Notes under the pieces: generated by a model | Databases searched by the model: none | The model's input: the letters and a program-made list of their open reading frames with translations, nothing else | Told to the model about the DNA's origin: nothing | Assembly: GCA_025363015.1 (NCBI GenBank) | Contig: JANYEQ010000061.1 | Span: forward strand, 1-49,215 | Length of the DNA: 49,215 nucleotides | From: Bacteroidota bacterium | Lineage (GTDB): Bacteria; Bacteroidota; Bacteroidia; B-17B0; Aurantibacillaceae | Reading direction: 5' to 3' | Part shown: in pieces, positions 1 through 49,215 of the stretch | Numbering within the stretch: the stretch's first letter is position 1 | How the letters are laid out: each line of letters opens with the position of its first letter | Position numbers and translations under genes: made by a program

Positions 1-223
1 ACAGAAAATTTATTGTATTAAACTAATTCAAAAATGGGTAGTCTTCTCTATACTTAACCTTTTTTATCCCCCCACTCGTACTCGTTTTAGCAAAACAATA
101 ACTAAAATATTTTAAAGGTGCAATTGTAATGGACTATTTCATTATGAAGAAGGATGTTTTATATTAGTACTTTTTTAATTGTATGGTTTGTTTTTTTGTA
201 ATTGTGCGTTGCAAACACGCATC
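1..223. other. intergenic stretch with no recognisable gene
   Basis: I see no open reading frame of useful length and no RNA gene here. There is a short hairpin (GCGT...ACGC around 206-220) and AT-rich sequence. The stretch ends where the MITE-like element starts, so it may once have been part of the same intergenic or decayed region. Confidence 0.4.
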
Positions 224-388
224 TAATACCAATTTTCGTTCAAAAAGATACAATAGAAACAAAATTATTTTTTATACAGACGATGAATAAAATCGTTGCT
301 TAGCCTAAGCTACGGAACTATTTTATGAAGAAGTATGAATGAAAAAGAATGAGTTTATGTGTATTTTTTTGAACGGATATTGGTATTA
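224..388. mobile_element. MITE-like element with 29-bp terminal inverted repeats
   Basis: The first 29 bases (224-252, starting TAATACCAAT) and the last 29 (360-388, ending ATTGGTATTA) are reverse complements with only three mismatches. Both ends carry TA at the outer edge, which would fit a TA target duplication of the IS630/mariner kind, but the palindromic termini make this ambiguous. The interior has a perfect hairpin GCTTAG-C-CTAAGC (298-310) and has no coding capacity. Size (165 bp), terminal repeats and lack of an ORF fit a non-autonomous miniature element. A large structured RNA or a recombination site is the alternative. No second full copy was noticed in the window. Confidence 0.6.
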
Positions 389-808
389 GAGGAAAAAGTC
401 ATCAAGCAAAGGCTGTATTAAATACCAATATAGGATTATTGCTTATTACCGATAACCTTTCTACTATTAAATTAGATGAACTTAAATAAAAACGAAAACT
501 CAATATTTTTTTAAATTTGAGGCAACTATTCAAAAAAGTATTAATGTTATATTAAAAGAAAATAAAAACTCAAACTTAATTCGCATTGAAGATTCTATTA
601 CCATTAATGGTATAGTAAAAAAAGTATTGCGCTTTGGTCTCCCATTCAATTAATTATAACATCAAATACTATTTTAATTAATTTTGAAATATAATTTTTA
701 TGCGAAGATTTTAATTTAACTGATTTAAAGATTCCATTTACAAATTCAGTTCAATTTGAAATTGAAGATGAAATATTAAATAAAGTAGGACAAAAATTTA
801 GGCTGACC
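389..808 (+). pseudogene. decayed coding sequence, function not recognised
   Basis: Three protein-like stretches follow each other in different frames. The first (about 388-489) ends in DNLSTIKLDELK then stop. The second (about 486-652) contains KFEATIQKSINVILKENK and ends FGLPFN then stop. The third (about 704-808) contains DLKIPFTNSVQFEIEDE and ends KFRLT then stop. The residue composition and the run of ordered segments look like one gene broken by frameshifts and stops. The 5' part may have been lost where the MITE-like element sits directly upstream. I do not recognise the family. Confidence 0.4.
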
Positions 809-818
809 TAAAAAAAAA

Positions 819-848
819 TTTAGTTAATCAAAAAAAAACATATATTTG
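819..848 (+). promoter_or_regulatory. probable sigma-A promoter of the porin gene
   Basis: TATATTTG at 841-848 matches the Bacteroidota -7 consensus TAnnTTTG exactly. TTTA at 819-822 lies 18 bp upstream, a 3/4 match to the -33 element TTTG with the same spacing as the tRNA-Gly promoter in this window. Only 14 bases separate the -7 box from the TTG start, so the leader would be short. Confidence 0.5.
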
Positions 849-862
849 TAAAAAATAAACAA

Positions 863-2215
863 TTGAAATATAATTCGAGACATATACTTATTATCGTTTT
901 AATCACTTTTTTAAAATTAACTACAACTGCTCAAGACAGTTTAAAAAAGCAAAATTGGTTTACACTTCACGCACAAGAAACTACCGTTAGCCAATATAGG
1001 CCAGCCTTTAATGCAAATTATACAGGAGCTCATAGCCAAACAACAGAACAACAATGGGCTACAACACTTACAAGTACTATTTTTGGTGGCGTAAAACTTT
1101 GGAAAAACGCATCAGCTTTTATTAATACCGAAATTGCTGGAGGCTCAGGTCTATCAAAGGCGTTTGGCATAGCCGCCTTTACTAATGGCGAAGCATTTAG
1201 AGTAGGTAGCCCCGAGCCAAAAATATATTTAGCCCGTGTTTTTTTTAGGCAATTAATTGCTTTAACAAAAGATAAAGAATGGCAGGCTGAAGGCGAAAAT
1301 AAAATAGCACAATATATTCCTACCAAATATTTTGCATTAACTGTAGGCAAAGTTTCTATTGCCGATTATTTTGATGACAATTCCTTTTCGCACAACCCAC
1401 GCAACCAGTTTTTAAGTTGGGGTTTAATGAGTAATGGTGCTTGGGATTATCCTGCAAATACACGCGGTTACACCCCAAGTGCTATTTTAGAGTACATAAG
1501 CAAAAAAATTGAAGTACGTTATGCCATGAGTATGCTGCCAATTACCGCCAATGGTAATGTTATGGATAAAAATATTGCAAAGGCAAACGCAAATAGTTTT
1601 GAAATAAAATACAAATATGCAATAAAGGGCTTGCAGGGTAAAGCCAGTGCCCTTGCCTTTTATAACACCACTTTAATGGGTAGTTATACTGCGCAAAATA
1701 TTGTTACTACTTATGATAGTATTAATCCTACATTTCCTATAAACGATTATAGCATAGTTGCAAGTCGCCAGTACGGGCGTAGTAAATATGGCATAGGTGT
1801 AAATGTAGAACAATATATCACGCCTAATATGGGTGTATTTGCTCGCGCATCTTACAATGATGGACAAAACGAAACCTGGTGCTTTACCGAAATTGATAGG
1901 GCTTTTAGTATTGGCGCTTCCTTAAATGGCACTAAATGGAAACGTAATAACGATGTCGTTGCTGTTGCTTATTGCCTATCGGGGCTATCGCAACAACATG
2001 TTAATTATTTATCAAAAGGGGGATTAGGCTTTATTATTGGCGATGGCAGATTAAATTATGCTAACGAACATTTATTCGAAACCTATTACAGCGCCTCCTT
2101 ATTAAATGGCAAAATAACACCCTCATTTGTATATCAATTTATTTTAAACCCTGCATATAATAAGGATAGAGGGCCAATTAGTGTTTATTCGTTCAGACTA
2201 CACTTTAGTATTTAA
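863..2215 (+). CDS. OprB-like carbohydrate porin family outer-membrane protein
   Basis: A 450-residue protein that begins with a TTG codon. The N-terminus is a typical Sec signal peptide (basic start, hydrophobic residues 8-23, then TAQDS). The rest is rich in alternating aromatic and polar residues, as expected for an outer-membrane beta barrel. The segments GKVSIADYFDDNSFSHNPR, SWGLMSNGAWDYPANTRG and the C-terminal FRLHFSI strand ending in an aromatic pair resemble OprB/carbohydrate-selective porins, which pass sugars across the outer membrane. The gene is monocistronic, with a 144-bp gap to the next gene. The substrate cannot be read from the sequence. Confidence 0.7.
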   Translation: MKYNSRHILIIVLITFLKLTTTAQDSLKKQNWFTLHAQETTVSQYRPAFNANYTGAHSQTTEQQWATTLTSTIFGGVKLWKNASAFINTEIAGGSGLSKAFGIAAFTNGEAFRVGSPEPKIYLARVFFRQLIALTKDKEWQAEGENKIAQYIPTKYFALTVGKVSIADYFDDNSFSHNPRNQFLSWGLMSNGAWDYPANTRGYTPSAILEYISKKIEVRYAMSMLPITANGNVMDKNIAKANANSFEIKYKYAIKGLQGKASALAFYNTTLMGSYTAQNIVTTYDSINPTFPINDYSIVASRQYGRSKYGIGVNVEQYITPNMGVFARASYNDGQNETWCFTEIDRAFSIGASLNGTKWKRNNDVVAVAYCLSGLSQQHVNYLSKGGLGFIIGDGRLNYANEHLFETYYSASLLNGKITPSFVYQFILNPAYNKDRGPISVYSFRLHFSI

Positions 2216-2359
2216 AATAAACTTCAATCGTGTTGCATCAGTCATTTGCGCTATAGCGATAAATTACTTTCACTATTATATTTCCCAAAAAACGCTAAAA
2301 ATGTTTTTTGTCTGTAACCTTTTCTAATATTTGTATTACAGATATGTTGCTTATTAATT

Positions 2360-5089
2360 ATGGTTAAAAAACTACTTGTATTATTATTTTTGTTTTTAGG
2401 ATTTTGCTATAAAGCACAAACTATAAAAATAAGTGGTAATATGGCCGATACAGCTGGCAAACAAAGCCTACCAAATGCTCTATTAATGGCTATAAAATTT
2501 AGCGATAGCACCTTAGTAAATTTTTCACGTAGCAATACAAATGGCATTTTTAAACCTTTCAAATTACCTGTTGATACATATATTGTAATTATTAGCCATC
2601 CTAGTTTTAATGATAAAACATATTTATTAGTGCCCAGTAAAATAGATACTGTATTTAATTTTAAAAATGTAATACTCCCTCAAAAAAGCGTACAACTTAA
2701 CGAAGTTGAAATTGTTGCATACAAAGAAAAAATGTATTATAAAGGCGATACCCTTCAATTTACTGCTGATAGTTTTAAAGTACAAGCCAATGCAAGTGTA
2801 GAAGATTTACTAAAAAAATTACCAGGTGTAAAAGTAGATGCCAAAGGCAAAATTACCATACAAGGTAAAACCGTTGACCAAGTATTAGTAGATGGCGATG
2901 AGTTTTTTGGTACTGACCCCACTATAGCTACCAAAAATTTAAACGCAAACACTGTTGAAACAGTACAAGTATTTGAAAAGAAAAACGAAAATACCGAAAG
3001 TGGCGATGAAACGGTAAAAATTGTTAACCTAAAATTAAAAGAAGATAGTAAAAAAGGATATTTTGGTAAAGTAAGTGGCGCAACTGACTTTAATAAATTT
3101 TACGAAAATGATGTGCTAATTAATAAATTTAAAAAACAACAAAAATTATCGCTATTTGGTTTGTTTGCCAACACCCCAAAAAATGCGTTTGATTGGAGCG
3201 AGGCTAATAAATATGGTCTAAGTAACGAAACTAATAATAATTATGATCCTGAAACTAACACCTGGGCATCCTCTAACGCCAGCGGAACAGGTGTACCACA
3301 AACCTTAAAATCTGGCTTTTACATTAACGATAAGTATGGTAAAAACACAAAAGTAAATGCCGATTATACTTTTAATCAAAATCAATTAGTAACGGGTAGC
3401 CAAATTAATACCCAATTTTTTTTACAAGATACTAGTTATACAAACCAACAGCAGCTAGGAAATAAGGCGCAAATACAAAGCCATAAATTTAATTTTAAAC
3501 TTACACAAAAACTAGACTCTTTAACCGAACTAACTATTAAACCAAAAATAAATTACAATTTGGGCAATAATGCCGATTTTAAAACCGATCAATTTATTTC
3601 AAAAAACAATGTATTAACGCGCCAAACAAGTATTTTAAATAGTAATACTAACGAAACAATAGATGCAAACGTAATGCTAAAACTAAATCGCAACTTTATG
3701 AAAAAAGACAGGAACCTAAACATTACCTATCAACCATCATACTACAATGCGCAAACAAACTCTAATTTAAATACTTCGTTTAATTACTATCAAAATCAAT
3801 TGCCCGATAGTGCCTTATTACAAAAACGCACACAGCTTAATCATAAAGAAGAACACACCGCTTCTATTACTTACACAGAACCTTTAAATAAAAAATTTAA
3901 ACTAGAAACAAGCGTCGGTGTTACCTATAATAAAAATAATAATAACCGCACTACTTTGGATTTTAACGGACAAGGCTACGATAATTTTAATTTTACACAA
4001 AGTAATAATTTTAAAAACTTACGCGTGGTAAACAGGGTTGGAACTAAATTAATTTACGACGTAAAAAAATACCGTATTAGTATTGGCTCAGCGTTTAGAA
4101 CTATTTATCAAGAAAATATAAATGTTACAAAAAATCAAAAGTTAAATCAAACCTTTAGAAATATTTTACCCTCCGCTTCATTTATTTATCGTATTAATCA
4201 AGGCTCTAACCTTACTGTTTTTTATAACAGTAGTGCTCAACAACCCGAATTACAACAAATGCAACCCGTGGTAGATAATACTGACCCTAACCGTATAACC
4301 ATTGGTAATCCTAACTTAAAGCCACAATTTAATAATAACATAAATGTTAATTACTATTTTTATAAAGGCATTACCGATGTGCATTTTTATTCAGGTGGGC
4401 AATACAGCAGTACTAACAACGAAATAAACGAAAAAACAACTTTTGATACGCAAGGCAAAAGTACTACAACACCCATTAACATAAATGGCAATTATAATGC
4501 AAACATTTGGTGTGGCGGGGCTTTTCCGGTATTTAAACGCCTTTTTAAAATAAATACTAATTTAAGTAGTGGCTTTAATAATAATGTTGCGTATATAAAC
4601 GATGTAAAAAATATTACTCAATTTTTTGATGTGGGTCAAAATTTAGGTGTAGAAAAACAATTAGATTATTTAGATGTTAGTATTATTGGAAGTTACAGTT
4701 ATAATATTCCTAAACAAACTATAAGTACTCAGTCTAAACCTTATTATACCTATGGAGTAGGTGGAAATTTAATGCTAAAGTTGCCAAAAAAATTTAAAGT
4801 AAATGCCGATGGAAACTACTCAAATAATGGTAATAGAGCAGTAGGCTACAATATTAATTACTTTATTTTAAATGCTAGCCTCAGTAAAACATTTTTGAAA
4901 AACGAAAATTTAATTGTGAGTGCCGAAGCTTATGATATTTTAAACCAAAATATTAGTAACCAGCGCGAAATTGCAGCCAACAAAATTATTGATACCAAAA
5001 CACAAATTATTAAACGTTATTTTTTGGCCCGTGTTATTTTTAAGTTTAACAGCAATAAAAAGAAGGAGGAAGAGAATGACTTTAATTAA
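2360..5089 (+). CDS. TonB-dependent-receptor-like outer membrane beta-barrel protein
   Basis: A 909-residue protein with a signal peptide (residues 1-20, ending YKAQ). A carboxypeptidase-regulatory-like Ig domain (about 21-115) follows, then a plug-like domain (about 120-210) with LLKKLPGVKVDAKGKITIQG and QVLVDGDEFFGTDP, then a long barrel rich in N, Y and F. This is the outer-membrane barrel family common in Bacteroidota (PF14905-like); members resemble TonB receptors, but many have no known ligand. No TonB box is evident. The end is acidic/basic (KKKEEENDFN), not the usual terminal aromatic. Its last 14 bases overlap the GLPGLI gene, so the two are probably translated together. Confidence 0.82.
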   Translation: MVKKLLVLLFLFLGFCYKAQTIKISGNMADTAGKQSLPNALLMAIKFSDSTLVNFSRSNTNGIFKPFKLPVDTYIVIISHPSFNDKTYLLVPSKIDTVFNFKNVILPQKSVQLNEVEIVAYKEKMYYKGDTLQFTADSFKVQANASVEDLLKKLPGVKVDAKGKITIQGKTVDQVLVDGDEFFGTDPTIATKNLNANTVETVQVFEKKNENTESGDETVKIVNLKLKEDSKKGYFGKVSGATDFNKFYENDVLINKFKKQQKLSLFGLFANTPKNAFDWSEANKYGLSNETNNNYDPETNTWASSNASGTGVPQTLKSGFYINDKYGKNTKVNADYTFNQNQLVTGSQINTQFFLQDTSYTNQQQLGNKAQIQSHKFNFKLTQKLDSLTELTIKPKINYNLGNNADFKTDQFISKNNVLTRQTSILNSNTNETIDANVMLKLNRNFMKKDRNLNITYQPSYYNAQTNSNLNTSFNYYQNQLPDSALLQKRTQLNHKEEHTASITYTEPLNKKFKLETSVGVTYNKNNNNRTTLDFNGQGYDNFNFTQSNNFKNLRVVNRVGTKLIYDVKKYRISIGSAFRTIYQENINVTKNQKLNQTFRNILPSASFIYRINQGSNLTVFYNSSAQQPELQQMQPVVDNTDPNRITIGNPNLKPQFNNNINVNYYFYKGITDVHFYSGGQYSSTNNEINEKTTFDTQGKSTTTPININGNYNANIWCGGAFPVFKRLFKINTNLSSGFNNNVAYINDVKNITQFFDVGQNLGVEKQLDYLDVSIIGSYSYNIPKQTISTQSKPYYTYGVGGNLMLKLPKKFKVNADGNYSNNGNRAVGYNINYFILNASLSKTFLKNENLIVSAEAYDILNQNISNQREIAANKIIDTKTQIIKRYFLARVIFKFNSNKKKEEENDFN

Positions 5090-5912
5090 TAGAGCTCATA
5101 TAAATAGAGATAATTATAATTGCTTGTTAAAAAATTATTATTATAAAAATCAAGCTGAATGTGCTTTTAAGGTTGAGTGCAATCAAAACTTTACATTAAA
5201 AAACATTGCTTGTATTATAGTTTTGTTAGTGTGTTTTTCAATAAATAGTAACTCTCAAATAACATCTGCTAAAATTACGTACGAACGGAAAACAAACCTC
5301 TTTAAAAAATTTAAAAACGAAAACCAAAAACGTTGGATAAAAGAAGAAGATAAAATTAAAATCGATTTTTTTGAACTATACGTTACTGATACCATTAGCC
5401 TATTTAAACCGCAAGAAAGTGAATTGCGCGAAAACATGAGCTGGACAACACAAAAAAACACAGTGTATCAAAATTTTAACACCCAGCAACGTTATATTAT
5501 AAAAACAATGTGGGGCGAAGAAATACATTTAAACGATAGCCTTTTTTTACGCCATTGGAAAATTACAGAGAGTAGCCGTAAAATTGCAGGTTACAATTGC
5601 CGTAAAGCCATTTGGCAAGCAAACGATAGTACGCGTATTTATGCCTGGTTTAGTTACGATATTTTACCCTCTACTGGCCCTGAAAGTTTTAATGGCTTGC
5701 CTGGCACTATTTTAGGTTTGGCTACGGAGGATGGTGGTGTTATTTATTTTGCTAAAAAAGTAGAAGTTTTAAATCCAATAGCTACAACATTTATAATTCC
5801 TAAAAAGAAAAAAATATTTACCATTAAACAACTTATAAGTGATATGGATAAACGCTACAGTAAAGAACCTTGGTATAAAGGGATGATGTACGAACAATTT
5901 GGTATTTGGTAA
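5076..5912 (+). CDS. GLPGLI family protein
   Basis: A 278-residue protein. The frame is open further upstream (from 4971), but the ATG at 5076 is preferred: it follows AAGGAGGAA and overlaps the previous stop by 14 bases. That purine run also encodes the Lys/Glu tail of the upstream protein, so it may not be a deliberate ribosome site. A hydrophobic segment at about residues 46-61, ending near NSNSQ, looks like a signal peptide with an unusually long (about 45 residue) N-region. The hallmark FNGLPGTILGLATEDGG at about 208-224 matches the GLPGLI signature (TIGR01200-type). Family function is unknown; members are often encoded beside TonB-receptor-like barrels, as here, which suggests a periplasmic or surface partner. 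Confidence 0.83.
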   Translation: MTLINRAHINRDNYNCLLKNYYYKNQAECAFKVECNQNFTLKNIACIIVLLVCFSINSNSQITSAKITYERKTNLFKKFKNENQKRWIKEEDKIKIDFFELYVTDTISLFKPQESELRENMSWTTQKNTVYQNFNTQQRYIIKTMWGEEIHLNDSLFLRHWKITESSRKIAGYNCRKAIWQANDSTRIYAWFSYDILPSTGPESFNGLPGTILGLATEDGGVIYFAKKVEVLNPIATTFIIPKKKKIFTIKQLISDMDKRYSKEPWYKGMMYEQFGIW

Positions 5913-5951
5913 AACGTATATTTATTTTTTTGTAGTATATTAGCCTTTTTA

Positions 5952-7793
5952 ATGAAAAAACTATTTTCGGTTTTAAAATATACTAAAAACTATAAAGGCT
6001 ACACCGCTTTAAACGTGCTGTTTAATGTGCTGTTTGCCATATTTTCGGCCTCTATATTGGCTTTAATTGCGCCGTTTTTAGATTTACTATTTAAAAATAA
6101 CGACGCTACTATTTTACAAATTTTATTTAAAGGCGAACCGAAATTTTCGCTCTCATCAACCTATTTAAAAGATGCTTCTAACTTCTATTTAGCAGGCCTA
6201 ATTTTAACAAAAGGTAAATTGGGCGCATTAACTTTAATATGTTTTTTGATTTTTATTTTAACGCTATTTAAAAATATATTTAGATATATGGCCATGTATT
6301 TTGTGGCCCCTATTCGCAATGGCGTTGTTAGAGATTTACGCAATAAAATGTATAAAAAAGCAATGGCATTGCCCTTAAGTTATTATAGCGAAGAAAAAAA
6401 AGGCGATTTAATGAGCCGCATGACCACCGATGTGCAAGAGATTGAATGGAGCATTATGCAAACCTTAGAAATGATTTTTAGAGAACCCTTAACCGTAATT
6501 ATTTTATTTTCGTTAATGCTATTAATTAGTGCTAAGCTTACTTTGTATATTATTTTATTATTACCAATTGCCGCTATAATAATTGCCTTACTTGGTAAAA
6601 GTTTAAAAAATGCATCTAGCGCTACTAAGCATACATTGGGGCAATTAATAAGTTTAATTGAAGAAACCCTTGGAAGTTTAAAAGTCATAAAAGCCTTTAG
6701 TGCCAATACACACATGAGCGGAAAATTCGAAGAAATTAATCAATCCTACTACAAACAATCGGTGAAAGTATATCGTAAAACAGATATTACCTCTCCTCTA
6801 ACCGAAACAATTGTAACGGCCATTTTAATGCTAATTTTATTATTGGGTGGTAAAATGGTATTTAGTGAGGAGTTAACAGGAGCTTTGTTTATTGCTTATT
6901 TTGCCTTAGCATCACAGTTAATTCCACCCTTAAAACAAATAACTTTTTCATATAATAACATTCAAAAAGGTATAGCCAGCGAAGAACGTATTGATAAAAT
7001 TTTATTAGCCGATGATATCATTAAAGAAAGTACAAATCCAATTACTATTCAACAATTTAATTCATGTATCGAATTTAAAAATGTTTCGTTTGCGTATCAC
7101 AAAGGCGATGAAGGTTACGTTTTAAAAAATATAATTTTAACCATACCAAAAGGTAAAACCATTGCTTTGGTTGGACAAAGTGGCAGTGGTAAAACAACTT
7201 TAGCCGATATGTTACCACGTTTTTACGATACAGATGCTGGCGAATTATTAATTGATAACATTAATATTAAAGATTTAAAAATAGAAAATTTACGCAGTTA
7301 CATTGGCGTTGTTACCCAAGAAAGTATTTTGTTTAATGATACGATTTTAAATAATATTTCTTTTGGCTTACAACACAAAACAAAAGACGAAATTATTAAC
7401 GCCGCAAAAATTGCAAATGCGCACGATTTTATTATGCAATTACCAAATGGTTACAATAGTAATATTGGCGATAGAGGTGGCAAATTAAGCGGCGGACAAA
7501 AACAACGCATTAGTATTGCCCGTGCTATTTTAAAAAATCCAGATATTTTAATATTAGACGAAGCTACTTCGGCCTTAGATACAGAGAGTGAAAAGTTAGT
7601 ACAAGAGGCTTTAACTAATCTGATGAAAAACCGAACAAGTTTAGTAATTGCTCACCGCCTGAGTACCATTGCCAATGCTGATGAAATTATTGTAATGCAT
7701 AATGGAGAAATTATTGAGAGGGGCAATCATCAACAACTATTAGCATTAAATGGTTCGTATAAAAAGTTATGCGACATGCAAAGTTTTTCTTAA
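5952..7793 (+). CDS. ABC exporter, MsbA/lipid-flippase type (TMD-NBD half transporter)
   Basis: A 613-residue half transporter. The N-terminal membrane domain has hydrophobic spans at about 17-45, 92-118, 170-215 and 280-325. The ATPase domain has Walker A GQSGSGKT (408-415), Q-loop VVTQES (about 453-458), signature LSGGQ (512-516), Walker B ILILDEATSALD (532-543) and the switch histidine in AHRLS (568). Length and order fit type IV exporters such as MsbA, which flip lipid A or lipids across the inner membrane using ATP, probably as a homodimer. The exact substrate is inferred, not shown. The stop codon directly abuts the stop of the convergent histidine kinase, leaving no room for a terminator between them. 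Confidence 0.88.
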   Translation: MKKLFSVLKYTKNYKGYTALNVLFNVLFAIFSASILALIAPFLDLLFKNNDATILQILFKGEPKFSLSSTYLKDASNFYLAGLILTKGKLGALTLICFLIFILTLFKNIFRYMAMYFVAPIRNGVVRDLRNKMYKKAMALPLSYYSEEKKGDLMSRMTTDVQEIEWSIMQTLEMIFREPLTVIILFSLMLLISAKLTLYIILLLPIAAIIIALLGKSLKNASSATKHTLGQLISLIEETLGSLKVIKAFSANTHMSGKFEEINQSYYKQSVKVYRKTDITSPLTETIVTAILMLILLLGGKMVFSEELTGALFIAYFALASQLIPPLKQITFSYNNIQKGIASEERIDKILLADDIIKESTNPITIQQFNSCIEFKNVSFAYHKGDEGYVLKNIILTIPKGKTIALVGQSGSGKTTLADMLPRFYDTDAGELLIDNINIKDLKIENLRSYIGVVTQESILFNDTILNNISFGLQHKTKDEIINAAKIANAHDFIMQLPNGYNSNIGDRGGKLSGGQKQRISIARAILKNPDILILDEATSALDTESEKLVQEALTNLMKNRTSLVIAHRLSTIANADEIIVMHNGEIIERGNHQQLLALNGSYKKLCDMQSFS

Positions 7794-9299
7794 TTACCCT
7801 CGTTTTAAAGCAATTCTAAACGTAGTGCCTTTATTAGCTTCGCTGCTTACTACAAAAATTTTTCCTTCGTGGTAATTTTCTATAATGCGTTTACAAAGAC
7901 TTAAACCCAAACCCCAGCCTCGTTTTTTAGTCGTAAAGCCTGGCTCAAAAACGGTTTTAAATTTAGATTTTGAAATGCCTTTGCCAGTATCTGTAATATC
8001 TACAAACAAACCTTCTGGTACATCAATTAAGGATAGACTAATGCTCCCCTTACCATCCATAGCATCTACTGCATTTTTACAAATATTTTCTATAACCCAT
8101 TCAAACAAAGGGGTACAAAGGTAGGCCTGTAAATGATCGCTCGGTAAATTAAGTTTGTATTCCACATTGCGCGAGGTTCTATTTTTTAAATAATTTATAG
8201 CATTTATTAAAACTTCGTTTACATTTTCGTTTACTAATGTGGGCTGCGAACCTATTTTACTAAAACGTTCGGTTATCATTTGCAAACGTTTTACATCGTG
8301 TTGCATTTCGGTAACAATGGTTTCATCCACCCCAACACTTCTTAAATGCTCGTTCCAGGCCATTAGCGAGGATAAGGGGGTGCCTAATTGATGGGCGGTT
8401 TCTTTACTCATACCCACCCAAACTTGGTCTTGCTCGGCCTTTCGAGCGGTGCTAAACAATATATACGCTATTAATAAAAATAAACCAATGACGCCAAATT
8501 GAACATAAGGGTAATATTTTAATTGCGTGAGTAAATTGGATTGAGCATAAAAAATATAATTAGTTGTGCCTTCGCCCAAATCTACTTCTATTGGTGTATT
8601 TTGAGTAGATAGCTCTTGTAGTTTTATAAATAATTTTTGTTTTGTATCTACTTCTTTAATATCTATTTTTCCTAAATCTATCACGCTATCTTTTGCAGCA
8701 TTTGTAAATATAACCGGCACACCAGCCGAGTTTACTGCCACATCGGTAATAAACGATTTTATTAAACTATCGTAAAGTAATTTTATATTGGTAAACACTT
8801 TACTGTCTTTATGATATAATTTTTGGTATCGCCCCTTGTAGTATTCAAAAGTGATGGGAGCGTATAATTGTTTCATTATTGCCAATTGTTCTTGTAAGTA
8901 CGTTTTATTTTTTTCTTTAGCGGTATCTAAATTTCGCCACTGTAAAATAGCATCGCTTTCGTTAGTTAAAATTACAGGAACACTTGTGTTTTCTTGTAAA
9001 ACAATTAAGGCAAAATTATCAATACTGCCATTACTTGTACTAATTTGTTTGGTGGCTTGAGCAAATAATTCAGCTTTTTTACGTTCTTCTACTTTTATTT
9101 TTTCAAATAATTCGTTAGTAATTTTTACTAGTTTGGCTTTTTTTTCAACGGCTTCAGCCCAAAGTTTAGCTTTTTGCCGTTCTTCTTTAGCAATGCGTTT
9201 TACTAAATCGTTTGTGTACCAAAGCGATGCAATTACTATTAATAAAGCAAATGCGGCTAAGGTTAATTTCCAGCGTTGTTTTTTTGCGTAAATATTCAC
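7794..9299 (-). CDS. membrane sensor histidine kinase
   Basis: A 501-residue protein starting with GTG. A transmembrane helix at 12-29 is followed by a charged helical stretch (31-88, probable coiled coil, many K/E/A), an extracytoplasmic sensing region (about 90-262), a second helix (266-284), then the kinase core. The H-box KETAHQLGTPLSSL puts the phospho-acceptor at His303. The N-box is ENICKNAVDA (404-413), G1 is DTGKGI (437-442) and G2 is GWGLGLSL (461-468). No HAMP or receiver domain is present and no response regulator lies next to it, so it is an orphan kinase. The signal is unknown. Confidence 0.87.
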   Translation of the reverse strand: MNIYAKKQRWKLTLAAFALLIVIASLWYTNDLVKRIAKEERQKAKLWAEAVEKKAKLVKITNELFEKIKVEERKKAELFAQATKQISTSNGSIDNFALIVLQENTSVPVILTNESDAILQWRNLDTAKEKNKTYLQEQLAIMKQLYAPITFEYYKGRYQKLYHKDSKVFTNIKLLYDSLIKSFITDVAVNSAGVPVIFTNAAKDSVIDLGKIDIKEVDTKQKLFIKLQELSTQNTPIEVDLGEGTTNYIFYAQSNLLTQLKYYPYVQFGVIGLFLLIAYILFSTARKAEQDQVWVGMSKETAHQLGTPLSSLMAWNEHLRSVGVDETIVTEMQHDVKRLQMITERFSKIGSQPTLVNENVNEVLINAINYLKNRTSRNVEYKLNLPSDHLQAYLCTPLFEWVIENICKNAVDAMDGKGSISLSLIDVPEGLFVDITDTGKGISKSKFKTVFEPGFTTKKRGWGLGLSLCKRIIENYHEGKIFVVSSEANKGTTFRIALKRG

Positions 9300-9365
9300 G
9301 TATTAAATATAATAGTTAATATGATTAAACGTAAAAAAAGTAAATTTATTGGCTTCATCACAAAA

Positions 9366-9393
9366 AAAAATCGGATTGTAAAACCCGATTTTT
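9366..9393 (-). terminator. intrinsic terminator of the small lipoprotein gene
   Basis: A 9-bp perfect stem AAAAATCGG / CCGATTTTT with a 10-base loop lies between the lipoprotein stop (9416) and the kinase start. A T-run on the minus strand (As at 9362-9370) completes it. Confidence 0.7.
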
Positions 9394-9415
9394 TTATTAT
9401 TTTTTTTAAATAAAA

Positions 9416-9778
9416 TTACTTTATCGTAACTGTTTTTTCAGTGCCTTTGCCTTCTTCTAATTTAATAATACCAGTACCCACGTATGTGTGTGTACCAACA
9501 ACTTTAGTAGCATTAATATCAAAAATAGCTGGTAATTTAAAAGTAAATTTAACAACCCCACCCTCATCAGTAGTACCAGTGGCTTTTACATCCGCAACAT
9601 AATTGGTACTGCCACTTTTAACATTGGCAAATAACTTTACTGTAGCGTTGCTAACAATACCGCTCGAATCTACAACGGTAATGGTGGCATTACAATCTGT
9701 TTTTTTATCGCAACCAAAACTGGTAAACGTAAAAGTAGCTAAAACAAAAACCGAAATAATTACTAAAATGTGTTTCAT
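9416..9778 (-). CDS. small lipoprotein with Ig-like/transthyretin-like domain
   Basis: The ATG at 9778 gives a 120-residue protein with a good lipoprotein signal: hydrophobic residues 4-20, then FTSFGC with the lipidated Cys at 23. The longer reading from 9811 adds a non-signal-like leader and would put the start almost on the predicted promoter. The mature part (about 30-120) is a single beta-rich module with TITVVDSSGIVSNATVKLF and DEGGVVKFTFKLP, the pattern of carboxypeptidase-regulatory-like or Big-type Ig folds. Function unknown. It is divergent from the cyclophilin gene, has its own promoter and terminator, and is probably monocistronic. Confidence 0.7.
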   Translation of the reverse strand: MKHILVIISVFVLATFTFTSFGCDKKTDCNATITVVDSSGIVSNATVKLFANVKSGSTNYVADVKATGTTDEGGVVKFTFKLPAIFDINATKVVGTHTYVGTGIIKLEEGKGTEKTVTIK

Positions 9779-9808
9779 AACAATATTTTTTATATGATAT
9801 TTACATAA

Positions 9809-9816
9809 CAAATATA
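9809..9816 (-). promoter_or_regulatory. -7 promoter box of the small lipoprotein gene
   Basis: TATATTTG on the minus strand is an exact TAnnTTTG match, 30 bases before the ATG at 9778. It supports that start. I see no good TTTG at the -33 position. Confidence 0.45.
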
Positions 9817-9834
9817 CTTAAATTTATTTTAATA

Positions 9835-10662
9835 ATGAAAACTATTCTTCTACTATTGTTTGTACTTCTAATCTCAATGAGTAATACTGCCCAAACATTG
9901 AGTAAAGAAACCATTTACATACAAACAAATTTAGGCACTATGAAGGTAAAACTATACGAAGAAACACCTTTGCACAAAGCCAATTTTTTAAAATTAGCAA
10001 ACCAAGGTATTTTTGATTCATTACTTTTTCATAGAATTATTGCTGATTTTATGATACAAGCCGGCGACCCTTTGAGCAAACACGCTAAACCTGGGGATAG
10101 TTTAGGGCATGGTGATTTAAAATACACAATTCCTGCCGAAATAAATTCAAAATTAATTCATACCAAAGGCAAACTATGCGCTGCTCGAGAAAGCGATGAG
10201 ATTAACCCAAAATTTGAATCAAGTGCTTCGCAATTTTATATTGTTATGGGCAAAAAACGAAGTTTAGAAGATTTAAGAAAATACGAAAGCCGCATAAACA
10301 AAACCCATTATGTAAACTGCGCCCGTAATTATATTAAAACCAACGAAGGAAAGGCTTTAAAAGATAGTTATACCCGTTTAAAAAATGAAAATAAAACGGA
10401 TAGTGCCACCTTGATAAACCAAAAAATTGAAGACGAAATAAAAAAAATACATTTACAAACACCCGAATATAAATTTAGCCAACAACAAATTGATGCTTAT
10501 ACAACTGTAGGTGGCACACCACATTTAGATGGCACTTACACTGTTTTTGGCGAAGTAATTGAAGGTTTAGAGGTAATAGATAAAATTGCAAATATGCCAA
10601 AAGATAAGCGCGATAGGCCTTTAGAGGATATTAGAATAACCGTAAAAGTAAAAAAACGTTAA
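9835..10662 (+). CDS. secreted cyclophilin-type peptidyl-prolyl isomerase with an internal insertion
   Basis: A 275-residue protein with a signal peptide (1-19, ending NTAQ). The cyclophilin core is visible as FLKLANQGIFDSLLFHRIIADFMIQAGDP (about 51-79), with the catalytic Arg in FHRI, then SSASQFYIVMG (about 132-142). The closing strand GTYTVFGEVIEGLEVIDKIA is at about 235-254. About 85 mostly charged residues (about 145-230) are inserted between the QFYI strand and the closing part; bacterial cyclophilins of about 165-200 residues lack this. It should catalyse proline isomerisation of envelope proteins in the periplasm. The insertion is seen in related Bacteroidota proteins as far as I recall; its role is unknown. 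Confidence 0.87.
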   Translation: MKTILLLLFVLLISMSNTAQTLSKETIYIQTNLGTMKVKLYEETPLHKANFLKLANQGIFDSLLFHRIIADFMIQAGDPLSKHAKPGDSLGHGDLKYTIPAEINSKLIHTKGKLCAARESDEINPKFESSASQFYIVMGKKRSLEDLRKYESRINKTHYVNCARNYIKTNEGKALKDSYTRLKNENKTDSATLINQKIEDEIKKIHLQTPEYKFSQQQIDAYTTVGGTPHLDGTYTVFGEVIEGLEVIDKIANMPKDKRDRPLEDIRITVKVKKR

Positions 10663-10732
10663 AATAAAATTTAAAATTAAACTTACTTACATTTACTTCA
10701 TCTTAAGTACAAACAACTAAATTATAAAAAAT

Positions 10733-11182
10733 ATGAAAAAACTAATTTTATCAATTGCTTTGGTTACAGGCTTTGCCATAACTACACAAGCACAAGATGC
10801 AACACTTGGCAAACCAAGTAACGAACAAAAAAAACAACACAGCCCCGAAGAGCACGCTAAAAAAGGAGCCGAATGGGCCACTAAAAATTTAGGCTTAGAT
10901 GCCAGCCAAGCCACAAAATGGCAAAGTGCAGCATTAACACGCATAACAGCCAACGCACCCTTACGAGAAAAATTAAAAGGCGCCACAACACCTGATGACC
11001 GTAAAGCCACCCACCAGCAATTAAAGGCTAATATGGATAAATTTGATGCTGAAGTGAGTACCTTTTTAACTGCCGACCAAAAAACAAAATGGGAAAAATT
11101 AAAAGCCGATAAAAAAGCACAACACAAAGCAAAGAAAAATGGCAAGGCTGCTGAAGAAGTTGATTTAGATCCCGAAAAATAA
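10733..11182 (+). CDS. Spy/CpxP-like (LTxxQ) periplasmic protein
   Basis: A 149-residue protein with a clear signal peptide (1-20, ending TTQAQ). The mature part is alpha-helical and very rich in Lys and Ala. Two weak LTxxQ-type motifs are visible: LGLDASQATKWQSA (about 53-66) and FLTADQKTKWEKL (about 110-122). That arrangement fits the Spy/CpxP group, helical periplasmic chaperones or stress sensors. The C-terminal tail (KKAQHKAKKNGKAAEEVD) is strongly charged. The gene stands alone, 70 bp behind the cyclophilin gene. Because both could act in envelope protein folding they may be co-expressed, but that is an inference. Confidence 0.6.
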   Translation: MKKLILSIALVTGFAITTQAQDATLGKPSNEQKKQHSPEEHAKKGAEWATKNLGLDASQATKWQSAALTRITANAPLREKLKGATTPDDRKATHQQLKANMDKFDAEVSTFLTADQKTKWEKLKADKKAQHKAKKNGKAAEEVDLDPEK

Positions 11183-11338
11183 AAGAATAGTATTTAAAAA
11201 AAATTTTGTTAGTTATTAGCAAGATTTTTTTGTTTTAACCACTAAAAACTTTGTAATTAATTTAAAACCCAACCTTTTACCTTTTATTTTCATATAAATT
11301 AGCACAATAATTTGTAAATTAGTACGTTATATATAAAA

Positions 11339-13357
11339 TTGCGTAAATTTTTAACAATACTTATTCTTTTATCGTTACGTGCATTTACCCAAGTAAATGC
11401 TCCCGATTTGCGATGTCTACAGGTGTTACCCAACGGCAATGTTAAATTAACATGGTTAGCCCCCCCCGATCCTAGCAATCAATTTAGTGCGTATCAAATT
11501 TATTTTTCTACCTCATCTTCTGGGCCTTTTAATTTAGTAGCTAGTGTTGGCGCCATAGCCACTTTACAATATACCGATGTGGCAGCAAATGCAAATTTAC
11601 AAAGTTGTTATTACTATATGCTTACTAAATATGGTGCTGGTGGTGTTAATACCTCAGCAAACTCTACTACTTTACAAACTATTTTTTTAAATTGTTTGCA
11701 AAATTCGGGTTCGCCCGCTGTTAAATTACTTTACAACCCCATTCTTCAACCAAAATTGCCAAGCACGTCGGCTAATTTTTCATTGGTTAAAGAATACCCC
11801 ATTGGCACTTGGAATAATTTAAGTTCAACCACCAATTTAAACTATTCAGATACCATTAGCGTGTGTACTGCAAGTATTAATTACCAAGCTACGTTACAAG
11901 ATAATAGCGGTTGTTTTTCAAGTTCAAACATACAAGGTGGTATTTATAAAGATCAAAAAGCACCCAACCAACCTTTTGTAGATTCGATAAGTGTTTTACC
12001 AAATGGCAATACTGTTTTAGCGTGGCAAATACCAAATGATTTAGATATTATTAAATATCAAATAGCAAAAAACACACCTAGTGGCATTATTACATCTATA
12101 GCTACTCTTAATGGCATTAACTCTACTTCCTATGGTTATACTGTAAACGTTGCAAGTACAGGCTGGGTGGGCTTATATGTATCAGCCATTGACAGTTGTA
12201 ACAACATTTCAACATTTGATAATTTACCGCGTACAATGTTTTTAACTACCACTTATGATAGTTGTAGTTTTAAAACTAACCTCAGCTGGACGCCCTATGG
12301 AAATATGCCTAAAGGCATTTTAGAATATCGCATTTATTACTCGGTAAATGGCAGTGCATTTTTACAAGTAGGTGCTACAACTCAAACTAATTTTACTCAC
12401 TCAAATGTACAAGCCAGTGCTAATTGCTGTTATTTTATTAGAGTAATAAATACCGATAAAACAATTACTTCATCCAGTAATCGCGTTTGTTTTTTTAGTA
12501 AACAACCTTTGTCTCCAAGCTTTGTTTATATAACTTCTGCCAGTGTTTTAGATAAAAAATCAGTTCAATTAAAATTATTTATCGATACCTCAAAAAAAAG
12601 CTCAAGTATAACTATTTACCGTTCTACTAACAATATAAACTTTAATCGTATTACTAATGCTGCTTTTAATAACACACCTTTTTACACTATTATAGACGAT
12701 AATGCTGATACAAAACATACCTTTTACTATTATAAAGCCGTAATTAATGATGCCTGTGGAAACGAGCGAATACAAAGTCAAGTAGTGAAAACCATTTTGC
12801 TAAAAGTACAAGATGATAATGAGGAAATTTTTATAAAACATTTATGTTGGACAAACTATTTAGGCTTTAATGGTGGCGTTAGTGGTTATAATATTTACAG
12901 AGTTGTTAACGATATACAAAACACTACACCCATTGCCAGTAAAGGCCCTACAGATACTACTTTTACAGATGATGTAAACGAAGAAGCACCCAATGGCAGT
13001 AAAATAGAATATGTAATAGAAGCTTTGGAAGGCATTGGCGATAGTTATGGCTTTGCCGAAACCAGCAAATCTAATTTACAAGATATTTATATAGAAGGCA
13101 GGTTATTTGTACCCTCAGCTTTTGCGCCAAATGGTAAAAATAAAGTGTGGTTGCCCATTACACATTTTATTGATAAAACAGAATATAATGTGAGTATATT
13201 TAACCGTTGGGGAGTTAAATTATTTGAAACCAATGACGATACTAAGGGTTGGGACGGTATAAATGCAACGCCCGATGTTTATGTGTATTTAATTGATTAC
13301 AAAAATGCACGTGGCGAATACAAACAATTAAAAGGCACGGTATTATTGTTGGAATAA
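11339..13357 (+). CDS. fibronectin/Ig-domain secreted protein with T9SS type B C-terminal domain
   Basis: A 672-residue protein beginning with TTG (MRKFLTILILLSLRAFTQ signal peptide). Several fibronectin type III-like modules follow; recurring patterns are GNVKLTWLAPPDPSNQFSAY (near 34-53) and GNTVLAWQIPNDLDIIKYQI (near 225-244). The C-terminal about 85 residues, from VPSAFAPNGKNKVW to the end, form the gliding-motility-associated / type B sorting domain with the diagnostic NRWGVKLFET and GWDG. It should be exported by Sec, then secreted and surface-attached by the type IX system. It has no partner gene next to it. Adhesin or matrix protein is the likely role. Confidence 0.85.
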   Translation: MRKFLTILILLSLRAFTQVNAPDLRCLQVLPNGNVKLTWLAPPDPSNQFSAYQIYFSTSSSGPFNLVASVGAIATLQYTDVAANANLQSCYYYMLTKYGAGGVNTSANSTTLQTIFLNCLQNSGSPAVKLLYNPILQPKLPSTSANFSLVKEYPIGTWNNLSSTTNLNYSDTISVCTASINYQATLQDNSGCFSSSNIQGGIYKDQKAPNQPFVDSISVLPNGNTVLAWQIPNDLDIIKYQIAKNTPSGIITSIATLNGINSTSYGYTVNVASTGWVGLYVSAIDSCNNISTFDNLPRTMFLTTTYDSCSFKTNLSWTPYGNMPKGILEYRIYYSVNGSAFLQVGATTQTNFTHSNVQASANCCYFIRVINTDKTITSSSNRVCFFSKQPLSPSFVYITSASVLDKKSVQLKLFIDTSKKSSSITIYRSTNNINFNRITNAAFNNTPFYTIIDDNADTKHTFYYYKAVINDACGNERIQSQVVKTILLKVQDDNEEIFIKHLCWTNYLGFNGGVSGYNIYRVVNDIQNTTPIASKGPTDTTFTDDVNEEAPNGSKIEYVIEALEGIGDSYGFAETSKSNLQDIYIEGRLFVPSAFAPNGKNKVWLPITHFIDKTEYNVSIFNRWGVKLFETNDDTKGWDGINATPDVYVYLIDYKNARGEYKQLKGTVLLLE

Positions 13358-13420
13358 CTATTTTTTAATTAGAGTACAAACAGCCTTTACATTTTAGCAT
13401 TTTTTAAATCTTTAGCATTT

Positions 13421-13438
13421 TAAATTTGCATAACTTTG
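13421..13438 (+). promoter_or_regulatory. two tandem -7 boxes before the rhodanese-like gene
   Basis: TAAATTTG (13421-13428) and TAACTTTG (13431-13438) both match TAnnTTTG exactly, with the ATG at 13457. No clear TTTG -33 element was found for either. Confidence 0.45.
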
Positions 13439-13456
13439 ATTTTATATAAAACAACT

Positions 13457-13882
13457 ATGAAAAATTATTTTACACTTTTATTAATTGCCGCCTCTACTAC
13501 CTTTTGTTTTAGTCAAGCGCCTTTGTGGGCCAAAGACCAATTAATGCCAACAAAAGATTTGGCCGAAAAAATTAAAACCAATGCAAAAGATAAACCCATT
13601 ATATTAAACATTGGGCCAATGGAAAATATTAAAACAGCTATTTTTGTAGGCCGTGCAACAAGTGCAACGGCTATTGAAAAAATAAAAGCAACTCTTGCTA
13701 TGGAAAATAAAAATAAAGCAGTTGTTGTATATTGTGGCTGTTGTTCGTATGCAAGTTGCCCTAATATAAAACCCGCTTACGATGCCGTGATTTCGCTAGG
13801 CTATAAAAACACAAAAGTACTTGAATTACCTGAAGGCATTAAACCAGATTGGGTAGCTAAAGATTACCCAATGGAAGAGTAA
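13457..13882 (+). CDS. secreted rhodanese-like protein with a cysteine-rich active loop
   Basis: The ATG at 13457 gives 141 residues with a good signal peptide (MKNYFTLLLIAASTTFCFSQ); the frame from 13436 only adds a non-signal leader. The fold pattern is rhodanese: KPIILNIGP, then KAVVVYCGCCSYASCP, where the first Cys (C93) sits where the sulfur-carrying cysteine is expected, then GYKNTKVLELPEGIKPDW. The loop is unusual, holding four cysteines (93, 95, 96, 101) instead of the usual CxxGxR pocket. It could bind metal or take part in thiol exchange rather than be a standard sulfurtransferase. It converges on the next gene with only 13 bp between. Confidence 0.7.
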   Translation: MKNYFTLLLIAASTTFCFSQAPLWAKDQLMPTKDLAEKIKTNAKDKPIILNIGPMENIKTAIFVGRATSATAIEKIKATLAMENKNKAVVVYCGCCSYASCPNIKPAYDAVISLGYKNTKVLELPEGIKPDWVAKDYPMEE

Positions 13883-13895
13883 CTAAATAAGTTTT

Positions 13896-15482
13896 TTAAT
13901 TAGCAAACACAGGTATTTTTTTTGAAATACTTTCTCCGTTATTGTAAACTAAATTTACTAAATAAATACCATTTGCAATGGGTGCGTCAATTGTAAAGGT
14001 GTTATATCCTTCGCTAACCGCTAAATTGCTTTCGCGAATTAATTTTCCTGCAGCATCAAAAATTGTTAAAGTATAGTTTGTAGCATTTTTGCTAGTGTTA
14101 GTAATAACAATACCATTTTGTTGGTTATAATATAAATTTGGTATTTCTTCTTTAACATCACAATTATCGCTTATAAATTCTATTTTAGAGTTACGCGCTG
14201 TTAAATCTTTATCTACCATTTTTAATCGGTAATAATTTCCTAAACCTGTTTTATTTACAACAGTATATGCGTAATTATTTATAGCAGAAGAGTTTCCAAT
14301 GGCGTTAACCGAAGCAATTTTTGTAAAATTAATACCATCTCTGCTGTTCATAATATCAAAATAAGCACTATTACTTTCAAAAGAGGTACTCCAATTAAGT
14401 TGTACTGATGAATTACCCTTACAAATTGCAGAATAATTTATTAAATCAATTGGTAAAGGCACTAAAAAAGAAGAAAGTACATAGGGACAAAATTGGCTTA
14501 AACCTGATGCCGTAACTGCCCCAACACCAGCACTAACAGCTAGGGCACTTCCTATGGTAAAGTTATTACCATTCCAATTACTACCATCCCAAAATTGCGT
14601 ACCAATATTACCTGTGTTATAGGGTACGTTTAAGGTATTTTCACTACCTCTATAACTAAATGTACAATTAGCTGTAACGGCTGCACTAGTTGTAATATCC
14701 CACCATCTGTCAATTACTGAATTTACAGCACATGGATTACCCGATATGGCTAAATTAGGGCAAAACATAAAACCAACAGCAGCAACGTTACTTGCCCCAG
14801 CCCAAGGTAAATTATTACTTGCTGCGGTAGAGCGTGTACTAACATCTACATTTGTAGCCCCTACAGTAGTTTTATTAAACGTAAACGGAATTTGCGTACC
14901 CGCTACACCAAATGGATAAACGTGCGCGCCGGTAACTGCTCCCATATTCCAACGCATAATGCTTGGGTTTACAGCAGCATTTGTTTCACTTAATACATAA
15001 CCGGTACCATAAGTAACTGCAGTAATAGCAGGGTTTGTAATAGTAAGTACAAGCGAATTTAGGTTGTAAATATCTGAACCAATAGATAATACGCCTGTTG
15101 TACCTGCAACTCCCCCAACCGATGTATTTACATTTTGTGTTTTAGTGCTGCCAGCAGTACCTGATAATGTTAAATTATAAAATGTTGTAGATGAGGTACC
15201 ATTAATACTTTGGGCAGCTCCATTCATTACAACAGTACCATTATCACTACTAAAGCCAGTATTAGCCGAATTGTTTGTCCAATTACCTTCAATGGTTAAT
15301 ATACCTGCTGCGCTGGGGTTTATTTGCCCGCCAGCTTGGCTAAGGTAACCACCATTAGCAGCCCCTGCCACATATATTTGCCCGCCACCCGAAAAAACAA
15401 TACGCGCACCGTTGTTTAGTATGCCTTGCGAATATACAATAAATCGTAAAAAAATAATTGATATTAAAATAGTAAATCTCAT
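13896..15482 (-). CDS. large secreted protein with T9SS type A sorting domain
   Basis: A 528-residue protein with signal peptide (1-18, ending VYSQ). The middle is low in charge and rich in G, N, S and T, with beta-strand patterns such as GTVVMNGAAQSING and FYNLTLSGTAGST that look like a beta-helix or repeated surface stalk. The last about 85 residues form a type A (Por secretion tail) domain: NATNYTLTIFDAAGKLI and IANGIYLVNLVYNNGE. It should be secreted through the type IX system. Function unknown; surface adhesin or matrix protein is plausible. Its start is followed upstream by an S74 protein gene on the same strand, 77 bp away. Confidence 0.8.
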   Translation of the reverse strand: MRFTILISIIFLRFIVYSQGILNNGARIVFSGGGQIYVAGAANGGYLSQAGGQINPSAAGILTIEGNWTNNSANTGFSSDNGTVVMNGAAQSINGTSSTTFYNLTLSGTAGSTKTQNVNTSVGGVAGTTGVLSIGSDIYNLNSLVLTITNPAITAVTYGTGYVLSETNAAVNPSIMRWNMGAVTGAHVYPFGVAGTQIPFTFNKTTVGATNVDVSTRSTAASNNLPWAGASNVAAVGFMFCPNLAISGNPCAVNSVIDRWWDITTSAAVTANCTFSYRGSENTLNVPYNTGNIGTQFWDGSNWNGNNFTIGSALAVSAGVGAVTASGLSQFCPYVLSSFLVPLPIDLINYSAICKGNSSVQLNWSTSFESNSAYFDIMNSRDGINFTKIASVNAIGNSSAINNYAYTVVNKTGLGNYYRLKMVDKDLTARNSKIEFISDNCDVKEEIPNLYYNQQNGIVITNTSKNATNYTLTIFDAAGKLIRESNLAVSEGYNTFTIDAPIANGIYLVNLVYNNGESISKKIPVFAN

Positions 15483-15559
15483 ATTATGTACATATTATTT
15501 TTTATTAGCAATGTTAAAAATTTTATTTATTACTGTATGATATTAAAATTTTATGCTGT

Positions 15560-16750
15560 TTACTTTTTACTTTTTAACAATTCAATTTCTTGTTTTAATA
15601 GTTCAATTTGTTGTTGTTGTTCTTTAATAGCACCAATTAAATAAGGAGTTAATGCACTGTAAGAAACTGCTTTAGCTGCCATAGTTTTGAGTTCTGTTTT
15701 TTCTGTTGCACCAACAAATTTTGGTTCGTTTTCTCCACCTACACTTTTTAAATTAATATCAGAAACAATATTACTGTTGTGAAAAATTTCATCAACATCT
15801 TGAGCTAATAAACCCGCCTGTTTTTCTTCTGACGCAATAAATCCTTTATATTTTTCATCAAAATTGTATTCTACTGGCATCATTTTTATAACTTTATCTA
15901 AGCAATTTCCCAATGGTGTAATATTTTTCTTTAGGCGTTTATCGGAAACAACGAAATAATTTCCTGTACTAGCTACTCTTCCCACAAAATAACCTGCATA
16001 ATAACCTGCACTATTTGAAAATGGACATTGAGCATAAATTCCGTTAGAATTAGCATTAGTTGAATTTGTTATTGCATTAACTCCAATTCCAAATCCCGAG
16101 TTGGCTACTTGAAGACCGTAAACAGCAGCGGGTAAGCCAGAGTTAGTTGGGTAATTAATTACTGATCTAATTGCATCGAAAGGATTGGCACTTCCTGAAT
16201 TATTAGCAAATTGTGAAAAACCGCTAGCGCTTGTATTATATAATTCAACCATAGCTGCGTTTCCAGAAGTTGTTGATGTTGTTATGTTTAATTTATCTAC
16301 CGCAGATAAGCCACTCCCTGATGTTGCTGGCGCAGCAGTATTTATTCCAAATACACCACTGCTTACTAACCGCATCCTCTCGGTATTATTACTAAAAAAC
16401 CTAACATCTTGTGCTGTAGTGCTACCGAATATGCCGGCACTACTAAGTGCATTCCCTGTAATGCGCCAACCTGTACTTCCATTTAATAGCTCCACCCAAA
16501 AAGTTCCATCAAAGTACCAAAAAGTTCCGGTGGTAGTATCATATACCACTAATCCGGTGGCAGGGGTAGCTATAGCTATACGCTGTGCACTAGACATACG
16601 CGGTATTAATAAGCCACTTGTTGTAGATGTAATATCTAACATGGCACTTGCAACTGGTACTGCGCCTGTAGCATTTATAGCTACATTTTGGGCTAAAGTA
16701 GTATGTGTTAAAACACAAACAAAAATTAAAGGAAGGAATAGTTTTTTCAT
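15560..16750 (-). CDS. tail-fibre-like secreted protein with S74 intramolecular chaperone domain
   Basis: The ATG at 16750 gives 396 residues with a good signal peptide (MKKLFLPLIFVCVLTHTTLAQ); the frame from 16804 adds an implausible leader. The central part is glycine/serine/threonine rich with GLLIPRMSSAQRIAI and FWYFDGTFWVEL motifs common in Bacteroidota surface trimers. The C-terminal module (about 287-396) is the S74 endosialidase-type chaperone: SDKRLKKNITPL, VEYNFD, AGLLAQDVDEI, then a leucine/glutamine coiled coil to the end. In phage fibres this domain trimerises the protein and can cut itself off. Here, next to T9SS clients, it is probably a surface protein. Confidence 0.85.
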   Translation of the reverse strand: MKKLFLPLIFVCVLTHTTLAQNVAINATGAVPVASAMLDITSTTSGLLIPRMSSAQRIAIATPATGLVVYDTTTGTFWYFDGTFWVELLNGSTGWRITGNALSSAGIFGSTTAQDVRFFSNNTERMRLVSSGVFGINTAAPATSGSGLSAVDKLNITTSTTSGNAAMVELYNTSASGFSQFANNSGSANPFDAIRSVINYPTNSGLPAAVYGLQVANSGFGIGVNAITNSTNANSNGIYAQCPFSNSAGYYAGYFVGRVASTGNYFVVSDKRLKKNITPLGNCLDKVIKMMPVEYNFDEKYKGFIASEEKQAGLLAQDVDEIFHNSNIVSDINLKSVGGENEPKFVGATEKTELKTMAAKAVSYSALTPYLIGAIKEQQQQIELLKQEIELLKSKK

Positions 16751-16970
16751 AACTGAAAATATTTTTATACAAGGTAAAATGAAATACTTGCAATTAATAA
16801 ACAACTCGATAAAATGATTTTTTTAATCCGTGAATGGACTAAATATTAACGCGAATGGAATATATTTACCTAATCATCGCTATCTCAAGTAATTTATAGT
16901 TATAGTTTAATTGCAAATTATTTACTCGATATTTTTACTCTTTCACTCATTTTTAATGTAATTTTACCCA

Positions 16971-18038
16971 GTGGAAGCAAATTTTAACGTTAGTAGCAGT
17001 TATATATTAACTTTAAATGTAAAAAACAATTTTTTTGCAGAGTTGCTAAATTTGACTCCAAACAAAAAAAATAACAGTTTACAATTTTGTATTTTACCCT
17101 ACATAAATGGCGCCACCCAAAAACCAATATTACAATTTTATAATGTTGTAAATAAACGTTTAATAAATTTAAATGTAGTTACTAATAATAACGCGCCCAT
17201 ACTTTTAAAAGCAAATACAAGCAAACAACAATACATACAAAAGGTAAACCAATTAAAACAACACATACAACAGGGTAACATTTACGAACTAAATTACTGC
17301 ATTGAGTTTTTTGCTAACGATGTTGAGATAGACCCACTAAGCATTTTTATAAAATTACAACAACTTACCAAAGCACCCTATTGTAAATTAGTAAAACTAA
17401 ATAACGATTTTATAATTAGCGCTAGCCCCGAATTATTTTTAAAAAAAGAAGGCAACACACTTTTTACCAAACCTATAAAAGGCACTATAAAACGTGGACT
17501 TAATGCCAATGAAGATGAAGATTTAAAAAATAAATTATTTAATAGTGAAAAAGAACGTACCGAAAATGTAATGGCGGTAGATGTGGCTCGAAACGATTTT
17601 TCGATACTTGCAAAAAAAGGTACTGTAACTGTAAATAAATTATATACAATAGAAAGTTTTGAAACGCTACACCAAATGGTAAGCACCATTAGTTGTCAAC
17701 TAAAAGAAACAATAGGCTTTGAAGATATTGTACGCGCTACCTTCCCTATGGCAAGTATGACGGGTGCTCCAAAAATTAGTGCCATGAAATTAATTAATGA
17801 GGTTGAAAATTTTGAACGCTATTTTTACTCAGGAGCCATGGGTTTAATTGAAGAAAATGGCGATTTTGAACTGTCAGTAAATATTAGAAGTATATTTTAC
17901 AACCAACACACTAAACGCTTAAGCATTGCTGTAGGTAGCGCTATTACCCATTTATGCACTGCCGAAAAAGAATACGATGAATGTTTATTAAAAGCAAATG
18001 CGCTGTTACAGGTTTTAAATGCTAATATTATTGAATAA
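16971..18038 (+). CDS. pabB: aminodeoxychorismate synthase component I-like (chorismate-binding enzyme)
   Basis: A 355-residue protein starting at a GTG. It covers the chorismate-binding domain only. PIKGT at 168-172 has the lysine (K170) that marks PabB; TrpE has alanine there. Further conserved blocks are KERTENVMAVDVARND, FETLHQMVSTI, FPMASMTGAPKISAM and YSGAMGLIEENGDFELSVNIRS. PabB converts chorismate plus ammonia to 4-amino-4-deoxychorismate for folate. The N-terminal domain is short compared with full PabB (about 450 residues), but this length is common in Bacteroidota. No pabA or pabC gene lies beside it. It stands between divergent and convergent neighbours, so it is monocistronic. 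Confidence 0.83.
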   Translation: MEANFNVSSSYILTLNVKNNFFAELLNLTPNKKNNSLQFCILPYINGATQKPILQFYNVVNKRLINLNVVTNNNAPILLKANTSKQQYIQKVNQLKQHIQQGNIYELNYCIEFFANDVEIDPLSIFIKLQQLTKAPYCKLVKLNNDFIISASPELFLKKEGNTLFTKPIKGTIKRGLNANEDEDLKNKLFNSEKERTENVMAVDVARNDFSILAKKGTVTVNKLYTIESFETLHQMVSTISCQLKETIGFEDIVRATFPMASMTGAPKISAMKLINEVENFERYFYSGAMGLIEENGDFELSVNIRSIFYNQHTKRLSIAVGSAITHLCTAEKEYDECLLKANALLQVLNANIIE

Positions 18039-18059
18039 GGTTAAAAAGACTGAGTAGCA

Positions 18060-19061
18060 TTAAATACTATCTACTAAATTAAATTGTTCCATAAAAACTA
18101 TTTCATCTAAAAGTAGTAATACCTCAGCGCTTGTATTTAAGGTTACTAATTTTGTACGCGTTTCTTTAAAATTAGGTATGCCTTTAAAATAATTGGCGTA
18201 ATGGTTTCGCATTTCTAAGAGCCCTAATTTTTCACCCTTCCATTGTACTGATTTTTCTAAATGTGTTTTGCACACCTCTACTCTATTTTGAATCACAGGT
18301 TTTGGTAAATGTTGTCCGGTTTTAAAAAAATGTTTTATTTCGTTAAAAATCCAAGGATAACCAATAGCAGCACGACCAATCATAATACCATCAACGCCGT
18401 AGGTATTTTTATATTCTAATGCTTTTTCAGGGCTATCCACATCTCCATTACCAAAAATTGGTATTTTAATACGGGGGTTATTTTTTACCTCAGCAATGTA
18501 TTTCCAGTTGGCACTGCCTTTATACATTTGCGCTCGGGTACGCCCATGTATAGCTAAGGCTTGTACACCCACATCTTGCAGGCGTTCGGCCACTTCCATA
18601 ATGTTTATACTGTTATCGTCCCAACCCAAACGGGTTTTAACGGTAACTGGTAAATTGGTACTTTTTATAACCGCCTTAGTTAACCTAATCATTAAATCAA
18701 TATCTTTTAAAACTCCTGCGCCAGCACCTTTGCACACTACTTTTTTTACAGGACAACCAAAATTAATATCTAATAAATCTGGGTTAGTAGCATCAACAAT
18801 TTTAGCACTTAATGCCATTGCATCTTCATCTCCTCCAAAAATTTGTATGCCTATGGGGCGCTCGTAATCAAAAATATCAAGCTTTTGGCGACTTTTAATA
18901 GCATCTCTTATTAATCCTTCGCTACTAATAAACTCAGTGTACATTAAATCGGCACCGTACTGTTTACAAACGTACCTAAAAGGTGGGTCGCTTACATCTT
19001 CCATTGGTGCTAATAATAATGGAAAATCGGGAAGAGTTATATTATTACCAATTTTAATCAC
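18060..19061 (-). CDS. dusB: tRNA-dihydrouridine synthase, DusB type
   Basis: A 333-residue FMN enzyme starting with GTG. Conserved blocks are LLLAPMEDVSDPPFR (15-29, FMN-binding loop), LDINFGCPVKKV with the catalytic Cys at 103, VKTRLGWDD, LAIHGRTRAQMYKGSANW and GNGDV. The C-terminal helical tRNA-binding domain follows, including MRNHYANYFKGIPNFKETR. It reduces uridines in tRNA D-loops with NAD(P)H. It is the last gene of a same-strand run behind the DCC gene, 44 bp away. An exact -7 box sits only 4 bases before the GTG, so it may also be expressed from a leaderless or near-leaderless transcript. Confidence 0.93.
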   Translation of the reverse strand: MIKIGNNITLPDFPLLLAPMEDVSDPPFRYVCKQYGADLMYTEFISSEGLIRDAIKSRQKLDIFDYERPIGIQIFGGDEDAMALSAKIVDATNPDLLDINFGCPVKKVVCKGAGAGVLKDIDLMIRLTKAVIKSTNLPVTVKTRLGWDDNSINIMEVAERLQDVGVQALAIHGRTRAQMYKGSANWKYIAEVKNNPRIKIPIFGNGDVDSPEKALEYKNTYGVDGIMIGRAAIGYPWIFNEIKHFFKTGQHLPKPVIQNRVEVCKTHLEKSVQWKGEKLGLLEMRNHYANYFKGIPNFKETRTKLVTLNTSAEVLLLLDEIVFMEQFNLVDSI

Positions 19062-19065
19062 TTAA

Positions 19066-19073
19066 CAAAGTTA
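19066..19073 (-). promoter_or_regulatory. -7-like box directly before dusB
   Basis: TAACTTTG on the minus strand ends 4 bases before the GTG of dusB. It is part of a short inverted repeat CTTAAC-AAA-GTTAAG (19061-19075). I see no -33 TTTG at the right distance, so this may be coincidental. Confidence 0.3.
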
Positions 19074-19105
19074 AGCAATAAATTAGATAAAATTTAAACA
19101 GCTTT

Positions 19106-19522
19106 TTATATAAAAAAACGTTCCTTATCTTCTTTTGGTAATAGCTGGCAACTTTTTACACGGCCTGCTATTTTCATGCGGTTTTTTGCAATTAAATCGT
19201 AAACCCAATTGCGAATGAATGGAGGAATAATTACAAATACCATCATTAATGGCCAAACCCCTTTTAAAAAAGGGGTTAAACGTAAAGCAGCGCATGATTT
19301 TATAAAAGCCGAATAATCTTTAATTAAAATTACGCTATCTACTTCTGGACTTATTTCGAAATAGGTTTTAAGTTGTTTACCAACTTCAGATTGAAGTGGC
19401 GCAAAATGCATTTTTTTATTTTTTTCGTTTCTTAAAAAAAACTGAATGCTTTTATTACAAAAACCACATTCGCCATCAAACAAAAGTATGGGTTGTTTTT
19501 TTAATAGTTCTTCTATTGTCAT
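19106..19522 (-). CDS. DCC-family thiol-disulfide oxidoreductase-like protein
   Basis: A 138-residue protein of the DUF393/DCC family, a small thioredoxin-fold group. The defining motif DGECGFC is at 16-22, with Cys19 and Cys22, followed by NKSIQFFLRNEKNKKMHFAPLQSE. A hydrophobic stretch WPLMMVFVIIPPFIRNW is at about 90-106. It has no signal peptide. The family is predicted to carry out thiol-disulfide exchange, but substrates are not defined. It lies 9 bp after the cytochrome/beta-propeller gene and 44 bp before dusB, so the three are probably cotranscribed. Confidence 0.87.
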   Translation of the reverse strand: MTIEELLKKQPILLFDGECGFCNKSIQFFLRNEKNKKMHFAPLQSEVGKQLKTYFEISPEVDSVILIKDYSAFIKSCAALRLTPFLKGVWPLMMVFVIIPPFIRNWVYDLIAKNRMKIAGRVKSCQLLPKEDKERFFI

Positions 19523-19531
19523 TTGTTATGT

Positions 19532-21013
19532 TTATGGGCGTGAGGCTATAAAATAAGGATCAACGCTTAGTTCGTATTTTTTTGTTTGTATCGTAAAAGC
19601 GTTTAAATCAATAAAATTCACAAAACCATTCCGTCCACCACAAACGCTTGTGTGATGTGGCAAAGGCCCTATTATTTGTAAATTACGAGATAAAACGTAC
19701 AATAGTTTTTTAGTATCATCAATAGCTATGCCGTGTGGTTGATAGCCACAAGCCAATTTAGTTGTAGACAAACTATTTGCATCGATTTTTGTAATTACAC
19801 CATGCGATTTTGGAAAAGAAATAGTGTCGTTAGTACAACTAACATAATAGGAATTAAAAGTGTTTGAATATAAAATTTCTTGTGGAAAGATGCCCGTTGT
19901 AATGATAGCGCTTACCATATTTGTTTGTGTGTTAAAAATTCTAACCTCGTTTGTATTTTGACAAGTAAGTAAAATTTGATTGGCATTGGACGATTGTATA
20001 ATATCGTGTACACCCAAATTTGTGGTGCCCGAATTATTATTATCATCTGCTGGTAAACCATTTTGTAATGATAATTTTGTATAGCTTACAAAGGCTGTAT
20101 CGTACTCTGTAATATAATTACCACTTTGTGCCGTAATATATAGTTTAGTATTGTTGCTGTTTAAAACAATACCATGTGGGTTTACAAAGCCTCCTATAAA
20201 ATATAATAGTTTTTTATTTTCTAAATCCACGCAGGCCACTTTACCCGATGCTTGATAGGATACACAAAATGCTTTTTTTCCATCGTTGGTAATAGTAAAC
20301 GTATTCCAATTAAACGCATCATCAAAAGCAGTGTTTGTTGAAGTTCCTGCTGCTACGGGCGTTAAGGGAATATCGCCTACATAACTATCATCGCTACATC
20401 TAAATTTTTGCAAAATATTATTATTAATAAAGTTTACATACCAATATTGTCCATCGGGCGAAACCCTAATTTGATGTGGACTTTCAATACCATTTTTATT
20501 TCCTACTGAAATATAGCGCATAGGTAATTGTGTTTGAGCATCAATTACTGTCACAATGTCGCAACCCTGATTAGTAGCATATAATTTTTTGCGTTGCGCA
20601 TTATCTGCCCACATTACATTGCCATTTATATCAGGTGCGCCAGCGTCTATCCAACTACTAATTAATTTTACTTGTTCAATGGTTAATACTTTTTTATTTA
20701 ATGGCATTGTGGGGCTACTTTGTATGCCCAATTCAGAGTAAGTATTTATGTAATAACATAAATTAGAAAATTTACTATTATAAGGTATTACTGGCGAGCC
20801 ACTATTACTGCCAGCAAACATACTTACCCATGATTGTAAATTTAAACCGCTTGAACTTAAATAACTAATACCGTTATGACAACCCGAAATAGCACATGAG
20901 TTAGTTATAATCTTACCAACATCATGCGGATAACTGCCATAATTAATTTTACCAATATCTTTTTTACAAGATATAAAAAGTAAAAAAATAATTATGAAAA
21001 TAAAATATTTCAA
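19532..21013 (-). CDS. lipoprotein with heme-type domain and YncE-like beta-propeller
   Basis: A 493-residue lipoprotein (signal residues 1-15, lipidated Cys at 16 in LLFISC). Residues about 25-130 form a cytochrome-like module of the kind found in planctomycete-type PSCyt domains: CAISGCH at 40-46 (Cys-x4-Cys-His, not the usual Cys-x2-Cys-His), with MPLNKK as a possible distal Met region and ISSWIDAGAPDING closing it. Residues about 135-493 are a seven-bladed YncE-like propeller with repeats such as ATNQGCDIVTVIDAQTQLPMRYI and VNPHGIVLNSNNTKLYIT. Substrate or redox partner unknown. It sits between the FG-GAP gene (10 bp) and DCC gene (9 bp). Confidence 0.8.
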   Translation of the reverse strand: MKYFIFIIIFLLFISCKKDIGKINYGSYPHDVGKIITNSCAISGCHNGISYLSSSGLNLQSWVSMFAGSNSGSPVIPYNSKFSNLCYYINTYSELGIQSSPTMPLNKKVLTIEQVKLISSWIDAGAPDINGNVMWADNAQRKKLYATNQGCDIVTVIDAQTQLPMRYISVGNKNGIESPHQIRVSPDGQYWYVNFINNNILQKFRCSDDSYVGDIPLTPVAAGTSTNTAFDDAFNWNTFTITNDGKKAFCVSYQASGKVACVDLENKKLLYFIGGFVNPHGIVLNSNNTKLYITAQSGNYITEYDTAFVSYTKLSLQNGLPADDNNNSGTTNLGVHDIIQSSNANQILLTCQNTNEVRIFNTQTNMVSAIITTGIFPQEILYSNTFNSYYVSCTNDTISFPKSHGVITKIDANSLSTTKLACGYQPHGIAIDDTKKLLYVLSRNLQIIGPLPHHTSVCGGRNGFVNFIDLNAFTIQTKKYELSVDPYFIASRP

Positions 21014-21023
21014 GAAAGTAAAA

Positions 21024-23252
21024 TTAATTTTTTATTATTTTTTTTGTAATGTTAATTGCTTTGCCATTAACTTGTAAATTAATTTTAGCAAAATAAATGC
21101 CTGTATTTAGGCTTCTTACATCAATATCTTCAAAGTTTTGAGTAATTTTTTTTGTAAGAATTTGATGGCCTAACACATCGTAAAAAATAATTGTTGCGCT
21201 TTCAAAATCTATTTTATTTATCGCTAAGGTCATTTGGTTTGCAGTTGGGTTTGGAAATAAAATAATTTGCTCCATTAGCTTATCATTTGTTAATTCTGTT
21301 AAACCAACGTAGGGCGATTTAGATGAAAAAAAACTTAATCCACCAGAAGCATTGCCTAGAAAGGCGTCGCGTTTACCATCGTTATTTACATCTTCAAAAT
21401 AAATAGTACTTTGCCCGCCTTCTAACCAAGCATTTACATTATTCGAAATTAAAGTGCAGGAGTTTGAAATTACTGCTGGCACTTGGTATTGAAAAATTTG
21501 TCCGCTTACGCAGCCTACTAACACTTTTGTAATACCAGCATCGGTATAAAAAAATGGTGTGGCGTATGCATCGGTACCAAACTGACTGGTATTAGTTGTA
21601 ACATTTATATTACCAAAGTTATTTGTTATTAATGTAAAGCTAGGACTTGTGGTAGTGCCCACATTTTGGTAATATGCAATTTTACCATTTTTGGTGCCAA
21701 TTAATAAATCTAATTTTCCATCAGTATTAATATCAAATAATTGTGGGGCGGCACTACCTGAGTTTGTTGTAAATGTAAAAGGCGTATTTAAAAAGCTGCT
21801 AAAATTACACGGATTGCCAGCGCCTGCTGTATTTACCAACCAATGTATTTGACCATACGCTGTACCAATTAAAATATCGGTATCGCCATCGCCATCAATA
21901 TCGCCAACGGTGGGCATTACATTGGTTAACCCTTGTGCGCCTACATTACCTAAATTGCGAGTAATTAATGAATATGAGGGCTGCGCTAAAGTACCAATAT
22001 TTTTATATAAAGTTAATTGGGCTGATAAGGAAGTACCACTATAATAACCAAAAGTGCCTATTAATAAATCTTTTTTACCATCGGCATTATAATCAAATAA
22101 AACAGGGTAAGAATTTTGCCCAACTTCAATCATTTCGTCTTGCAAAAAATTATCTTTTACAAAATTAAAATTTACAGTATTGGTAGTGCTTGCATTTTTG
22201 TAATACCAAAGACTTTTATAATTTTGGCTACCAAAGGCATTTGGTGTAGCTATTAAATCTTTTTTAGTATCGCCATCTACATCCACATTATACGTGCAAG
22301 GAAAATTATTTATTTTTATTTGTGTAGCAGCAGTTGGATAAAGCTTTGTGGTATCTACTACCAAGGCATTTGTTACACTGCCTGTATTTTTTAAATATTG
22401 CACAACGTTACAACTAATATCGCCCATAATAAGATCTTTATCGCCATCACCATCTGTATCTAAACACGTTAAGCAAGAGCCGGAATGTAATTGATTGTTG
22501 TTTATTGTGTAATTATTTTGCAAGGGTTTAAATGAGCAGTTTTGATTAAATAAAACCGAACAATTATTTTCGTATATTTTCCCCCAACAGCCTGTAGCAT
22601 ATTCAAACACTAAGCTATCGCAATTGTTATACAATTCTTTACTCATATTTTTATGGTATTCTATTTGATAACCACCTACATTAAAGGTTAATATATCTAA
22701 ATCGCCATCGTTATCCATATCAATAATACCTGGCACACCAACTGAGCTTACGTATAAATTTGCCAGTGATACACCAGCAGAGGGATCGTAATCGGTATAC
22801 AATAAAATTTTTTCTAATTGAAAACTTATACCTAAAGTGGGAGTGCTAATATTTTTATATACTTCTATCCCACCAGTTGTTGAGCAAAAAATATCTTCTT
22901 TGCCATCGCAATTATAATCTAAAAAAATGGCCCAATCATTTATTGTAGGGAAGTTGTAACTTAAATCGGGATTGGCACTATAGGTTGCGGCACCTGCAAC
23001 ACCTGTTTTTATAAAGCATCTAAAACGACCTGTAGCAAATTGGTTAGCTTTATCAAACACTACAATATCTTTTACAGCATCAAAATTTAAATCAATATTT
23101 GAAACGTTACTATAATTAATGCCATTTGCCCAAGGCATTTTTAAAGTATAATTATTTTCAATAACAGTAATAGTATCGCGAGCAACTAATAATTGTGCTG
23201 AAATTATTTTTGAGAAAAAAAATAAAAAAACTATAAAATACTTTTTAAGCAT
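21024..23252 (-). CDS. FG-GAP/VCBS repeat surface protein with T9SS type A domain
   Basis: A 742-residue protein with signal peptide (1-19, ending IISAQ). Several calcium-binding-like FG-GAP/VCBS blades carry DxDxDG patterns: DMDNDGDLDI, DTDGDGDKDLIMGD, DVDGDTKKDLI, DYNADGKKDLLIG, DIDGDGDTDILIG and DINTDGKLDLLIG. Together they probably form an integrin-like propeller. The last about 80 residues (FPNPTANQMTLAI, IIFYDVLGHQIL, LNTGIYFAKI) are a type A sorting domain, so it should be exported by T9SS to the surface. It is first of a run leading to the cytochrome/propeller, DCC and dusB genes, with a -7 box just before it. Confidence 0.88.
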   Translation of the reverse strand: MLKKYFIVFLFFFSKIISAQLLVARDTITVIENNYTLKMPWANGINYSNVSNIDLNFDAVKDIVVFDKANQFATGRFRCFIKTGVAGAATYSANPDLSYNFPTINDWAIFLDYNCDGKEDIFCSTTGGIEVYKNISTPTLGISFQLEKILLYTDYDPSAGVSLANLYVSSVGVPGIIDMDNDGDLDILTFNVGGYQIEYHKNMSKELYNNCDSLVFEYATGCWGKIYENNCSVLFNQNCSFKPLQNNYTINNNQLHSGSCLTCLDTDGDGDKDLIMGDISCNVVQYLKNTGSVTNALVVDTTKLYPTAATQIKINNFPCTYNVDVDGDTKKDLIATPNAFGSQNYKSLWYYKNASTTNTVNFNFVKDNFLQDEMIEVGQNSYPVLFDYNADGKKDLLIGTFGYYSGTSLSAQLTLYKNIGTLAQPSYSLITRNLGNVGAQGLTNVMPTVGDIDGDGDTDILIGTAYGQIHWLVNTAGAGNPCNFSSFLNTPFTFTTNSGSAAPQLFDINTDGKLDLLIGTKNGKIAYYQNVGTTTSPSFTLITNNFGNINVTTNTSQFGTDAYATPFFYTDAGITKVLVGCVSGQIFQYQVPAVISNSCTLISNNVNAWLEGGQSTIYFEDVNNDGKRDAFLGNASGGLSFFSSKSPYVGLTELTNDKLMEQIILFPNPTANQMTLAINKIDFESATIIFYDVLGHQILTKKITQNFEDIDVRSLNTGIYFAKINLQVNGKAINITKKIIKN

Positions 23253-23259
23253 AGCATTA

Positions 23260-23267
23260 CAAATTTA
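23260..23267 (-). promoter_or_regulatory. -7 promoter box of the FG-GAP gene
   Basis: TAAATTTG on the minus strand is an exact TAnnTTTG match only 7 bases before the ATG at 23252. The transcript would have almost no leader. No convincing -33 element is visible. Confidence 0.35.
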
Positions 23268-23336
23268 GTGAAATTAAGCCTAACTTAATGTAGTTATTGC
23301 TTTTTAAAAATTGATGCTAAGTGTTTTAAATGCCTT

Positions 23337-23795
23337 TTAAGAATTTGCTAATCGTTTTTGCAAACTTAAATCTACTTGCTTAGCAAACCACTGTTGCATG
23401 ATTATTTTATGTGCTGGTTTTATACCAATTAAATTTAAACGCTCCACCTCATTATCATTATAAGTAATACTAAAGCCTGTATTTTTAATAGAGCCTATTT
23501 TTTTAATATCAATAAAATACCATTGTTTTAGGTTAAAGAATGATTTTTTAATTTCAAATCTATCTTCGTACACAATACCATAAGGATTTACAATAAACCA
23601 TAAGGTTTGAAAACACGCAAACAAAGTAGGTACAAATAAAAAGAAACCCATGGGTTTTACTTCAAAGGCCTCTTTATTAAAAATAGAAATATAGGTAAGA
23701 TAAATAAATCCTGCACTAATTAATAAGGATATTAAAAGTACCAGAGGGTTTCTTTCAATATTGGCAAATACGATTTCTTCTTTTTCAATTTTCAC
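23337..23795 (-). CDS. small membrane protein with PH-like domain, function unknown
   Basis: A 152-residue protein. Two membrane helices (about 17-36 and 48-68) are followed by a soluble C-terminal half (about 72-150) whose strand pattern, YGIVYEDRFEIKKSFFNLKQWYFIDIKKIGSI, resembles bacterial PH-like domains of small membrane proteins. No signal peptide or catalytic motif is seen. It lies downstream of rpoD on the same strand with 73 bp between and could be cotranscribed. I cannot assign a function. Confidence 0.55.
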   Translation of the reverse strand: MKIEKEEIVFANIERNPLVLLISLLISAGFIYLTYISIFNKEAFEVKPMGFFLFVPTLFACFQTLWFIVNPYGIVYEDRFEIKKSFFNLKQWYFIDIKKIGSIKNTGFSITYNDNEVERLNLIGIKPAHKIIMQQWFAKQVDLSLQKRLANS

Positions 23796-23868
23796 AGGAC
23801 AAAGTTATATTAAAAAATGGAAAATATAAAGTGTAATAAAAGCAATTTTTTACATTTTCAATTTAAAA

Positions 23869-24735
23869 TTAACCCAAATAAGCTTTTAAAAGTCTACTAC
23901 GCGAACCACGTTTTAAGCCGCGTACTGCTTTTTCTTTTATTTGACGAACACGTTCGCGAGTTAGATCAAATTTTTCGCCTATTTCTTCTAATGAATGAGC
24001 ATGAGTGCCACCAATACCAAAAAATAATTTTACAACTTCGGCTTCTCTCTCTGTTAAGGTGGATAATGAACGTAAAATTTCCATTTGTAAACTTTGTCCC
24101 ATCAATTCTTTTTCTGGGCTTAGGGCATCGTGGTTGGTCATTAAATCATATAAGTTTCCACCATCTTCGGCCATACTTAGTGGTGCATCCATACTGATAT
24201 GGCGGCTATTATTACGCATCGTTTCTTGAATTTCGTTTGGCAGCATTTCTAATAGTTCGCCCAACTCATCGTAACTAGGTTCGCGTTCTAAATCTTGCTC
24301 TAACTTACCAAAGGTTTTGTTTATTTTATTAATAGCGCCAATTTTATTTAAGGGTAAGCGTACAATGCGGCTTTGTTCGGCTAATGCTTGGAGTATAGAT
24401 TGGCGAATCCACCAAACAGCGTAACTAATAAATTTAAAGCCTCGGGTTTCATCAAAACGTTGTGCCGCTTTTATTAAACCTAAGTTACCTTCGTTAATTA
24501 AATCAGGAAGGCTTAAACCTTGATTTTGGTATTGTTTACTTACCGATACTACAAAGCGAAGATTGGCTTTTACTAATTTATCTAAAGCCTGTTGATCTTT
24601 ATTACGTATTTTTTGTGCTAAAATAACTTCTTCTTCGGCGGTAATTAATTCTACACGGCCAATATCGGCTAAATACATATCTAACGAAGCCGTTTCGCGA
24701 TTTGTAATTTGTTTGGTAATTTTTAGTTGTCTCAT
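23869..24735 (-). CDS. rpoD: primary RNA polymerase sigma factor (RpoD/SigA)
   Basis: A 288-residue sigma-70. Region 1.2 is [19 protein letters not shown] (19-37). Region 2 contains [21 protein letters not shown] and the -10 recognition helix with AVWWIRQSI. Region 3 follows, and region 4 has the -35 [25 protein letters not shown] near the end. Region 1.1 and the non-conserved insert are absent, which is normal for Bacteroidota primary sigma factors of about 285-290 residues. This is the factor expected to read the TTTG / TAnnTTTG promoters noted in this window. Its long upstream region holds two TGAGTGA motifs 21 bp apart. Confidence 0.95.
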
Positions 24736-24821
24736 AACTATTGCGTTTTGTATATTATACGCAATAGCTATTATGAAGGGTTGGGTAAAAAGTTACATAT
24801 TTTAGCTTTTTTTAATATAAA

Positions 24822-24849
24822 TGAGTGAGCTAATAGTTTTGTTGAGTGA
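24822..24849 (+). promoter_or_regulatory. pair of TGAGTGA motifs upstream of rpoD
   Basis: Two TGAGTGA copies (24822-24828 and 24843-24849) lie 21 bp apart, two helical turns, 87-115 bases upstream of the rpoD ATG. The same heptamer recurs at 30441 and 30491 and, inverted, at 16943-16949, all between genes. Regulatory role is inferred only. Confidence 0.3.
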
Positions 24850-24885
24850 AGTGATAAGTTTTAACATTTGTACATTGTACCAAAT

Positions 24886-24919
24886 AAAAAAGGAGATACA
24901 TTAAATGATCTCCTTTTTT
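24886..24919 (-). terminator. intrinsic terminator after the DUF1761 gene
   Basis: A perfect 12-bp stem AAAAAAGGAGAT / ATCTCCTTTTTT with a 10-base loop (24898-24907). It ends the minus-strand exopolysaccharide/DUF1761 run before rpoD. It is symmetric and could work in both directions. Confidence 0.85.
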
Positions 24920-24943
24920 TAATATGTTGTGGTATTAACTCTA

Positions 24944-25435
24944 CTACATCCAAGCGCTAACTATACCGCCCATTAGACCCATACAAAGCATCCAATAGCC
25001 TACGTTAATGGCAATGTATTTAAAGCCACGGCGCTCAAACAAAGCATTAATGCCCATAATTGGTAAGCCCACCATAAAGCCACTAATTGTGCCATGCAAG
25101 GCCCCATGCTTAAAAGTACGGTAGCTAGTGCCTAATTTTTGCATAATACTTTGATACAAAGTACCCATTTCGGTTGTAGCATCATCAATAGGTTGTTTAA
25201 AAAATAACGATGTAACGTGCATTTGATGAATTACCATAAATTGCATAGCCATTGCTAACAATAAACTTAATATAAAGGTAACACCAAAAATTAAAAGCAT
25301 ATTGCTTTGTTTCATTTTATCATCGGTTATACCTGTGGCTTTCATCCAAGCGTTACCAAATACTTTTGGATTGTACCAAATAAAGCCCACTATTAATGGG
25401 ACTAATGCTGCAACTAAAATTGCTAATAAATTCAT
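24944..25435 (-). CDS. DUF1761 family membrane protein
   Basis: A 163-residue protein with four predicted membrane helices (about 3-20, 47-70, 112-130, 142-162). The N-terminal ALVPLIVGFIWYNPKVFGNAWMKATG is typical for DUF1761, a family of small integral membrane proteins with no known function. Its start lies 34 bp downstream of the polymerase/ligase gene stop on the same strand, so it may be the last gene of that operon or have its own promoter. A strong terminator follows. Confidence 0.8.
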   Translation of the reverse strand: MNLLAILVAALVPLIVGFIWYNPKVFGNAWMKATGITDDKMKQSNMLLIFGVTFILSLLLAMAMQFMVIHQMHVTSLFFKQPIDDATTEMGTLYQSIMQKLGTSYRTFKHGALHGTISGFMVGLPIMGINALFERRGFKYIAINVGYWMLCMGLMGGIVSAWM

Positions 25436-25469
25436 ACGGTTGTTTTTTAAATTGTTTGTTTTTAATTGT

Positions 25470-26915
25470 TTATGTTACTAAAGTAATATTTTTTTTATAA
25501 TATAAATCTATACTTACCAAAGCGGCTAAAAAAGCCCAAAATGGTAGCGATAGTTTATCAGTATCTAAAAAATTATTTATAAAGCCATGCACAAAATAAG
25601 TCATTAATCCTAAAAATAAACCTATAGTTAAAATACGCAATTCTTTATCTTGTAGGGTATAAACTAATTTGTAACCCAGGGCGGTTGCATAAAACAATAG
25701 TATTAAAACAATTACGCAGCCTATTACACCTTGTTCGGCTAAGGGACCTAAATATTCGCTATGGGCATTGCCACCCACACCAAAGTTAGTGCTTATAATG
25801 GTGCGGTCTTTACTTAGTTGGTAGGGCGCGTATTTAAACATATAAGTGCCAGGGCCCCAGCCTAAAATAGGTTTATCTTGCCACATGCGTAGTGCACAAC
25901 TCCATCGGTTTAAACGCTCAAGGTTTGAAGCATCGGTACTAATATTAGTAACAGACTCAATATTATTAGAAAAACCGCCCTCGGCATCGGTATTGTTTTT
26001 ACCTAAAGCCATTAAAATTTCGGTTTGAAAGGCCAAAAATAAACCTCCACCTATTATAAGTGTAAAAACAATTGTTTTAAATTTTATTTTTAAACTTAAA
26101 GTTAATAAAATACCTAGTGCCATTACTAAGCTTAACCAAGCGGCACGTGTATAGGTAAGTATAATGGCAGCAACAAAAATTAAAAATAAGGCAAAGGCAA
26201 TTAATTTTAAATAGTTTGCCATAGATTTTAAAAATAAAAAGCTAAACACTACTGGTATAAACATGGCAAGGGCAGCCGCATATGCGGTATGGTCGTTATA
26301 AAATGGGGCAGATACCCAATCGGCAGCTTTATCGTTAAAGTTAAAAGCTGCATGCCTCACTTCGGCATATATAATTACAATGAGTAATGCAAAGGCATAA
26401 CAAAAAATAAAATTAATTATATTTTTTTTGTGTTGAAATAGATGAGGCATTATAATATAGCAACTAAATATAAACCACAAGCGCGATACAAAATATTTTA
26501 ATGATACAATAACATCGGTACTGGTAAGTGTGGTAAATAACATCCACAATAATTGAAAAATTATAATAGTGGTAATGGGATGCGAAATAAATTTTTTATC
26601 GGCAATGCTTGTGCTTAATTGGTTTAAAATATAAAGCAACATAATACCTGCCATTAAGGGCTCGGAAGGTAGGCTTAAATCCATCCCTTGTGATAAGCCC
26701 ATCTCTTTTAACGAAATGGATAAGGGGGTACAAAATGCTAAAAAGAAAATTAGTTTTTGTAAATGAAAAATAGCAATGTACCCAATTATTAATAAAAACG
26801 GAATGGCATTATAGGGATAAAAAAAATCTTTTTTATATACCATAATATAAGCATTACCAATAATGTAGCTTAACATTAAAAAGGGTAATAAATATGTTTT
26901 TAATAATTTTGCCAA
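25470..26915 (-). CDS. O-antigen ligase / Wzy polymerase-like membrane protein
   Basis: A 481-residue polytopic membrane protein with about 11-12 hydrophobic spans. The largest soluble loop (about 300-385) contains NLERLNRWSCALRMWQDKPILGWGPGTYMF and HSEYLGPLAEQGVIG, the periplasmic loop pattern of the Wzy_C (O-antigen ligase / polymerase) superfamily with its Arg and His. Such proteins join sugar repeat units or transfer polymer to lipid A outside the inner membrane; sequence does not separate the two roles. It sits 2 bp behind the second Wzz-like gene in an operon with a flippase, which favours a polymerase role for an exopolysaccharide. Confidence 0.82.
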   Translation of the reverse strand: MAKLLKTYLLPFLMLSYIIGNAYIMVYKKDFFYPYNAIPFLLIIGYIAIFHLQKLIFFLAFCTPLSISLKEMGLSQGMDLSLPSEPLMAGIMLLYILNQLSTSIADKKFISHPITTIIIFQLLWMLFTTLTSTDVIVSLKYFVSRLWFIFSCYIIMPHLFQHKKNIINFIFCYAFALLIVIIYAEVRHAAFNFNDKAADWVSAPFYNDHTAYAAALAMFIPVVFSFLFLKSMANYLKLIAFALFLIFVAAIILTYTRAAWLSLVMALGILLTLSLKIKFKTIVFTLIIGGGLFLAFQTEILMALGKNNTDAEGGFSNNIESVTNISTDASNLERLNRWSCALRMWQDKPILGWGPGTYMFKYAPYQLSKDRTIISTNFGVGGNAHSEYLGPLAEQGVIGCVIVLILLFYATALGYKLVYTLQDKELRILTIGLFLGLMTYFVHGFINNFLDTDKLSLPFWAFLAALVSIDLYYKKNITLVT

Positions 26916-26917
26916 TG

Positions 26918-27796
26918 TTAATTTTGCAAAGAATTACGATTTTTAAACAATAAAAATATTAGTGTTAATAGTAATGCTGATAAGGTTGATGTAAGTACTA
27001 TTACCCATCTTACAGGATAGCAGCGCTTATCGGGAAGGTTTGGTTTAGATACAATAGTAATGTAATCGTTATGAGAATAAGCATCCATTAAATAAGTATC
27101 ATTTTTAATTTTTGTATTTTCGTAAGATTTTAATGTAGCTTTAATTTTACCACTTAAAATTTTTATATCATTGTTTTTTTCCTTTTTATATTTAATGTTT
27201 TCATCGTTTTTATCTTCTGGTTTATCTTGTATATTATTATCGGCTTTAAATTTTTTAATGACCGTGTTTAACGAATCTAATTGATTGTTTTGAGACACTA
27301 AAACAGTTTGTGTATTTGATAGATATTGTTTAATAATTTTAGTTTTATTTTCTTTCATAAAATTATTTGTATTAGTAATTAATGCCCAATTAAGTTGTTG
27401 AGTAAATTGTGGGTCAGCATCTTTTACTTCAACTTCTATTGATTCGTACTGAGTAGGCGAAATTTTAAAATTTTCAGCATACACATAATTAAATAATGCT
27501 TTACCACCTTTTATTTTAGTGGTATCAATGCCATAGTGTTGATACAATTTAAAATCAACAGCCAATTTAGTTTTTACATCTTCACTTAAAAGATATTGTA
27601 TTAATTGTTCGGTAGAAGACTCCTCAGAGTTTTGACCAACATTTACGGGGTAAACAACGGCTACAGATTTATATTTTTCTTTTAATAAAAATGAGGCGCC
27701 AAACGAAATTACTGCGGCAACAAAACATACACTTATTACTAATTTAGCATGTTTAATAAATAATTTTAAAATGGCTTGGGTGTTAAACATCTCCAT
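26918..27796 (-). CDS. Wzz-like polysaccharide chain-length/transport protein (second copy)
   Basis: A 292-residue protein of the two-helix Wzz type. A helix at about 15-34 is followed by KYKSVAVVYPVN, then a long coiled-coil periplasmic segment (about 130-220, rich in K, N and D) and a C-terminal helix (about 266-286) preceded by PNLPDKRCYPVRW, the proline-rich pre-helix motif. No tyrosine-kinase ATPase domain is attached. It lies 4 bp after the other Wzz-like gene, which has the same layout but differs in sequence. In Wzy-type systems one such protein sets polymer length and another may serve export; which is which is unknown. Confidence 0.75.
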   Translation of the reverse strand: MEMFNTQAILKLFIKHAKLVISVCFVAAVISFGASFLLKEKYKSVAVVYPVNVGQNSEESSTEQLIQYLLSEDVKTKLAVDFKLYQHYGIDTTKIKGGKALFNYVYAENFKISPTQYESIEVEVKDADPQFTQQLNWALITNTNNFMKENKTKIIKQYLSNTQTVLVSQNNQLDSLNTVIKKFKADNNIQDKPEDKNDENIKYKKEKNNDIKILSGKIKATLKSYENTKIKNDTYLMDAYSHNDYITIVSKPNLPDKRCYPVRWVIVLTSTLSALLLTLIFLLFKNRNSLQN

Positions 27797-27800
27797 AATT

Positions 27801-28805
27801 TTATTGATTTTTTAAATTTAATTTACTTAGGTTTTCTTTAAACAATAATATTAAAAAAGTTAAAATAAAGGCCGAGGTGGCTGCTAAACCTACTAGCAAA
27901 AAGCGTTTTGGCTTGGCTTTATATTCGTTTGGCTTGGCTTTTTCTACCACAAATTTAAAAGGTAAGTTTTCTTTATTATTCATTAATTCATCATCGTACT
28001 TAGCTTTTAGCACCGGATATTTAAAGCGGTACTTTTTTAAATTTTCGTTAACAGATAAATAAGCGCCGCCGTATTTTTTTAGTATATCTAACTTTTTTTC
28101 AAGTTCAATAATGGCTGTTTTATTTCCTTTTTCAATGGCCTTAGCATAACTTTTTGTGTAAGCTTCAACATCGGTTTTATAATCTAAAACACCCAATTGA
28201 CGAAGAGTTTGAAGACTATCTTCTAACTGTCCCATCATTATCATGGTATTATCAAGAGCTTGTTTTACAATTCGTAAAGCTTGATTAGAAACGCCCCTTG
28301 TCATTTCATTTCTAACAGTATCGCAGTAGTTACAGATACCATTGGCTAAATTTGCTGAGTTATTGGCGGTATAATCATATACTTCTATTTTAATGCTATT
28401 AAATTCGGTACGTTTTATAGTTACCATTTCATCCCACTTTAATTTTAAATAATGGTAAGCAAAGGTGGTATCTTTTATTTTCCAACGCTTGTACAAATCA
28501 AATACCTGGGCTACTTTTAATTTTAAGGCATCTGAGTTTAAAATTTGAATTAACTTTTCGGCATCATCTTCATCGCCTAATTGCATGTAATCTTCTTGGT
28601 TACCGGTATTTTGTTCTAACAATAATTTTGAGGTACTAAAATGCCTTGCTGGGAAAACAACTACTGTGGCCTTGTATTGTTTAGGTAATAAAAGTGCTAC
28701 TACAATTGCAATTAGGGTGGCAATTAGGGTATACATTACAAGCGTTTTGCGCCATTTTAGTGCTTTAGCAAATAACATTTGTGCCGAAATATTTTCTATC
28801 ATCAT
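27801..28805 (-). CDS. Wzz-like polysaccharide chain-length/transport protein (first copy)
   Basis: A 334-residue protein. N-terminal helix about 22-42, then LLPKQYKATVVVFPARH, a long helical periplasmic part (about 150-265) and a C-terminal helix (about 303-325) preceded by PNEYKAKPKRF. The start ATG overlaps the flippase stop by one base within TAATGATG, so translation is probably coupled. It lacks a cytoplasmic kinase domain. The tandem pair of dissimilar Wzz-like proteins is notable. Confidence 0.75.
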   Translation of the reverse strand: MMIENISAQMLFAKALKWRKTLVMYTLIATLIAIVVALLLPKQYKATVVVFPARHFSTSKLLLEQNTGNQEDYMQLGDEDDAEKLIQILNSDALKLKVAQVFDLYKRWKIKDTTFAYHYLKLKWDEMVTIKRTEFNSIKIEVYDYTANNSANLANGICNYCDTVRNEMTRGVSNQALRIVKQALDNTMIMMGQLEDSLQTLRQLGVLDYKTDVEAYTKSYAKAIEKGNKTAIIELEKKLDILKKYGGAYLSVNENLKKYRFKYPVLKAKYDDELMNNKENLPFKFVVEKAKPNEYKAKPKRFLLVGLAATSAFILTFLILLFKENLSKLNLKNQ

Positions 28806-30259
28806 TATTTATATTTTATAAAACGCAATACCGATTTTGGATTTATTACCCCTGTAACAAAAGCTAATAAACCACTAAATATAAGCATTATTGTAAAATT
28901 AAGCATCCATTGGTTGGTTAAATGTAGGGTAAAATAGTTTGCAAAAAACAATCCTATTATAAATAAAAATACGGCTATTAAAAGGCGTTTATTAACTTTA
29001 AATTTAAATATTTTGTACGACATATATACTTGATAAAAACCTGTTAAAAATTGTGTAATTAAGCTGGCAATAGCGCTACCCAAGGCTTGGTATTTTGGTA
29101 TTAAAATAAAATTTAAAATTAAATTTACAACTATGCCTCCAAAAGCCATAAAGTTTAATTCTTTTAAATTACCATTAGCAGTAAGCAAAGTGCCAAAAAT
29201 ACAGGTAAGTGATACAGCCGTAAAACAATTCATTAACACCGCTAGTAACACATACCCCTCGGTGGCTTGATAGCCAATTTGTGTTGAGTAATATATTTTT
29301 TCAAAAAAATGTTCAGCATAAAAAATAGTGCTAATTGACACAATTAAGGCGGGCGTTAATAACAGTGTAAAGGATAGTTTTACAATATTTTCCATGTTTT
29401 CTTTATTTTTTAGCATGCGGCTAAATAATGGAATTAGTTGTATGCTAAACAGCATGGCTATTTGGTTTGCGGCATCTAACAACCTAAAACTTTTGGCATA
29501 AATACCACTTTGTTGTTTACCCAAATCACCAGGTAATAATTCTTTAATCATTAATGGATCTAGGCGATTATAAAATGTCATTAACAAAACCAATACCGCA
29601 AAGGGCAGGCTTTTTTTAAGAATTAATTTATTAAAATTCCAATCCCAATTAAGTTTAAAGCTATGGGTTTTATTTAACACAATTAAAAAACAAATAACGC
29701 CTGTTAAGCCATAGCCAATGGTTTGCGCATACACAAAACTCATGCAGCTTATTTGTAAGCCAAAAACTTTAAACAACATGGCCAATACAATTAGTATTTG
29801 TATAACCCTATCTAAAACCGAAACAAAGCTATCTAACCTAAATAAATGAAGTGCTTGTAAGTTTGAGCGTAAAAACACATTTAAACTTAGCATAAAACTA
29901 TTAATACAAAGTATTATTAAAAGTTTAAAATTAAAGCCAAAAATTAAGTAACCAATTAGTAACGAAATTATTAAGTAAAACAAACCTAAAGCAAATTTTA
30001 AACTTAGCATTTTGCCAAAATGCTTGCTCAATAAATGGCTATTTTGTGCTAAATTTCGATTATTAAAATTGGTTAACCCAAAATCTAAAAAAATATTTAG
30101 TAACAACGAAAAATTAAAAACAATAAAGTACTCGCCATAACTAATATCACCAATTTGACCTTGCACTTTTGGCTCTATAATAATTGTCCAAAAAGGCTTA
30201 ATTAATAAATTAAGAATAAGCAATATAGCTAAGTCGAATATAAACTTCTTTTTTTGCAA
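28805..30259 (-). CDS. Wzx-like oligosaccharide flippase (MATE/MVF superfamily)
   Basis: A 484-residue protein with about 14 hydrophobic spans, beginning with a TTG. The N-terminus QKKKFIFDLAILLILNLLIKPFW, the second-helix region YGEYFIVFNFSLLLNIFLDFGLTNFNNR and the C-terminal polysaccharide-biosynthesis half match Wzx/RfbX translocases, which flip undecaprenyl-linked sugar repeats across the inner membrane. It is the first gene of a four- or five-gene minus-strand operon. No glycosyltransferase genes are nearby, so repeat-unit synthesis must be encoded elsewhere. Confidence 0.87.
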   Translation of the reverse strand: MQKKKFIFDLAILLILNLLIKPFWTIIIEPKVQGQIGDISYGEYFIVFNFSLLLNIFLDFGLTNFNNRNLAQNSHLLSKHFGKMLSLKFALGLFYLIISLLIGYLIFGFNFKLLIILCINSFMLSLNVFLRSNLQALHLFRLDSFVSVLDRVIQILIVLAMLFKVFGLQISCMSFVYAQTIGYGLTGVICFLIVLNKTHSFKLNWDWNFNKLILKKSLPFAVLVLLMTFYNRLDPLMIKELLPGDLGKQQSGIYAKSFRLLDAANQIAMLFSIQLIPLFSRMLKNKENMENIVKLSFTLLLTPALIVSISTIFYAEHFFEKIYYSTQIGYQATEGYVLLAVLMNCFTAVSLTCIFGTLLTANGNLKELNFMAFGGIVVNLILNFILIPKYQALGSAIASLITQFLTGFYQVYMSYKIFKFKVNKRLLIAVFLFIIGLFFANYFTLHLTNQWMLNFTIMLIFSGLLAFVTGVINPKSVLRFIKYK

Positions 30260-30335
30260 TTTTTAATTTGCGAAGTTACTACTTTTTATGAATAAACTTA
30301 GGTGGAGTAATTTGCCTTTATTTTTGATTTTTAAA

Positions 30336-30350
30336 GACTTAAATTAAGTC
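30336..30350. promoter_or_regulatory. 15-base palindrome, possible operator
   Basis: GACTTAA-A-TTAAGTC is a perfect inverted repeat about 77 bases upstream of the flippase start. It could be a dimeric regulator site; no factor can be named. Confidence 0.3.
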
Positions 30351-30546
30351 AGGATATTTTTTTTGTATACACCTGTAGGTATTTTACCAAATAAAAAGTG
30401 AGTGCTATTTTGTGTAAAATTTATATTTTTTAACTAAAAATGAGTGAATCATAACTTTGCCTGATTAAACGTTTATTTTTTGTGCCTTACTGAGTGAAAG
30501 TGCCTTTTGAATTATTAAATAATTAGCTTAACAACCACTAATTATA

Positions 30547-30554
30547 TACTTTTG
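30547..30554 (+). promoter_or_regulatory. -7 promoter box of the thioredoxin-fold protein gene
   Basis: TACTTTTG matches TAnnTTTG exactly and lies 22 bases before the ATG at 30577. A partial TTAG at 30523-30526 is the nearest candidate -33 element. Confidence 0.45.
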
Positions 30555-30576
30555 ATGAAGAAAATAACAGTATAAT

Positions 30577-31056
30577 ATGAAAAAAATAATTTTAAGTTTA
30601 GTTTTTGGTTTGTTTTTAATAAGTTTTGTAGCTAAGGCCCAAAACCCAAGTTACATGCAGTTGGTTTCAATTATTCAATCAAAATTACCAAGTTTAGATA
30701 TAAATAACAAAATAGTTGTTTTAAATGTTTGGTCGGTAGCAAACCTTGCTAGCCGCGATGCCAATAAAGAATTTGATAAAGCCTACAAATTATGGGAATA
30801 TGCCAAATTAAAAAATGGTACCAAAGGAGTAGTAATTATTAGCTGTAATATAGATGCAGATGCCATAGCTACTGATATTGCAGCAACTAAAGATGGTATT
30901 ATTAATTTAATTAAACTTAACAAAACCGATTATAGTTTTTTAAATAACGTAACCGCTGGTACAAATATTGTTTTTGATAATACGGCTACCAAAGTATATG
31001 AAAACCTGAGTGCCGATAAAGTTTTTAATTCATTTGTTAACCTTTTAACTCGTTAA
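30577..31056 (+). CDS. secreted TlpA-like thioredoxin-fold protein lacking the CxxC cysteines
   Basis: A 159-residue protein with signal peptide (1-22, ending VAKAQ). The mature part has the TlpA/AhpC-TSA layout: IVVLNVWSVANLASRDANKEF (about 46-66) corresponds to the strand and active-site helix of TlpA, but the two cysteines of WCxxC are replaced by Asn and Ser. Then come KGVVIISCNIDAD (a second strand) and TNIVFDNTATKVYENL, the strand after the cis-Pro position. So the redox function is probably lost and a binding or structural role is more likely. It lies 29 bp before the giant adhesin-like gene and is probably cotranscribed with it. Confidence 0.65.
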   Translation: MKKIILSLVFGLFLISFVAKAQNPSYMQLVSIIQSKLPSLDINNKIVVLNVWSVANLASRDANKEFDKAYKLWEYAKLKNGTKGVVIISCNIDADAIATDIAATKDGIINLIKLNKTDYSFLNNVTAGTNIVFDNTATKVYENLSADKVFNSFVNLLTR

Positions 31057-31085
31057 TACTTACTGTATTTACACTCTATTATACT

Positions 31086-34000
31086 ATGAAAAATCAATTA
31101 ATAAAATACCTTACTCTAATTTGCTTTTTGTTTGTAGCTATACAAACAAATACGGCACAGAGTGCCGCAGCGTGTAATAACGGGCAAAATTTTTGTAATA
31201 ATCCAGCTTTTCCTAGGATGGTTGGTGGCACAGGTTTAACAGGTGCTGCCGCTGGGCCTTCGGTTAGTAATCCTTTCTCTAATCCACAAGGTGTAAATAG
31301 TGGTTGTATGTTTGCAAATGTTCCTGGCCCACAATGGATGATTTTAACTGCGAGTTCTAATGGTAGTTTAGGTTTCTCATTAGGTCAAGCAGGCTCTCCC
31401 AACCCACAAGCTGGTTATTACGATTGGATTTTATGGCCAATAACTGGCAATTTAGCTGCTACTTGCTCAGGTATTTTTGCTGGTACACAAGCTCCTGCAG
31501 CTTGTAATTGGAATTGTACTTCGGGTGGAGGTACAGGTATGGGTACAGTTCCTGCGGGTGCTACGGGCTGTAACTTTCAACCATCCATTCCTGTTACGGC
31601 TGGTCAGCAATTTATATTTTTATTTTCTAATTACAGCGGTGTAAGTGGTAGTGTTACTTTTCAAAGTACAGGTACTGCTGCATTAAGCTGTAGTCCATTA
31701 ATTATACCAAGTGCTACTGTATGTGCTGGTGCCACAACTACCGTAGGCGCACAATGGTTAGGTGTTGTTAATCCTATTACCTATACTTTAAATCCAGGTG
31801 GTTCGGTACAAACAAGTTCTGTTTTTACGGTAACGGGGCCAATAAATACTGCATCTTCAGTAGCTGTTTATACTGTTTTAGCAGCATCTACCAATACATC
31901 TGGTGCAGCAATTATTGCTCAAACAACTTTTTCATTATTTACTTCGGGTAACCAAAGTATTACTGTAAATACAACTAGTACAGTTTGTCAGGGTGCAAGT
32001 GTTAATTTAACGGCTTTAATGCCAGCAGCGGCAAACCCTACGGCTTATGCATGGGCGGGGCCAAATTCTTTTGTATCAACCGTTCAAAACCCTACTATTA
32101 CAAATATTCAACCTTTATCTGCAGGTATTTATACTGTTACCTCTAACATTAATTTTTTAGGTAAACAATGTCCTCGCAATAATACAACTCAAATAAATGT
32201 GGTGGCTACCAACTCAGTAACAGTTACTCCTAACTTTACATTATGTCAAGGCTCTAGTTTAAACTTAACAGCCTCAGCAAATGCAGCCAATAGCTATTCG
32301 TGGAGTGGTCCATCGGCCTTTAATACCACTACACAAAACCCTACTATTGCTTCAGTATTACCATCGGCAGCTGGTAATTATACAGCAACTGCATTTTTTA
32401 CAAATGGTATTATTACGTGTTCTCGTACTGCTGTATCAAACGTTTCGGTAGTGGCTACATCGCCTGTGTTGGTAACAGTACCAAACAATGTATGTCAAAA
32501 TACAACTGCTAACCTAACAGCAAATGCACCAGGTGCCATTAGTTACACTTGGCTTGGGCCAAATAGCTATACATCTAGCGCCACAAGTAATAGTATTACA
32601 AACATACAACCTATAGCCACCGGGCCATATTTTGCAACCGCTTTGTTTGCCTTAGGCAGTGTTAGTTGCACCACTACTGGCAGTAATCAAATTAGTGTTG
32701 TACCTGTTAATACCATTACCGTTATACCAACTGTTACCGTATGCGAGCCCAGTGGAGCTAGTTTATTAGCAAGTTCGCAAGGCGCAATTACTTATTCCTG
32801 GAGTGGACCTGCAAGTTATACCTCAAACATTGCTAATCCGCAATTTGTAAATTTATATCCTATAAATTCTGGTATTTATACGGTTACAGCCTCTTACAAT
32901 AATGGAATATTAACCTGTTACAATACAAATACTACTAATTTAATAGTAAATCCTATTTTAACGTTTACTTTACCAAGTTATAGACAAGTTTGTTACAACT
33001 CTTTAGTTGTAGTTAATGGCCCTGCAGGAGCAACATCTTATACATGGAGTGGCGGAAATGGCTTTTTATCAAATTCACAAAATTTACAAATACCTAATAT
33101 ACAAGCGCCAAATGCTGGTATTTATCAATTAGAAGTGAATTTGGGTCCGTGTAAAACAAAAGCTAGTATTGATATAGATGTACTAGACCCTATACAGTTT
33201 ACATTAACGCCTAATAGCCGCACTATTTGCTTAGGCGACACGGTTAAATTAACTATGGGGTCAGCCTTTGGTAGTGGAAATTACGCCTATGTGTGGGATC
33301 CACAAGTTTACTTAAGTTCGCCAACAGGTAGTTTTCAGGTAGGGGTGCCAGCAGGTACAACCATATATAATGTTACAGGTTTTGATATTGCTTGCCCAAG
33401 TTACACATTGGGTTACAACTTTAAAATTACGGTAAATAAACCGCCAATACCTAAATTACAATTAGATAAAACACAAGGTTGTGAAGCTTTATGCCAATTT
33501 TATAATACAAAAACACAAGCTGAATCAGCAATTACAACTTATGATTTTGGTGGAGATAGAAAAATGCAAGCAGACAGCTTTAACTATTGTTTAGATGCCC
33601 CAGGCACTTATACATTAAGAATATATAGTAAAGGCATTAACGGCTGTAGTGGTATTTACCAATACCCCGAACCCATTATTGTGTTTCCTAAACCACACGC
33701 TGATTTTAGTTGGACACCCGACATTGTAACCACTACTGATAATATAGTAACCTTTAAACCAAGCAGTAAATATGGCCCAATAGTTACCACAGCATGGCAG
33801 TTTATAGGCTCAACAATTACTGGTATTGATACTACAAACGTAAACTTGCCCCAACGCACTTACGAAAACACAGGTAAATACCCAATAATGCTAATTAGCA
33901 CTACTGATAAAGGTTGTATAGATACCGTGGTTAAATTTTTAGAGGTAGTTGATGAACTAAATATTTTTATACCCAATACCTTTACACCAAATGGTGATGG

Positions 34001-34241
34001 CTTAAACGATATATTTAACATTAAAGGCGTGGGCTTTAAAGTTGAAAACTTTAATATGGAAATATTTGACCGTTGGGGAACCTCTATTTACTATACAAAA
34101 GATGTAATGAAAGGCTGGGACGGAACCGTAAAAGGTGGCCAACCATCTGCCGATGCGGTTTATATTTATAAAATAAAAGTAATAGGCGCTAATGGGCAAG
34201 GTAGAAAAGAATACGTTGGGCATGTTACCCTAATAAAATAA
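31086..34241 (+). CDS. large Ig-repeat surface protein with T9SS type B (gliding-motility-associated) domain
   Basis: A 1051-residue secreted protein, signal peptide 1-24 (ending TNTAQ). An N-terminal domain (about 25-205, Gly/Cys-rich, with ASSNGSLGFSLGQAG and GQQFIFLFSNYSG) is followed by about five Ig-like repeats (about 290-700). Each has VCQGxSxNLTA, then YxWxGPxxF, then a QNPxIxNIxP and GxYTVT pattern. A PKD-like module comes next (PHADFSWTPDIV near 868). The end has FIPNTFTPNGDGLNDIFNI, MEIFDRWGTSIYYT and GWDGTV, the type B sorting domain. It should be secreted by T9SS and attached to the cell surface. Adhesion is likely. Confidence 0.9.
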   Translation: MKNQLIKYLTLICFLFVAIQTNTAQSAAACNNGQNFCNNPAFPRMVGGTGLTGAAAGPSVSNPFSNPQGVNSGCMFANVPGPQWMILTASSNGSLGFSLGQAGSPNPQAGYYDWILWPITGNLAATCSGIFAGTQAPAACNWNCTSGGGTGMGTVPAGATGCNFQPSIPVTAGQQFIFLFSNYSGVSGSVTFQSTGTAALSCSPLIIPSATVCAGATTTVGAQWLGVVNPITYTLNPGGSVQTSSVFTVTGPINTASSVAVYTVLAASTNTSGAAIIAQTTFSLFTSGNQSITVNTTSTVCQGASVNLTALMPAAANPTAYAWAGPNSFVSTVQNPTITNIQPLSAGIYTVTSNINFLGKQCPRNNTTQINVVATNSVTVTPNFTLCQGSSLNLTASANAANSYSWSGPSAFNTTTQNPTIASVLPSAAGNYTATAFFTNGIITCSRTAVSNVSVVATSPVLVTVPNNVCQNTTANLTANAPGAISYTWLGPNSYTSSATSNSITNIQPIATGPYFATALFALGSVSCTTTGSNQISVVPVNTITVIPTVTVCEPSGASLLASSQGAITYSWSGPASYTSNIANPQFVNLYPINSGIYTVTASYNNGILTCYNTNTTNLIVNPILTFTLPSYRQVCYNSLVVVNGPAGATSYTWSGGNGFLSNSQNLQIPNIQAPNAGIYQLEVNLGPCKTKASIDIDVLDPIQFTLTPNSRTICLGDTVKLTMGSAFGSGNYAYVWDPQVYLSSPTGSFQVGVPAGTTIYNVTGFDIACPSYTLGYNFKITVNKPPIPKLQLDKTQGCEALCQFYNTKTQAESAITTYDFGGDRKMQADSFNYCLDAPGTYTLRIYSKGINGCSGIYQYPEPIIVFPKPHADFSWTPDIVTTTDNIVTFKPSSKYGPIVTTAWQFIGSTITGIDTTNVNLPQRTYENTGKYPIMLISTTDKGCIDTVVKFLEVVDELNIFIPNTFTPNGDGLNDIFNIKGVGFKVENFNMEIFDRWGTSIYYTKDVMKGWDGTVKGGQPSADAVYIYKIKVIGANGQGRKEYVGHVTLIK

Positions 34242-34260
34242 AATATAGGTACTCATAATA

Positions 34261-34294
34261 AAAAAATCCTCTCAAGAAATTGAGAGGATTTTTT
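34261..34294. terminator. bidirectional intrinsic terminator between the adhesin and dnaB
   Basis: A perfect 14-bp stem AAAAAATCCTCTCA / TGAGAGGATTTTTT with a 6-base loop lies between convergent genes, so it can stop transcription from both sides. Confidence 0.92.
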
Positions 34295-34306
34295 TATGTG
34301 TTACAA

Positions 34307-35893
34307 CTAAAAAGGTGGTTCGTTAAAATCTTCAATATCGTTTTTCTTAATAATATCGCTACTGGTATCATCTATCCTATCCCAATTTTTTGAGGTAACT
34401 GTTTTAGTGCCATTGGTGGTTAAAAAATCTTCGTTTTGTTGCAGTGGGTTAACGTTATTATTTTGGTTATAAATACTTTGCCCCTCGGTATAATCTAAAT
34501 CGGCAAATTTTGCAAACTGCCCAATAAAGCGAAGTTTAACGGTTTCTAAAGCACCATGCCTATTCTTAGCAATAATTACTTCGGCTCTACCTTTTGTAGG
34601 CTCGTTATTTTCATCTACCTCTAAGCCATAATATTCGGGCCTATAAATAAACATTACCATATCGGCATCTTGCTCAATAGCTCCCGATTCACGTAAATCG
34701 CTTAATTGTGGGCGTTTGCTTCCTCCTGGTCTATTTTCAACCTGCCTACTTAATTGCGATAAGGCAATAATGGGTATTTCTAATTCTTTTGCTAAACTTT
34801 TTAAACCTCGCGAAATGTAACTAATTTCTTGCTCGCGATTGCCTTTTCCATCGGGACCGCCACTCATGAGTTGTAAATAATCTATAATAATTAACTCAAC
34901 CTTTTGATTTTCTTTTAAACGGCGGGCTTTGGCACGCAACTCAAAAATAGATAAGGCTGGCGTATCATCAATATACAAAGGGGCTACAGCTAATTTTTTT
35001 ATACGTTCATTTAGTTGTACAAATTCATGGTTTTCTAAATTTCCTTTTAAAATTTTATCTTGTGGTATTTCGGTTTCGCTACTAATTAAACGTTTTACAA
35101 GTTGTAGCGACGACATTTCTAAACTAAAAATGGCAACAGGTTTATTAAACTCTACTGCTGCATTTTTTGCCATGCTAACCACAAAGGCAGTTTTACCCAT
35201 ACCTGGCCTAGCAGCTAAAATTAGTAAGTCGGATTTTTGCCAGCCTCCAGTAATTCTATCCATAGCACTAAAGCCACTTGGCACGCCGCTTAAGCCATCT
35301 TTTTGGTTCGCCGCAGCTTCAATCTCTTCTAAGGCTTTACCAATTAAGGTACTCATTTTATCGCCTTGTTTACGAACGTTACTATCTAAAATTTCAAAAA
35401 TATTTTTAGTGGTTTCGTCTAGCAGTTCAAACACATCGGTACTATCTTCGTAAGCCGATTTAATGGTTTCGGTGCTGAGACGAATTAACTCGCGTTGTAA
35501 ATATTTTTGTGCTACTATACGCGCATGAAACTCAATATTGGCAGATGATGCAATGCGGTTAGTTAAGGCTGATACGTAATAAGAACCACCTACAATTTCT
35601 AATTCGGAAGTCCGTTTTAATTCTTGTGTAACGGTTAAAATATCTACAGGTTCGCTACGGTTAAATAGTGCTATCATTGCCTGAAATACGCGTCCATTTT
35701 GGTCCTTATAAAAAGCTTCGGGGCTTAAAATATCAATAACCGTACTAAGGGCTTCGCGCTCCAAAAGCATAGCGCCTAGCACGGCTTCTTCTAATTCAAT
35801 AGCTTGAGGGGGTAATTTACCAATTTCGTTAGGGTTGCTAACACTAGGTTTTATAATAGATTTGCGGGTTTTATTTTGGTTATCGTTAATCAT
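34307..35893 (-). CDS. dnaB: replicative DNA helicase DnaB
   Basis: The ATG at 35893 gives 528 residues; the longer frame adds 11 unlikely residues. The N-terminal primase-binding domain (LPPQAIELEEAVLGAMLLE) is followed by the RecA-type motor with Walker A ARPGMGKTA, Walker B LIIIDYLQLMSGG, SQLSRQVENRPG and the closing ADMVMFIYRPEYY. This is the ring helicase that opens the replication fork. No intein is present. The extra C-terminal tail (about 470-528) is polar and variable. It is monocistronic and converges on the adhesin gene through the shared terminator. Confidence 0.95.
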   Translation of the reverse strand: MINDNQNKTRKSIIKPSVSNPNEIGKLPPQAIELEEAVLGAMLLEREALSTVIDILSPEAFYKDQNGRVFQAMIALFNRSEPVDILTVTQELKRTSELEIVGGSYYVSALTNRIASSANIEFHARIVAQKYLQRELIRLSTETIKSAYEDSTDVFELLDETTKNIFEILDSNVRKQGDKMSTLIGKALEEIEAAANQKDGLSGVPSGFSAMDRITGGWQKSDLLILAARPGMGKTAFVVSMAKNAAVEFNKPVAIFSLEMSSLQLVKRLISSETEIPQDKILKGNLENHEFVQLNERIKKLAVAPLYIDDTPALSIFELRAKARRLKENQKVELIIIDYLQLMSGGPDGKGNREQEISYISRGLKSLAKELEIPIIALSQLSRQVENRPGGSKRPQLSDLRESGAIEQDADMVMFIYRPEYYGLEVDENNEPTKGRAEVIIAKNRHGALETVKLRFIGQFAKFADLDYTEGQSIYNQNNNVNPLQQNEDFLTTNGTKTVTSKNWDRIDDTSSDIIKKNDIEDFNEPPF

Positions 35894-36163
35894 ACAGTAA
35901 ACACATAAAATAATGTGGGATGGCAAATGTGCAACAAAAATGTTGTATCATAAATTTACGAAATATTAGTTTTATTAATAACTTGTTTATAACTATAATT
36001 TGTATGTGAAAGCCCATTATTAAAGGCATTTAGAAAGCAAGGCAATTGTTAATAAATGGTAAAAACAGTTTTAAACACCAAACGTGTTAAACAAATGTTA
36101 ATTAACTAACCCATTTCATTTTCAGGATATTAACAAAAAAAGTAAAAAATTAGTTTGAAGTTG
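35894..36163. other. intergenic stretch between dnaB and the Pmp3-tailed lipoprotein gene
   Basis: No open reading frame or RNA gene is evident. It must hold the dnaB promoter on the minus strand, but I see no exact TAnnTTTG there. The downstream end runs into the palindrome-overlapped promoter listed separately. Confidence 0.4.
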
Positions 36164-36193
36164 TTTGAATTAGTTTAAATGTAATTACATTTA
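36164..36193 (+). promoter_or_regulatory. promoter with an 18-bp palindrome over its -7 box
   Basis: TTTG (36164-36167), an 18-bp spacer and TACATTTA (36186-36193, 7 of 8 to TAnnTTTG) form a Bacteroidota promoter 25 bases before the ATG. The -7 box is the right half of a perfect 18-base palindrome (36176-36193, TAAATGTAA/TTACATTTA). A dimeric regulator bound there would block RNA polymerase, so negative control of the downstream lipoprotein is a reasonable inference. Confidence 0.55.
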
Positions 36194-36218
36194 CCCAAAC
36201 AATAAAAAACAAAAAAAT

Positions 36219-36803
36219 ATGATTAAAAAAATTATTTTACCATTAATAGCAATTGTTATGCTAAGCTCATGTGCAAGTAAATTTAGTTTGCAAAAACGCA
36301 AATACACCAAGGGTTTTTATTTTGCTAATTCAAAAAGCAACACGTTAAAAAATAACGATGTAACAACCGCTAATTTAAAAACTACAAATTTGCCCACAAA
36401 AACAATGGCTTTACCGGTAGCACCTGTAAAGGCCGTTGAAATAAACACAACACCAATTACAGTAACAGAATATAATTATGTAAAAACAACCGTAAAACAA
36501 GCTAAAGCCAACCAGCCTACAAAACAAGTTGTGGCCTTAGCATCTACAAAAAAAATTACGCCTGCTAAAAATTTTAAACCTGTAAAGTTAGGCGCTAAAA
36601 AAGGCGGTAGTGGTGGTGTTGATTTAATTATTTTAATTATTTTATGCTTGTTTCCGTTTATTAATTTAATTGCCATTTATTTAAAAGACTCCAAAAGCAT
36701 AACCCTAAACTTTTGGATAACCTTAATTTTAGATATTCTGTTTTTTTTACCAGGAATAATATTTGCGCTTTTAGTTGTTTTAGATGTTGTAAACCTTGCC
36801 TAA
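36219..36803 (+). CDS. lipoprotein-like protein with C-terminal YqaE/Pmp3-type membrane domain
   Basis: A 194-residue protein. The N-terminus is a lipoprotein signal (IVMLSSC, Cys at 18). A basic, Thr/Lys-rich linker (about 25-125) follows, then a GGSGG hinge and two C-terminal membrane helices (about 134-152 and 164-190). The segment LFPFINLIAIYLKDSKSITLNFWITLIL plus LPGIIFALLVVLD matches the Pmp3/YqaE family, normally stand-alone proteins of about 55 residues linked to membrane potential and salt or cold stress. Joining it to a lipoprotein leader is common in Bacteroidota as far as I recall, but raises the question of which membrane it lies in. It has its own promoter. Confidence 0.75.
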   Translation: MIKKIILPLIAIVMLSSCASKFSLQKRKYTKGFYFANSKSNTLKNNDVTTANLKTTNLPTKTMALPVAPVKAVEINTTPITVTEYNYVKTTVKQAKANQPTKQVVALASTKKITPAKNFKPVKLGAKKGGSGGVDLIILIILCLFPFINLIAIYLKDSKSITLNFWITLILDILFFLPGIIFALLVVLDVVNLA

Positions 36804-36883
36804 AGCAAATTGATAATTTTTAACATTTATATGTAAAATATTTAGTTTATATTTACTTATTACAATTTAAAACAACCAAAAAC

Positions 36884-37105
36884 ATGAAAAAATTATTTTT
36901 AATGGCAGCGTTTGCAGGTTTATTATCTGGCGCAGCAGTTGCTAATACTAAAGGCGACGACAAAGACAAAGGAAAAAAAGAATGTAAAAAAGATGGCAAA
37001 GCTTGTGCAGGCGAGAAAAAAGAAGGCTGCGCTAAAGGCGAAAAATCTTGTTGCAAGAAAAAAGCTGAAGGTGCGGAAGCTAAACCAGCTAACGAAACTA
37101 AGTAA
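36884..37105 (+). CDS. small exported Lys/Cys-rich protein, function unknown
   Basis: A 73-residue protein. Residues 1-20 (MKKLFLMAAFAGLLSGAAVA) are a signal peptide. The mature part of about 53 residues is about one third Lys and has five Cys in the pattern CKKDGKAC-x6-C-x6-CC, and many Glu, Gly and Ala, without aromatic residues. This could bind metal (paired Cys) or act as a small disulfide-bonded or disordered protein. A second long frame over the same bases (36912-37112) lacks a signal peptide and is considered a shadow. It has a strong terminator. Confidence 0.72.
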   Translation: MKKLFLMAAFAGLLSGAAVANTKGDDKDKGKKECKKDGKACAGEKKEGCAKGEKSCCKKKAEGAEAKPANETK

Positions 37106-37125
37106 TTACTAGTAATTATTTTATT

Positions 37126-37155
37126 AAAAAGCCATCTTTAATTAGATGGCTTTTT
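37126..37155 (+). terminator. intrinsic terminator of the small Lys/Cys-rich gene
   Basis: A perfect 12-bp stem AAAAAGCCATCT / AGATGGCTTTTT with a 6-base loop and a T-run, 21 bases after the stop. Confidence 0.9.
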
Positions 37156-37216
37156 TTATGATTTTACTTCTCGTATTTTTTATATCTTTATCACTTAATT
37201 AGTTTTGTTGTGCGGA

Positions 37217-37229
37217 GCGGAGTCGAAGC
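37217..37229 (+). repeat. GC-rich 13-mer GCGGAGTCGAAGC, REP-like
   Basis: This is far richer in G+C than its surroundings. It recurs with one mismatch inside the coding region at 39715-39727, and a looser version (GCTGAACGAAGCCGAA) is on the minus strand near 43421-43436. Such words are common repeats in Bacteroidota genomes as far as I recall. The upstream GTG frame from 37210 would read through it. Confidence 0.4.
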
Positions 37230-37248
37230 ATATTATTATAACACATTT

Positions 37249-37866
37249 ATGAAAGATTTTTTCTCGTTTTTAAAATCAAAACCATTTTTTATTCATACAG
37301 GTATAATTATTTTATGCGTGTTTTTATTACTTTTTGGTTTAATTAAATGGTTATCATCCTATACTAACCATGGTGAGTTTGTTGAAGTTCCTGATTTTAA
37401 AAACCAACAAATTAGCAACTTAAATACTTATATTGATGGAAAAAACATTACCTATCAAATTATTGATAGCCTTTACGACCCCACAGAAAAGCCTGGAATT
37501 GTGATTAGACAAGACCCCGAACCTTTAATTAAGGTTAAACACAATAGAAAGGTATATCTTTACGTTACAGGTATGGTAGCACCCACCGTTATTATGCCAA
37601 AATTAATAGATAGAAGCGAACGCCAAGCCCGTTTAATTATACTAAGCTATGGCCTTAAAGTAGGTAAATTTACCCAAAAAGAAGCCGATTGTAATGGCTG
37701 CGTGCTAGCGCAAACTATTAATGGTAAAGAGGTTGCAGTGGGCGAATCGGTAAAAAAAGGAAGCGTGGTAAATTTAATAGTTGGAAAAAAAGATTATTAT
37801 TACAACGCTTCGGGTAATAATACGGATAGTACAGCCAGTGACGAACCTAATTTTAATAACGATTAA
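37249..37866 (+). CDS. membrane-anchored PASTA-domain protein
   Basis: The ATG at 37249 gives 205 residues; the frame is open from a GTG at 37210, but that adds a stretch encoded by the REP-like repeat. One membrane helix (about 17-37) is followed by two PASTA-type modules, starting at VEVPDF (about 44) and VIMPKLIDRSERQA (about 117). A C-terminal polar Asn/Asp-rich tail ends the protein. PASTA domains bind muropeptides or peptidoglycan in kinases and penicillin-binding proteins. Here they stand alone on an anchor, as in several Bacteroidota. It is the first gene of a run with the T9SS gene (8 bp) and the pseudouridine synthase. Confidence 0.85.
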   Translation: MKDFFSFLKSKPFFIHTGIIILCVFLLLFGLIKWLSSYTNHGEFVEVPDFKNQQISNLNTYIDGKNITYQIIDSLYDPTEKPGIVIRQDPEPLIKVKHNRKVYLYVTGMVAPTVIMPKLIDRSERQARLIILSYGLKVGKFTQKEADCNGCVLAQTINGKEVAVGESVKKGSVVNLIVGKKDYYYNASGNNTDSTASDEPNFNND

Positions 37867-37874
37867 TTTTATAA

Positions 37875-39833
37875 ATGATTAAAAAAAATAATATTATTTA
37901 CATGTTACTATTTACTACAATAGTAACTTTTGCACAAGAAGGCCTGCGTCCAACCACCGCAAATATTAATTATTTATATGGCGATTTAAAAGTAAGTAAA
38001 AAACATAATAACACTCAACAAACTACAAAAGTAGCTAATACTAGTACTAATTTACCAATTCCATTTATTGAAGATTTTTATTACGCGCAATACACCAACT
38101 ATCCAAACCAAGTATTATGGAATGATTCATCAACCTACATAAACAATGGTTACCCCATAGCCCCACCAAGCATAGGCGTAGCTACCTTTGATGGATTAAA
38201 TAAATACGGTTACCCCTACCAACCCAACCTATCTAACCTAAACTCATCATTACCAGCCGATACCTTAACCTCAAAACCCATTAATTTAAAAACAGTGGGT
38301 TCGCAAACATTACAACTTTCAGATAGTGTGGGTTTATCGTTTTTTTACCAAGCCCGTGGCAATGGCGATAGTCCCGAAATTACCGATACCCTATTGGTTG
38401 ATTTTAAAAACCCCTTAACAAATACGTGGACAACCGTTTGGTACATGCGTGGTAACACCAGCCCTAACACTAACGATACTATTTTTAAACGAGGCTTTAT
38501 TTGGGTAGATAGTGCTTACTATTTAAATGATGGCTTTCAATTTCGCTTTCGTAACAAAGCCACCACTGCTGGTAATTTTGACCATTGGCATGTAGATTAT
38601 ATTAAACTAGATAAATTACGCAGCCAATTAGCCGATACCACATATAACGATTTAACCTTTGGTTTTATACCTAGCCCACTTTTAAAAAATTATAGCGAAA
38701 TGCCTTGGCAACAATATACCACTAGCGATATGGCCAAAACAATTTCCGTTCGCATTCGCAATAATGATAACGTACCCATTTTTATGACCTACTCTAACAC
38801 CGTTATTTCGGGTAGCGTTACACCCATTAATACATACAATGGTGGGCAAACTAATTTAGGCGTTTTTAAAAAAACAGGTTGGGAAAAAGATACCGTTCAC
38901 TCCCGCCCTATTTTAGGATATACCATTGCACCATTAACGGATAGTGCTGATATAAAAATACAACATATTATTGGTCGCTCTGGTGCCGCAACAGATTTTA
39001 ATAATAATAACGATACCGTTATACAACACCAACGTTTTAAAAACTATTATGCCTACGATGATGGTACCTGCGAAGCAGGCTATTATGTATTAGGGCAAGG
39101 TGGTAAAATGGCAGTAAAATTTAATTTAAATTTTTTAGATACGCTTCGTTCTGTTCGTATTTATTTTGATCCAGTGGGTGCATTAACATTAGCGCAATCT
39201 AGCTATAAATTTAGAATAAACATTTGGCAAAATGGCGGCGCAGGTCCAGGTTTACTATTGTATCGCGATAGTGTTAACTACCCAAAATATTATAATATAG
39301 GTTTTAATGCCTATGCCGATTATACCCTTACCACCAAACAAATTTTACCTCAGGGCACTTATTACATTGGCATACAACAACAAGTTGCTAATGGTATTAC
39401 CATTGGTTTTGATAAAAACTTAAACCATAACCAAAATTTGTATTTTGATAGTGGTAGCGGTTGGACACAATCATCCATCTTTGGCTCACTAATGCTACGC
39501 CCCGTGTTTGGCAAAAAAATAATTCCAGTTGGTTTAAACGAATTAGCAAACAATCAACAAGCTTCTATTTATATTTACCCCAACCCAAGCAATGGCATTA
39601 TAAACTATAAATTAAACATAAAGCAAGAGGCTTTATTAAATTCAAACTCTACCTTCGAAATTAAAATATATAATACCTTAGGGCAAGCAGTTCATCAATC
39701 CTTTGTTAAGCTAAGCGGAGTGGAAGCGGAATCATCAATTAATGTTGGCGATTTATCAAATGGTATTTACTATTTATCTCTTCAGTTAAATAACCAAACG
39801 TTACAAACACAAAAAATTATTATACAGCATTAA
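37875..39833 (+). CDS. secreted protein with T9SS type A sorting domain
   Basis: A 652-residue protein with signal peptide (about 1-21, ending TFAQ). The mature domain is a beta-rich jelly-roll-like fold; blocks include PFIEDFYYAQYTNYPNQVLWND, SVGLSFFYQARGNGDSPEITDTLLVDF and FRFRNKATTAGNFDHWHVDYIKL, which occur in Bacteroidota secreted proteins. The last about 90 residues are a type A sorting domain (YIYPNPSNGIINYKL, YNTLGQAVHQS, LSNGIYYLSLQL). Within it, the REP-like repeat at 39715-39727 encodes an extra SGVEA stretch just before the final strands. The role of the mature domain is unknown. Confidence 0.8.
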   Translation: MIKKNNIIYMLLFTTIVTFAQEGLRPTTANINYLYGDLKVSKKHNNTQQTTKVANTSTNLPIPFIEDFYYAQYTNYPNQVLWNDSSTYINNGYPIAPPSIGVATFDGLNKYGYPYQPNLSNLNSSLPADTLTSKPINLKTVGSQTLQLSDSVGLSFFYQARGNGDSPEITDTLLVDFKNPLTNTWTTVWYMRGNTSPNTNDTIFKRGFIWVDSAYYLNDGFQFRFRNKATTAGNFDHWHVDYIKLDKLRSQLADTTYNDLTFGFIPSPLLKNYSEMPWQQYTTSDMAKTISVRIRNNDNVPIFMTYSNTVISGSVTPINTYNGGQTNLGVFKKTGWEKDTVHSRPILGYTIAPLTDSADIKIQHIIGRSGAATDFNNNNDTVIQHQRFKNYYAYDDGTCEAGYYVLGQGGKMAVKFNLNFLDTLRSVRIYFDPVGALTLAQSSYKFRINIWQNGGAGPGLLLYRDSVNYPKYYNIGFNAYADYTLTTKQILPQGTYYIGIQQQVANGITIGFDKNLNHNQNLYFDSGSGWTQSSIFGSLMLRPVFGKKIIPVGLNELANNQQASIYIYPNPSNGIINYKLNIKQEALLNSNSTFEIKIYNTLGQAVHQSFVKLSGVEAESSINVGDLSNGIYYLSLQLNNQTLQTQKIIIQH

Positions 39834-39883
39834 TGTAGTGAGTAGTTATGTGTTGTTTTTTATTTTAATCTTTAATTATCCTT

Positions 39884-40954
39884 ATGAATCTAGAAGAAGA
39901 CATTGAAGATTTAGGCATTGACGAAAGCCAAACCCTTTACGAACACCATAACATTAAGGTAGAAAAAGGGCAGGTAATGTTGCGAATAGATAAATTTATT
40001 TCGACCCGCATTGCAAATAGCACGCGCACAAAAATTCAAAATTCCTGCGATGTTGGAAATGTGTTGGTAAATGGTAAATCGGTAAAATCTAATTACAAAA
40101 TAAAACCATTTGATGAAATTTCTATTGTTTTTTCGGTTCCGCCACGTGATGTAGAAGTTGTACCCGAAAATATTCCATTAAACATTGTGTTTGAAGATGA
40201 GTACATTGTTTTGGTAAATAAAGAGCCTGGCATGGTGGTACATCCCGCTTACGGTAATTATAGAGGTACATTGGTTAATGCCTTGGCCTATCGCTTTCAA
40301 AACCTACCAAAAACAACTACCAAATTAAATAACGATTTGTATTTAGAGCGCCCAGGTTTAGTGCATCGTATTGATAAAAACACATCGGGTATTATTATTA
40401 TTGCTAAAACCGAAATGGCAATGGTAAAATTAGCCAAAGAATTTTTTGACCGAACCATGCACCGCAAATACATTGCTATTGTGTGGGGCGATTTAAAAAA
40501 CGATACCGGCACTATTACTGCTAACGTAGGACGTAATTTAAAAAACCGTAAAGTAATGGATACCTTTCCTACCGATAGCGAATTGGGAAAACATGCAGTT
40601 ACACATTATACTGTTTTAGAACGTTTTGGCTACATTACCTTTATTGAATGTAAATTAGAAACCGGACGTACTCATCAAATTAGAGTACATTTTAAAAGCA
40701 TTGGTCACCCACTTTTTAACGATAACGAATATGGAGGTGATATTATTTTAAAAGGTATAAACAGTACTAAGTACAAACAATTTATACAAAACTGTTTTCA
40801 AATATTGCCTCGCCACGCTTTGCACGCAAAAACATTAGGCATTACTCATCCCGCTACCGGAGAAAAATTATTTTTTGACAGCGAAATTCCAGCCGATATG
40901 CAAGCCTTGTTAGATAAATGGCGGAAATACGCAATTGATAAAGATTTAGGCTAA
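39884..40954 (+). CDS. rluD: RluA-family 23S rRNA pseudouridine synthase (RluD-like)
   Basis: A 356-residue protein. Residues about 30-80 form an S4 RNA-binding domain (LRIDKFISTRIANSTRTKIQ, VLVNGKSVKSNYK). The catalytic domain begins with IVLVNKEPGMVVHPAYGN, has the conserved GLVHRIDKNTSGIIIIAK with the catalytic Asp in HRID, and CKLETGRTHQIRVH for RNA binding. Length and the S4 domain point to RluD, which modifies helix 69 of the large ribosomal subunit; RluC is the main alternative. It is the last gene of the PASTA/T9SS run, 50 bp downstream. It converges with the M23 gene with 12 bp between. Confidence 0.9.
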   Translation: MNLEEDIEDLGIDESQTLYEHHNIKVEKGQVMLRIDKFISTRIANSTRTKIQNSCDVGNVLVNGKSVKSNYKIKPFDEISIVFSVPPRDVEVVPENIPLNIVFEDEYIVLVNKEPGMVVHPAYGNYRGTLVNALAYRFQNLPKTTTKLNNDLYLERPGLVHRIDKNTSGIIIIAKTEMAMVKLAKEFFDRTMHRKYIAIVWGDLKNDTGTITANVGRNLKNRKVMDTFPTDSELGKHAVTHYTVLERFGYITFIECKLETGRTHQIRVHFKSIGHPLFNDNEYGGDIILKGINSTKYKQFIQNCFQILPRHALHAKTLGITHPATGEKLFFDSEIPADMQALLDKWRKYAIDKDLG

Positions 40955-40966
40955 AGTTAAATGGAA

Positions 40967-41932
40967 TTAAACCTTAATGCGTTGCCCAGCCTTGAGTTTA
41001 GAACTTAGTTTTAAACCATTTTTTTTACATAAAGCCTTAACTGTGGTATGATTACGTTTTGCTATTTTGGCTAAGTTATCGCCAGCTTTAATTTTATAAT
41101 TACGACCTTTAGCATACTTGTTTGTGGCACCTTTACCATTTTTACGAGCATAGCCTACATCGCGCTTATGGCGACTGTGTAAAGCCCTTAAATCGTATTT
41201 CGTATCTACATCTGTTTTACGTAAAGTAAACTCATTACTTTTTAATTCGCCTTTTTCGTAATCAATAAAATCTTCAGTATCTAAGGCTTGCCCTAAGTAA
41301 CGCATTTCAAAATGTAAATGTGGCCCTGTAGAACGCCCTGTGTTGCCCCCTAATCCTAAAATAGACCCAGCAGTTAAACTTTGCCCTGGCTCTACCATTA
41401 GTTTAGATAAATGACCGTAAACAGTTTCTAAACCATTGTTATGACGTATAATTACACAATTACCATAACCTTGGCAGTATTTAGCAAAGCGCACCATACC
41501 ATCAAAAGCAGTTACAACTTGGTCGCCAATGTTTAAATCAATATCTGTACCGTAGTGTGGGCGGTAGCGTCTCCAACCAAAATCGCTGGTTATTAAACCT
41601 TTAATTGGCATGCTAAAGGCGCCATCGCAATCTTTAATTAAGGTTAAAACAACGCTATCTACCTTAAACGATTCGTTAAAGTTATAAGGGTGTGCCATTG
41701 ATGTATCCCAGGTAGAATACAAATCGTGACTTGGAAATAAAATTTGGGTAGTGTCGGGGGTTTCTCCTAAGTTTTCTTCATTAATAACAAACTTAGTGGT
41801 ATCATCGCGTTTTACCTTTACTTTTTTACCGTCATCAGGCTTATTTTTATCGTCATCGCCCAAAATAGTAGTGGCGCTAACGTTAAAAAACGCAATGCAA
41901 GTAATTGATAATATGTAAATTAGCTTTTTCAC
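40967..41932 (-). CDS. M23 metallopeptidase with C-terminal LysM domain
   Basis: A 321-residue protein with signal peptide (1-20, ending NVSA). A charged linker (about 24-80) is followed by an M23/LytM domain (about 108-220): HYGTDIDL supplies the HxxxD zinc ligands, and GPHLHFEMRY the second His pair. A basic stretch then leads to a LysM domain (about 275-321, IKAGDNLAKIAKRNHTTVKALCKKNG). The enzyme should cut peptidoglycan cross-bridges in the periplasm, with LysM binding the glycan. Zinc ligands look complete, so it is probably active, unlike some regulators such as EnvC. Confidence 0.92.
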   Translation of the reverse strand: MKKLIYILSITCIAFFNVSATTILGDDDKNKPDDGKKVKVKRDDTTKFVINEENLGETPDTTQILFPSHDLYSTWDTSMAHPYNFNESFKVDSVVLTLIKDCDGAFSMPIKGLITSDFGWRRYRPHYGTDIDLNIGDQVVTAFDGMVRFAKYCQGYGNCVIIRHNNGLETVYGHLSKLMVEPGQSLTAGSILGLGGNTGRSTGPHLHFEMRYLGQALDTEDFIDYEKGELKSNEFTLRKTDVDTKYDLRALHSRHKRDVGYARKNGKGATNKYAKGRNYKIKAGDNLAKIAKRNHTTVKALCKKNGLKLSSKLKAGQRIKV

Positions 41933-42091
41933 CTTTTTGGTAACTTTACAAAGATTATATATTAATCCTAAAAAGCAATAACCGTTACACCTATTTTGGT
42001 TAAAGTTATTAACAATTAGCTAATTTTTAACAGATTTTTAGATTTTGTGCTAAAAATTTAACTAAACTAAAAAAAAATTAAAAAAAATGGG

Positions 42092-43039
42092 TTAGTAATC
42101 AAACAGTATTAATTTACCATTTGAAGTTGAAACAATGGCTTGGTTATTTGTGTTTAATGTAATTGAAAGTAAATCGTGGTTGGTATTTAAGTTAATTTTA
42201 TTAAACTGTTTGGCATTAGTGGTTTCGAGTATAACGCCTTGGTTTCCAACTACCCAGCCTGTGGTTTGATTTATAAAGCTTAAATCGTTAAAATTTATTC
42301 GTTTTTTATAAAAATGATTGTAATTTAAAATTTTTTGGTATTTAGCACCTGCATCTGAAGTTTTATAAACGCTACCATTATAGCCACAAGCAAAGCCAGT
42401 TGTAGCATTTAAAGTAACACAGGCCGTTAAGTTATCGCCACTAAAAGTGGTGGGGTTAAAATCTGCTCCACTATTAGTTGTACAATAGCCCGTGCCGTAA
42501 CCACAGGCAATGTAATGGTTTGTATTAAAATTAAAACCACAACTTAGCTCGTTACTAAAGCCTTTAAAGCCATTTTTTACACTATTATTTTCTAATTTTA
42601 TAATAATACCTACGTTAAAATTTTTGCCACCAACTATAAATAAATTTGTTTCGTTACCAAAAATACCTTTTAAACTCCCATTAAAAAAAGTGTCATAGCT
42701 ATAAGTAGCTTGTAAATTAACCTCTTGCCAAGTAATACCTTTGTTTTGTGTTTTTAATAAATACATATTATCGCCACAACAATAACCAATGCTATCGTTT
42801 ACAAAATAAATAGTGTATAAACTGTTACTTGTGTTTTGGTGCGAAAGCGTCCAGTTACTGCCACCGTTGGTAGTGGTATAAATATAGCCTTGTGTGTTTT
42901 TTGTACCACCACAAAATACGCCTGTGTTTTTATTAAACCAATAGCTTTTATAAATTTTTGTATTAACAGGCGTATCAATAACTGTGTAATTTTTTTTAAG
43001 ACCTTTTTTTTTGCACGAATTAAAAGTTAATAAGAACAA
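42092..43039 (-). CDS. YCF48/BNR-like beta-propeller lipoprotein
   Basis: The TTG at 43039 gives 315 residues, but then only a few hydrophobic residues precede the lipobox-like NSC (Cys 9), too few for a signal peptide. The frame stays open upstream to 43090, where an ATT at 43084 would give a good 23-residue lipoprotein signal (IKIHNLYFSYCLIS then VLFLLTFNSC). So the real start is probably upstream, at a rare non-ATG codon. The body has propeller repeats with GYIYTTTNGGSNW, YLLKTQNKGITWQEV, SVYKTSDAGAKYQKI and GVILETTNAKQF, typical of the YCF48/photosystem-stability-like family. Role here unknown; it is monocistronic. Confidence 0.72.
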   Translation of the reverse strand: MFLLTFNSCKKKGLKKNYTVIDTPVNTKIYKSYWFNKNTGVFCGGTKNTQGYIYTTTNGGSNWTLSHQNTSNSLYTIYFVNDSIGYCCGDNMYLLKTQNKGITWQEVNLQATYSYDTFFNGSLKGIFGNETNLFIVGGKNFNVGIIIKLENNSVKNGFKGFSNELSCGFNFNTNHYIACGYGTGYCTTNSGADFNPTTFSGDNLTACVTLNATTGFACGYNGSVYKTSDAGAKYQKILNYNHFYKKRINFNDLSFINQTTGWVVGNQGVILETTNAKQFNKINLNTNHDLLSITLNTNNQAIVSTSNGKLILFDY

Positions 43040-43121
43040 TACGCTTATTAAACAGTAGCTGAAATATAAATTGTGTATTTTAATACGATTTTAAAAATAA
43101 TTAAAATTTATTTGATTTTTT

Positions 43122-43151
43122 TTTGAAGTTTTAAATAATTGATTACATTTG
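43122..43151 (+). promoter_or_regulatory. promoter of the tRNA-Gly gene
   Basis: TTTG (43122-43125), 18 bp, TACATTTG (43144-43151): an exact match to the Bacteroidota -33/-7 consensus, 20 bases before the tRNA. It is the best promoter seen in this window. Confidence 0.75.
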
Positions 43152-43171
43152 CACTCCCTTTTGGGAGAAAA

Positions 43172-43244
43172 GCGAAAGTAGCTCAGTTGGTAGAGCGTAA
43201 CCTTGCCAAGGTTAAGGTCGCGGGTTCGAGACCCGTCTTTCGCT
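43172..43244 (+). tRNA. tRNA-Gly (anticodon GCC)
   Basis: A 73-base cloverleaf. The acceptor GCGAAAG pairs with CTTTCGC, with discriminator T at 43244. The anticodon loop is TTGCCAA between ACCTTGCC/GGTT arms, giving GCC for Gly. The T-loop GGTTCGAGACC is conserved. CCA is not encoded. A hairpin terminator follows, and tRNA-Leu starts 46 bp later. Confidence 0.96.
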
Positions 43245-43252
43245 CAAAAAAG

Positions 43253-43274
43253 AGAGCTGTAAAGCTCTTTTTTT
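43253..43274 (+). terminator. short terminator between tRNA-Gly and tRNA-Leu
   Basis: AGAGCT, loop GTAA, AGCTCT followed by eight or more Ts. It could separate the two tRNA transcripts or act as a processing signal; the short stem makes strength uncertain. Confidence 0.55.
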
Positions 43275-43290
43275 TAATAAACCACACAAT

Positions 43291-43374
43291 GCCTGGGTGG
43301 TGGAATTGGTAGACACGCAGGACTTAAAATCCTGTATCTTCACGGATGTACGGGTTCAAGTCCCGTCCCGGGTA
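43291..43374 (+). tRNA. tRNA-Leu (anticodon TAA)
   Basis: An 84-base class II tRNA with a variable arm. The acceptor GCCTGGG pairs with CCCGGGT (one G-T and one T-G pair), discriminator A at 43374. The anticodon stem CAGGA/TCCTG encloses the loop CTTAAAA, giving TAA for Leu (UUA codons, the most used Leu codon here). CCA is not encoded. The 3' end faces the integrase fragment, as is typical for a tRNA used as an attachment site. Confidence 0.96.
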
Positions 43375-43382
43375 CAAAGCTA

Positions 43383-43408
43383 AAAACCCCTGATTTTACA
43401 GGGGTTTT
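43383..43408 (+). terminator. terminator of tRNA-Leu
   Basis: A perfect 10-bp stem AAAACCCCTG / CAGGGGTTTT with a 6-base loop, right after the tRNA. T-rich tail is short (TTTT). Confidence 0.75.
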
Positions 43409-43516
43409 GGCGTTTTTAGGAGGTGGTTTCGGCTTCGTTCAGCCACCATTTTAAGAGCTTATTTTTGGTTGATGTGCTGTTTTGATATGCTCTTTTAGGA
43501 AAAATGCAGGACTATT

Positions 43517-43777
43517 TTAGGGTAATTGGTCTCCAAAAATATTAACATTACTAAGGCCACTTGCTAAAACCGAATCCGCTAAATAGTTGTTTTGAATAAT
43601 GGCATCGTTACTGTGGCCTGTAAAAAATTTGGTTTTATCCCCAAGAGCCATTGTAAGGTGGGTAATATAGGTTTTGCGTAAATCTTTGTATTCAATCTTA
43701 CGGTTGGTAACCTGTTTTATAAAATGGGTAAAAGAACGGGATATGATAGCCCTTATGTAATTTAGTTTTAATTCCAT
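43517..43777 (-). pseudogene. C-terminal fragment of a tyrosine recombinase (integrase)
   Basis: An 86-residue frame that covers only the last part of a phage-type integrase catalytic domain. KDLRKTYITHLTMALG holds the box II Arg (with Lys in place of the usual His before DLR), FFTGHSNDA holds the second His, and the active Tyr is in NNYL. Box I and the arm-binding N-terminus are missing, so it cannot recombine on its own. It lies 142 bp from the 3' end of tRNA-Leu with its C-terminus nearest the tRNA, the usual orientation for an element integrated there. The truncation upstream coincides with the palindromic segment at 43798-43836 and the transposase gene. Confidence 0.75.
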
Positions 43778-43797
43778 TGGGCTGACCGCCCGAGAGA

Positions 43798-43836
43798 GTC
43801 TTAAATAAAAGGTTCGAATATTCGAACCAATAAGAC
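43798..43836. repeat. 18-base perfect palindrome inside a longer inverted repeat
   Basis: GGTTCGAA-TATTCGAACC at 43811-43828 is a perfect palindrome. GTCTTA (43798-43803) and TAAGAC (43831-43836) extend it into a larger imperfect hairpin. It lies between the truncated integrase and the transposase gene and may be an element end, a regulator site or a terminator. Confidence 0.45.
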
Positions 43837-43938
43837 AAATAAGTTATTAGAAGGAAAAGGTAATAGTTGAATTAAAAAAGAATTAAAAAGGAGTTAAAAT
43901 GAAAGAAGTAAAAGGGTAATTAATTTTATTTATTGTTT

Positions 43939-45225
43939 TTACTTGCATTTGTAACAATCGTTCATTGATTTATTAGTTTGGTAACGAGCATCTCTTGCTA
44001 ATTTTAGTAAAGGTGTAAAATGGTGCTTATCGATTTGTTCTCCTAGTAAAATTTGTTTGGGATGTAAACCATATAAGCTTTTCGGGTATCTAATTTCATT
44101 GTTGTAATATAGAAATTCCTCCAAAGTATTAAGTAAATCGCTGGTAGTTATAAAAATTCTGTTTTTAGCGAATTGATTTTTAAAAATGCTAAATGAACTT
44201 TCTACTTCATTATTAGTAAACATAAAACCATTTTCGCCAACGGTTTTTTTGTAAACTAAATGTGATTGAGAAACTTCATCTATCCAATTTAAAACCTCAC
44301 CCTTATTTTCTGTTCCTTTATCCGATACAATGTTTATTGCTTTTGTTAAATCATAAAGATGGTGTTTTTCAAAAGTTTCTTTTAGAACCTTGGCAATAAA
44401 TTCAGATTTTCCGTTGGCAACAATGGCAAAATGTAAAATAGCTTTAGAAAAATTGTCTTTTACAAAAACTATCCTGTGATAACCATCTTTAATTGTATTT
44501 ATAAAAGTTGTGTCAATGTGCAGATACTCAAAACACCGGGTACTTCTAAAAATATTTGTTGATAAGCTGGGTTTTGAAATAGTACTTTTTAAATCAACTA
44601 AAAGGGCAGCGTATTTGTAAAATGAAGAAAGGGAGCAATGAATTAAATTACTATTCATTAAATTATAATACACTGTTACTTTTGGTAAAAATGTATAAGG
44701 TAAATTTTCAAAAGCATTTCTTATTATAGAGAACTCCTTGAGTGTTAATTGAAAAGGATGTTTTTTTAAACAAAAGTGAAAAGGAGTATGCTTACAATAT
44801 TTTTTATTCTTCCATGAATAAAATTGTTGTGTGGAAATTGAAAATAACTTGCAAGCTTTAAGTAAGCCAATTTTTGGCTTTAAGTAATCAATAGAAGAAG
44901 TAATTTGGGTATAATTTTTACGCATTACTTTTTTAAAATCTAAGCATTGCTCTTGTATGAAGCAAAAGCATTTTAGTATTTTTAAAACAGCCCGCAAGCA
45001 TTTAAAAGTAAATTTATGTTGTTGTATTTTAAAAAAATCAGCTTGTTCATTATTGAACACACTAAACCAATCGTTACCAAACAGCTCATCTTTTTTTATA
45101 GTTTGCCAATAAAAAATTGTGGTTTTTGGAATTTGTTTAATCTGTTCTTTGCTTAATTGATTTGTGAAATAAAAGTAAAGTACTAAAGGGTGATAGTTTC
45201 TTTTAGTATGTTTGGAAATTTTCAT
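43939..45225 (-). CDS. DDE (rve-type) transposase, unfamiliar subgroup
   Basis: A 428-residue single-frame transposase. An N-terminal HTH-like part (about 6-45, QIPKTTIFYW) and a second (about 115-145, ISTQQFYSW) bind DNA. The retroviral-integrase-like core has HIDTTFI (D238), VSDKGTEN (D302) and NNEVESSF (E340 or E342), a DDE triad with about 37-39 residues between the second D and E. HPKQILLGE and LARDARYQT near the end are conserved-looking. A Cys-rich ending (NDCYKCK) is unusual. It resembles IS3/IS481-like rve transposases but is not a member I can name; I found no terminal inverted repeats. It appears intact. Confidence 0.82.
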   Translation of the reverse strand: MKISKHTKRNYHPLVLYFYFTNQLSKEQIKQIPKTTIFYWQTIKKDELFGNDWFSVFNNEQADFFKIQQHKFTFKCLRAVLKILKCFCFIQEQCLDFKKVMRKNYTQITSSIDYLKPKIGLLKACKLFSISTQQFYSWKNKKYCKHTPFHFCLKKHPFQLTLKEFSIIRNAFENLPYTFLPKVTVYYNLMNSNLIHCSLSSFYKYAALLVDLKSTISKPSLSTNIFRSTRCFEYLHIDTTFINTIKDGYHRIVFVKDNFSKAILHFAIVANGKSEFIAKVLKETFEKHHLYDLTKAINIVSDKGTENKGEVLNWIDEVSQSHLVYKKTVGENGFMFTNNEVESSFSIFKNQFAKNRIFITTSDLLNTLEEFLYYNNEIRYPKSLYGLHPKQILLGEQIDKHHFTPLLKLARDARYQTNKSMNDCYKCK

Positions 45226-45342
45226 TAAAAGGATAAAACAGTTATTTACGAAATAATTTTAAGAACGCAACGTCTTCTTTAATTAGGTACGATACTAAAT
45301 TATGTAATAAACAGATAAAAGTCAGCAGTTCTTATAAAATAA

Positions 45343-45432
45343 ATGGAAGCACAAATACAATCAGCCACGCGTAAAACCTACGATACCCGGATAAAATATC
45401 TAGCAAGAAGGGGATTATTGCCTACCAGTTGA
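45343..45432 (+). pseudogene. fragment of a transposase N-terminus
   Basis: A 29-codon stretch with RKTYDTRIKYLARRGLLPTS, then a stop. The pattern T-[KR]-[KR]-x-Y-x-x-x-[IV]-x-Y matches the start of the transposase at 43939-45225 (TKRNYHPLVLYFYFTNQL). It is therefore probably the remnant of a second element of the same kind in opposite orientation. Downstream sequence in this frame is not recognisable. Confidence 0.5.
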
Positions 45433-45520
45433 TATATACTCCTTCTAAACGAAAATAACTTTGCCAAAAGCCAATTGCAGGATGTTTTTCCACCATTTCT
45501 TTTAATTCATCTAGTAAGGC
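45422..45520 (-). pseudogene. fragment of an IS3-family OrfB transposase
   Basis: Reading the minus strand gives ELKEMVEKHPAIGFWQSYFRLE and GVYINW then stop, the pattern at the start of IS3-family OrfB proteins (helical segment ending in HPxxG, then a Y-I-N stretch before KRV). Only about 32 residues remain. It overlaps the plus-strand fragment by 11 bases, showing a joint between two dead elements. Confidence 0.55.
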
Positions 45521-45540
45521 CTATTCATTTGTGATGAGAT

Positions 45541-46722
45541 TTAAGAAGAGCAAAAAGTTTGATAATATGTGTCAATAGTTTTTGAATATTCCAAAGCATA
45601 ATCAAGCAGTTCCTTTTTTATGTTTTTTGAGTTTTGAGCAAATTCAATCAACTCGTCCATTGTTGCAGATCCTTGCCTCGAACTGCTTCTCATGTTGTTC
45701 CAGGCAAATATCCCGCCTAAATCTTCTAACAAATTCGTCATTTTTTTATTTTGTTCAACAAACAGTCGATGATCAATTTTATCGGCGGAAGGTTGCAGAT
45801 GTTTGAGTAAATAATTTTGGTGGTTAATGTTTATACTGCTTAATAGGGCAGGAGGATTGGCCAGAACACGTCGTTGAATTTCTGAAATCCGGTCTGCTTC
45901 ACTTGTCCACTCGGGTTGTTTGGTTTTGATGTTTTTAGTTAAACAAGACGGCCTCGCTTCTTTAATATCTAAAAAATGAAAAGAATCCGTTTCTCCTATT
46001 TTTTCAATTAAAACAATATATCTGTTGAGCCCAAGGCTTGATGTTCCTGCAATTCTAAAAGCAACGTCTTTGACTTTATAAGCATTTGCACCAAATTTTT
46101 GAGCCGACCATTTGTTTAATGCGTCAATAACTTGTTGTTTTTCTGCATTAGAAACAGTGCTTGTATGCTTGTTGTTAATCAGAAGTTTTAATTCTCCGTT
46201 TTTCTTTATCGTTTTTGTTCTTAAAAAATCTTTTCTTTTTCTTTCAGTTGCGTTTTCCAATAAATTCTTTATTTCTCCACGCGAAGTATCCTTTTCAACA
46301 ATATGTATATAGCCCTTTTGCAATTCATTAAAGTAAGTATTTAAGAATACGGAACATTGTTCAGTCGCTTCTTTTTTATTAAACTTAAGATTTTGGGCAG
46401 CGATGTAAATACAACAAAGCATTCTTACAATATCTAGCAGGCATGAACCAAGTATGCATTCATCAAAATCATTTATGTTAAAATAAATAATACCATTATT
46501 ACCTTTATAACTGCCAAAATTTTCTAAATGAAGATCGCCGCAAAGCCAAGTTTTAGGCCCGTTAAACAGAAAGGAGTTTTTAGGAATTTCTTCATAAAAA
46601 ATATGAGTGGTGGCTCTAAAAAAACTGTATTTGTCAGCTTTCATCGCTTGATATTTAAGCTTTAGCAATAAGGGATTCCGCCCTTTATTAAAAAGTTCTA
46701 TTTGCGCTTTAATATCACTCAT
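45541..46722 (-). CDS. DUF2252 family protein (kinase-like fold)
   Basis: A 393-residue protein. The family signature is clear: TWLCGDLHLENFG (about 59-71), then YFNINDFDECILGSCLLDIVRM (about 80-101), a phosphotransferase-like core with HxEN and DFD motifs. Downstream blocks include AFRIAGTSSLGLNRY and YLLKHLQPSADK. Function is unknown; the fold resembles aminoglycoside-phosphotransferase/kinase proteins. It is shorter than many members (about 430). It lies 16 bp after the mgtC-like gene and is probably its operon partner. Nothing seems broken. The location beyond the integrase fragment suggests it may have come with the accessory region. Confidence 0.85.
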   Translation of the reverse strand: MSDIKAQIELFNKGRNPLLLKLKYQAMKADKYSFFRATTHIFYEEIPKNSFLFNGPKTWLCGDLHLENFGSYKGNNGIIYFNINDFDECILGSCLLDIVRMLCCIYIAAQNLKFNKKEATEQCSVFLNTYFNELQKGYIHIVEKDTSRGEIKNLLENATERKRKDFLRTKTIKKNGELKLLINNKHTSTVSNAEKQQVIDALNKWSAQKFGANAYKVKDVAFRIAGTSSLGLNRYIVLIEKIGETDSFHFLDIKEARPSCLTKNIKTKQPEWTSEADRISEIQRRVLANPPALLSSININHQNYLLKHLQPSADKIDHRLFVEQNKKMTNLLEDLGGIFAWNNMRSSSRQGSATMDELIEFAQNSKNIKKELLDYALEYSKTIDTYYQTFCSS

Positions 46723-46738
46723 AAAAAATAGTTTCCAT

Positions 46739-47362
46739 TTAAAATTCCAATTCTTTTATTTCTTTATCTTTAAGAAGCTCCTTTAAAAATAATTTGTGAT
46801 TTTCTTCAGACCCTGTGGCGTTCCATATTCCAGAAATTTGATTTCCGATAAGATGTTTTTTTTCTCTTTCAGCCTTTAGGTTAAATTTAATAAATAGCTC
46901 GTCATATTTGTCGATTGAATGTTCTTGGAATACATTCACAATTTTGTATCTTCTGATATGGTGAGCTTTGTCAATTATATTTTGCAGCCAAATAAAAGCA
47001 TACAATACAATAAGAACCAATAATGCGGCTATTAATGAAAAGGCAAAATATCCCGCCCCAATGCCCATTCCAAGTGCAGCCGAAGCCCATATTGTAGTTG
47101 CTGTTGTTAAGCCCGTTACCCGATTTTCAAAACGAAAAATTGCACCAGCACCAATAAAACCAATTCCAGTAATAATATTTGCGGCGATACGGTCTGGATT
47201 TAAACCTCCTATCTCAATAGAAAATATAGTAAAAAGTGTAGAGCCAACACATATTAATATGATAGTTCGAAAACCGGCCGATTTGTTTTTGTACTCACGT
47301 TCTGCACCAATAAGCGCTCCAATAAGAAGCGCGACCATGAGTTTTATAATATTTTCATTCAT
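46739..47362 (-). CDS. MgtC/SapB family inner-membrane protein
   Basis: A 207-residue protein. Four or five membrane helices in the first about 130 residues carry the family blocks LLIGALIGAEREYKNKSAGFRT (12-33), GIGFIGAGAI (about 66-75) and VTGLTTATTIWASAALG (about 82-98). A soluble C-terminal part of about 75 residues follows. MgtC-type proteins help survival at low Mg2+ and bind ATP synthase in some pathogens, but SapB-like members outside those groups have unknown roles. It is followed after 16 bp by DUF2252. The upstream 437 bp is a gene desert. Confidence 0.9.
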   Translation of the reverse strand: MNENIIKLMVALLIGALIGAEREYKNKSAGFRTIILICVGSTLFTIFSIEIGGLNPDRIAANIITGIGFIGAGAIFRFENRVTGLTTATTIWASAALGMGIGAGYFAFSLIAALLVLIVLYAFIWLQNIIDKAHHIRRYKIVNVFQEHSIDKYDELFIKFNLKAEREKKHLIGNQISGIWNATGSEENHKLFLKELLKDKEIKELEF

Positions 47363-47799
47363 ACATTAAATTTAAAAAAAATTGGACCAAACTAGAGCTC
47401 TAAATTAAATAAAAAAAGGTGAATTGGTTTTAAAATAACTCGCAATAACTATCAATAGGTAGCAAATTCTTTTCTTTTCGGAATTCACACAAAACATTAT
47501 TCAGACCTTTGTACTCGATTATCACTTAAGGTTGTGGTGGACTTTAAATGATTATTGGAGAAGTTCTTTGACGTATTGGAAAAAAATTTTTAGGCTTAAT
47601 ACCTTTATTTTAAGTTAATTGTAAAAACTTTGAGAGATGTTTTACAAAATGGAATAAAATCATTACATTTTCTTAACCTTATTTTTTTATGTACAAACTC
47701 AAACCCGCATTCTACAAAGTCATAATTATTTTATCAATTTTAATAGGTTAGGCATTTTGTCTAGATAAAAAAATCTTAAATTTACATAAAATCTTAAAT
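47363..47799. other. gene-poor interval between the divergent mgtC-like and DUF1003 genes
   Basis: No full gene. It holds an inverted repeat TGTAAAA...TTTTACA (about 47621-47647) and a tiny frame at 47689-47752 that reads as a start of a membrane protein (KPAFYKVIIILSILIG) and then stops, possibly a gene remnant. Promoters for the flanking divergent genes are expected, but I see no exact TAnnTTTG. Confidence 0.4.
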
Positions 47800-48228
47800 A
47801 TGAAACACAAAAATAACTGGCACGCAAAGCATGTTGAAAACCAGCCGCTGGGAGATCGCTTGGCTGATTGGGTAGCAAACGGAATGGGTTCCTGGAAGTT
47901 CATCATTGTCCAAACAATTTTGGTATTGCTGTGGATGGCTCTCAATCTTGTTGGTTTTTTTTATCACTGGGATGTTTATCCTTTTATATTGCTGAATCTT
48001 CTTTTCTCCACCCAAGCCGCTTATGCCGCCCCGATTATTATGATGTCTCAAAACAGGCAGAATGAAAGAGACAGATTCCATGCCCATGCAGATTATCAAA
48101 CTAATTTGGAAGCAAAATTGGAAATTGAAGCGTTACAAAAAAGTTTGAATACTATGGAAATCGAAAAATTAGATAAACTTATCAAAATGGTTGAGGAAAT
48201 AAAAAGAGAAATAAATTTAAAAAAATAA
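47800..48228 (+). CDS. DUF1003 family membrane protein
   Basis: A 142-residue protein. The N-terminal GDRLADWVANGMGSWKFIIVQTILVLLWMALN (about 19-50) and PFILLNLLFSTQAAYAAPIIMMSQNRQNERDR (about 63-94) are the DUF1003 signature: two membrane helices, the second ending in the PxIMMSQNRQxxRDR motif. A C-terminal coiled coil (about 100-142) follows. Function unknown. It is divergent from the mgtC-like gene. Such small membrane proteins are often near ion or stress genes, which fits its neighbours only loosely. Confidence 0.9.
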   Translation: MKHKNNWHAKHVENQPLGDRLADWVANGMGSWKFIIVQTILVLLWMALNLVGFFYHWDVYPFILLNLLFSTQAAYAAPIIMMSQNRQNERDRFHAHADYQTNLEAKLEIEALQKSLNTMEIEKLDKLIKMVEEIKREINLKK

Positions 48229-48373
48229 ATAAACTCGGATAAACCTTTTTATTCGCCATTCCTTAAAACTGTTCTAACATTTCTGTTAGCAATGGAATTG
48301 CCCTTTATTTTTTTCAATTTGAATGGTAGAATGGGTAATGTTCAAAATAGAGCTTTTGAATATTAGACCTCTT

Positions 48374-49206
48374 TCATAATTGATAATTGTAGATTCCAGC
48401 TATTAAATTAAGTCTTAGAGTAAAACGTTTCCTTCTATTTCTGTACTTTTCAGCAATAATCCTAAAGATTTTAATTGAACGAATAACATTTTCTACAGTC
48501 ACTCTGCTTGATGATATTCGTTGATTTTCCTTTTTATCAACTTTTGTTAACGGATTTTTCTTACTCCTTTTTTTTGGTATTTCCGTATTTAAGTGTTTTT
48601 TCTGTAAGCCTTGATAACCAGTGTCTACTTGGGCTTTGATGGTTTCATGAATGTATGTTTTACTTTCTTTAAACAACCGATAGTCGTGTTTTCTGCCTTC
48701 AGATTGAATTACGCAAATAATTTTCTTACTCGTTTTATCCACAACTACTTGACTTTTTAACGTGTGTTTTTTCTTTTTGCCTGAATAGTATTTTCGCTGT
48801 TTTTTTTCGGACGTTCAATAGGGCTTTCGGCTACATCTACAAGAACTATTTCAAATGAGTTTGCTTGCTGTAGTACTTTTTTACCCGGCAAATGAAACAA
48901 TTTACTTTTAATCAAAAGCCGTTCAAGGCTTGTAATAATCCGCCAGCATTGAGGCTCACTAATACCGTAGTCCGAACTAATGTGTAAAAAAGTTCGGTAT
49001 TCTCTATAATACATTAACAGCATTAAGAGTTTGTCCTCAATACTTAATTTTGGTTTAGGACCCCGTTTTGCCCCATGTATTTTATGAATAGAGGCTGGCG
49101 CTAAACGCTCAGCTTCTGAACTCATCACTATAAATGTTTCTTTTGAAACACCTGTAAGCCTTTTAAATACAGTTGCTTTATGATTTTTAATTTCTTGCCA
49201 TTTCAT
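48374..49206 (-). CDS. IS5-family transposase made by -1 frameshifting (OrfA 48757-49212, OrfB 48374-48742)
   Basis: The two reading frames are parts of one transposase. OrfA has the DNA-binding part (GAKRGPKPKLSIEDKLLML) and the first catalytic Asp in VLVDVAESPIERPKK. OrfB has the second Asp in AQVDTGYQG and the Glu in VTVENVIRS. Near 48799-48806 the frame must step back by one base; the product then reads through RPKKKQRKYYSGKKKKHT into VVVDKTSKK, the usual IS5 order. From the ATG at 49206 the joined product would be 277 residues (833 bases plus one reread). An ATG is preferred to the TTG at 49212. Confidence 0.83.
48799..48806 (-). other. slippery heptamer for -1 frameshifting in the IS5 transposase
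   Basis: On the minus strand a run of eight A followed by C contains A-AAA-AAC, the standard -1 slippery sequence, at the exact point where OrfA and OrfB meet. A recent single-base loss in the A-run is the alternative explanation. Confidence 0.6.
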
Positions 49207-49215
49207 ACTCAAAAT

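Follow-up and report, generated by a model that had tools for sequence, protein, structure and literature searches.

The window, by which we mean the whole 49,215-nucleotide stretch of DNA analysed here, contains a small exported protein related to TlpA that lacks both active-site cysteines and is encoded directly before a giant protein of the type IX secretion system (T9SS). The question raised by this locus is whether a thioredoxin fold without its redox site is kept as a partner of the giant and, if so, in what capacity. The features concerned are as follows.

30577..31056, + strand: small gene (family T), encoding a 159-aa Sec-exported protein of predicted thioredoxin/TlpA fold without CxxC; from the ORF, the model and profile homology
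30577..30639, + strand: predicted signal peptide, residues 1-21, assigned by eye; Gln22 would start the mature protein
30730..30756, + strand: former active site, W52-S-V-A-N56-L-A-S59-R60; from column counts and alignment to TlpA
30802..30828, + strand: conserved internal stretch AKLKNGTKG (consensus AKLKGGxKG); from column counts
31048..31053, + strand: C-terminal Thr-Arg of the small protein; from last-residue and codon counts
31057..31085, + strand: 29-bp interval separating the two genes; from ORF coordinates
31086..34241, + strand: giant, an exported T9SS type B protein of 1051 aa; from the ORF and Pfam/NCBIfam matches
31170..31691, + strand: N-domain, the first domain of the giant (~175 aa, six cysteines); from alignment of partners
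31956..33200, + strand: Ig-like repeat region, end approximate; from Pfam and sequence
33693..33926, + strand: PKD-like domain, residues 870-947 of the giant; from Pfam
33966..34229, + strand: CHU_C/TIGR04131 type B sorting domain; from Pfam and NCBIfam

The small protein and the giant

The ORFs agree with the original prediction of a small gene lying 29 bp before a gene for 1051 residues. The giant carries a signal peptide (by eye) and a C-terminus that matches CHU_C (E 1.1e-19) and TIGR04131 (E 3.4e-16), as befits a type B substrate, and the SprA translocon is present in the host genome (SprA_N, E 4.3e-157, contig C51). The predicted type B sorting domain was therefore found, while the five Ig repeats predicted with it are five by eye and four Ig_2 stretches by Pfam; the PKD_4 match sits at its cut-off. 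The N-domain has no Pfam match, and its six cysteines are invariant across 38 aligned partner giants.

The small protein itself gave no Pfam or NCBIfam match above cut-off, and comparison with PDB sequences returned nothing of note (best E 0.042, unrelated). Its AlphaFold model (pLDDT 91.8) has a thioredoxin-like fold in the TlpA arrangement, for which Foldseek found TlpA domains of Bacteroides and ResA (E 2.4e-6, TM ~0.57) and a VIA comparison gave Z 12.8 and 2.6 A over 121 residues. The family T profile matched a TlpA-type profile, built from 13 proteins of its class, of which 10 have CxxC and 3 lack it, with probability 98.7 and E 2.8e-16 over 151 columns; the window protein alone matched the CxxC copy of its own genome at E 0.086 only. 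As far as sequence comparison can establish it, the TlpA homology of family T is real. Like TlpA/ResA proteins the small protein appears to be exported by Sec, as judged from the signal peptide and from Gln22, which is kept in at least 90% of the 38 aligned family members; this conservation fits the Bacteroidetes Q-rule as given in the accessible text of PMC10653852. A76, L78 and G81 of the internal stretch are likewise kept in at least 90% of the 38, and G84 is invariant.

As the original prediction had proposed, Asn56 and Ser59 occupy the two cysteine places of TlpA in the profile alignment. CxxC occurs in 0/38 family members: the first cysteine position is N, D or S in 37/38, the second is S in 32/38, and the residue that follows is R in 33/38. 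At the column assigned from the same alignment to the cis-proline before strand 3, the window protein has Gly, and Pro is found in 8/38. A recent loss of the cysteines is ruled out by the absence of CxxC from all 38 aligned members, and the nearest CxxC proteins form a separate family at a different locus. As one part of the escort reading given below, and with the same reserve as for the whole, we propose that another conserved motif, W-S-x-x-[N/D]-x-E/A-S-R, took the place of the redox site in the distant past; family T should then no longer perform CxxC thiol chemistry. Loss of cysteines alone does not create a partner, since some TlpA-type proteins at what we take, from gene names assigned by eye, to be a murA-grpE-like locus are also cysteine-free (in genomes G415, G174, G377, G189 and G328) and none of them precedes such a giant.

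Pairing and co-inheritance of the two genes

A search with the small protein family gave 53 matches, of which the 38 down to E 2.2e-4 were taken as members; three of the weaker 15 were inspected, and all were CxxC TlpA proteins. In the class search, 17 of 35 weaker matches were inspected; the class searches are samples, with at most about 12 candidates scored per genome (9 in the T and N-domain searches). All 45 strong members, 42 from 31 of the 40 genus genomes and 3 from a sister genus, lie directly upstream of an N-domain giant, which excludes chance pairing. Both genes occur in 31 of the 40 genus genomes and the T gene alone in none; in one genome a strong N-domain was found but no T gene could be recognised, and eight have neither gene at strong E-values (two of these eight are only 73% complete). 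For a small ORF before an N-domain giant in genome G024, no tie to family T was found. A scan of genome contigs with the window protein gave no relative; the same scan with one other T member gave 5 loci, 4 with clear relatives and 1 partial, all in uncultured Bacteroidota bins such as UBA2475.

The surroundings of the pair vary among the loci listed, and in the window the pair stands alone, flanked by a divergent gene on one side and a convergent gene on the other. Three copies of a promoter-like TAnnTTTG pattern lie upstream of it; having no control, this observation was not used as evidence. Judged from the genomes compared, the pair is old and strict. That the two genes form a single unit we propose tentatively, again as a component of the escort reading and with no greater assurance than the whole. 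The same gene pair in other genomes had been named as a check on the idea of a dedicated partner, and that idea is now well supported by genomics. Neither of the two outcomes named beforehand as refuting it was observed: the small gene is never alone among strong members, and nothing points to a recent loss of the cysteines.

The intergenic gap is -34 to +12 bp in 35/38 members (29, 78 and 112 bp in the other three), a spacing that would suit an upstream ORF serving mainly to couple or regulate translation of the giant, with a product of little importance. Such a leader is very improbable, however, in view of the constraint on the protein: dN/dS of the small gene is 0.06-0.30 in 25 close pairs drawn from two clades, which indicates purifying selection (the values are rough, as dS exceeds 1 in 16/25 pairs), the predicted fold is conserved, and Arg is the final residue in 38/38 members by way of five codons (CGT 13, AGA 9, CGA 6, CGC 6, AGG 4). 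The Thr before it is written with four codons, and this codon variety also rules out a hidden regulatory site, conserved at the nucleotide level, at the 3' end of the small gene.

Distances between small proteins correlate with distances between the N-domains of their partners (r 0.61; best of 2000 permutations, 0.29), in the 10 genomes that carry two pairs the true pairing ranked first among 1024 within-genome swaps, and the tree of the small gene agrees with that of its partner. Family T is thus both encoded with its substrate and co-inherited with it, as is expected of a dedicated secretion chaperone. Strict pairing, gene order and co-inheritance would fit a stable subunit equally well, namely a small protein that joins the giant in the periplasm as a permanent light chain and is carried out of the cell by means of the giant's sorting signal; neither Pfam nor NCBIfam finds a sorting domain in the small protein, so as a subunit it would have to ride along. 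We regard this as unlikely, though the most serious of the alternatives: no example appears in the accessible portions of the T9SS literature searched, and the complex was not confidently modelled. AlphaFold2, applied to a fused chain of the small protein and the first domain of the giant only, gave a pTM of 0.53 with good local pLDDT and no confident docking, so that the structure prediction suggested with the original prediction does not support a stable contact between the two. The best 50 Foldseek matches of the fused model were almost only of thioredoxin type, and no fold was named for the N-domain.

The cysteines of the N-domain suggest another role. By analogy with a non-catalytic PDI domain, the small protein could be a folding partner, its non-catalytic thioredoxin fold holding the six-cysteine N-domain while a separate oxidoreductase makes the putative disulfides. 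The relation of family T to TlpA thiol proteins and the presence of all six cysteines in every aligned partner favour the idea; we nevertheless consider it improbable, since no docking was seen in the fused model and 23/65 strong N-domain loci of the genus manage without an upstream T gene, which means that T is not a general requirement of the N-domain.

Small exported proteins before other large surface proteins

All 36 N-domain loci outside the genus, down to E 2.3e-34 among the matches listed, were examined. Six could not be assessed by our rule; in 19 of the remaining 30, a small exported protein of another kind than T is encoded directly upstream. By eye the count is 23/36, with the addition of L201, L207 and L221 (unassessable by rule) and L204 (negative by rule). 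The background for a small exported ORF in this position was 2/50, obtained by applying a crude signal-peptide rule to 20 stretches of 20 kb from a single genome of the genus; the two rules share the same limits and differ in ORF finding.

One such family, Y, lies directly before a large exported ORF in 28/30 loci by eye (26/30 by rule, to which inspection by eye adds L241 and L249; L254 and L262 are negative). An N-domain follows the Y gene in 13/30 loci, and in the other 17 there is no N-domain match in the stretch covered (two of these are without any large exported ORF), from which it appears that the feature recognised in the client may be something other than the N-domain. Three complete ORFs after Y genes were scanned: type A sorting domains were recognised in those at L257 and L259, whereas that at L249 has no family match. 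CxxC is present in 14/30 Y proteins and in 0/16 strong members of a further family, H, whose likeness to HMA is weak: by Pfam, 3 of its six weakest places hold HMA proteins, and the match of one H member to HMA has E 0.16. The Y profile was itself seeded with six of the 30 Y loci, and the H profile with 14 of its 16 strong places. A common origin of T, Y and H was considered and rejected, as none of the three pairwise comparisons gave a profile match.

The window pair looks like one instance of an apparent wider habit, in which several small exported families precede T9SS-type proteins. We advance as a possibility, with more hesitation than the escort itself, that the T9SS of Bacteroidota has an undescribed general layer of soluble periplasmic partners, each specific to its substrate and encoded immediately before a large surface protein. 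At least three families with no detectable similarity to one another (T, H and Y) would belong to it; small periplasmic thiol or metal proteins would have been recruited repeatedly as escorts, and two of the families would have lost their chemistry in the process.

These observations also bear on whether the small protein is a periplasmic adaptor that passes the giant on, either to SprA/SprE or to a carrier of the PorP/SprF type. A porP/sprF gene beside a type B substrate is common and not required, and none of the 16 PorP/SprF matches in the genome is on the contig of the giant (C108). Orphan type B substrates, without an adjoining carrier gene, and a shared carrier are described in the accessible part of PMC12618676, which favours an adaptor for the giant, itself a type B substrate. 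Yet T, Y and H have no detectable profile similarity, which would be odd if all met one conserved part of the translocon, and we think an adaptor even less probable than a folding partner.

A putative escort and its known counterparts

In current descriptions, type IX secretion needs a signal peptide, a C-terminal domain, a translocon and a carrier barrel. No helper of the kind considered here is described in the accessible portions of the T9SS literature searched; the position directly upstream of a giant in every case seen suggests a dedicated helper in the secretion system. Our preferred reading, which we hold tentatively and at somewhat below even likelihood, is that the small protein is a dedicated periplasmic escort for the giant; co-transcription, binding, binding site and function we infer. 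Because the small gene precedes the giant with almost no gap, helper and client would be produced together. The small protein would pass through Sec, be cleaved before Gln22 and remain soluble in the periplasm, where its thioredoxin fold, without a redox site, would serve as a binding module. It would bind its own giant, most likely near the N-domain, the first part to emerge from Sec, and maintain it in a folded or export-competent state until its type B tail is taken over by the SprA translocon and a carrier of the PorP/SprF type.

This escort reading is favoured by the pairing, the distance correlation, the dN/dS values, the invariant Arg, the other families in the same slot, and a precedent in a trypanosome, where a thioredoxin-type protein without disulfide reductase activity acts as a chaperone (PMC6783113, accessible text). 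It is weakened by the fused-chain result, by the N-domain loci without T and by the Y loci without an N-domain. Also counting against it is the proposal, in the part of PMC10202324 available to us, that T9SS substrates fold in the periplasm before recruitment, which would leave less need for a holdase. If true, a strictly co-inherited soluble partner for particular giants would be an extra step in type IX secretion, and it could explain how very long, cysteine-rich repeat proteins survive in the periplasm. The resulting genomic rule, that a T9SS giant is immediately preceded by a small exported ORF, is testable in laboratory gliding bacteria, and family T offers a clean case of a thioredoxin fold under selection without a redox site.

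Family T resembles the periplasmic thiol-disulfide oxidoreductases TlpA and ResA (4grf; ResA, 1su9) in predicted fold, length, Sec export and whole-domain profile homology, but differs in its active site, in the rarity of the proline before strand 3 and in its tie to a T9SS giant. Dedicated effector chaperones of other secretion systems, for example type III, are small cytosolic helpers of secreted substrates, of which SrcA is reportedly one; T would likewise be a small helper for a secreted substrate, but is exported. The PorP/SprF-like type B carriers (PMC12618676 and PMC9143113, in their accessible parts) are also cognate proteins encoded beside type B substrates, but they are outer-membrane beta-barrels commonly encoded directly downstream, whereas the small protein is encoded upstream, has no PF11751 match and is predicted to be small and soluble, with a thioredoxin fold. 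In the accessible text of PMC10994853, SkpA of the extended T9SS translocon is a small periplasmic protein of chaperone descent that takes part in T9SS export, comparable with T in its proposed role; SkpA, however, is a translocon component and a Skp-type trimer, whereas T has another fold and is tied to one kind of substrate.

Arrangement and occurrence of the gene pair

The pair under study consists of two open reading frames separated by 29 bp:

30577-31056, + strand, ORF call, small protein of 159 aa
31086-34241, + strand, ORF call, giant of 1051 aa

Because the upstream gene points away from the pair and the downstream gene converges on it, the pair stands alone. Nearby genes encode DnaB and the members of a polysaccharide cluster, namely an O-antigen ligase, two proteins of the Wzz type and one Polysacc_synt protein. 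Apart from a signal peptide recognized by eye, the giant has Ig-like repeats and a PKD-like domain between its conserved first domain and a type B sorting domain of the CHU_C/TIGR04131 kind. By their sequences, both proteins are predicted to be exported by Sec, with Gln22 of the small protein in agreement with the Q-rule for exported Bacteroidetes proteins as stated in excerpts of PMC10653852, and the giant bears a recognizable T9SS sorting domain. The genome encodes SprA and 16 PorP/SprF proteins, none of the latter on the window's contig. A second small-plus-T9SS pair is found at 37210-39833, where a gene for a 218-aa PASTA-domain protein is followed, after 8 bp, by one for a protein of 652 aa that carries a type A sorting domain.

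Of 60 genomes searched with the window protein, 23 belong to other families and yielded no relative; relatives were detected in the genus. The 38 matches to E 2.2e-4 are referred to here as family T; 15 weaker matches were left out, and the three of these that we inspected were all CxxC TlpA proteins. A large ORF lies directly 3' of the small gene in every one of the 38 members; the gap is -34 to +12 bp for 35 of them, and 29, 78 and 112 bp for the remaining three. Profile searches extended this set. In 40 genomes of the genus they gave 42 strong members, at E 1e-34 or better, spread over 31 genomes, and the four added members are paired as well. Across 395 genomes of the class, the only strong members found beyond the genus were three genes of a sister genus in the same family, each of them paired. 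In total, 45/45 strong members are paired with a giant; the original prediction, that a cysteine-less TlpA-like protein is paired with an Ig-repeat T9SS giant, thus describes a real pair, and one that is stronger than could be told from the window. Of the 35 weaker matches of the 395-genome search, 17 places were inspected. Eight hold TlpA proteins with CxxC, five hold TlpA proteins without the cysteines, one holds a longer protein that also lacks them, and three hold unrelated ORFs; none of the 17 is followed by such a giant.

The five cysteine-less TlpA proteins belong to a common kind of murA-grpE locus. This locus (L112, L114, L117, L118 and L124) has a conserved murA - tlpA - grpE - dnaJ-like order, names being assigned by eye; its TlpA-like protein has lost CxxC in several lineages and has no adjoining giant.

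Predicted fold and conserved residues of the small protein

Searches of family libraries and PDB sequences with the small protein gave no useful match. An AlphaFold2 model, built from an alignment of 38 relatives (pLDDT 91.8, pTM 0.82), was closest to TlpA domains of Bacteroides and to ResA, and family T matched, at E 2.8e-16 across 151 columns, a profile built from 13 TlpA-type proteins of its class, of which 10 have CxxC and three lack it. The small protein is accordingly modelled as a thioredoxin fold that lacks the redox site: CxxC occurs in 0/38 members, the first-cysteine column holds Asn, Asp or Ser in 37/38, the second holds Ser in 32/38 with Arg as the next residue in 33/38, and the proline preceding strand 3 is present in 8/38. 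To judge from the cysteine, Ser and Arg columns, the active site did not simply drift into decay but was taken over by another motif. The C-terminal residue is Arg in all 38 members, and the penultimate one is Thr or Ser in 37. With this Arg kept across five codons, the very C-terminus is constrained at the protein level.

The first domain of the giants and other small exported proteins

The examined stretch covers the end of 25 of the 38 partner giants, and 24 of these ends resemble by eye that of the window's giant. The exception (L050 in genome G020) is a giant of 906 aa; after it comes a separate ORF of 114 aa whose end looks, again by eye, like a sorting domain, and the small gene of this pair is intact. 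HMM searches were run on four giants, the window's and those at L046, L075 and L066, and confirmed the sorting domain in each. At L066 (5494-12792 in G020), the giant behind the T gene has 2433 aa and 16 stretches of SprB repeat; T partners thus vary in the middle and have their first and last domains in common.

The first domain, of ~175 aa after the signal peptide, shows six invariant cysteines and a YDW / CNWN / GGTG pattern in the 38 partner giants, and was detected by profile in the remaining seven; that of the window's giant had no Pfam match. In the 40 genus genomes, a T gene lies upstream of 42 of 65 strong copies of this domain (E below 1e-50). The 23 T-less loci include a group of longer giants behind other large genes, several short proteins, a locus in G003 with a 125-aa ORF upstream, and the G024 locus described below. 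Counted by genome, 31 of 40 have both T and the first domain, none has T only, and one (G024, no recognizable T) has the domain only. No match to either reaches a strong E-value in the other eight genomes, and two of these are just 73% complete. In G024 (L153, about 2600-2992, - strand), a different small exported ORF, which ends in Lys-Arg and is not recognizable as family T, overlaps the start of the giant by 4 bp; it is possibly a replaced or strongly diverged partner.

The first domain is also present in further families of this class, in which strong T members were not found. We inspected all 36 of these outside loci down to E 2.3e-34, with the rule that an exported ORF of 85-215 aa should end no more than 60 bp ahead of the start of the large ORF and no more than 40 bp past it. 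By this rule a small exported ORF lies immediately upstream in 19/30 assessable loci (by eye, 23/36); the background, taken from 400 kb of one genome of the genus, is 2 of 50 large exported ORFs (Fisher p 7e-9). These small proteins do not resemble T. One family, Y, gave 32 matches in 29 of 395 genomes; directly behind it stands an exported ORF of 300 aa or more in 26/30 loci by rule (28/30 by eye, two being without). Because the first domain was seen in the examined stretch of 13/30 Y loci, Y serves, as far as seen, proteins without this domain too; of three complete ORFs after Y that were scanned, two have T9SS type A sorting domains and GEVED, and one has no family match. Another family, H, occupies 16 strong places (14 being seeds), each followed by a large exported ORF (by eye) and none with CxxC. 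The six weakest places of the H search comprise three HMA proteins by Pfam, two more proteins with CxxC, and L301, where a small exported protein stands ahead of a large exported ORF; an HMA origin of H is a hint, no more. Profile comparison detected no mutual similarity of T, Y and H. Scans against Pfam (five Y proteins, nine of H type or unassigned) and NCBIfam (three Y proteins) brought none of them to a curated cut-off. At L214 and L217 (G293 and G156), two proteins with the first domain are preceded by another small ORF with a common EEH / HY / LPF pattern (by eye), which may represent one further partner family. The T pair is probably one instance of a broader arrangement.

Co-inheritance and proposed role

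For 25 close pairs of small genes dN/dS was 0.06-0.30; the values are rough, since the pairs come from two clades and 16 of them have a dS above 1. Pairwise distances between small proteins correlated with those between the first domains of their partners (r 0.61, the maximum in 2000 permutations being 0.29), and where a genome has two pairs, as ten do, assigning the partners as they stand gave the top correlation among all 1024 possible swaps. T gene and giant are passed on as units. The pair is strict, under selection and co-inherited.

As to function, our founded guess is that the small protein would bind its own giant in the periplasm and then escort it. Contact was examined in one predicted chain, in which the small protein and the first domain of one relative were joined by an artificial linker and 66/71 alignment rows were unpaired. 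The small protein was well folded and the first domain fairly well, with pTM 0.53 and no confident packing. Given the linker and the unpaired rows, this is weak evidence against contact with the first domain, and it is silent on the giant's other parts. A co-secreted subunit would account for the genomics nearly as well as an escort.

Among the matches listed from the open-licence literature, mostly titles and the starts of abstracts, there was no paper on such a pair of small protein and giant. In the portions of the sources consulted, type B substrates are described as requiring PorP/SprF-type carriers, often encoded by adjoining genes (PMC12618676; PMC9143113), and SkpA as a Skp-type protein that is a structural element of the translocon (PMC10994853); the excerpted text of a review of T9SS substrates gives their folding in the periplasm as a proposal, and the review does not use the word chaperone (PMC10202324). 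As an escort of its own giant, the T protein would place this arrangement among dedicated secretion partners.
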